Shown piece by piece: positions 1 through 37,132 of a stretch of 37,132 bases of DNA (the first letter of the stretch is position 1; every line of letters starts with the position of its first letter). The stretch comes from an uncultured bacterium (GTDB lineage: Bacteria; Patescibacteriota; Gracilibacteria; Absconditabacterales; Absconditicoccaceae), in the NCBI GenBank assembly GCA_903918675.1, contig CAIXFE010000002.1, positions 1 through 37,132 of the forward strand, in the 5' to 3' direction. Below the pieces are notes generated by a model. The model was not told the DNA's origin. It worked only from the letters and a program-made list of their open reading frames with translations, and searched no databases. A program made the position numbers and the translations under genes.

Positions 1-1
1 A

Positions 2-895
2 GAAAGTGGTAGCATTATCGTGACTATGCAAGTCGATCCTACGCTCAAAGCAGGAGATACCATTACTAACGTTTGAGTGGGGATTGATAGTGATGTAGAT
101 TTGTCGAATACAGATAAATGATTAGAAAAAAACATCGATAATAATATCTCTATGGTCTCTATAACACTCTGATCATCAGATTCCCATCAAGATAATGGAT
201 GAGGATCAAATGGTTGAGGCGGAGGAGGCCCTCCAGCTGTAAAGGATCAATGTCCTGCTCAGAGAGATTGCAGTGATAGTTATTACGATAAGCTTTGTGG
301 TCCATGTTCATTGACGGACAAAATAATCCAGATGCTACCCTTCCATTCTTCTGCTGACAAACCCGTTGCAAGTATCGTTCATTCACCATACTCTACAGAA
401 TTGAATAATGCATATCTCCGAGCATATAATTACGATATCACTACCCTGCCAACTATCCAACAAGCAAATATCAATGGTACCTTGATCAGGAAAGATATGG
501 CGAAAATGATCAGCAATTTTGCAACAAATGTTTTATGAAAAACGATCTCTACCGGTGGTACAAATTGCAACTTCTCTGATATCTCTTCACTGAGTAAAGA
601 ATCACAATATTATGCGATCACCGCATGTAGATTATGATTGATGTGATATGCAAGTGATGGCGTGACGGTAAACAAAACCTTTGCTCCCAATGCGAAAGTC
701 GATAGAGCTCAGTTTGGTACTATCCTTTCTAGGTTGATGCGAGGATCTGCATACAATGGAGGCAATCCTTACTATCAGAAACATTTGAACGCTTTGAAGC
801 AATCATGAATCATGACGCAAATTTCCACTCCTCATGAAAATGAGTTGAGAGGCCGAGTCATGCTGATGATGCAAAGAGTATTCAAGACAAAATAA
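2..895 (+). CDS. secreted surface protein, C-terminal part (5' partial)
   Basis: The reading frame is open from the window edge to a TAA at 893-895 once TGA is read as Gly. About 297 residues are visible and the N-terminus lies outside. Order of parts: a Ser/Thr/Asp-rich extracellular-type segment; a Gly-rich linker (GGGSNGGGGG, partly TGA-coded); a Cys motif DQCPAQRDCSDSYYDKLC; then about 180 residues ending in RGRVMLMMQRVFKTK. The last part contains SLH-like blocks (NAYLRAYNYDITTLPTIQQA, IRKDMAKMISNFA, VDRAQFGTILSRLM). The same linker, Cys motif and terminal module end the proteins at 29449 and 30800. I infer a cell-surface attachment module; its function is not shown by the sequence. A bidirectional terminator follows. 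Confidence 0.85.
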
Positions 896-921
896 TATTC
901 GAAAAATATTTCTATGAAAAA

Positions 922-949
922 AGAGGTCCGATATGGGTCTCTTTTTTTT
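922..949. terminator. bidirectional rho-independent terminator
   Basis: An 8-bp stem with two G-T pairs (agaggtcc / gggtctct) has a run of eight T on the plus strand and a matching A run on its left side. It lies between two convergent genes (stops at 895 and 961), so it can serve both. Confidence 0.8.
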
Positions 950-960
950 ATTTTTAGCTC

Positions 961-1662
961 TTATGAACAGTGGTCGATTATTTCACTTCTGCTCCCGGGC
1001 TTGTCCGCCCCTGGTGGGAGTGGATTGGCTTCTCCATAGAAAGCGAATGGCTTACCTGACTTCAATGCCCGCATCTGGTTTCCCCAGTCGAAATGCCGCC
1101 ATTCATCTTCATCTAAAGTAAATCATGCCGCCAGCATTGCATCGTGCAGAAGCTTTCTATTTTGAGTAACTTCAGGTTTATTTCTATAAATTTCAAAATA
1201 AAATGGGCTCGCTTCAGGACCGAAAAAATCAAATTCCGTTCCCATATCTAATTCATTGCCCTGCTCGTCTACCAAGGTCAGGTCTACAGTCCCTCACGTA
1301 GCATGAGGCGGGATTCTCTCCGTCTGATAGGGAGGTGAAACGAATTTTCCCACTTCCATTTTCAATTTCTCTTCATCTCGATCTGGATGTTGCTTCACTG
1401 AGTCAGCCCGATATTTCTGATAGATATTATTTTGGACATCTCTAGAACGATATGCATCTCGTATTTTAAGACGAAGATTCCCTAGGCTATTTTGTACGTC
1501 TAATAATTTTTTTGCTGTCTCCTTCCTCAAGTATACCTTAGGGTCTGTGGAGAAACCTTGCTGATAATATTGGGGTTGGACAAGGAGGCCAAGCGTGGAT
1601 ACATCCACCAGCTCTTCTCCGTTTTCTCTAATCTCTATGGAAGTATATTTCACTAGGGTCAT
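961..1662 (-). CDS. D-alanyl-D-alanine dipeptidase, VanX family (peptidase M15D)
   Basis: 233 residues from ATG at 1662 to TAA at 961-963. It would hydrolyse D-Ala-D-Ala, a zinc-dependent cytoplasmic reaction; no signal peptide is visible. Family motifs are in order: DAYRSRDVQNNIYQ (residues 69-82, the GYRP-like region), HATGGTVDLTL (120-130) giving zinc ligands H120 and D127, and EWRHFDWG (187-194) with catalytic E187 and ligand H190. The Gly of H-x-x-G is a TGA codon. Read with the standard code, the gene would stop at that motif and lose its active site. A TTG at 1674 is a possible longer start; ATG was preferred. It may recycle or scavenge D-Ala-D-Ala from the cell's own or a host's wall; that role is inference. 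No van resistance genes are nearby. Confidence 0.85.
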
Positions 1663-2072
1663 GATAAAGCACAATTAGGATATAAACCTTGTATCTAAGG
1701 TATATAGATATTTTGAAAAACTATGCAATGATAAGTCCCTGAATTCCTTTTTGATTGAATTAGTGAGCCAATCATCACCCGGGTGCGAATGAAGAAAATT
1801 GCAGGCAATAAGCCCATTACTTCAATCAGGCACCCGGGTGAGCAGGGGGGCCAATGAGCTACTTATTTCACTTCCGCTCCTGGGAATGGATACCTAAAAA
1901 TTTTCCCATTGAAAAAATCGCCAGCTTATATACAATTGTCCCGAAATGGGAATGTTAAATGTTAAGTTTTGAGTTTTAAATAGAGAATACCTACACTTAA
2001 AACTTAGCACTGAGAACTTAACACTCAAGGTTTAGCACTCCAGTAATTTTTTTATGTTCTTTTTTTGGATTA
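1663..2072. other. intergenic region with paired palindromes and short A/T repeats
   Basis: No gene is supported here. The 10-bp perfect palindrome cacccgggtg occurs at 1776-1785 and again at 1831-1840. From about 1955 to 2040 there are imperfect copies of ttaagttttgag/aacttaacactcaa on both strands. The region must hold the promoters of topA and of the divergent dipeptidase, but I cannot place them with confidence. Confidence 0.5.
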
Positions 2073-4535
2073 ATGGCCAATAATTTAGTAATCGTTGAGT
2101 CTCCTGCAAAATCCGCTACGATCAAAAAATTTCTCGGTGAGGGATTTGAGGTCAAGGCATCCTTTGGGCATGTCGTAGATCTGCCTCAGAAATCATTGGG
2201 CGTCGATGTGAAAAACGATTTCGCTCCGCAATATGAAGTCTCTCCCGACAAGACGAAAGTCGTCAACGAGCTGAAGTCTTTAGCGAAGAAGGCCGATAAG
2301 GTCTGGATCGCTACCGATGAGGACCGCGAAGGAGAAGCGATCGGCCGACATGTCGCGAATCAATTAGGATTGGATATTTCCAAGACGGCCAGGATTGTCT
2401 TCCATGAGATCACCAAAGAAGCGATAGAACATGCAGTCAAGAACCCCAGAACCATAGATATGCATCTCGTCGATGCGCAGCAAGCGAGAAGAGTACTAGA
2501 TAGATTAGTAGGTTTTGAATTGTCCCCAGTCCTCTGGCAGAAAGTTAAAAGAGGTTTGAGTGCTGGTAGAGTCCAGTCTGTAGCCGTAGAATTGATCGTC
2601 GAGAGAGAAAGAGAGATCCAGAAGTTTCAGTGATCTTCTTTTTTCAAAGTCATCGGAAACTTTATCGGAGACGCTAAGAAAGACTTCAAAGCCGAACTTT
2701 CAAAGGATCTGACAAACGCCGACGAGGCTCAGAAATTTTTGGAGACCTGTAAAAACGCAATCTATACGATCACAGACATTGACGTCAAACCCGGCAAGAA
2801 GTCACCTTCTGCGCCGTTTACAACATCAACATTGCAGCAAGAAGCGAGCAGAAAAATCTGATCCTCAGTAGCGAGGACGATGCAGGTCGCGCAAAAATTA
2901 TATGAAGCGGGGCTGATTACCTACATGAGAACTGACTCCGTCAATCTCTCAGATTTTGCGCTCAAGGCAGCTGAGGCTGAGATTACGAAGTTATATGGAG
3001 CGAAATATGCGAAGCCTACGAATTATGTCACTAAGTCAAAAGGATCACAAGAAGCTCATGAATGTATCAGGCCAACGCATATGGAAAACTCCTCTGCTGG
3101 TGGCGATGCGAGTGAAAAGAGATTGTATGAATTGATCCGAAAGAGAACCATTGCATCGCAAATGGCTTCTGCTGAGATAGAGAAAACCAAGGCAACGATT
3201 GATATTTCTACGAATGACAAATTTCAATTTATCGCGAGTGGCGAAGTCATTAAGTTTGATGGATTCTTGAAAGTGTATATGGAATGACGCGACGATGAGA
3301 ATGAAGATGGCGATCAAGAAGGTATGTTGCCAGTATTGAAAGTTGGCGAGAAGCCAACGGCGAAATCGCTCGTAGCTACTGAGAAATTTAAGAATCATCC
3401 ACCAAGATATACAGAAGCGTCATTAGTAAAGAAGATGGAAGAACTTGGCATCGGTAGGCCATCAACCTATGCGCCAACTATTTCTACGGTCTTGAAAAGA
3501 TGATATATTGTCAAAGAAGATAGAGAATGAACCGTCAGAAAGTATATTGAGTTGATGCTCAAAGACGGCACGATCACTAATGAAACCAAGCAGCAAAATA
3601 CTGGCGCTGAGAAGCAGAAATTATTTCCTACCGATACCGGTATGGTCGTGACTGATTTCTTGGTAGCGAATTTTGAGAATATTATGGACTACAATTTCAC
3701 GGCGAATGTAGAAGAAGAATTTGATGAGATCGCTGAAGGCAAGATGAACTGGTCCAAGATGATTGGCGCTTTTTACGGGCCATTTCATGAGACCGTTGCG
3801 AAGACGATCAAGGATGCCGATAGGCAAAGTGGTGAAAGAGAACTCGGCATAGATCCAAATAGTGGCAAGAGAGTCATTGCGAGAATTGGTAGATTTGGTG
3901 CGATGGTCCAGATTGGTCAGACGACCGAGACGGAGAAGCCCAAGTTTGCATCGCTTCCCATGGGCAAGAATATTGAGACTATCACGCTAGAAGAAGCCCT
4001 CGCGGCATTCGCTGGTCCAGCGTCTCTGGGCGAGTATCAGGGCGAAAAAGTAACGACGGGATCTGGTAGATTTGGTCCTTATATCAAGTGGAAGACCATG
4101 TTCGTCTCTATTCCCAAGCCCGCCAAAGACAGTGACGGCACGAACGATCTGAGCTTGAGTACCATTACTCTGGAGCAGGCTATACCACTGATAGAAAAGA
4201 AAATTGAAACGGAAAAAAATAAAAACATACAGGCCTTCGACTATGAGAAGGATAAAATCTACGTCTTGAATGGTATGTACGGACCGTATATTAAGTACGG
4301 CAAAACAAACTTTAGGATTCCCAAAGGTGGCAAAGATGCTACAGACTTAACGCTAGAAGATTGTGTTGCGATTATTAGTGCGGGAAAGTTTGGAAATAAA
4401 GGTTGAAAGGTTGAGAGTTGAAAAGTTGAGAGTGAAGGAAAGGAAGCGAAGGTTGGTAAGAAGGTCACTAAGAAAGCAACGGTCAAAAAGACAACAACTA
4501 AAAAACCAGCTGCGAAAAAAGCAGCTAAGAAATAG
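2073..4535 (+). CDS. topA: DNA topoisomerase I (type IA)
   Basis: 820 residues. Relaxes negatively supercoiled DNA through a 5'-phosphotyrosine intermediate. The Toprim domain starts at once (IVESPAKSATIKKFL, residues 7-21; acidic TDEDREGEA at 81-89). The active tyrosine is Y284 in GLITYMRTDS. The IGRPSTYAPTISTVLKRGY block has TGA for its final Gly. C-terminal topoisomerase repeats follow (GSGRFGPYIKW, NGMYGPYIKYGKTNFRIPKG). No four-cysteine zinc fingers are seen. The protein ends in a roughly 60-residue basic tail, first GKVES-type repeats with TGA glycines, then KKATVKKTTTKKPAAKKAAKK-like histone H1-type sequence. At least seven in-frame TGA codons, several at conserved Gly, fix the code. 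Only a weak gga precedes the ATG, so SD-driven initiation is doubtful. Confidence 0.97.
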
Positions 4536-4607
4536 TGGTAATATTTATTATAATTAATATAATTCTTTTTGAAAAGATCGAGTTTATTATTTTTTTGTGA
4601 TATTAAA

Positions 4608-5189
4608 ATGGCGGAAACAGATTATGTAAGTGTAGATCTTAATATTGGTGTAGACCAAAAAGAACCTTATGAAAATTTATTTCAAGAATGATATCCTGTT
4701 GATATGCATAAAGATTTTCTGGAAAAGAAAGAGAATAAAAAACACAATATTAATAACCATTCAAAATGGTTTAGAGATAAAATCAAAATGAATAATAAAA
4801 AGCAGCAACTTGCTGAAATAAATAAACGAAAAATATGCTTTGTTAACTTTTGAATGAATGTATGAACTGAAATTAATGGTAGAAGACCTGTGATAATATA
4901 CAAACACGACGAGTATAGGTATTGAGAAGATATTGTCGTCATCCCAATAACTTCATATGAAGATGAGGAAAATAAATCTAAAGACCGTTTTGATGTAGAA
5001 ATTGAAGCTAGTGAGACAAATTGATTAGATCATAAATCATTAATCAAAGTGAGGCAAATAAGATGTATTTCTAAAAAAAGATTACAAACATGAAAAGACA
5101 CTGGTGCTGTGATTATAAAAGGAAAAATTGACGATGAAGAGATTAAAAAATTAGTAGACAACAATACAAGAGTAATGTTTGGAATATAA
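4608..5189 (+). CDS. MazF/PemK-like protein with long N-terminal extension
   Basis: 193 residues. The core from about residue 72 matches the MazF/PemK fold by pattern: ICFVNFGMNVGTEINGRRPV (two TGA-coded Gly), then VVIPITSYED, then LIKVRQIRCISKKRL and GKIDDEEI. Members of this family are ribosome-independent mRNA endonucleases in toxin-antitoxin pairs. Residues 1-71 are charged and of unknown function; they include KWFRDKIKMNNKKQQLAEIN, resembling the short helical N-terminus of some PemK-like proteins. No antitoxin gene lies beside it: topA is 72 bp upstream and the downstream gene is a lipoprotein. It may be orphan, or the N-terminal part or the downstream hairpins could take the antitoxin role; that is inference. 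Confidence 0.7.
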
Positions 5190-5191
5190 CA

Positions 5192-5245
5192 AAAGTCCTT
5201 AAACCCGAAGGTAAGGACTCACTCCCCACAATTAGGCGGGGCTAC
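5192..5245. repeat. two adjacent hairpins downstream of the MazF-like gene
   Basis: Hairpin 1 has arms agtcctta (5194-5201) and taaggact (5212-5219); read on the minus strand its loop contains ttcg and it is followed by four T. Hairpin 2 pairs cccc (5224-5227) with gggg (5238-5241). There is no long T-run on the plus strand, so this is a poor plus-strand terminator. It could be a weak minus-strand terminator, an mRNA 3' end structure or a small structured RNA. Confidence 0.45.
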
Positions 5246-5352
5246 ATCTAAGTGTGCTTATTATAAAGGAAAATAATAATAAAGATAGTTTAAATGACAT
5301 TTAATTGACAACCTTTGGTTATCAGAAGTTGTTAAAAACTTGTTAAACAAGA

Positions 5353-5381
5353 TTGACTTTCTTGTCTAAATGATATCTAAT
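5353..5381 (+). promoter_or_regulatory. candidate promoter for the lipoprotein cluster
   Basis: ttgact (5353-5358), 17-nt spacer, tctaat (5376-5381): each hexamer is 5 of 6 to consensus. It lies about 110 nt upstream of the lipoprotein gene at 5492, in an otherwise non-coding 300-bp gap. Confidence 0.4.
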
Positions 5382-5470
5382 CATCGTTATGAACAACTAT
5401 ATGGAGAGTATATATATACAGAATTTTTTTTATATTGGAAAAGGACATAAAAAGGGTATATGTTGATATT

Positions 5471-5491
5471 CTTTATTTTTTCATTTCACGC
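5471..5491 (+). promoter_or_regulatory. T/C-rich leader shared by three lipoprotein genes
   Basis: The string tttttcatttcacgc followed directly by ATGAAAAAA precedes the gene at 5492. It recurs nearly base for base before the genes at 6321 (6303-6320) and 7193 (7175-7192). It contains no purine-rich Shine-Dalgarno sequence. It may be a non-SD ribosome-loading leader or simply duplicated with the genes. Confidence 0.55.
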
Positions 5492-5770
5492 ATGAAAAAA
5501 TTATTAATAATTGTCATTGGCCTAATGACAACAATGATTCTTACTTGATGTGTAAGTGATCAGGAATATAATGACTTGCAAGATGAGTTAAGTTCTTGTC
5601 AATCAAACCTTGAAACAGCCAATAGTAATATAGAAGACGCTAATAATACAATAAATGAGTTGAATGGACAAATAGATGATGTTCAGTGATATGTTGGTTG
5701 AGAATGTTATGATTTAGAAGATGCAGTTGATAACATGCAACAATGAGATCCTGTAGATACAGTAGAATAA
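5492..5770 (+). CDS. small coiled-coil lipoprotein
   Basis: 92 residues. The signal peptide MKKLLIIVIGLMTTMILTGC ends in a lipobox LTGC whose Gly is TGA. The mature part is almost one amphipathic helix: repeated N/E/D-rich heptads with Leu/Ile, for example LQDELSSCQSNLETANSNIE, recalling Lpp-type spacer lipoproteins in form, though no homology is claimed. The acidic C-terminus ends in DPVDTVE. Twenty bp separate its stop from the next start, so it probably opens a four-gene unit of envelope proteins. Confidence 0.8.
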
Positions 5771-5789
5771 TTTTTTTACTTTTTCATTT

Positions 5790-6296
5790 ATGCATATGTG
5801 AAATTTCTTTTTTCGACTATTCATTCTAATTGCATTAGCATTGATTTTGTTAATATTAATTTCAGTAGCATGATTATTTACCGCTAAGGGATCTAAATTA
5901 AGAAGATTTCTTAGAAAAATTTTCTTTCCTTTATCCACTGAAAAATATAAATTTCTCGAGAATAAATCATGGCATAGACTAATAAAAACCATTTTCTTTA
6001 TATTCATACCTGTTTGTCTGATTATAACAGTAGCAATAACTTATAATAGAAGTTTCAATAATTGTTATATTGGACTAACTAATGCTGCAAATCCATATGC
6101 TGCGCAACAAACAGCAATAGAAGATAAACAAAGCCGAAAAGAAATATCTAAATCTACCTGTTCAAATGAAGCTAATGATGGACGATTATTCATCATTTTA
6201 GAATCGATGGAGATTACTCTTATAATGTTCTACCTTCTACAAATTATTTATTACAAATGAGTCATATATATAATTTATGGCAAAGAGAAAAGATAA
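5790..6296 (+). CDS. membrane protein of unknown function
   Basis: 168 residues, not recognised. Hydrophobic segments: residues about 8-31 (LFILIALALILLILISVAGL, Gly by TGA), about 69-84 (FFIFIPVCLIITVAI) and about 140-160 near the C-terminus. A basic stretch follows the first segment (KGSKLRRFLRKIF). A Cys in NNCYIGL and another in KSTCSNE lie between the second and third segments and could be disulphide partners if that loop is outside. It stands between lipoprotein genes with short gaps (19 and 24 bp), which suggests co-transcription. Confidence 0.7.
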
Positions 6297-6320
6297 TTTT
6301 TTATTTTTTTCATTTCACGC

Positions 6321-7169
6321 ATGAAAAAATCCTCGTTCGAACACCACCAATCCCAATTCGGGGTGGATGAGAGAACAATACCAACGATTTTAGACGCTTC
6401 AATTTTTCATTGAAGATTTCTAAAACAGTTGGTGCTGCTTCTTATTTTCTTGGCTGCGATAGTGCTGGCTGGGTGTGCGAGTAAATCGTCATATTATGTT
6501 TCGCCTAAATCGAGCGAACATGTTGTAGAGTATGTACGTGCATTGAATAATGTTTTTTCTAAGCTATATCGTAGTACTATGGAATACAGTGAAATTCAGG
6601 AGCAATATCCTGACTTCTCTGAAAACACACTAACCATGACCACTAGTATTCAAGTTTCAAAAGATCTTACGGATGCATCGTCATTTCTAGAGCCATTTAT
6701 AAAAGACAAAGATCAGAGTATCCAGGTGTCGTCTAACATGCTTTATCTAGATATTTTCAGTATGTTGAAGGCAAATAATGTTGTCGCCGATCTTTATCGC
6801 AATATTTCACCAGATAATATTGATACTTTACAATATTCTATTGCAAATTTAGTAGGTGCACAAAAAACACTGAAAAATGATCTTCTTGATAATATCCTAA
6901 TGGTCATTACTAAATGAATCATCCAAATTCCAGTTGAAGATTCAGAGAGAGTATGACCAGTCAAATATGCTATTTCAAAAGAACAAAGACAATCATTATT
7001 AGAAGATATTGATCACATCTTTGGCAACAATATGAAAAATGCAGAAGATAATATTTATCTTATGTCAGAGAAGATTATACAGTTAAGTTTGGTTCCAGAC
7101 ACCTATGAAGAGCAAGCATCGTTATCACTTTCGAGCAATCCCAAACCTGCCTTACCAGCAGCAGAATAA
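6321..7169 (+). CDS. lipoprotein with an unusual N-terminal insertion before the signal peptide
   Basis: 282 residues. It starts MKKS like its neighbour at 7193. About 34 extra residues (FEHHQSQFGVDERTIP, then TILDASIFHGRFLKQ) come before the hydrophobic stretch LLLIFLAAIVLAGC, whose lipobox is LAGC near residue 53. The mature part is helical and polar, rich in Asn, Asp, Ser and Leu, and ends in a short Pro/Ala tail; no known domain was recognised. A GTG at 6429 would give a shorter signal peptide without a basic n-region, so the ATG at 6321, with its conserved leader, was preferred. The signal sequences of this protein and the next are nearly identical, so the genes share an origin at least there. 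Confidence 0.75.
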
Positions 7170-7192
7170 TTTTTTATTTTTTCATTTCACGC

Positions 7193-8530
7193 ATGAAAAA
7201 ATCTCTACTTCTTATTTTCTTAGCTACGATAGTACTAGCTGGGTGTGCAACAATGCAGTCCTCAAAACCAGTTATAAACTATGATGTTGCATCATGATTT
7301 TTTAGTAAATACCAAATGATACGGAGTCCAGATCAGCGATATGCATGAACTCGATATTCTAATGACACTATTATATGATCATGAGTATATATGAAATTAA
7401 GATGAAATCATTATGTCAGCACACACTTTTGATCTTCTCCAAAAAACAATGTTATAACTGAATTTAATTGAAAAGTTTATAATACTAATGATAACTATGA
7501 CGCTTATTTTGTTTATTGAGATAATATTGCCTATACTCAGTGTAGTGACCTGATGTATGATTCCATTGAAAAATCGAATGTCTGTGTCTCAAATATGATC
7601 TTCATAAATGATAAATTAATATATAAAAGGGACATGAATGAATTTAGTGACAAATCAGAATTTTCTATTTATTCTCCTCAGATATTATATTTTGATGATA
7701 ATGAGTTAATATATAAAGCTTTCTTTGATGATTCTAAAGAGTGAGCATTTGACTGATGAGATAGATATTTCAAATACGATATAAAATCCAATAAAATATC
7801 ACAAATAGATTTGAGTAATATCCAATGAGATCCAAGTTTTTTTGGTTCACATATTTTAAGTCACACAACTCGAAATTTGGATAATGCACTCACAAATTTA
7901 AACTTTTTTCTTGATGGTAAACCGTATTATGATTGAGGCAGCGCAATAAATTTTGCAAATATTGATAGCTGAAATAGAATTGTAACTCTTATGAAAGGTG
8001 ATGATGTGTATTTTGTTCTTTATTATGATAGCAATATATGACACTCTAAATATCATAATAAAATGGCTGTTTTCTACAAAAATAAGCAAAAAATATTTGA
8101 AATTCGCGAAGATGATACACACAGCACATCCTTTCCATATCTAACTGATTGAGATGATGATCATTGTATCATCGCAACAGATCTAGGACAAGGGATATGA
8201 GCTTGTGTTTTCAAAAACAGTATATTTTATTACAGTTTGGATTGAGAAAAATGGTGACAAAATTGAGATTATTTTGTAGATTGAGTTAAAATAAATTTCT
8301 GAGAACAATTTATAACTTGAGATATACTAAGTTGATATACAAGCTTAATTATGAGTGCATATCCTATTACTAATGACGCAGGAAAAATCGATAAAATAAT
8401 TTTCTCTTCTCTATGAAATATATATCTAAGTAATTATCTGGGCGACTGAGAAATTTCAACACCACAAGTATTAGTAAGTAATCTTCCATGACGATTATGA
8501 TCTAGACTGTTGTGAGTTTTGAAAAAATAA
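7193..8530 (+). CDS. large lipoprotein, possibly beta-propeller-like
   Basis: 445 residues. The signal peptide MKKSLLLIFLATIVLAGC has a clear LAGC lipobox. The mature protein is rich in Tyr, Asn, Asp and Gly with many beta-strand-like stretches (DAYFVYGDNIAYTQC, ILYFDDNELIYKAFF, DDVYFVLYYDSN, YPITNDAGKIDKIIFSSLGN). This repeating look is reminiscent of WD40/YVTN-type propellers, but I cannot assign a family. More than twenty TGA glycines interrupt it, so with the standard code only fragments would be found. It is the last gene of the lipoprotein run; a 360-bp gap with a structured unit follows. Confidence 0.8.
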
Positions 8531-8570
8531 TTTTCATTCTCATTTCATTTAATTTCCTTTTTGTATCCAA

Positions 8571-8760
8571 TGCTCATCCTTACAGCTAACGGAAAATTCT
8601 TGTACAATTATAGTATAGACACCTACCTCCCCAAACCACTTGCCCACCGCTGGCGCGGGGTTAAAAGGTTAAAAAGTTAAAAGGTTAAAAGGTTGTAGGA
8701 GGGAAGCGTAGGTCCGCCAGGGGCGGAATAAAAAAAGCTGGTCAGTGATGACCTTTTTTT
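8571..8760. repeat. structured intergenic unit, copy A
   Basis: This unit is repeated at 10047-10214 on the same strand. Conserved blocks in order: tgctcatccttacagctaa; a promoter-like ttgtacaattatagtatag (8600-8618); a GC-rich hairpin whose sequence differs between copies; several ttaaaaggtt repeats; the hairpin tccgccaggggcgga; and a terminator-like hairpin with seven T. Together they look like promoter, structured transcript of about 130 nt and terminator, so a small RNA is possible. No open reading frame is supported. The gap 8531-8889 otherwise holds the promoter of the antitoxin gene. Confidence 0.65.
8738..8760 (+). terminator. rho-independent terminator in unit A
   Basis: Perfect 5-bp stem ggtca/tgacc with loop gtga, followed by seven T (8754-8760). 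In copy B the stem has decayed to ggt/acc but the T-run is kept. Confidence 0.75.
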
Positions 8761-8889
8761 CTTAAAATGAAAAATCTTTTGTAGCATAACTTTACACAAT
8801 CACATATAATTATACATTTTCTTGTAAAATCTCTTGCATTTATGTAAATTATGATTACTATTCTACCACTTTATTCTTTTTCAACTCCC

Positions 8890-9696
8890 ATGAAAAAACT
8901 TAGCGATACACTTCAATCACTTAGAGAAGCTCATGGATATACACAGGAAGAGCTTGCTCGTATGCTCAATATCAGCAGAGTAACTCTTGCAAATATTGAG
9001 TCTGGGAAGAGAGCAATCTCCAAGGAAGAACTCGTGCAATACGCTAATATCTTCGATATTCCTGCCGAAGCCATTAAGCAAGGAATTTTTGAGATTCCCA
9101 AGAAAAAAGTAATACCTGGCAATCTCGCTAAATTCAAAGAGCTTTTGCTATACATATTGTACAAAGTAGGCATGAAGCCTAATGTAGGAAAAACTGTACT
9201 CTACAAACTCCTCTATTTCTGTGATTTCGACTACTACGAAAAATATGGACAAAGCATGACGGGAATGAATTATATCAAATTGCCTATGTGACCTGCTCCA
9301 TATAAATTCGATAAGATCATGCAAGATATGGAAGAGAACAAAGAACTCTTAGTAGTAGACGCTGAATATATGTGATATCATCAACAAAGACTCATCTGAA
9401 ATAGACAATTCCAGAATGTTTTTTCACACCAAGAATATGAAATTATAGACGAAATACTCAAAAATCTTTCCAATGCCAACGCCAAAGAAATCTCTAATTA
9501 TTCTCATGAAGATGCCCCACGAAAAAAAACTGACAGCATGGAAATAATTGACTACAATCTAGTCAGACAGAGAGATTATCCATATTCTATTCTTGCAAGA
9601 GAACAAAAAAAGGCTCAAGCTTTTGCCGAAATAAAATCTAGTGGCATGTTTGACGATTTAGCTGATGAGTCCGATTATTATGAGAGATATAGATAA
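8890..9696 (+). CDS. HTH-Panacea (DUF4065) antitoxin-like protein
   Basis: 268 residues. Residues 1-60 form an XRE-type helix-turn-helix (LREAHGYTQEELARMLNISR, then VTLANIESGKRAISKEEL). From about residue 95 comes a DUF4065/Panacea domain, seen in VLYKLLYFCDFDYYEKYG and MTGMNYIKLPMGPAPYKFDK (a GP pair with TGA Gly). Panacea domains are known antitoxins that pair with unrelated toxins; the HTH suggests autoregulation. An ATG at 8851 is in frame, but 8890 was chosen because it carries the common MKK start behind a T/C-rich leader and sits right before the HTH. The gene overlaps the toxin gene by 32 nt, the usual arrangement for a coupled pair. Confidence 0.85.
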
Positions 9697-10018
9697 TTTA
9701 ATATTTGGCGATATAGCGCTCGCAGAACTGCCATATACAGATGGATCAAAAACAAAGATAAGGCCAGTACTTATTCTCACAAGAGATAAGAATGATTATT
9801 TATTGATGAAAATTACATCAATCACAGATAAAAAAGAACAACTTGATATAGAAGTTTCTGGTGATTATGAAAATAATCTAGAAGCAATTTCAGTTATTAA
9901 AGTCAAAAAAATATCAACCTATTCCAAAGAAATATTGTTACAAAAATTATGAGTTTTGTGAGACAAGGAGTGTGGAATAGTTAGAAAAAATCTCAAGGAG
10001 TTCGTTGATAATTTGTAA
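9665..10018 (+). CDS. MazF/PemK-like toxin
   Basis: 117 residues, starting inside the last codons of the antitoxin gene. MazF-type signatures: FGDIALAELPYTDGSKTKIR, then PVLIL (the usual G-D-I...R-P-V-x-V pattern), and LLMKITSI near residue 45. Members cleave single-stranded mRNA. A second ATG at 9680 is possible. Two TGA glycines occur near the end (LGVLGDKECGIV). With the HTH-Panacea gene it forms a plausible type II toxin-antitoxin module. I do not know whether a Panacea/MazF pairing has been tested. Confidence 0.8.
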
Positions 10019-10046
10019 TTTCTTATTTAATTTTTCTTTTTTCAAA

Positions 10047-10214
10047 TGCTCATCCTTACAGCTAATTGAAAATTTTTGTACAATTATAGTATAGACAACC
10101 GCCGGAGGCGGAGTTAAAAAGTTAAAAGGTTAAATGGTTAAAAGGTTATGGTAGGGAAGCGTAGGTCCGCCAGGGGCGGAATAAAAGAAAGCTGGTCAGT
10201 GGGAACCTTTTTTT
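10047..10214. repeat. structured intergenic unit, copy B
   Basis: Direct repeat of 8571-8760 downstream of the toxin gene. It keeps the tgctcatccttacagctaa block, the ttgtacaattatagtatag block, the ttaaaaggtt repeats, the hairpin tccgccaggggcgga and the final T-run. The first hairpin here is ccgccggaggcgg, different in sequence from copy A but in the same place. The two copies bracket the toxin-antitoxin pair. Confidence 0.65.
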
Positions 10215-10301
10215 AATACGCAAAAAGGTAGGACAAGCCCACCTATGCAAAATTAATAGTGAAGTAAGTATAGTGTTTTTTCTAGATAATGCAAGATAAT
10301 T

Positions 10302-11096
10302 TTATATCAATGTTTTGAGGTAGAAAACAATCCTTTCCTTATCTTCTTTCTTCCGTTTCTTGATGATAGCATAGATGTATTCCTGATTGGAGTTTTTCAG
10401 CTTAAAAAATGGATCTTGTGGCACCTGTTCATCTACTTTGATTAAATGTCTCTGAGGAGCAAGCAACGATCCCTGGATCAGATCATCGATATATTGAATT
10501 TTTTTTTGGATATCTTTAGTCCCTAGACTCTTATAGTGGGCCATGAGTTCTGGGAATAGAACAAGAGATCATCTGATAATACTTTTGAGGTTGCGAGTTA
10601 TATCCTCTTTATTACTGTTTATATCAAATATTTTATATAGAGAAGCGGCATCTATTTCTCTCTCTAACTCATATAATTCTGCTCCTGTATGCTTAGCCGT
10701 ACTAAAGAGAAAAACTTTTTTCTTTTTGTTTATCACCAAATCTTTTATAATTGGGCAGAAATCGCCATCTCCGCTAAACAATATCATTGTATCAAAATTA
10801 TTTGTTTCTTCACTGATATAATACCCCATTTCTGTATCTACGTTTCCCTTGTTTTTACCTCATTTCTTCCTCAATACCTTGAAGTAGATATAAAAAGCAT
10901 CCTTATTTTTATACTTCTCTTGTAGCTTCAACGCCCAATTTTTTTGAGAGGGTTTTTCATCGCTATAAGCACCAAAAAAAAGCGTTTTGTTAATCTTAGA
11001 TTCTTTTTCTATCGCTTCAAAAAATTTATCCAAGTTAAATCTCCACCCCATGCTATATTGGGAGAAAAAGAGATTGGAGTAATCAATAAAAATCAT
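10302..11096 (-). CDS. NYN-domain (PIN-like, LabA/DUF88-type) ribonuclease
   Basis: 264 residues from ATG at 11096 to TAA. Acidic residues of the PIN/NYN fold are in place: D5 in MIFIDYSNLF, D87 in KNKGNVDTEM, D110 and D112 in LFSGDGDFCPIIK. The domain fills residues 1-150. A TGA Gly lies next to the KGGKNKGNVD loop and another joins the C-terminal part. That region (about 165-264) is basic and helical, with KKRKKEDKERIV, and may bind RNA. Family members are predicted metal-dependent RNases. A divergent small gene starts 59 bp away and the toxin module lies just downstream, so the gene sits in an accessory stretch. Confidence 0.85.
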
Positions 11097-11155
11097 AGTT
11101 TTTCACTTCGTAATTCACGTAAACATGCCGATTCAGATAAAACATATAAAAATAT

Positions 11156-11461
11156 GTGGTAATTATATCTGCCCTTTTGGGAAAATCAAGTGGTTTAGTA
11201 AAAATTTTGGAATATTCTGATTATCGTAACTTTCTCAAAGTTGTAGACAAAGCAAAGATTGCTTATACAAACAGTAGTCATGATATCCAGGAGCATTTCG
11301 TTGATATCACCCAACCCCAAAAATCCCACTTTAAGTTGGTAAAAAAAAGAAAAACTATCCAGGATATCTGAGGCACGATGCCAGAAAGATTACCCGCCAG
11401 CGATCATATCAAAGAAGCCAAGAAGAGAATGAGGCAGCAAAAGAAGTTAGGGAGGAAGTAA
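11156..11461 (+). CDS. small basic protein of unknown function
   Basis: 101 residues starting with GTG; an in-frame TAA nine bases upstream rules out a longer form. One TGA Gly. The C-terminus is strongly basic (LPASDHIKEAKKRMRQQKK). It is divergent from the NYN nuclease gene with 59 bp between them, so both may share a control region. Antitoxin or nucleic-acid binding would fit size and charge, but no family is recognised. It could also be an incidental open frame; coding is favoured by the in-frame TGA and continuous sense codons up to TAA. Confidence 0.5.
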
Positions 11462-11683
11462 TTAATTGGTGCTTGATGACTGGCAAACGATCGCTTCGTT
11501 GACGTCAACAAGTCAATAATATATGCTCATGAAGCCACATCTGAGACTTTAGATATATGAAAATAACCCACCACCTCTATAAAAACATTGCGGTGATATC
11601 GCCGACATGGTAAAGGATTTTTTATGTTGGAAATAAAATAGAAATCCATATACACGGGTTGATTTTTTATATTTTTCCATCCC

Positions 11684-12223
11684 ATGGATAGTACTTTCCT
11701 CATCGGTCTTACTGGTTCACTCATCCTCTTGATAGGATCTGCTTGGCCTGCAGAGAAAGTAAAGCTGCCTTACAAGTCTACTAAGAACTGGCTTTTCGGG
11801 ATCGGCTCATGGATCATGTTGGTCTATGCTATCGTAGGATATCTCTCATGAGGTGCTGTGTTTTTTATCTTCATGGAGATCTTGGTAGCGATCTCTTGTA
11901 TCCTTATGATGCTCCCTTCTCGCGATCGTCTCAATAGCATCATCATCGGAGGAAGTGGAATCGTCTTGATCATATGGTCATTGTTTCTCTTCCAAAATTA
12001 TCGGACTATCCTTTTTGTCGCTGGGATGGCCATCTTGGGAATCGGCTTTGCATCTCGCTTATGAAGCCAACGTAGAAACATTGCACTTACTCTAGGAAGT
12101 ATCTTTGTAGCTATATTTAGTTATACAGAAGCCAGCCGAATATTCTTTGGTATGAACACCTTCTTCGCGCTATTCTCATTGTATTATACGATCAAGGGAA
12201 TGAGAGAGCATAAGAAGAAATAA
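11684..12223 (+). CDS. polytopic membrane protein of unknown function
   Basis: 179 residues with about six hydrophobic segments: FLIGLTGSLILLIGSAW, WLFGIGSWIMLVYAIVGYL, VFFIFMEILVAISCILMML, SIIIGGSGIVLIIWSLFLF, TILFVAGMAILGIGFA and a last one around FVAIFSYTEASRIFFG. It ends in a basic MREHKKK tail. Two TGA glycines. The pattern is that of a small integral membrane protein of the MtN3/PnuC size class, but no signature residues support a name. A T-rich leader (atttttccatccc) precedes the ATG. The preceding gap 11462-11683 shows no gene. Confidence 0.75.
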
Positions 12224-12233
12224 TAAAAATGAC

Positions 12234-12305
12234 GTACCCTCTTTACCTAAAGAGGGGGCAAGGTCCTTTGCGTAGTCAAAGGGGACCCGATAGGGTGGGA
12301 GATTT
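12234..12305. repeat. left palindromic element flanking the DUF559 gene
   Basis: Contains the perfect palindrome ccctctttacctaaagaggg (12237-12256), then a second hairpin with arms ggtcctttg and caaaggggacc, then ggtgggagattta. Its order of parts is the mirror image of the element at 12693-12739, so the two form degenerate inverted repeats around the gene. Confidence 0.6.
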
Positions 12306-12322
12306 ATTTTGTAACAACGCAT

Positions 12323-12691
12323 ATGTTTATACGTTACAACAATAAGCTCAAAGCGTATGCTCAAGAGAATAGGAAAGCTCCTACTCAAGCGGAATGATTG
12401 ATGTGGCATTGTTTATTGAAATGAGATAGACTATGATATAGATTCCTAAGACAGAAACCTATTGCCTGATACATACTAGACTTCTATTGCCCCAAGCTGA
12501 AGCTTTGTTTAGAAATAGATGGAGAAAGCCATGAATGATCTGGCGATTATGATGAGAAGAGAGATATGGTATTGAGAAACTTATGAATAAAAACTGTAAG
12601 ATACAGAAACGATGATGTATTGGATAATTTGGAAGGTGTAAGCCTTGATATAGAGAGCATTGTCACTACAAGAGAATCAGAAATGAAATAA
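12323..12691 (+). CDS. DUF559 (Vsr-like, PD-(D/E)XK) endonuclease-like protein
   Basis: 122 residues. The family pattern is clear: RKAPTQAEGLMWHCLLKG, then RLGYRFLRQKPIAGYILDFY, then KLKLCLEIDGESHEG. The acidic D (ILDFY) and E-x-D (LEIDGESH) form the predicted PD-(D/E)XK-type site. The C-terminus KTVRYRNDDVLDNLEGV is typical too. Several Gly, including those in AEGL, LKGD and IAGY, are TGA. The gene stands alone between inverted palindromic elements and its stop is 80 bp before the next gene. Biological role unknown; related folds act on mismatched or nicked DNA. Confidence 0.88.
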
Positions 12692-12692
12692 A

Positions 12693-12739
12693 AAATCCCC
12701 CGCCGTTCCGGCCCTCCCCCTTTACTCTAAGGGGGAACT
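12693..12739. repeat. right palindromic element flanking the DUF559 gene
   Basis: Begins aaatcccccgcc, continues through a ccgttccgg palindrome and ends in the hairpin ccccctttactctaaggggg (12716-12735). Reverse-complemented it follows the same order as the left element. It also aligns with an in-gene copy at 21656-21704, which begins aaatcccccgcc and ends gggggaa. Confidence 0.65.
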
Positions 12740-12771
12740 CGATTGAGACATTTAATCCATTACCTGCAATT

Positions 12772-13791
12772 GTGTTCTACATCCGATATGAATATCTCTC
12801 CGAATCCTACCCCAAATTCCGCGTGTACAAATCACGTGAACAGGAACAGATTTTGCCGTATGTCTTACATGAAGCGTTCTCAGACGTCATCAGACAATCC
12901 CAATGATATCCCAAATATCAGCACTACTTTATGTTGGACGAGACGAGATTTTCTTTCTTTAGATTTGATATCTATCAGACGGTGGAAGAGAAATTTACTC
13001 TGCAAGATCTGAAGAAGATCATCGATGAAAAATGTCAGGGCACGAAGAAACTGCACAACGTAGATGGTGAGAGGATCATGGCATATATCGATACGATCTA
13101 TGTGGACGGCGAAGAGAAGAAATACGTCATCGGAGAATCAGGCGAACTCTTTTTCAGACTCTATATCATATATCTCAACAAAACAAGCATCAATACGATC
13201 AATTCCGCATACGGAAATTTCTTCGAGATCAAAAATATTACGCTAATCCCGCAGTCCTTCCATACGCTCCTCTTCCTGAGAAATAGCCTCAAGAAAGACG
13301 ATTTCGTCCTGCTTTATATCAATGAAAATTTCTGCAAGGCGATCAACGTGAAGCATGGATTCTATCAATCCGTGGAGACGCTTAACCTGTGATTGAGTGC
13401 ATTGAAGCAGATGTATAAGGACAATGGCATCGTCCAATATCGGTATAAGGATTATGAATTTATCGAATCCAATCCGCTCGCGAAGTGATTGGTCACTGAT
13501 ACCTTGCAATTTTATTCGCAATTATTTTGCAAGTGGCTTCTGGAGAAAAACTTCATCGGCACTGACATTATCGTCATCTCACCGATTACCAAAAATGCCC
13601 ACTTCATCGAGACCTTTAATGAAGAATATAAAAAACTGACGAATAATTATATCGTCCCCTTCCATCATTCTGAATTGTTGAATACGTTTGGGAAAGAGCG
13701 AGAACCTGATGACATGGACGCATTGATCTTGATGAATAGAGAGGATTATATTAAGAGAGAACTGGGAATTAATGAAGTAATAATAGATTAA
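12772..13791 (+). CDS. protein of unknown function, possibly ASKHA (PilM/FtsA-like) fold
   Basis: 339 residues from a GTG at 12772. The frame is open back to 12628 but contains no ATG before 12931, and no start has an SD, so the 5' end is uncertain. Residues about 165-205 (VLLYINENFCKAINVKHGFY, then QSVETLNLGLSALKQMY) recall the phosphate-1/adenosine pattern of actin-like ATPases such as PilM. FIGTDIIVISPITKNAHFIE near residue 265 would fit a later strand-loop of the same fold. The resemblance is weak. Its upstream edge abuts the right palindromic element, and the frame runs straight into it, so an insertion may have removed the native start. No membrane segments. Confidence 0.6.
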
Positions 13792-13845
13792 AAACAAACT
13801 ATAGTTTCTGTAATACCCGATAAATTTCTTTTCACGAACAATGGA

Positions 13846-13873
13846 TTGACATTCATACGTAAATAAATATAAA
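13846..13873 (+). promoter_or_regulatory. promoter of the tyrS-ino1 operon
   Basis: Perfect -35 TTGACA (13846-13851), 16-nt spacer, TATAAA (13868-13873). Transcription would start near 13880, about 30 nt before the tyrS ATG. The leader between them is very A/T-rich. Confidence 0.65.
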
Positions 13874-13909
13874 TATTAAAACAATATTTATTTTGTTTAC
13901 TTTATAAGG

Positions 13910-15184
13910 ATGGTTAATTTATTCCCAAAGGTTCAAGATCTCTATAACCTAACAGATAATTTTACCGAAAGAAAGCTCATTACCAATGATTGACTAACTG
14001 TCGATCAAATGATTTCTATTCTTATGCTCAAAGTAGATAATATTGTCCCAAATATTGAAGAGCTCAAGAAAGTAATAGAGAAAGACAATCCAGTAATTAA
14101 ATTTTGAATTGATCCTACTGGGCTGGAAATCCACCTGTGACACTCGATTCCTATAAATATTGCTAGATTGATTCAATCCACTGGAAAAAGAATTACTCTA
14201 ATAATTTGAGATTTTACAGCAAAAATTTGAGATCCTACAGGAAGAAACACAGAGAGGAAGATTCTGACCGATGACGATATTAAAAAAAATTATGAACAAT
14301 ATAAATTACAAGCCGCCAAATTTATAAACTTAGACCATACTGACGTAGTACACAATACTTCTATTTTATCTGGGATATGAATTGAAGAATTAACAAGGTT
14401 CTTTCAAAAGGTTTCTATGGGCTCTCTTTTACAGAGAGAAGATTTCAAAAAAAGATTGGAGTGATGATATTGATTGTCTTTAGCAGAGGTATTTTACCCA
14501 TTGCTTATGGCTTTAGATTCAATCAAAGTAAATGCTGATCTAGAGATATGAGGTAAGGATCAACTATTGAATTTTCATATAACTAGAGAGTTGATGAATA
14601 AGCTTTGATTACGTCCAGAGACATTCATTACAACACCCTTATTACCATGAATTACCTGAACATGAGAAAAAATGTCAAAATCATTAAATAATTATGTATG
14701 ATTGCTCGAAAACAGCACGAATGTTTATGGTAAAATAATGTCTATTCCTGACTCATTATTAGATCTATACATATTCAATTTCGTTGATATACAACAACAG
14801 GAGAAAGAAGGATTCGAGGAACTTATTGGCAAAAATCCATATGAATTCAAAAAAGCATTAGCTTATTATATTACTTCAATTATTAATTGAGATGAAGAAG
14901 CTCAGAAAGCGGCTGATGAATTCACCAGAAAGTTTTCAAAAAATACTTTTAATGAGGAAGATTTTGAAAATATAGATACAGAAAAGGGGTCTTTGGTTGC
15001 ACTTTTGTTTCAGCATAAGCTTTTCCCATCTAAATCTGATGCCAGGAGAATGATTGAATCTTGAGCAATTAAGATGAGAACCGCTTCTTCTGAATTTAAG
15101 AAGATTAATGATATCGATTTCATCATAGACAAAGAGGTTTATTTAAAGATAGGGAAGAAAAAGTTTATTAAATTTACTATCTAA
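13910..15184 (+). CDS. tyrS: tyrosyl-tRNA synthetase
   Basis: 424 residues; charges tRNA-Tyr. Class I motifs: FGIDPTGLEIHLGH (residues 65-78) holding the HIGH-equivalent HLGH, GDFTAKIGDPTGR (100-112), GGKDQ (214-218) and KMSKS (254-258). The block MGSLLQREDFKKRLEGGYG leads into YPLLMALDSI, typical of the bacterial TyrRS. A C-terminal S4-like RNA-binding segment is seen in SKSDARRMIESGAIKM. Seventeen TGA codons interrupt the gene. One supplies the Gly of HLGH and two more the Gly of GDF and GDP, which is strong proof of Gly decoding. It heads an operon: the next ATG is one base after its TAA. Whether it is the only TyrRS of the cell cannot be seen here. Confidence 0.95.
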
Positions 15185-15185
15185 C

Positions 15186-15800
15186 ATGGATGAGGAATCT
15201 TTCAGAGAAAATGAAGGTAATTCCATAAGAATCAATAAGGATGACCATGTTTTTGAGGTTGTTGGTGATATAAAATCGAGATTGGGAGTCTTACTGCGAG
15301 CTAACAGAAATCCGAAAATAGAAATTTTTGATTTTTTTATTGATTTTTCGAGAAGAAAGTGACTTCCTATAACTTTCTTTGTCGATGATATAACACCAAA
15401 ACTTTTGGAAGGCAGATATCAAGAACATCAAAACAACATAAATTTATTATATGTTAATTATTTAGAATCAAGAGGCGTGGATTATAAATTTGCTAGTATA
15501 GATTTTCCAGAAATCAATAATTATTCATTAAATGATTTTTTTCGAACTATTTCCAATGTAAATATTGGTGATATAAATTTAATCTTACCAGAAAAGAAGA
15601 GACAGAACCTAGATAATCTTACTCTGGATGAATTCATACATTATTTTATAGAAACCTCTATCGTGCAAAAGGTTTCTAGAACCCCCATTACATTCGTAAT
15701 TTGAAAAATAAGCTCTTGATTATATTATCATTATAATGATAAACATAAGGAAAAGATCAATTTTATAATTTTTAACAATAACTTCTACAAACATGGTTAA
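15186..15800 (+). CDS. protein of unknown function between tyrS and ino1
   Basis: 204 residues, not recognised. The start is one base after the tyrS stop; the end overlaps ino1 by 8 nt, so it is translated as part of the operon. The N-terminus is polar, then IEIFDFFIDFSRRKGLPITF, then FVDDITPKLLEGRYQEHQNN, a helix-rich middle (NLDNLTLDEFIHYFIETSIV) and a strand-rich C-terminus (TPITFVIGKISSGLYYHYND). The middle recalls, faintly, the connecting part of TyrRS/TrpRS-type Rossmann (HUP) domains. No HIGH or KMSKS motif is present. A helper or catalytic partner in the same pathway is the inference from context. Confidence 0.7.
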
Positions 15801-16857
15801 TGAAATCAGAGTGGCTCTTGTAGGTGCTTGAAATTGTGCATCTAGTCTAGTCCAATGAGTTGAATACTATAAAAATAACCCAAATGATCATGTTTGACTC
15901 ATGAACAGGAAACTCGGTCATTATGACGTCGGAGATATTCATTTCATTTGTGCCTTTGATATCAATACAACAAAGGTTTGAAAGGATATATCTGAATGAA
16001 TATTCGCCCAACCAAATTGTGCTATATTTATTTCTAAAGTACCCAATCTAGATGCACCCATATATAGATGACCGACTCTTGATGGGAATGACTGAAAACT
16101 TAAGGATGTCGTAAAAGAATCAAGCGATAATGTCGTAAATATTAGTGAAATACTCATAAAGAATAAAATCGATGTTGTTGTAAATTATTTACCCACTTGA
16201 AGTGACAAAGCAGCGAGATTTTATGCAGGAGAAGCATTGAAAGCCAGTTGTTGATTTATTAATTGTATGCCCACCAAGATAGCTACCGATGAGGCTTTAG
16301 CGCACAATTTTAAAAAAAACTGAATACCTTTGATTTGAGACGACGTCAAGAGTCAAGTTTGAGCAACGATCTTGCATAGAGTGTTAGCTAAATTATGCGA
16401 AGATAGATGATTGAAAATCACATCAACCTCACAGGTAAATATTGGATGAAATACTGATTTTTTAAACTTTATAGAAAGATCTGTAAGTAAAGAAATCTCA
16501 AAAAAAGCAGCTCTTTCAGCTATTGTTGGGAATTGACCTAAAATACATGCCTGACTACATTACAATCCGATTCTATGAGATCAAAAATGGGCTTATATAT
16601 ACATAGAATGAGAATGATTTGGATGAGTCAAAACTACCATAGAAACAAAATTGGTGGTAGAAGATAGTCCAAACAGTGCTGGAATACTAGTTGATGCTAT
16701 TCGTTGTATAAAAATAGCTCAGGACAACAAAATATGAGGTATCCTAACATGACCCAGTTCGTATTTAATGAAAAATCCCCCAGTTCAATTCAATGATGAG
16801 ACAGCCCTAGAAAAGATAAAGTTATTCATCACTAATCCTTGCAATGGATCAGATTAA
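15793..16857 (+). CDS. ino1: inositol-3-phosphate synthase
   Basis: 354 residues. Converts glucose-6-phosphate to 1L-myo-inositol-1-phosphate with NAD+ as recycled cofactor. NAD-binding GAGNCASSLVQGVEYY (residues 11-26), YRGPTLDG (91-98), the active-site block GDDVKSQVGATILHR (182-196), NIGGNTDFLNF (216-226), WAYIYIEGEGFGGVKT and DSPNSAGILVDAIR follow the short actinobacterial/archaeal type very closely. Many Gly, including that of GAGN, are TGA. It overlaps the gene before by 8 nt and the SIS gene after by 14 nt. Inositol synthesis is unexpected in a CPR genome; the product could feed an inositol lipid, an osmolyte or a thiol, which the sequence does not settle. Confidence 0.95.
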
Positions 16858-17452
16858 CTTCTATAAAGACTTGTTAAAACATTATGTAGAATCAATCAAT
16901 CTTTTGAAAGATAGTCTCGATGATTCTTTTTTGAAATTTGCAGACAATTTAGTTGATTGTAAATGAAAGATTGCAATAACAGGCATATGAAAATCGTGAT
17001 ATATATGAAGAAAAATGGCCTCAACATTCAATACAATATGAAAATCAGCTATTTACGTAAATCCTATAGAACTATTACATTGAGAGATGGGGCTTATTGA
17101 TCCGAATGATTTGTTTTTAATAATCTCAAGAAGTTGAGAAACGACAGAGATTATAGAATTAATTGATCATATCAAAAACAATTCAAACAAGATTAGGGAT
17201 ATAAAAATATTGGGGATTATCTGAGATAGCTCTTCCTATTTATGGAACATATGTGACTTTAAGATCAAAATGAGTTTTACCAAGGAGATTGATTACAATA
17301 ATATATTACCCACAACCAGTGCTTTGGTGACGCTTGCTATCTGAGATCTTCTGAGTGTCTATATTCTGAATAAGACAGCCAAATCCAATAATGATTTGTT
17401 TTTTTACCATAAACATTGAGATTCAGGTGAAAAATTAAAGAATCTGATTTAG
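16844..17452 (+). CDS. SIS-domain sugar-phosphate isomerase, KpsF/GutQ-like
   Basis: 202 residues: one SIS domain and no CBS pair, so shorter than full KdsD/KpsF (about 320). Signatures: GKIAITGIGKSGYIGRKMA (41-59), NPIELLHGEMGLI (73-85), ISRSGETTEII (94-104) and LPTTSALVTLAIGDLLSVYI near the C-terminus. By family it would interconvert ribulose-5-phosphate and arabinose-5-phosphate, but single-domain members have varied ketose/aldose-phosphate substrates. The start codon lies inside the end of ino1, with 14 nt overlap. No Kdo genes are in view, so a role in modifying the inositol-phosphate product or a related sugar is plausible but inferred. Confidence 0.85.
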
Positions 17453-17469
17453 AAATTTAAATCTAATAA

Positions 17470-18252
17470 ATGCACTCTAATAATTATCTACACGAACTTG
17501 CCTCTATAATCTGAACCGACAATAAATGAAGTTTTATTTATTGATCTTTTGTATACGAGAAATCTTTTGAGAGAATATGAGACATAGATATTTTTGTTTT
17601 GTTAGACTGAGAGAATAAGCACAATCGTGAAATTATTGATTTTCATGGGAAAGAAATTCACAAATACTCTATGAGCATAGATATAATAAATGATGATATA
17701 TTTCTACAAAAATATTGAGACATTCATTCTTGTAATTTTTTGGGACCAGTGCTCATTATAAAAGAAACCGAGGAGCTCAAAGTTCTTTTTAGTTGCGCCA
17801 GGCAAGAAAAAATAAAGGAAACACTAAAATATCTTAGTGTGTTTTGAGTTCCAAGATTAAAACCTATTGGTATTATCAAGGGCATTTATTTCTTTAAATG
17901 ATTGGTTACCCCATATTCTTGGAAAATACTACCAAAAATGTTTTCTTTAGCAGACGATATAATGATCGATAAACGAACAGATGAATATATCGGATTATTC
18001 GATAGCATGGATTCTTATCTTAAGAAAAAATGAAACAGTTATGAGATCATTAAACAAGATGACGATAATCTTATTACACTATTTACACAACTTCAAATGA
18101 ACTCTATGAGGTTTTGGAAAGCTTATTATGAGACCCACGATAATGACCGACATAGTTGTTTTAAGCATTGAACTAAACATATAGATCATATTACAATGAT
18201 TAATGATTTTTTTAGGGATTTTACATTATCATTAGATCTGAAAGATGACTAA
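17470..18252 (+). CDS. nucleotidyltransferase-fold protein
   Basis: 260 residues. The N-terminus has the Pol-beta-type nucleotidyltransferase signature: GSFVYEKSFERIGDIDIFVL, with G25-S26 and metal-binding D38 and D40; the Gly are TGA. A third acidic residue could be D70 in SMSIDII. The rest (residues 100-260) is helical with no recognised domain. It could be a kinase-like or adenylylating/uridylylating enzyme acting on a small molecule or protein. Its end overlaps the hydrolase start by 8 nt, and it follows the SIS gene after 17 bp. Confidence 0.75.
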
Positions 18253-18979
18253 TCTCATCAATAAAGATTGAAAAAAATGATGTTTTTTCTTATCTAATAT
18301 ACAGAGCAAAAGAATAGTCATTTTTTTAAATTGATTTCCAAACGATCCAGACAACAAACATTTTATTGTGGATATCTTTTTATGATTATGAATAGACGTA
18401 TTAACGTTTAGTTATTCCGGGACTCATAAAAGCTCATGAAAATTTTCAATCGAGAATTCTATACAAGATACCTCTTTTTGGTATAACAACTTGTGTACAA
18501 ACAGCATCAACAAAATCAATAAAATATATGATGAGATAATATTATTTTGAAATAGTTACTGATCCTTCATCCTATGACTCTTTTTAAAGAGCTATCGTGT
18601 ACCAAAGACAAAAAAAATATTTTTTATGTCTTCTTTATGGTGAATGGATAGGCCAGAAGTAGCAGATTATTTAATTAACGACATAGATGAATTAGACAGA
18701 TATCTATTAGAGTCCCGGCCTTTCGCCTATCGTTTTGAAGAAAAGAATGATTTTTTACTACAACTAAAATGAATAAAAAAGATTAAATCAGGCAATCTTC
18801 ACAATACTATTGATGATACATATATACTTATTTGAGAACACGATCAGAAAACACCTTATGAAATGTCGCTACTCCTATCAAGAGATTTTCCTAATAGCAT
18901 ACTTAAAATTATCTGAGGATGACATAGTAGTCAAATAGATCAGGTAAGTGTAAAACATTACATCAAAGCTAATATTTAA
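18245..18979 (+). CDS. alpha/beta hydrolase
   Basis: 244 residues with an intact triad pattern: nucleophile elbow GNSYG with S104 (both Gly are TGA), D200 in ILIGEHDQKTP and H227 in IIGGGHSSQ. An oxyanion-type loop FLNGFPND is near residue 27. No signal peptide, so cytoplasmic. Substrate unknown; esterase, thioesterase or lipase activity is possible. It is the last gene of the operon. Only 22 bp separate its stop from the convergent gpmI stop, and no clear terminator is seen there. Confidence 0.85.
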
Positions 18980-19001
18980 TCATCTCGGGCAATATTTTTT
19001 T

Positions 19002-20537
19002 CTACATATTTAGTGGTTTTCCAGTCATTTCACTTGGAATTTTCAATCACATCAAAGTGAGCACCGTAGGTGCGATATCGGACAATCATCACTTGGCTTT
19101 GGTCGGAACGACTTCGCCATTTTTGATATATCGGAAAGGAACAGGATTCATCGTATGCGCAGTCATCGGATGCTCAGGAGTCCCCATATCTTCACAATTG
19201 CCGTGATCGGCCGTGACTAATAAATCGAAATTATTTACTTTGCAGAAATTGATAATCTTGCTCGTGCATTCATCTAATTTTTTCACTGCCTGGATGGCAG
19301 CGTCCATTTTGCCGGTGTGGCCTACCATATCTCCATTGGCGAAATTTACTGCGACGAAATCAAATTCTTTTGCGTTGGCGAAGAATGCATCTAATATCTC
19401 TTGCGCGGACATTTCTGGATCGAGATCGTAGGTCGCTACTTTATGCGAGGGGACTAGGATATCTTTCTCTCCATCGTAGACGATCTGTTTGTCGCCATTG
19501 AGGAATTTGGTAACGTGAGCAAATTTTTCTGTCTCTGCGAGATGCAATTGTCTCCTTTCATTGTGTGCGATCACCTCGCCTAAAGTGTTTTTGATATTGG
19601 ATTCTTTGATGAATATTGGCCCATCGTATTCTTTATAATATTTTGTCATCGCGACGAAATAAATGTTTCTGAGATTTTTGAGCGTCCGTCCATTGTGAGG
19701 TCGCATGGGATATTCCTTAGCGAGACTAGGATTGCAAGAGACCATGATCGCTTGCGTCATCTGTCTAGCTCTATCGGATCTGAAGTTGAGATGGAATATT
19801 GTGTCGCCATCTTCTATCTGCTCTGCATTCATGAAACACACGGGAGGAAGGAATTCATCCATGATCCCCAACTCATATTGTTTCGCGATATATTCACTGG
19901 GAGAATCACTGGTCTGGAGTTGTCCAAACATGATTTCATCGTAGGATTTCTGGATTCTTTCTCGGTTGTTGTCTCTATCCATGCCGAAGTATCTTCACGC
20001 GAGACTCGCTATCGTCACATTGGGAAATTTCTCAGAGAGAAATTTCTCAAACTCCTGCATCAGTCACAATGCTGAATCTGGAGCCAAATCGCGACCGTCT
20101 CCGAACAGATGCAGAAACACTGAAACGTCACTGGGGATCAGAGCTAATATTTTTTTGAGATGTGAATCCATAGCATGCACTCCGCCTGGTCAGAATAATT
20201 GTAGAATATGGAGATTGGAATTGTTTTTTTTACAATGCTCTATTCACTGCTTCAGCTCTGGCAATTTTGCGAAGCTGCCATCATCCAACATGTCTTGTAT
20301 CTGGACGAGATATTGCTTGATGATCCTCCCTGTACCGATCGTCATGTGTCCGACTTCAGAATTTCCCATCTGCCCATCTGGCAATCATACTGCCCTACCA
20401 GAAGCCTCTAATTGAGTAGTTAATTTTTTGAACAGGGCTGTAAATGTGGGCGACTTAGCCATGGTGATAGCATTTTCATTGGGAGTCTGGGTATTTATTC
20501 CAAATCCGTCGAGGACAATCAGTGCTAATTTTTTCAT
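19002..20537 (-). CDS. gpmI: 2,3-bisphosphoglycerate-independent phosphoglycerate mutase
   Basis: 511 residues, the usual length. Interconverts 3- and 2-phosphoglycerate in glycolysis using two Mn ions. N-terminal metal/phosphatase motif [10 protein letters not shown]; catalytic S60 in [66 protein letters not shown]. The C-terminus [16 protein letters not shown], with TGA for several Gly, is recovered only with code 25. The 5' part upstream of 19982 likewise holds TGA codons (AVGLPDG, KQGIEH, LAGRYFG). A good minus-strand promoter sits about 35 bp before the ATG. Confidence 0.96.
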
Positions 20538-20571
20538 AAGCAGCTAGGGATGATAAAATTTGATATCTGAT

Positions 20572-20599
20572 AGTATAGTCTTTGGCTGATGTTTTTCAA
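20572..20599 (-). promoter_or_regulatory. gpmI promoter
   Basis: On the minus strand, TTGAAA (20599-20594), 16-nt spacer and TATACT (20577-20572). The leader to the ATG at 20537 would be about 30 nt, with no Shine-Dalgarno. Confidence 0.6.
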
Positions 20600-20622
20600 T
20601 GGGAGAATAATTGGAATAATTG

Positions 20623-20697
20623 TGTCATTCTGATCCCGACGGGTCGGGAGAAGAATATAAGTAGCTAATTATATCCTTCGCTGCTCTCAGGATGACA
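20623..20697. repeat. palindromic intergenic repeat element
   Basis: A 75-bp imperfect inverted repeat, from tgtcattctga to tcaggatgaca, with an inner perfect hairpin tcccgacgggtcggga (20634-20649). This is the look of dispersed REP/MITE-like elements. It occupies most of the gap between gpmI and the small gene at 20740. Confidence 0.6.
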
Positions 20698-20704
20698 GTA
20701 ATAA

Positions 20705-20733
20705 CAAAAAAGATGGAGGTCATTACGACCTCC
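20705..20733 (-). terminator. rho-independent terminator of the small gene
   Basis: On the minus strand a perfect 7-bp stem ggaggtc/gacctcc with loop gtaat is followed by atc and six T. It starts six bases after the stop of the gene at 20740-21030. Confidence 0.85.
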
Positions 20734-20739
20734 ACTAAT

Positions 20740-21030
20740 TTATTCAGTTTTAGGAAATACCTCATGCACCTTGAGTGCATTGATGACTTGTTGGAATAAT
20801 CCCTGCCCAGATGTTTCTGGTTTGAGAAAATGCTCAATCTTCAATTGCTTAGTCTTGCGGTGCTGATAGAGAAGAACGATTTCGTTTTCTTTTATGAAAA
20901 CAATGTGACTGCCATGATATGGACTGCCCGCCTTGCCCCATGTCCGGCCAAAGCCATGACACTGATTGATGATGTTTTGAATTTCCGAGAAATTTCTAAT
21001 GGTGTTGATGCATACTTGTTTTTCGTTCAT
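20740..21030 (-). CDS. small protein of unknown function with strong SD and no TGA codons
   Basis: 96 residues, not recognised. Contains Cys5 plus CHGFGRTWGKAGSPYHGSH, a Gly/His-rich segment, then a strand (HIVFIKENEIVLLYQHRK) and a helical end. All seven glycines use GGN codons; none is TGA, unlike every other gene of similar or larger size here. It also has a perfect GGAGGT five bases before ATG, almost unique in this window, and its own strong terminator. Both traits suggest acquisition from a standard-code donor. The mixture of Cys and His could bind metal; that is speculation. Confidence 0.75.
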   Translation of the reverse strand: MNEKQVCINTIRNFSEIQNIINQCHGFGRTWGKAGSPYHGSHIVFIKENEIVLLYQHRKTKQLKIEHFLKPETSGQGLFQQVINALKVHEVFPKTE

Positions 21031-21035
21031 ACGTT

Positions 21036-21041
21036 ACCTCC
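21036..21041 (-). promoter_or_regulatory. Shine-Dalgarno GGAGGT
   Basis: Perfect anti-SD complement five bases upstream of the ATG at 21030. Noted because neighbouring genes lack one. Confidence 0.8.
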
Positions 21042-21199
21042 GTGTTTTGGAAATTTTTTTTGAATCTAGTGATATGCTGAGGGATAGCAAGTTTTTTTAT
21101 CTGAAAATCGTCTGTTAAATCGACAGTGTTTTTTTATAATTTATTTGGTTTCGGATATTTATACATTCAGAGATTCTTCCATTGTTTTGTAAATTCTTA

Positions 21200-21230
21200 T
21201 CCCGCCTTGCGGGACTTCGCTCCGCTCGAA
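21200..21230. repeat. small GC-rich hairpins
   Basis: tcccgccttgcggga (21200-21214) is a perfect 6-bp stem, followed by ttcgctccgctcgaa, another short inverted repeat. They lie in the leader region of the nuclease gene and resemble the other dispersed palindromes of the window. Confidence 0.5.
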
Positions 21231-21257
21231 TTTTTAAATTCGTAAATTCCCTTCAAG

Positions 21258-22496
21258 ATGTATTCCTTCTCTCAGATCCAACTCTTCTCCTGATGTCCCA
21301 AAAAATATCAATACAGATATCTGGATAAGATCGAGAAAGAATTTGAATCGTCGCCAGATTTGCTCCTAGGACACAGTGTCCATGCCGTGTTGGAAAATCT
21401 ATATAATAAGGTAAATGTTTTTGTCGTGCCCACATTGGATGATGTGCTCAAAGATTTTCAGACAATATGGGAGAAGGAATTAGCAGAGGCGACCAGTGAA
21501 AAACCACTGCAGATGAAATGAGATAATCAATTGGAGGATTATGTCCGTAGGGGCATCATGTATCTGAAATGATATTATCAAAAATATGCGCCGTTCAAAG
21601 ATGTGAAAGTCATTGCGACGGAGCTCAATTTACAATTCGATCTTGATATAAAAGAAAATCCCCCGCCCGCCAAAGCGGACACTCCTCTTCAAAAAGGGGG
21701 AAACAAAAAATTTCGTGGTTTTATAGATAGATTGGATAAGGAAGGTGATACCTTCATCATCAATGATTACAAGACGGGGAAAAATTTACCGCCCGAGCAG
21801 AAAGAAGAATACGTCGAACAGCTCACCTTATACGGATTGGGAATCCAGCAGAAATATGCCAAATATTTTACAAACTTAAAAGCCAGACTTTTTTATCTAC
21901 ATTTTGATTTGGTGGACGAACGAGAGATTACCCAGGAAAGCATACAGAAGGTCGTAGAGAAATATGGCGCGATGATAGACGATATCGAGCAAAGAAAATT
22001 TCATTACAATATGGGCGATAAGAAATCTTTTGAGCCAAAAGAGAGCCCGCACTGTGCCTATTGTGAATATAGGTCCATCTGCCCCTTGCGGGCCCATGAG
22101 AAATATGACGACGAAGTCGTAGGTGGCGAGCTCGGCGAGAAAACCATTAAATGACTCGTAGATGAATACGTCACGCTCGCTCGCTCAGAATCCGATGCGA
22201 AAGGACAGAGAGATGCGATCAAAGATATCTTGGTCGATTATTTAGAAAAAAAATGATTGCTGAAATTATTTGGAAATACGGGAAAAATTTCTGCCAGTCA
22301 GTGAGAAAATATTTCGATCAAAGACAAAGACAAACTGCACGCGATCTTAGGCAAGCTCTGATTACTAGACGAAGCCCTGGAGATAGACAGATTCAAAATT
22401 CAGAAACGAGTAAAAGAAGGCAAGCTCCCGATAGAGAAAACCGAAGGGTCGATAGAAAAAAATAATTTTTGGATCTTGAGAGGAGGAGAAGTATAA
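21258..22496 (+). CDS. PD-(D/E)XK nuclease with Fe-S cysteines (AddB/Cas4-like)
   Basis: 412 residues. A RecB-family nuclease core: GHSVHAVLE (38-46), E122, RGFIDRLD with D157, then FIINDYKTGK with D170 and K172. C13 (LFSGCPKKYQYRYL) with three cysteines in HCAYCEYRSIC near residue 280 would hold a 4Fe-4S cluster, as in AddB and Cas4. The C-terminus adds about 120 residues (GLLKLFGNTGKISAS, KLHAILGKLGLLDEALEIDR) of unknown role, perhaps DNA binding. Residues about 133-150 (KENPPPAKADTPLQKGGN) come from a palindromic repeat inserted in frame between two core strands. No CRISPR array or helicase partner lies in the window, so its role, probably DNA repair, is inferred. Confidence 0.9.
21656..21704. 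repeat. palindromic element inside the nuclease reading frame
   Basis: 49 bp, from aaatcccccgcc to gggggaaac. It aligns end to end with the right-hand element at 12693-12739. It is translated in frame as a Pro/Lys/Gly-rich loop between E122 and D157 of the nuclease core. Confidence 0.7.
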
Positions 22497-22501
22497 TTTC
22501 T

Positions 22502-22599
22502 AATTTCTAATTTTCAATTTCTAATTTTCAATTTCTAATTTTCAATTTCTAATTTTCAATTTCTAATTTTCAATTTCTAATTTTCAATTTCTAATTTTC
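22502..22599. repeat. 14-bp tandem repeat
   Basis: Seven perfect copies of aatttctaattttc directly after the nuclease stop codon, with a partial copy before them. No coding or promoter function is evident. Confidence 0.95.
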
Positions 22600-22612
22600 A
22601 ATGTTCAATTCC

Positions 22613-22697
22613 CATCGTTCCAGATCCTATCGTTCTATCGTTCCAAAACCTATCGTTCCAAAACCTACCGTTCTATCGTTCCATCCCCTATCGTTCT
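22613..22697. repeat. degenerate atcgttcc repeats
   Basis: Seven copies of atcgttcc or a one-to-two-base variant, spaced irregularly by ccaaaacct or similar strings. It directly follows the 14-bp repeat, which makes a 200-bp low-complexity gap between two convergent genes. Confidence 0.8.
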
Positions 22698-22710
22698 CAA
22701 TTCCATCTAT

Positions 22711-22738
22711 AAAAAATCCTCACCACGAAGAGCGAGGA
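22711..22738 (-). terminator. rho-independent terminator of the SLH/CARDB gene
   Basis: On the minus strand tcctc/gagga arms enclose a short loop and are followed by six T. It lies 46 bp past the stop of the gene at 22784. Confidence 0.7.
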
Positions 22739-22783
22739 CGGTTGATTCATTACTGTTTGCGATAGGGAAGCTATCGTATGTTA

Positions 22784-24496
22784 CTAGTCGGTTTTATAAT
22801 GTAATGTTACTGTGTTATTACTTTTGGATACTTCCAGAAAATTAGTCTCACTTCACACACTGCATACTAACTCGTCGATATCATCATATGTATACTGGGA
22901 TAGATCAAATGTTTCAGTATACGAAGCTCATGGAGCCAACATAGTCCTATCTCACTGAAAAGAGATAGAAATGTTTTGGATACCATTGATGGGTGGGAAT
23001 TCTCCATTGAGCAGGCATAGGACCTGGCTTCCTGGTATCGGCCCAGATCATATATTACTCACTGTAAAAACCATTTTTTTATTCACTCTATCTACATCAG
23101 TCACTACTAAGGACAGATCACCCGTTCAAGCATTCTTTTCTATGGTATCAAATGAAAATGCATAAGAGTTATTTCTTGGATTGTCATCATTGCTTACTCC
23201 AGCGACACAAGACATTGTCTTGGAAGCTGATCTATTATAGAAATTAGAAAACAGTCATTCGCTATTGAAAGTAAATGATCCTCATGCAGGAATAGATGTC
23301 CCATTGAGATGTTGAGTGAGGAGTGTCTGTCATTCAGCTGTGGAATAGTCTTCACAGATAAATGTGATATCACCCAGAAAATTTGTGTTCCCTATATTTT
23401 TGATGACCGTTTGTGTATAGAATTTATTGTCATAAAGACTTGGGGCATTCCCATATATATTCATATGATCTATTATCAGATCAAATCCTTGAGCACCAGT
23501 ACTGGGCGCTATGACTGTGCTTGCTGCCCCTACAGTCACAGTGAAACTTGTTGAATTGTTGTTTTCATTACTCTCATAAATTGAGGATGATTGAAGTTGG
23601 ACATTACAACTAATGGCATAACTTTTTGCTTCAGGAAACATATTTGGATGAGTTCATGGAGTATTTGTCAATCATGCAATTGTTATATCTTGATTGGCTC
23701 AAAAGGTCCAATTAGTGATCTCTTTTCTTATAGATGAACCACAAGTTACAACTACCTTAGTAGCAGAAGTTAATACGGTCGAGGCTCAAATATTTTTTAC
23801 CGTCACTTTTAGATATGGCGCCTCATCTCATACCTTTGGCGATGGATAGGCGGGGTCTAATCCAACCGATGTTATCTCAAAATCTGGTTTATTCGTAGAA
23901 GCGATATCGATGTTATTTTGCTGGATATATGTAGCTATATCAGATAATTGTCCTACTCTATACAGAAGTATTCCTAGTTTCCCTCTAGTAATCGACAAAG
24001 TTGGGTTTAATAAATCTAAGCCACTTAACAATCATAATGTTTGAGCACTCCTGTAATATTCCGTGGCTCGATTTGGACCTGATTCATCTTTTTTCCCTTC
24101 TAGCATTCTGATGATAATGGCTATGGCTTGTGCATTAGTTAATGAAGAACTCGGACTGAAATTGCCATTAATTCCCAGAATATATCCTCTGGTGCAGGTA
24201 TCATATATATACGTTTTCATGGTATTGGGTTTTACGAGATCAGGAAACCTTGTGCAATTTTGATTCGTTGCCATTGCGGGTCTTTGCAAAATACTATTTG
24301 CAAACACTGAGAAAAATTTGGAGGCTTCATCTCTTCTAATACTTTGATTTGCTTTGAATGTACTCGCATTGGTATATTGAGTTAAGCCATTTTGATGGAG
24401 CCAAGCAACTGCAGTATCTAATTCTTTCGTAGCTGCCAAGAGAGATGTAGGGACAACGACACAGAGGAGTAATGCCAACCAAAATCATTTTTTCAT
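22784..24496 (-). CDS. secreted SLH-type protein with CARDB-like repeats
   Basis: 570 residues. Signal peptide MKKGFWLALLLCVVVPTSLLA. Residues about 25-215 carry SLH-like repeats: LDTAVAWLHQNGLTQYTNAS, IRRDEASKFFSVFANSIL, SSLTNAQAIAIIIRMLEGKK, ITRGKLGILLYRVGQLSD. From about 220 follow three CARDB-like beta domains, marked by PYLKVTVKNIGASTVL, YTQTVIKNIGNTNFLGDI and MVFTVSNIGSGPIPGSQV, typical of extracellular adhesion stalks. Many Gly are TGA. It is a longer paralogue of the protein at 24620: same signal peptide style, same SLH blocks, one more set of CARDB domains. Likely anchored in the S-layer; the partner is unknown. Confidence 0.88.
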
Positions 24497-24619
24497 AATA
24501 GAGAAAAAAGAATTAAAAAGAAAATAAGTATCATGTATATAATTTATCGTGCTCGGCTGATCAGCTGGGAGAAGGCCTCAAAATCTAAATGCTAAATTTT
24601 GTATCCTTCTAACTTCAAA

Positions 24620-25594
24620 CTATTCTCCTACTGCGAAGACTAGGTTCTTGGAATTGTTATTTACATTACTTTCTGTTACATCGAAAGAATACAGTTGGAG
24701 ATTGCAGGTCAATTTATATCATGAATCTGCTGAAGGGAAGAGATATATGCCAGTATTTATCTGGTTGCTCATGTGAAATATTTGTGAGCCATTTTGAGCG
24801 AAGTTGCCTCAAGTAATGACATAGTTCACAATGGTAGCATCATTAGAGGTACACGTGATGCCCAATTTTGTGCTATCACTGAGTTGCACTGTGGCTCAAA
24901 TATTCTTGATACTCGCCGCGAGATAGAGATGCTCATCATCTACTTTTGGACCTGAATACGCAGGGTCCCGCGCCAGTCACTGTATGACAAAGTCTGGTTG
25001 TGTAAGGGCGGATCCTGTGGATCCTATAGCATCATCACCTGTACCCACTTGTCCTGCTCTATAGAGCAATAATGCTAAGATACCTCTCGTGATGGGAGTC
25101 GATTTATTTGTCAGATTGAGACCGGACAATAATCATAATGCATCTGCACGGGTATAATAGGCGTCTGACCAAGATGCTCATGATTCATCTTGAGTTCACT
25201 CCAGCATTCTGATGATTGTCGCGATCGCCTGCGCATTGGAGAGCGATGCTTTGGGATAAAATTTTCCATTACTTCATTGCAGGTATCATTTGTTGCAGGC
25301 ATTGAGTACATAATTTCTCATCGTGTTGGTACTAGCGACATCTGTCAATGCTGTGCAGACACTACTCGTGACAGTAGTTTTTATCTTTAAAATGTTTTTC
25401 GCAAATTGAGAAAAAAGTTTTGCTGCCTCGTCTCTTCTGATCTGCCTATTGGCTCAGAAGGCTATCGTGTTTGTATATTGGGTCAACGCATTGCTATGCA
25501 TCCATGAGATGACATCGTCTAGTGAATTAGTAGCTGCACTCGTGATGCATGGGAGAAGCAGGATGGTGAAGAGCGCATAGAAAACTTTTTTCAT
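24620..25594 (-). CDS. secreted SLH-type protein with one CARDB-like domain
   Basis: 324 residues. Signal peptide MKKVFYALFTILLLPCITSA. The SLH-like region matches the 22784 paralogue block by block: LDDVISWMHSNALTQYTNT, IRRDEAAKLFSQFAKNIL, ASLSNAQAIATIIRMLEGTQ, ITRGILALLLYRAGQVGTG. One beta domain follows (LYLAASIKNIGATVQLSDS) and ends at VGE. A DPAYSGPKVDDE linker corresponds to DPAYPSPKVGDE in the paralogue. Transcribed in the same direction, 123 bp before it; that gap holds a ctgatcag palindrome but no clear terminator. A recent tandem duplication with different tail lengths is the simplest reading. Confidence 0.88.
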
Positions 25595-25642
25595 ACTTTT
25601 ATGTTTTTATGAAAGATAAAAAGTATCTCCTTAGTATAAGGA

Positions 25643-26227
25643 CTAATAATTTTCGCATTTCACGATATAATAATTTGCATCATGATCGCATGAAGGACAT
25701 TTTGCTGGAGGATTTTTTCCTTTGTAGACGTATCCGCACTTGGTACACATCCGTTCGATGTCTTCAGCTTTGGCTCGTAAAGTACCGTCAGCCAAACGAT
25801 CATGCAATGCCTGATATCTTGCTTCGTGATGTTCTTCTGCGTGTGAAATACTTAATATCCTAGCAGCGACTTCTGGGAGTCATTCTTCTTTTGCGATCTT
25901 TGCAAATTCAGGATAGAGGCTACTATTTTCCATATGCTCGCCATTGATGGCATATTGCAGATTTTCTAATGTCGTTCCTTTCTTGACGAATGCGGCAGTC
26001 TCGACGACGACCTCATCGACATCTTTTCCCATTTTTTCTTTGACGAGCTGGATCATTTTAAAAAATCGTTCTGCGTGCTCCTTCTCTTGATCGGCTGTCT
26101 GCTCGAAGATCTCTGCGATCTGGAGATATCATTCTTTCCTCGCGATACTGGCGTACATGGTGTAGCGGTTCCTCGCTTGCGACTCTCCCACGAAAGCTTT
26201 AGTCAGGTTTTCTAATGTTTTCTGCAT
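25643..26227 (-). CDS. rbr: rubrerythrin
   Basis: 194 residues. NADH-linked peroxidase of anaerobes and microaerophiles. N-terminal di-iron four-helix domain with the ligand motifs ESQARNRY (E15), EKEHAE, NGEHMENSS and HAEEHHEARY. C-terminal rubredoxin-like iron site: CTKCGYVYKG and CPSCDHD. Length and order are canonical. Three TGA or fewer; TGA Gly at KEGYLQ and KEEGLPE. It is monocistronic: 48 bp from the next gene's start, with its own promoter containing an operator-like palindrome. It protects against hydrogen peroxide, fitting an anaerobic host-associated cell. Confidence 0.95.
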
Positions 26228-26344
26228 GGTATGAAATATGAAAAAATAAAAAGTCTGAACGTGATCATTGTCTGTATACTAACGAAGCGGTGTCCGTTTT
26301 CAAAGGGAAGTTTGGAAAGCGGGATTTTCTGCTCTGTGGAATTG

Positions 26345-26375
26345 TCATTATGAATCATAATGATAGTCTTGTCAA
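26345..26375 (-). promoter_or_regulatory. rbr promoter with overlapping operator-like palindrome
   Basis: Minus strand: TTGACA (26375-26370), 17-nt spacer, CATAAT (26352-26347). The 9-1-9 palindrome TCATTATGA-a-TCATAATGA (26345-26363) covers the -10 box and half the spacer, a classic repressor position. Its core ATTATGA-a-TCATAAT has the 7-1-7 spacing of Fur/PerR-type boxes. The leader to the ATG is about 110 nt and the rest of the gap 26228-26511 shows no convincing gene. Confidence 0.7.
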
Positions 26376-26511
26376 TTATTCCTCCTGCATTGTAAAGAAA
26401 ATGGCGGAGTAAATCAGCATATTTTTGTTGATTATCTCTGCGATTTGATAATATATGCAAACAATATCACGCATCTATTTTTTTAATGTTTTTAAATTTT
26501 TAAAAAAAAGT

Positions 26512-29409
26512 ATGAAAAAAAGACAATTATTTTCTGGCCTAATGGGATTAATAATTGGGTCTGTTCTTTTCTGATCTGCATTACAGGCACACGCAGCGAT
26601 CAACACCATCTCTATCACTACTCCCACCCTCGGAGCAGTACGATTGGGGACACAAACTATTAGCTGGACCAACGACAGCACAGGATTCGTTGATATCCAA
26701 TATTGTAAGGAGCCTGCTTGTAGTAGTGCGAGTTATACTACGATCTCATGAAATGTATTGTGAAGTGGTGGTGGTTCTTATTCTCGGAACACTACAACTG
26801 CAGCTGGAGATTCCAATCAATACAAGATAAGGATCCGTGCTGCTGGCAACGATACGATAGCGACGATTTCTAATTACTTCACTATAGACAATACAACTCC
26901 CACCTGATGAAGTTTTAGCATCAACGCCGGCGCTGCATATACCAACTCTACATCTGTGAACTTGACTACAACCTGCGCAACGGATGCAGGAGTAGGATGA
27001 GTGCAAGTAGCATTTGGCAATACTGCTAGCCCCACCAACCGACAATCTTGTAGTTCGAACATGTCATGGACGCTGACTGCAGGAGATGCTACCAAGACCG
27101 TCTATATGAGGTTTAGAGACTCAGCATGAAATACTACCTCAGATACCACTGATACTATTATCTTTGATGGCACGCCACCCGTCGTCATGGCTTGAGCAGA
27201 TATAGTTACCAATCATGCTGTATTTCTGACAGGTACAGTTGATGGAAATATTTCATGAATAGGGAGCTTGCTTTGGACTAATAACTCTACTGAGATATGA
27301 ACTTTTACCATCCCTGGAGCCGTAGACAATCAATCCACGCTACATATTACCGATGCCAGCGCAAATGGCACTTATATTGTCCAATTTGCTTCTACCGATA
27401 ATGCTGGCAATACCAATTCTGATACGATGAATCTTACCTGGGATACTGTAGCGCCTACCGTGGCTTCAATTGTTACATCTCCCAATCCAGCATCAGGGAC
27501 AGTAAATGTTACTGTATATTTCACGGAAGCTTTAGCATGAATATATACCTCCTTTCCACCGACAGTTTCTCTCGTCGTAAATGGTACACCACATGTCGTT
27601 ACACCAAATAATTCTGGTACTCATGTGAATGGATATAGTGGAGATAATCATCTTGCATGGGAATGAACGGTGAGTGTAGCAGGATTGACCAATGGGACAG
27701 CGACCTTCACAGTAACTGGAGCTAAAGATCTTGCATTAAATACTATGACGAACACTTCAACATGATCAATGACTATCGATACGGCATGACCAACATTTGT
27801 CATCAATGACGGAGTACAAGCATGACCAGTACAATCTGATACGATCAATGTCAGTGTCAGCGATGCTACTACCAGTGTGACGAGTACTTCTTATGGATTT
27901 AGCTCAGACATCATCTGTAATGGTAGCGATACTTATGATCACTCATTTACCTCAGCTGTAGATTTTGCGATCGCATGAAATTATCATAGTCCAACTACTC
28001 GGCTTTGTCTCAGAGCAATTGATGCTGCTGGGAATATCAGTTATACCAATGTCGGCATTATCAATACTGACAACACACCAACGGCGGCCCCTACGATTTC
28101 AACCCCTATCATTACTCCCGTTGCAGATACCACACCTCCTATCTGAATCACCGTAGCAGAAGCTAACGGACAATCTATCAATATTTATAGTGGATGAGTC
28201 CTCTTTCAGACGGTTTCTACCCCAATAAGTGGAGCGAACACCATTACATTAAACGATGTAGGAGAGGGTATCCATTCTAATTTCACTGCTACCTTTACTG
28301 ATCAGGCAGGGAATGAGTCTGCAGCAGTAAACATCTCTAGTTTCACAGTCGATGTCACTAAGCCAGTGGTAACGATCACTCCGCTCAATCCTGCATATAC
28401 CAATGATAGCACACCTACATTTACTGGTACTGTTACCGATAACCTCTCTGCGATTACGGGAGTCGAATACAGCCTTGATGATGGTGGCACATGGACAGAT
28501 GTTGGTGTGACTGCTGATGATGAATCGTTTGATTCATCTAATGAAAATTACAGTATTACTCCTGCCTCATTAGAAGATTGAGCATACACTATCATAGTAA
28601 GAGCTACCGATCAAGCAGGCAATGTTACTACAAGTTACGCAACACATACCTTCTATATAGATACAAAGAATCCCTCAGTTACTTTCAATATCCCAACCGA
28701 TGCAAATACTACGCTAAGCATTGCAGGAAACGCAATCAATAACTGACTTTCATCTATCAGTAATGTTGAATATTTCATCGACACCGTAGGGGTAAATGGT
28801 GCTGGTTGAGCTTTGACTCTAGCTGCTCCTGGAACGGGTACCAAGAATTTCAATGGGACTATCAATGTTTCTTGACTCACTAATGGGACCCATCTTCTTT
28901 ATGTCCATGCAAAGAATGTTGCCGGGACACGATGACCTACAGTTTACCATAGTTTCAATACTCAATCATTGACGGGTGCCGCTGACGGTATCGTCGTCAA
29001 TTCCGTAGCAAGGATATTAAATGGAACCACACCTACAGCTGGAGGAACGTATACCAATGGATATCACTTTAGATTTAATCTTACTATCAATGATAGTTCC
29101 AAAGATACATTAAATTTCAAGTTGTCTGATTGGTCAAATTCCTTGGCCACTATGGCTGTCGCCAACAATACCAAAGTTGTAGTCTCAGCAAATGGAGTTG
29201 CTACTGATACTGATGGTACTACTGGCACGACAGCTATACTCACAGGGGCTGATAGATATTCTAGCAATCTCAATATCAACGGTATGGATAGAGACACTTC
29301 TACACGAGGCAAACAGCTTATGGCAGATATGTTTTATAAGATTCCTACATGAGCACAGGGAATATTTTCTACTATGTATGGCATACAAGTTGTAGATACG
29401 GAGAGATAA
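26512..29409 (+). CDS. secreted protein of bacterial Ig-like repeats
   Basis: 965 residues, open throughout with TGA as Gly. Signal peptide MKKRQLFSGLMGLIIGSVLF, then cleavage near QAHA-AINT. The body is a chain of about eight Big/HYR-like Ig domains, each with a T-x-P or D-T-x-x-P opening and a D-x-A-G-N ending: DNTTPTGGSFSI, DGTPPVVMA, STDNAGNTNSD, DTVAPTVASIV, DAAGNISYTN, DQAGNESAAVN, DQAGNVTTSY. The last 140 residues form a different domain (LNFKLSDWSNSL, MADMFYKIPTGAQGIF). It lacks the terminal SLH-like module of the next two proteins. It is probably a surface fibre or adhesin; 39 bp separate it from the module gene, which could supply the anchor. Confidence 0.88.
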
Positions 29410-29448
29410 AAAGTAAAAATATTTTTTAAAACTTAACATACATAGAGC

Positions 29449-30387
29449 ATGTCTCATACCAAAAAAATATTCTGACTGTGAATGGTCGTAGGGATCGCAA
29501 TGGTTGCCTGACTGATGTTTTCTACTTCGTTGGCTGATGAAGTAGCGGGGACTCTTAGTAATGGTGTAGATCAAGGATTGACTATTGCACTTCCATGTAC
29601 TCCCGCTACTGTGTCTAACGGGTCAGTAAATGTTACTACCTGTGTAATTACTTGTAATTCCCATTATACACTCAGCAATAATGCATGTGTAGCTAATCAA
29701 TCGTCAAACAACGGTTGAGGTGGTGGCGGTGGTGGTGGTTGAATAGCTCAAGATTTTTGTCCTAACTGAGATCTTTCTGCCAGTCACTATGATGGACTTT
29801 GCACGTCCGTGCCTTCATCAACAGGGACTAATTCGACAGGGATGAATCAAAATTCTTCTGCGTCGGGATCCAATTTAGTATGTTCGATTGTAGGCTCTTC
29901 TTTCACAGATGAATTCAACCAAGGATATCTGTATGCCTGTCATATTTGAATCACTACTATGCAGACTATCCAGCAAGCAGATATGACATGATTTTTGATC
30001 AGATCTAATGTAGCTAAAATGATCTCGAACTATGCTATCAAGGTATTGAAAAGGACTCCCAATACTTGAGCCATCTGTAGCTTCGGCGATATCGCAGACC
30101 AGACGTCAGAGATGCAACTGTATATCAAGCTTTCTTGTCAGCTTGGACTCATGGGGATCAATATGACTGACTTCGATCCCAATGGCCTAGTGACGAGAGC
30201 TCAATTTGGCACACTACTTTCTAGGACCTTATGGGGAACTCGCTATGACTGATGAACACCTTATTACATCCATCATCTTTTGGCGCTCCAAACAGTTGGC
30301 ATTATGAATACTATCACTGATCCTGAAAATATGCTCGAAGTAAGATGATACGTCATGCTTATGCTCATGAGAGCAGAAGGGATATAA
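29449..30387 (+). CDS. secreted protein ending in the shared SLH-like module
   Basis: 312 residues. Signal/anchor MSHTKKIFGLGMVVGIAMVA (three TGA), a Cys-rich 80-residue part (VTTCVITCNSHYTLSNNAC), the Gly linker GGGGGGGG with TGA ends, the motif DFCPNGDLSASHYDGLC, then the module: GYLYACHIGITTMQTIQQAD, IRSNVAKMISNYAIKVLKRT, CQLGLMGINMTDFDPNG, VTRAQFGTLLSRTLWG, YYIHHLLALQTVGIMNTITD. The C-terminal module is very close in DNA and protein to that of the LRR protein, and less so to the one at 2-895. It may be the minimal member of the family. Confidence 0.9.
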
Positions 30388-30445
30388 TTGCGAGATTACT
30401 AACTATCGATACATCAATAAATAATCGAGACATAAGAACATAAAG

Positions 30446-30474
30446 AGCTACTCTCCACTTGAGTAGCTTTTTTT
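30446..30474 (+). terminator. rho-independent terminator, surface gene unit
   Basis: Perfect 8-bp stem agctactc/gagtagct with seven T. The same stem with a different loop ends the LRR gene at 35242-35270, as if module and terminator were copied together. Confidence 0.92.
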
Positions 30475-30799
30475 ATATCTCTATCTCAAAGAGATCAAGA
30501 CATCGTCATCCTGAGACAAACATTGCCAGGTCCCCATTGCCTTTTTGCGAAATAGCCATTTCCTTACAAAAAAGATATATCTCTGAAAGTTGAGTCGCGG
30601 TCTGCTATTTCTCACCACGCACGGTCTCCCGACACAGCCCATTCTTCTGATCTGTCAACATTTTATCTTCCATCTCAGACTCGAGAAATTGACAACTCTC
30701 AGTTCTCAAGCCCCTTTCTCTTGCAATAGGATAGCCAATCATCATTTTAATGTAAATAAGATTTTTCTATCCGTTTTTTTAATTTCTATATCACGTACA
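30475..30799. other. intergenic region without a supported gene
   Basis: The frame of the following gene is open back to about 30590, but the extension has no signal peptide and only a TTG start, so the ATG at 30800 behind a T-rich leader is preferred. No tRNA, repeat or clear promoter was seen. Confidence 0.5.
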
Positions 30800-33700
30800 A
30801 TGAAAAAGTTTCTTAAAAAACTCCTGCTCCCGGGAGCGATCTTATTTTTTTGAATTTCCATCTATGGGATTATTTCTTTTGTAGGAGCTGATGAATTGAA
30901 TTGAGTTGATCAGATCCAAAGTGGAATTCTGGAGGTTCCACAGTGACAAGTATTGAGCTGAATGGCTCCCGTGATTCAGAGTGGAAATGAGGAGTCTCCA
31001 CAGTGACAAGCATTGAGCTGAACTGATCCTATGATTCCAAGTGGGAACGTAGAAATTTCTAGTCTTCCATTACAGGGACAGGATTGGGGTACAATTTATA
31101 ATGCGTTAGCTAATGTGCTCCGAAATTCTGGTGTTTCTAATAATCTATGAAATGTAACCGATGGTAATGTCACCAATTTTTCTAACTTATCTTTTTGGAC
31201 TGATTATTGAATGATTACTTTCCAAAATAATGTCGATCTGACTAATGCAGATACCCATGCGTTCCTTGAAAATCTAGAGAACGCTATCGATATAACTGGA
31301 GATTATATTTTTTTCAATCCGCAATGAAATGGGGCTGCATTAAATGCCCCTACTCAGATTCAATTTTGGCCAGAGAACGTTCCATTTATCTGATCTGAAC
31401 CAGCCAAAGATTATGTGATAGCAAGAGATACTGATGGGAATATTTTGTCTGATGAGGAACGAAGTGGTTTACTCGCTGATAATCTATTATCATGTGATAT
31501 GTGACTCGAAGGACGATATTGTAATCTGCGAGCAAATCACTTTACCTCTTTCCAGCTTTTTATTCCTCCTGTACCAGGCATCCTTCCTTACCGTGAAGGC
31601 AATCCGCCAGATGGATTTATCAAGCTCGTCGATGACATCAACAATCCTCAATATATGGTATACATGAGAGAAAACCCTATCGATGACAATGGATATTCCT
31701 ATGAAGAAATGCAAAATTATACTCCCAACAAGAATGAGGCTTTGCCCACTACCGCCCTTATGAATATTTTACTCTCATCTAATCACTCTACTACTTGGGT
31801 AGCAGAAAGTGGCATCATGCAGGATCCATGAAATCGACCTGATTGGGTTGGGGATGCAACGTGAGAAGCATGATATAATCTTCTATCCGTTAATAATAAT
31901 GTAGACGTTGGTGAACAACCCGCAGTTTCGCAATGACCATATTTTGTCGCTATGAATTGATCTACATCGGCTAGGATCAGAACTATTTATACTAGCACTG
32001 ATATTGCGAGCTCCATAGCATTTTCTTGTGACAATGTAACAGATGTCCCTACAGGAGAATGTAATGCTCTGGTAGATTTATATAATGCGACTAATGGCGA
32101 TAATTGGTCATTTGATTCAGATGATGGTAATCCCCGGATGAGCGATAACAATGTCTGCAATCGATACGGTATATATTGCGAAGAAGGTCATGTCATATGA
32201 ATGGAGCTTGAGGAAATAGGATTGGATGGAGATGTCCCTAGTAGCATTTCCGGGCTCCAATATTTACAAGAATTTGATCTGTATGGTAACAGTATCAAAT
32301 CCATTCCCGATTCTATCTGAGAACTTACGGGGCTTATTTCACTTGAACTTTCTGACAATGTTATTCATTCATTGCCTGATAGTATAGGCAAGCTCGTCAA
32401 TTTGAATGAATTGTATATCTATGATAATTACATCTCTTCTTTGCCAGACATCAGTCATCTTTCGGCCTTGACGACGCTAGATGTCAGCGACAATCGGCTC
32501 TCGGCAATTGATCTTCATGGACTAACGAGTCTCCAATATTTGTTCCTTGCTGACAATCTTCTTACTACATTGTGAGATGATATTATGGATATTGATGGTA
32601 TTGGATGATGACAAATTTCTCTGGAAAATAACTGTCGGGATACTTCATCCATGAGTACGGGGCTTGTAAGCTGGATCAATCAGTATCTTGAAGGTGCTAC
32701 TCGACAAGAGATTTCTAACCCTGTATGTGCTGATGATCCCAAAGAGGTCGCCGCTCTGACTGATCTTTATAATGCTACTGGTGGACCTGATGAGTGGGAC
32801 TCGAACGATAACTGGTGAGATAGAAGTGTGAGTATCTGTACCCGGTATGGAGTAGACTGCCGTGGTGGGAATACTGTTCGTTGGCTGATTTTGAAGGATA
32901 ATTATCTCTCTGGATCTATCCCATCAAGCTTTGGAAATCTTACTCATCTCAATAGAGTAAATTTGCAAGATAATAATATTACTTCGATCCCCGATAGCAT
33001 TGGCAATCTTTCTGGCATCAATGTTCTCATCCTGGATCATAATAATATTACTTCGATCCCCGCAAGCATTAGCGGGCTTATCAATCTCGGACAATTGAAT
33101 ATACAAAACAATCAGATTAACTCACTACCAGATAGTATCGGAGATTTGCACAATCTGAGACGTTTTTTCTTCAATGATAATTGGCTTACCAATCTTCCTG
33201 ATACCTTAACGCAGGAAAATATACCCAACATGGATTCTTCCTACTTTAGCATGGAGAATAACTGTATCTGGACATGACGTGTAGCTACTGGTGTGATGAG
33301 CTTCTTAAACGATGATTTAGAAACCGATCGGTGAGATCAATTTCATTGTGCTATGCCATATATCATTGCTAGTGAATATTCCGGTAATTTCGACAACAGT
33401 CCATTTGACAGCTGATTTTTGGACAATGTATTTATCTATGATTATCTTCCTACATGAGTGAATTTTACGAGCTGAGATGAGAATTCTCTCTTGGTGATAT
33501 ACAATTCCGGGTTTTCAGTAGACAACGATACCTTTGCATGAAATTTCTTATGGATCCCGACATACAATGCTAGGCTAGCCGTAGGATATGGTAACTGGGA
33601 TGGTGTGCTGCGTGCCCCTAGTGAAACAACCCTTACTGCTGCACTCGGAGAGCATGGATTGCCAGTTGCTGAAGATGGGACTTGAACAAGAAGACTTATT

Positions 33701-35215
33701 GCCGTGAGAGAGGTAGGAGCTAGCTGAGCAACATTAATCTATACAGGAAACGATGTATTCTCAGGGGCTGATTCATTCCTTGGTGAGCCTCTGTTCATCC
33801 GAGGGATACAACTCTCCTGATATGTATCAGACGATTTCAATCAGAACTCACAACTTACTATTTATAGATCTGAAACTGGGGCATCTCGGGAACAAAATAC
33901 CCCATACCCCTTCTGTCTTGAATCTTTTGGTGGCGTCTGTCTGTTTGTAAGTGACCGTTTCTCTTACTTTAGTATCGTACAGGAAACACCGACCCGATCT
34001 GAGATTTATTGACCTATACGATCAGGACTTGTAGCACAAGGGATACACAATAATCTTGATGAAGTAAATAATGAAAACATCACCGGATTCTCCCATCTCT
34101 ATTTTGAGATCGAATGAGTAGGAAGGATCGAATTTTTGGAACCCGTAGATCTGAGTACTAATACCATACAACAATTTTTAACTCATATGTACCAAAACAT
34201 TTCATCCTATCTCAATATGACTTGATGACTAATAGCATTTAATCCTGATGGAGAACGAGGTTCGGGCGAGTGATTGAATGTCCCTGCCCAGGTCACGATG
34301 TACTTTGCGACGTACCCATTCGGTCAAGACATATCGGCAAATAATCGGGAAGCTATAGCACCATACATCATCGTAAAAGATAGCGATGGAGAAACAATAT
34401 CTGGAGATATGTTGAGCAACCTGTCTTGTCACGATCAGGGTATGCAGATACAAAGCAAAGGTTCCTTACTTCTCCAAAGTATAAGTACATTAACTCCAAG
34501 TCGTGCTTATTGTGAGTTCACCACCGAGCACTTTACTTCATTTGCACTTATATATCCCGATGGTGGAGATAGCACCACTTCTCCGAATCAATGAGGTGGT
34601 GGAGGATGAATGACAAAAGACAATTGTCCGAATGGCGATACATCAGCGAGTTTCTATGACGGTAAATGCGATACAATAGTGACCACTACTGGTGGCGCTA
34701 CATCCAATCCATGATATCTTGTATGATCACCATTTACTACTGAAATAAATAACGCATATCTCTATGCATTCACTCATGGCATTACTACAATGCCTACTAT
34801 TCTCCAAGCGAATATGACAGGTAATCTTATTAGATCTAACATGGCGAAAATGATCGTAAATTATGCAATCCATGTCTCTGGAAAAACTCCCAATACCTGA
34901 GCTATCTGTAGCTTCGATGATATCTGAAATCAATCCGTAGAATTACAGACTTATATCAAACTTTCCTGCCAACTCTGACTCATGTGAGTCTGACTTACTT
35001 CATTCTCTCCTGATGGTATCGTCACGAGAGCTGAATTTGGGACAGTACTTTCTAGGTTACTCTATGGTTCTGTAAATGAATGAGGTACTCCGTATTATAT
35101 AGATCATCTCTCCGCGCTCAAAGCCGCTGGCATTATGAATACTATCGCTGATCCTGAGCATATGATGGAGATCAGATGATATGTCATGCTCATGCTCATG
35201 AGAGCTGCACAATAA
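30800..35215 (+). CDS. giant leucine-rich-repeat surface protein
   Basis: 1471 residues, open once TGA is Gly. Signal/anchor segment in residues 1-33 (LLLPGAILFFGISIYGIISF). Residues 40-79 are two exact-length 20-residue repeats with PQGQ and LSG cores. A large region to about 430 is unassigned. Two LRR blocks follow, each opening with a plant-type cap (ECNALVDLYNATNGDNWS; EVAALTDLYNATGGPDEW): residues about 467-590 and 673-820, with units like LTGLISLELSDNVIHSLPDS. Then an unassigned beta-rich stretch, the linker GGGGGG, the motif DNCPNGDTSASFYDGKC and the SLH-like module (from about 1274). LRR domains bind proteins; in an episymbiont, host contact is a natural guess but only inference. Confidence 0.9.
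30917..31036. repeat. two 60-bp in-frame repeats in the LRR gene
   Basis: Units 30917-30976 and 30977-31036, each 20 codons and built on agtgga...ccacagtgacaag.attgagctga. A third, truncated start follows (cca agt ggg aac). Both carry TGA glycines in identical places. Confidence 0.85.
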
Positions 35216-35241
35216 AAAATAATTTCATAGAGTACACAAAG

Positions 35242-35270
35242 AGCTACTCCGATAAAGAGTAGCTTTTTTT
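35242..35270 (+). terminator. rho-independent terminator of the LRR gene
   Basis: Stem agctactc/gagtagct, loop cgataaa, seven T. Same stem as at 30446-30474. Confidence 0.92.
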
Positions 35271-35318
35271 GTTCCATATTTTTTTCGTTGAAAGCAAAAT
35301 TGGAAACAATATACTTCT

Positions 35319-35348
35319 TTGCCAGAAGAGCTTTTTATTCTTTATAGT
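35319..35348 (+). promoter_or_regulatory. promoter of the thioredoxin-like lipoprotein, probably leaderless
   Basis: TTGCCA (35319-35324), 18-nt spacer, TATAGT (35343-35348). The ATG at 35354 begins six bases after the -10, so transcription would start at or next to the start codon. The same tatagtatag string occurs in the units at 8571 and 10047. Confidence 0.6.
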
Positions 35349-35353
35349 ATAGT

Positions 35354-35728
35354 ATGAAAAAAATTATCTTATTGGGAGTCATGATGAGCACCTTCTTTTT
35401 TGTTTGATGCCAAAACGCTTCCCCTACTACGACGGGTACGTGAACTACGGTTACCATCACCACAGGCAGCCTCGATGCCTTCGCCCAATGCTTGACGAAA
35501 GCTGGAGTCACGATGTATGGTCTTGAAACTTGTTCTCACTGTCAGCAGCAGAAAGCAATGTTTGGAGAGAGCTTCCAATATGTCACGTATGTAGATTGTG
35601 CCAAGGAGCCTAATCGCTGTACGACATTGAAATGAGTCCCTACCCGGGAATTTAAAGATAAAACTCAGCTAGAAGGAGTACAGAGTCTGGCTACATTAGC
35701 GCAGAAGTCTGACTGTGTCTTGAAGTAA
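35354..35728 (+). CDS. lipoprotein with VKOR-type thioredoxin-like domain
   Basis: 124 residues. Signal peptide MKKIILLGVMMSTFFFVGC with lipobox FVGC (TGA Gly). After a Thr-rich spacer comes a small thioredoxin-like domain: FAQCLTKAGVTMYGLETCSH, giving the redox pair C-S-H-C, then YVTYVDCAKEPNRC, and GVPTREF with the cis-Pro type turn. This matches the thioredoxin domain fused to bacterial VKOR proteins. Here it is free and lipid-anchored, without the VKOR membrane part in view. It would act outside the membrane in disulphide exchange; its membrane partner may be the flavoprotein gene 27 bp downstream, which is inference. Confidence 0.85.
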
Positions 35729-35755
35729 TACTATTTATTTTTTTTCGGGATCGTC

Positions 35756-37132
35756 ATGTACGCTCGTATTCTCAAAATAGTTGAGAGAATAATTGTATTT
35801 GCCGTGTACTATATAGTACCAGTTTTCGTGCTATTTATCTTGATACTATGATATCTAAATTTCATTTCTCCTCTCCATGCTCAGAGATTTTTCGCTTGGT
35901 TGGGATGGTGGATATTAGTATCACTCTTGGTCATTAAACCGATATCGATCATTGCCAAACGTCGTTTGAACGCTACATATTGGAAGATGCCTGAATGAAT
36001 CACATATCTTATTAGGGGATGGACACACGATCCTATCCTTATATATATCAAAAATCTTTTTCTCAATACGGTCTATTCTCTCTCTCTTTATTTCATGAGA
36101 CTCAGGAGACAGATGGGGATCACCGTATTTCGATCTATCTTTACGCATCGAGTACTTTTGGAGATCATCCGTTATAGACAATGAGCTCCCTTCCTTTTCA
36201 TGAGTAAAAATCTTTTTGTTTGGGTCGGGATCATCGGATTGTTTGCGTTGTTTATCGGATTCATTACCTCCAACACTCCGGCGATCAAACTCCTCAAACG
36301 CAGACGAAAACCCGTCCAGAGAATAGCATATCTCGCGTTCTTAGCAGCCAGCATCCATCTTTTTTTCTTCTCCCATGATCTGACTTATTTAGTCATCTTT
36401 TTCGTGTATCTTCTTTTGAAAATTTGGGAACGACGGCCAGTTAAGGTGAAACCTGTAGGAGAGATAAAGTCTGAACCTGTGAAAAGCGTTCCGTCACTCA
36501 TGGCGGCTAGAGTCATTAACCACGGCATGCTTACTGATCACGTATTGGAACTCGTCGTAGAAGTCCATCAGGAGCTTGTTGTCCTCCCTGGACAATGGGC
36601 ACTCTTTTCTTTCACGGACAAGGAGTGAGCATTTACGAGAGCATATTCTATCACAGATCGAGATGTAGACACAGGGACGACATTACTTACGTTTACCATC
36701 AAAATTATAGGATGAAGAAGTACGACCTTGCTGAGCACCGTCAAGATCTGAGACACGCTCCAGATCAAAGGTATCTATGGTAAATTTGTACTTCAGCCTA
36801 CTCCGCTGCCCAAAGTATTTATAGCTACGGGAACTGGTGTTTCTCCTCTTATAAATATGGCTACGCACTGCGATGTCCCAGACAAGACATTACTGTATTC
36901 TGTCCCTTATCATCAAGATTTGTTTTATGAAGAGAGGATCAAAAAGATTCACAATCTTCACTATGAGATTTATATCACCAGAGAAGAAGTGGAAGGATAC
37001 CATTTTGGTAGGTTAGATGCCAAGAAATTTACTTATGCCAAAGATACAGAATTTTATGTCTGTGGAAACCCCCAGGCAGTAGATCAGATCATTCATGATT
37101 TATCTGAAAAATGATATACCCAGATATTCCAT
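35756..37132 (+). CDS. ferric-reductase-like membrane flavoprotein (3' partial)
   Basis: 459 residues to the window edge. N-terminal membrane part with about five segments, including VFVLFILILGYLNFI and WVGIIGLFALFIGFITSN, then RIAYLAFLAASIHLFFFSHD, the pattern of YedZ/ferric-reductase haem-binding cores (His in ASIH). From about residue 245 a ferredoxin-NADP-reductase module: LPGQWALFSF, FAD-binding RAYSI, GIYGKF, nucleotide loop FIATGTGVSPLINM and EFYVCGNPQAV. It would pass electrons from NAD(P)H through FAD and haem to an acceptor across the membrane. Start at ATG 35756; several TGA Gly (RQGAPF, KEGAFT, KIGDTL). Confidence 0.88.

Follow-up and report, generated by a model that had tools for sequence, protein, structure and literature searches.

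A DUF559 nuclease gene between inverted triplex motifs as a candidate selfish mobile element

Intrastrand-triplex repeats have been known for more than two decades from hundreds of bacterial genomes and have no known origin, and the function of DUF559, a widespread domain, is likewise unknown. In the 37,132-base stretch of DNA analysed here (the window), a small DUF559 gene lies between two inverted, hairpin-forming repeats, which raises the question of whether gene and repeats are mere neighbours or belong together. We favour, with a probability of about 0.7, the answer that the DUF559 nuclease, with its Vsr/homing-endonuclease fold, and its two inverted triplex-motif ends constitute one selfish mobile element.

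The nuclease and its flanking triplex motifs

The locus comprises the following features (positions in the window):

12323..12691, + strand: DUF559 (PF04480) PD-(D/E)XK nuclease coding sequence, 122 aa in genetic code 25 (profile match, alignment and model)
12237..12304, + strand: left triplex-motif unit, with hairpin, spacer and third strand (triplex-motif finder, folding)
12695..12736, - strand: right triplex-motif unit, inverted, with hairpin, spacer hairpin and third strand (triplex-motif finder, folding)
12237..12736, no strand assigned: whole element, ~500 bp, with a few bases of uncertainty at its outer edge

In the same family, elements of this kind measured 480-584 bp. The left hairpin, CCCTCTTT-ACCT-AAAGAGGG (12237-12256), is followed by a spacer, in which two small hairpins lie at about 12265-12282 and 12286-12295, and by a G-rich arm, GGTGGGAGATTT, that ends at 12305; its third strand, GGGAGATTT (12297-12305), is the mirror of the purine arm if A is allowed to become T. 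The right hairpin, TCCCCCTT-TACTCT-AAGGGGGA (12715-12736), is inverted with respect to the left one, and the G-rich arm of its unit, AAATCCCCCGCC, starts at 12693; read on the - strand, this unit runs from TCCCCCTT-AGAGTA-AAGGGGGA through a spacer hairpin, GCCGGAACGGC, to the third strand, CGGGGGATTT. Folded as single-stranded DNA, both flanks performed better than their shuffles (z -2.6 for the left, -2.1 for the right). The initial annotation had described a DUF559 gene bracketed by inverted hairpins, and both hairpins and their G-rich arms were indeed located in mirror orientation; what it had missed is the mirror relation between each such arm and the purine arm of its hairpin.

A strict finder, requiring a hairpin of at least 7 pairs and at least 7 third-strand matches, returned two hits in the window, both beside DUF559, where shuffles average 0.05; its thresholds were fixed after the first examples, and the set of named genomes, the controls and the mirror-versus-direct test came later. 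Furthermore, all four DUF559 genes of the window genome (4/4) are located between inverted units.

The pairing code was derived from an alignment of 21 units, in which the G-rich arm is the mirror (reverse, not complement) of the hairpin purine arm and T may replace A, as in the pairs of purine arm and third strand AAAGAGGG/GGGAGATTT, AAAGGGAGA/AGAGGGATT, GAGAAGGAG/GAGGATGAG and GGGAGAGGG/GGGTGAGGG. Judged by its letters, this arm pattern is the antiparallel purine-motif triplex code (G·GC, A·AT, T·AT). Near DUF559, 128 units whose purine arm is not symmetric had a full-length third strand in mirror order alone, and 5 had one in direct order alone (p 6e-32); where units were chosen solely by their G positions, A was faced by A (114), T (139), C (8) and G (5), and a fixed-spacer test gave a signal at 3 nt, in the mirror register only. 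The mirror reading of the tail also outperformed its reverse-complement and direct-repeat alternatives. The window units possess the purine arm and mirrored third strand (G matching G, A or T matching A) by which PIT (potential intrastrand triplex) elements are recognised, and at the sequence level the flanking units are what Holder et al. 2015 (PMC4666352) describe as PIT elements or triplex motifs (TM). These authors showed triplex formation of TM-ECO in vitro by CD/NMR and linked triplex motifs to unstable E. coli loci; a stable triplex in vivo was not seen, mobility functions were never found beside the motifs, and DUF559 is absent from the text of their paper (PMC4666352).

The nuclease gene starts with ATG at 12323 and stops at 12689-12691, TGA being read as glycine in this Gracilibacteria/Absconditabacteria-like genome, where many TGA codons stand within otherwise open frames. 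With a match to PF04480 of 5.6e-27 (94.2 bits; curated cut-off 20.6) and the conserved PD-(D/E)XK residues, its product belongs to DUF559; since all residues invariant in a 36-sequence alignment are kept (R17 E24 W28 F41 R43 Q44 D53 F54 E64 H70 D77 R80), the protein is probably active. Its AlphaFold2 model (pLDDT 89, pTM 0.82) aligns with 3HRL, a structural-genomics endonuclease-like protein also matched by sequence (Z 15.0), with the homing endonuclease I-Bth0305I (PDB 3R3P; Z 13.2) and with Vsr (1CW0; Z 10.1), so that the predicted Vsr/EDxHD fold resembles those of homing endonuclease and Vsr. In Caulobacter, an SOS response of cells without a cytosine methyltransferase is reported to be due entirely to the DUF559 protein VsrA, which argues that at least one DUF559 member acts on DNA in vivo; the authors of that study read VsrA as a mismatch-repair enzyme (PMC12907096).

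The neighbourhood contains further genes. At 8848-10018 (+), an HTH plus Panacea (SocA-like) antitoxin gene is followed by a PemK/MazF-like toxin gene, likely forming a toxin-antitoxin pair, and at 10302-11162 (-) an NYN-domain (PIN-like RNase) protein is encoded. Elsewhere in the same genome, tandem tRNA-like repeats adjoin one DUF559 element (L001 1000-1330, C8).

Association with DUF559, solo copies and empty sites

Triplex motifs accompany DUF559 far beyond the window. Across named genomes of Bacteroidota, Pseudomonadota, Chloroflexota, Cyanobacteriota, Patescibacteria, Spirochaetes, Nitrospirae and other phyla, a motif lay within 250 bp of DUF559 at 58 of 78 loci and on both sides at 40 of 78, this set having been picked by similarity to one DUF559 protein. 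Ordinary genes of the same contigs had a motif in 10/143 cases and motifs on both sides in 1/143, and random positions gave 3.8% for any side and 0/608 for both. Likewise, 43 of the 61 Gracilibacteria DUF559 loci carried a motif within 250 bp and 21 did so on both sides, against 2/600 and 0/600 random positions. The strict motif is missing at about a quarter of the DUF559 loci, several of which by eye carry decayed or long-loop versions. The DUF559 gene ycjD of E. coli K-12 is followed directly by TM-ECO-like copies and has, by eye, clear motifs on one side only; the strict finder lists none there because these copies contain a stem mismatch, which it excludes. Plain complementarity between 5' and 3' flanks was also enriched at DUF559 loci, but is a weak measure.

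The two ends of an element also match each other. The strongest motifs of the two sides were inverted in 46 of 61 pairs, and the ends of one element had a median similarity of 0.76, against 0.36 for ends of different elements (p 1.7e-21). Moreover, elements with more similar DUF559 tend to have more similar motifs (rho 0.21, p 0.001, without correction for host phylogeny). In the open-access literature mentioning DUF559, as judged from titles, counts of occurrence and, in the most relevant paper, the passages concerned, no link to repeats was found; intrastrand triplex motifs were already known, and a report joining them to DUF559 was not found in that literature. As a separate observation, plasmid pAQ6 of Picosynechococcus PCC 7002 (L279) bears arrays of numerous hairpin units (CCCCCGATTCGGGGG with GGGGG arms) in the intergenic DNA 3' and 5' of a DUF559 gene, which there adjoins a DUF1156 methyltransferase gene.

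Many units stand without a nuclease. One exact unit variant was counted across 37 genomes, its reversed pattern giving zero hits; within the family, 13 of the 14 genomes with DUF559 carry it, against 0 of the 9 without the gene (p 1.2e-5), counts that share ancestry and include several incomplete metagenome bins, and by genus the split is 5/6 with against 0/9 without (p 0.002). The majority of units are solo: in G008, 21 pattern matches stand against 3 DUF559 genes, and of 30 unit loci examined, 28 were outside long reading frames, 2 in frame and 3 near DUF559. Solo, non-autonomous copies dependent on a nuclease gene, by which REPtrons are recognised, have their counterpart here, by analogy and not by homology. 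No match to a Y1 (HUH, Y1_Tnp) transposase was obtained in five of nine unit-carrying genomes of the genus, and a RAYT therefore seems not to be needed.

Sites with and without the element were also recovered. Orthologous intergenic sites lack it at L053, L003 and L048, and in G010, G022 and G048 DUF559 splits the single MnmA gene, which is uninterrupted in the other 34 genomes searched; in G031, of the genus of G022, the MnmA loop is empty and the surrounding DNA well conserved. ORF-less motifs occupy positions where a relative has DUF559 in the MnmA of G011 and in the Fmt of G004 (relative, G008), and one is located upstream of the G005 ortholog of the gene downstream in the window. Flanks at the empty sites have diverged, and insertion replaced ~10 host-loop codons in LepA and MnmA, which blurs target-site duplications. 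Relatives of the query are rare on plasmids (37/72,556 records) and phages (2/50,697), which are thus not the main vehicle. In E. coli, 3362 of 5375 genomes have most of the ycjD region. Absence of ycjD was rejected as a clean empty site, since strains without it carry an efflux operon there: in L095 and L096, an efflux-pump gene and a TetR regulator lie next to fabI, making this a variable locus at a triplex-motif site.

The initial annotation had likened the locus to REP elements and their RAYT, with a PD-(D/E)XK protein instead, and had called for scoring the flanks against other genes and for a search for empty sites. As an analogy this likeness gains from the flank enrichment (both sides at 40/78 DUF559 loci against 1/143), the solo copies that track DUF559 and the presence/absence polymorphism at MnmA and intergenic loci; as the repeats are rare beside ordinary genes and the insertions polymorphic, the proposal stands.

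The same data bear on a different view, namely that DUF559 is a homing endonuclease which colonised pre-existing triplex repeats, these spreading independently of the nuclease by replication slippage or recombination. ORF-less units where relatives have DUF559, the number of solo units in G008 and homing endonucleases as the nearest fold after 3HRL would all suit it. However, the repeat variant occurs in none of the nine family genomes lacking DUF559, and the two ends of one element are more alike than the ends of others, and we regard such colonisation as unlikely.

In-frame insertion into host proteins

About 30 DUF559 domains reside inside long reading frames that are open through both repeats. 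Hosts identified by Pfam and motif checks include the tRNA synthetases ValRS, LeuRS (five) and MetRS (two); other housekeeping-type proteins, namely riboflavin synthase (two), MetH, LepA, Fmt and MnmA (four); HrpA, UvrC, PrmC and Elp3-like radical SAM proteins (two); and, among restriction-modification and methylase proteins, HsdM or N6-methylases, MmeI (three) and HsdS. Two LepA loci with inserts in G003 are possibly strain variants. One LeuRS loop was hit in both Gracilibacteria and Bacteroidota. As in-frame cases also come from isolates, including Methylomonas (L105), Microcystis (L150) and Pseudanabaena (L167), assembly error in metagenome bins is not the cause, and as the frame is open and a splicing domain absent, a tolerated domain insertion is the simplest reading.

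Other sequences enter the same loops. The LeuRS of the window genome (L186, G000, C97) contains an in-frame PDDEXK_3/GxxExxY domain (PF13366, 1.5e-25) in the loop that holds the DUF559 element in G001, and nuclease insertions have a hot spot in this LeuRS loop. In the methionyl-tRNA formyltransferase of G001 (L216, C12), a serine-hydrolase domain (PF06821) sits in frame in the loop occupied by DUF559 in G008 and by a solo unit in G004. A second palindromic repeat family, GTCATTCTGAGCGAAGCGAAGAAT...CAGGATGAC, lies in frame in the same loops of the window genome's LepA (L199) and of the G009 MnmA (L072), and further short repeats, among them AAACGCCAAAACGCCAAAACGATAAAACG, lengthen the MnmA loops of G000, G008, G002 and G004 (L083, L084, L087, L088).

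These fusions might be useful ones, in which DUF559 has been recruited by its hosts to supply a working nuclease domain, with the hairpins as linkers or regulatory structures, and for restriction-modification or defence proteins such as MmeI, HsdM, HsdS and PglX a nuclease domain could help. We consider this very improbable, as most hosts are housekeeping enzymes unrelated to one another (tRNA synthetases, MnmA, LepA, Fmt, riboflavin synthase, MetH), sister genomes manage without the insert, many DUF559 copies are free-standing between genes, and the repeats are found without the nuclease too. Still harder to credit is the view that the hairpins terminate transcription or give some other RNA signal, that the gene between them is ordinary cargo, and that their enrichment near small mobile ORFs is due to chance: solo units are mostly intergenic (28/30), which speaks for it, but the window units have no T-tract and 0 terminator-like sites, an Rfam search of the window element gave no match, introns included, units also occur inside reading frames, and ordinary genes lack them; in addition, PIT/TM elements had neither promoter nor terminator activity in an earlier test, as far as its citation in PMC4666352 relates. 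Finally, its paired ends and its presence in essential genes make the element look like a self-splicing intron or bypassing element, removed or hopped over at the RNA or translation level, but with the frame open through both repeats and the nuclease in ~30 hosts removal is unneeded, many copies are intergenic, the window element matches no Rfam intron, and we reject this reading as scarcely plausible.

A possible mechanism and its relation to known systems

For the nuclease and its ends as one mobile element, architecture, triplex code, matching ends, ORF-less solo copies, the dependence of these copies on a DUF559 gene in the genome, and polymorphic as well as repeated in-frame insertion are established at the level of DNA sequence, and the nuclease presumably cuts the triplex motif. 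When a repeat becomes single-stranded during replication, transcription or repair, its purine strand would fold into the hairpin plus third strand; DUF559 might recognise this fold and nick or cut beside it. Repair could then copy the element into another triplex motif, a form of homing by which a solo repeat would gain a nuclease; copying to a new place would be rarer. Within coding sequence, the survivors would be only stop-free, in-frame insertions in tolerant loops.

A bolder claim is that DUF559 and triplex motifs form a categorically new class of transposable element, in which a PD-(D/E)XK enzyme recognises a folded triplex, moves autonomous copies and many solo repeats across phyla, and enters essential genes in frame without splicing. 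We hold it tentatively, at slightly less than even odds; if true, it would account for the origin and instability of PIT/TM repeats, those of E. coli included. The link gives a testable role to both DUF559 and the triplex motifs. To our knowledge, no earlier mobile element has DNA-triplex ends; the DUF559 element would, if our reading is true, be the first known, and many puzzling DUF559 "fusion" proteins would be selfish insertions.

To date, several systems share parts of this design. Rickettsia palindromic elements are palindromic repeats lying in frame within protein genes, as the repeats of DUF559 elements do, and we know of no nuclease partner for them. PIT/TM elements share the hairpin and mirrored third strand of the class II purine motif, the 3-nt second loop in most phyla, and dispersal, often as inverted pairs, at unstable loci; in E. 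coli they were reported from intergenic DNA, and no gene for mobility was identified (PMC4666352), whereas DUF559 units bound a nuclease gene, also occur inside reading frames and, in Gracilibacteria, have a second loop enlarged by an extra hairpin. The ShiLan insertion element is likewise an endonuclease element in a host gene, leaving the host frame stop-free with no splicing domain, but its HNH nuclease is read out of frame, its host is a phage methylase, and triplex repeats were not reported for it (PMC11855218). REP/RAYT systems (REPtrons) consist of short palindromic repeats, solo or in inverted pairs and occasionally inside genes, whose families flank and are tied to a small-nuclease gene (PMC3733652). 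In contrast, the DUF559 element has no HUH/Y1 transposase between its repeats, only DUF559, its enzyme is of the PD-(D/E)XK type and its repeat a triplex motif, and the unit alignment has no conserved columns for a GTAG or CGTC tag at the hairpin foot. The Vsr-fold homing endonuclease I-Bth0305I (PDB 3R3P), the closest solved homing-nuclease structure to our model, shares mobility and presence or absence at sites, whereas DUF559 lies outside introns and inteins, bounded by inverted repeats, at many unrelated sites. By analogy, the best explanation would be an element that works like REP/RAYT or a homing nuclease, assembled from unrelated parts.
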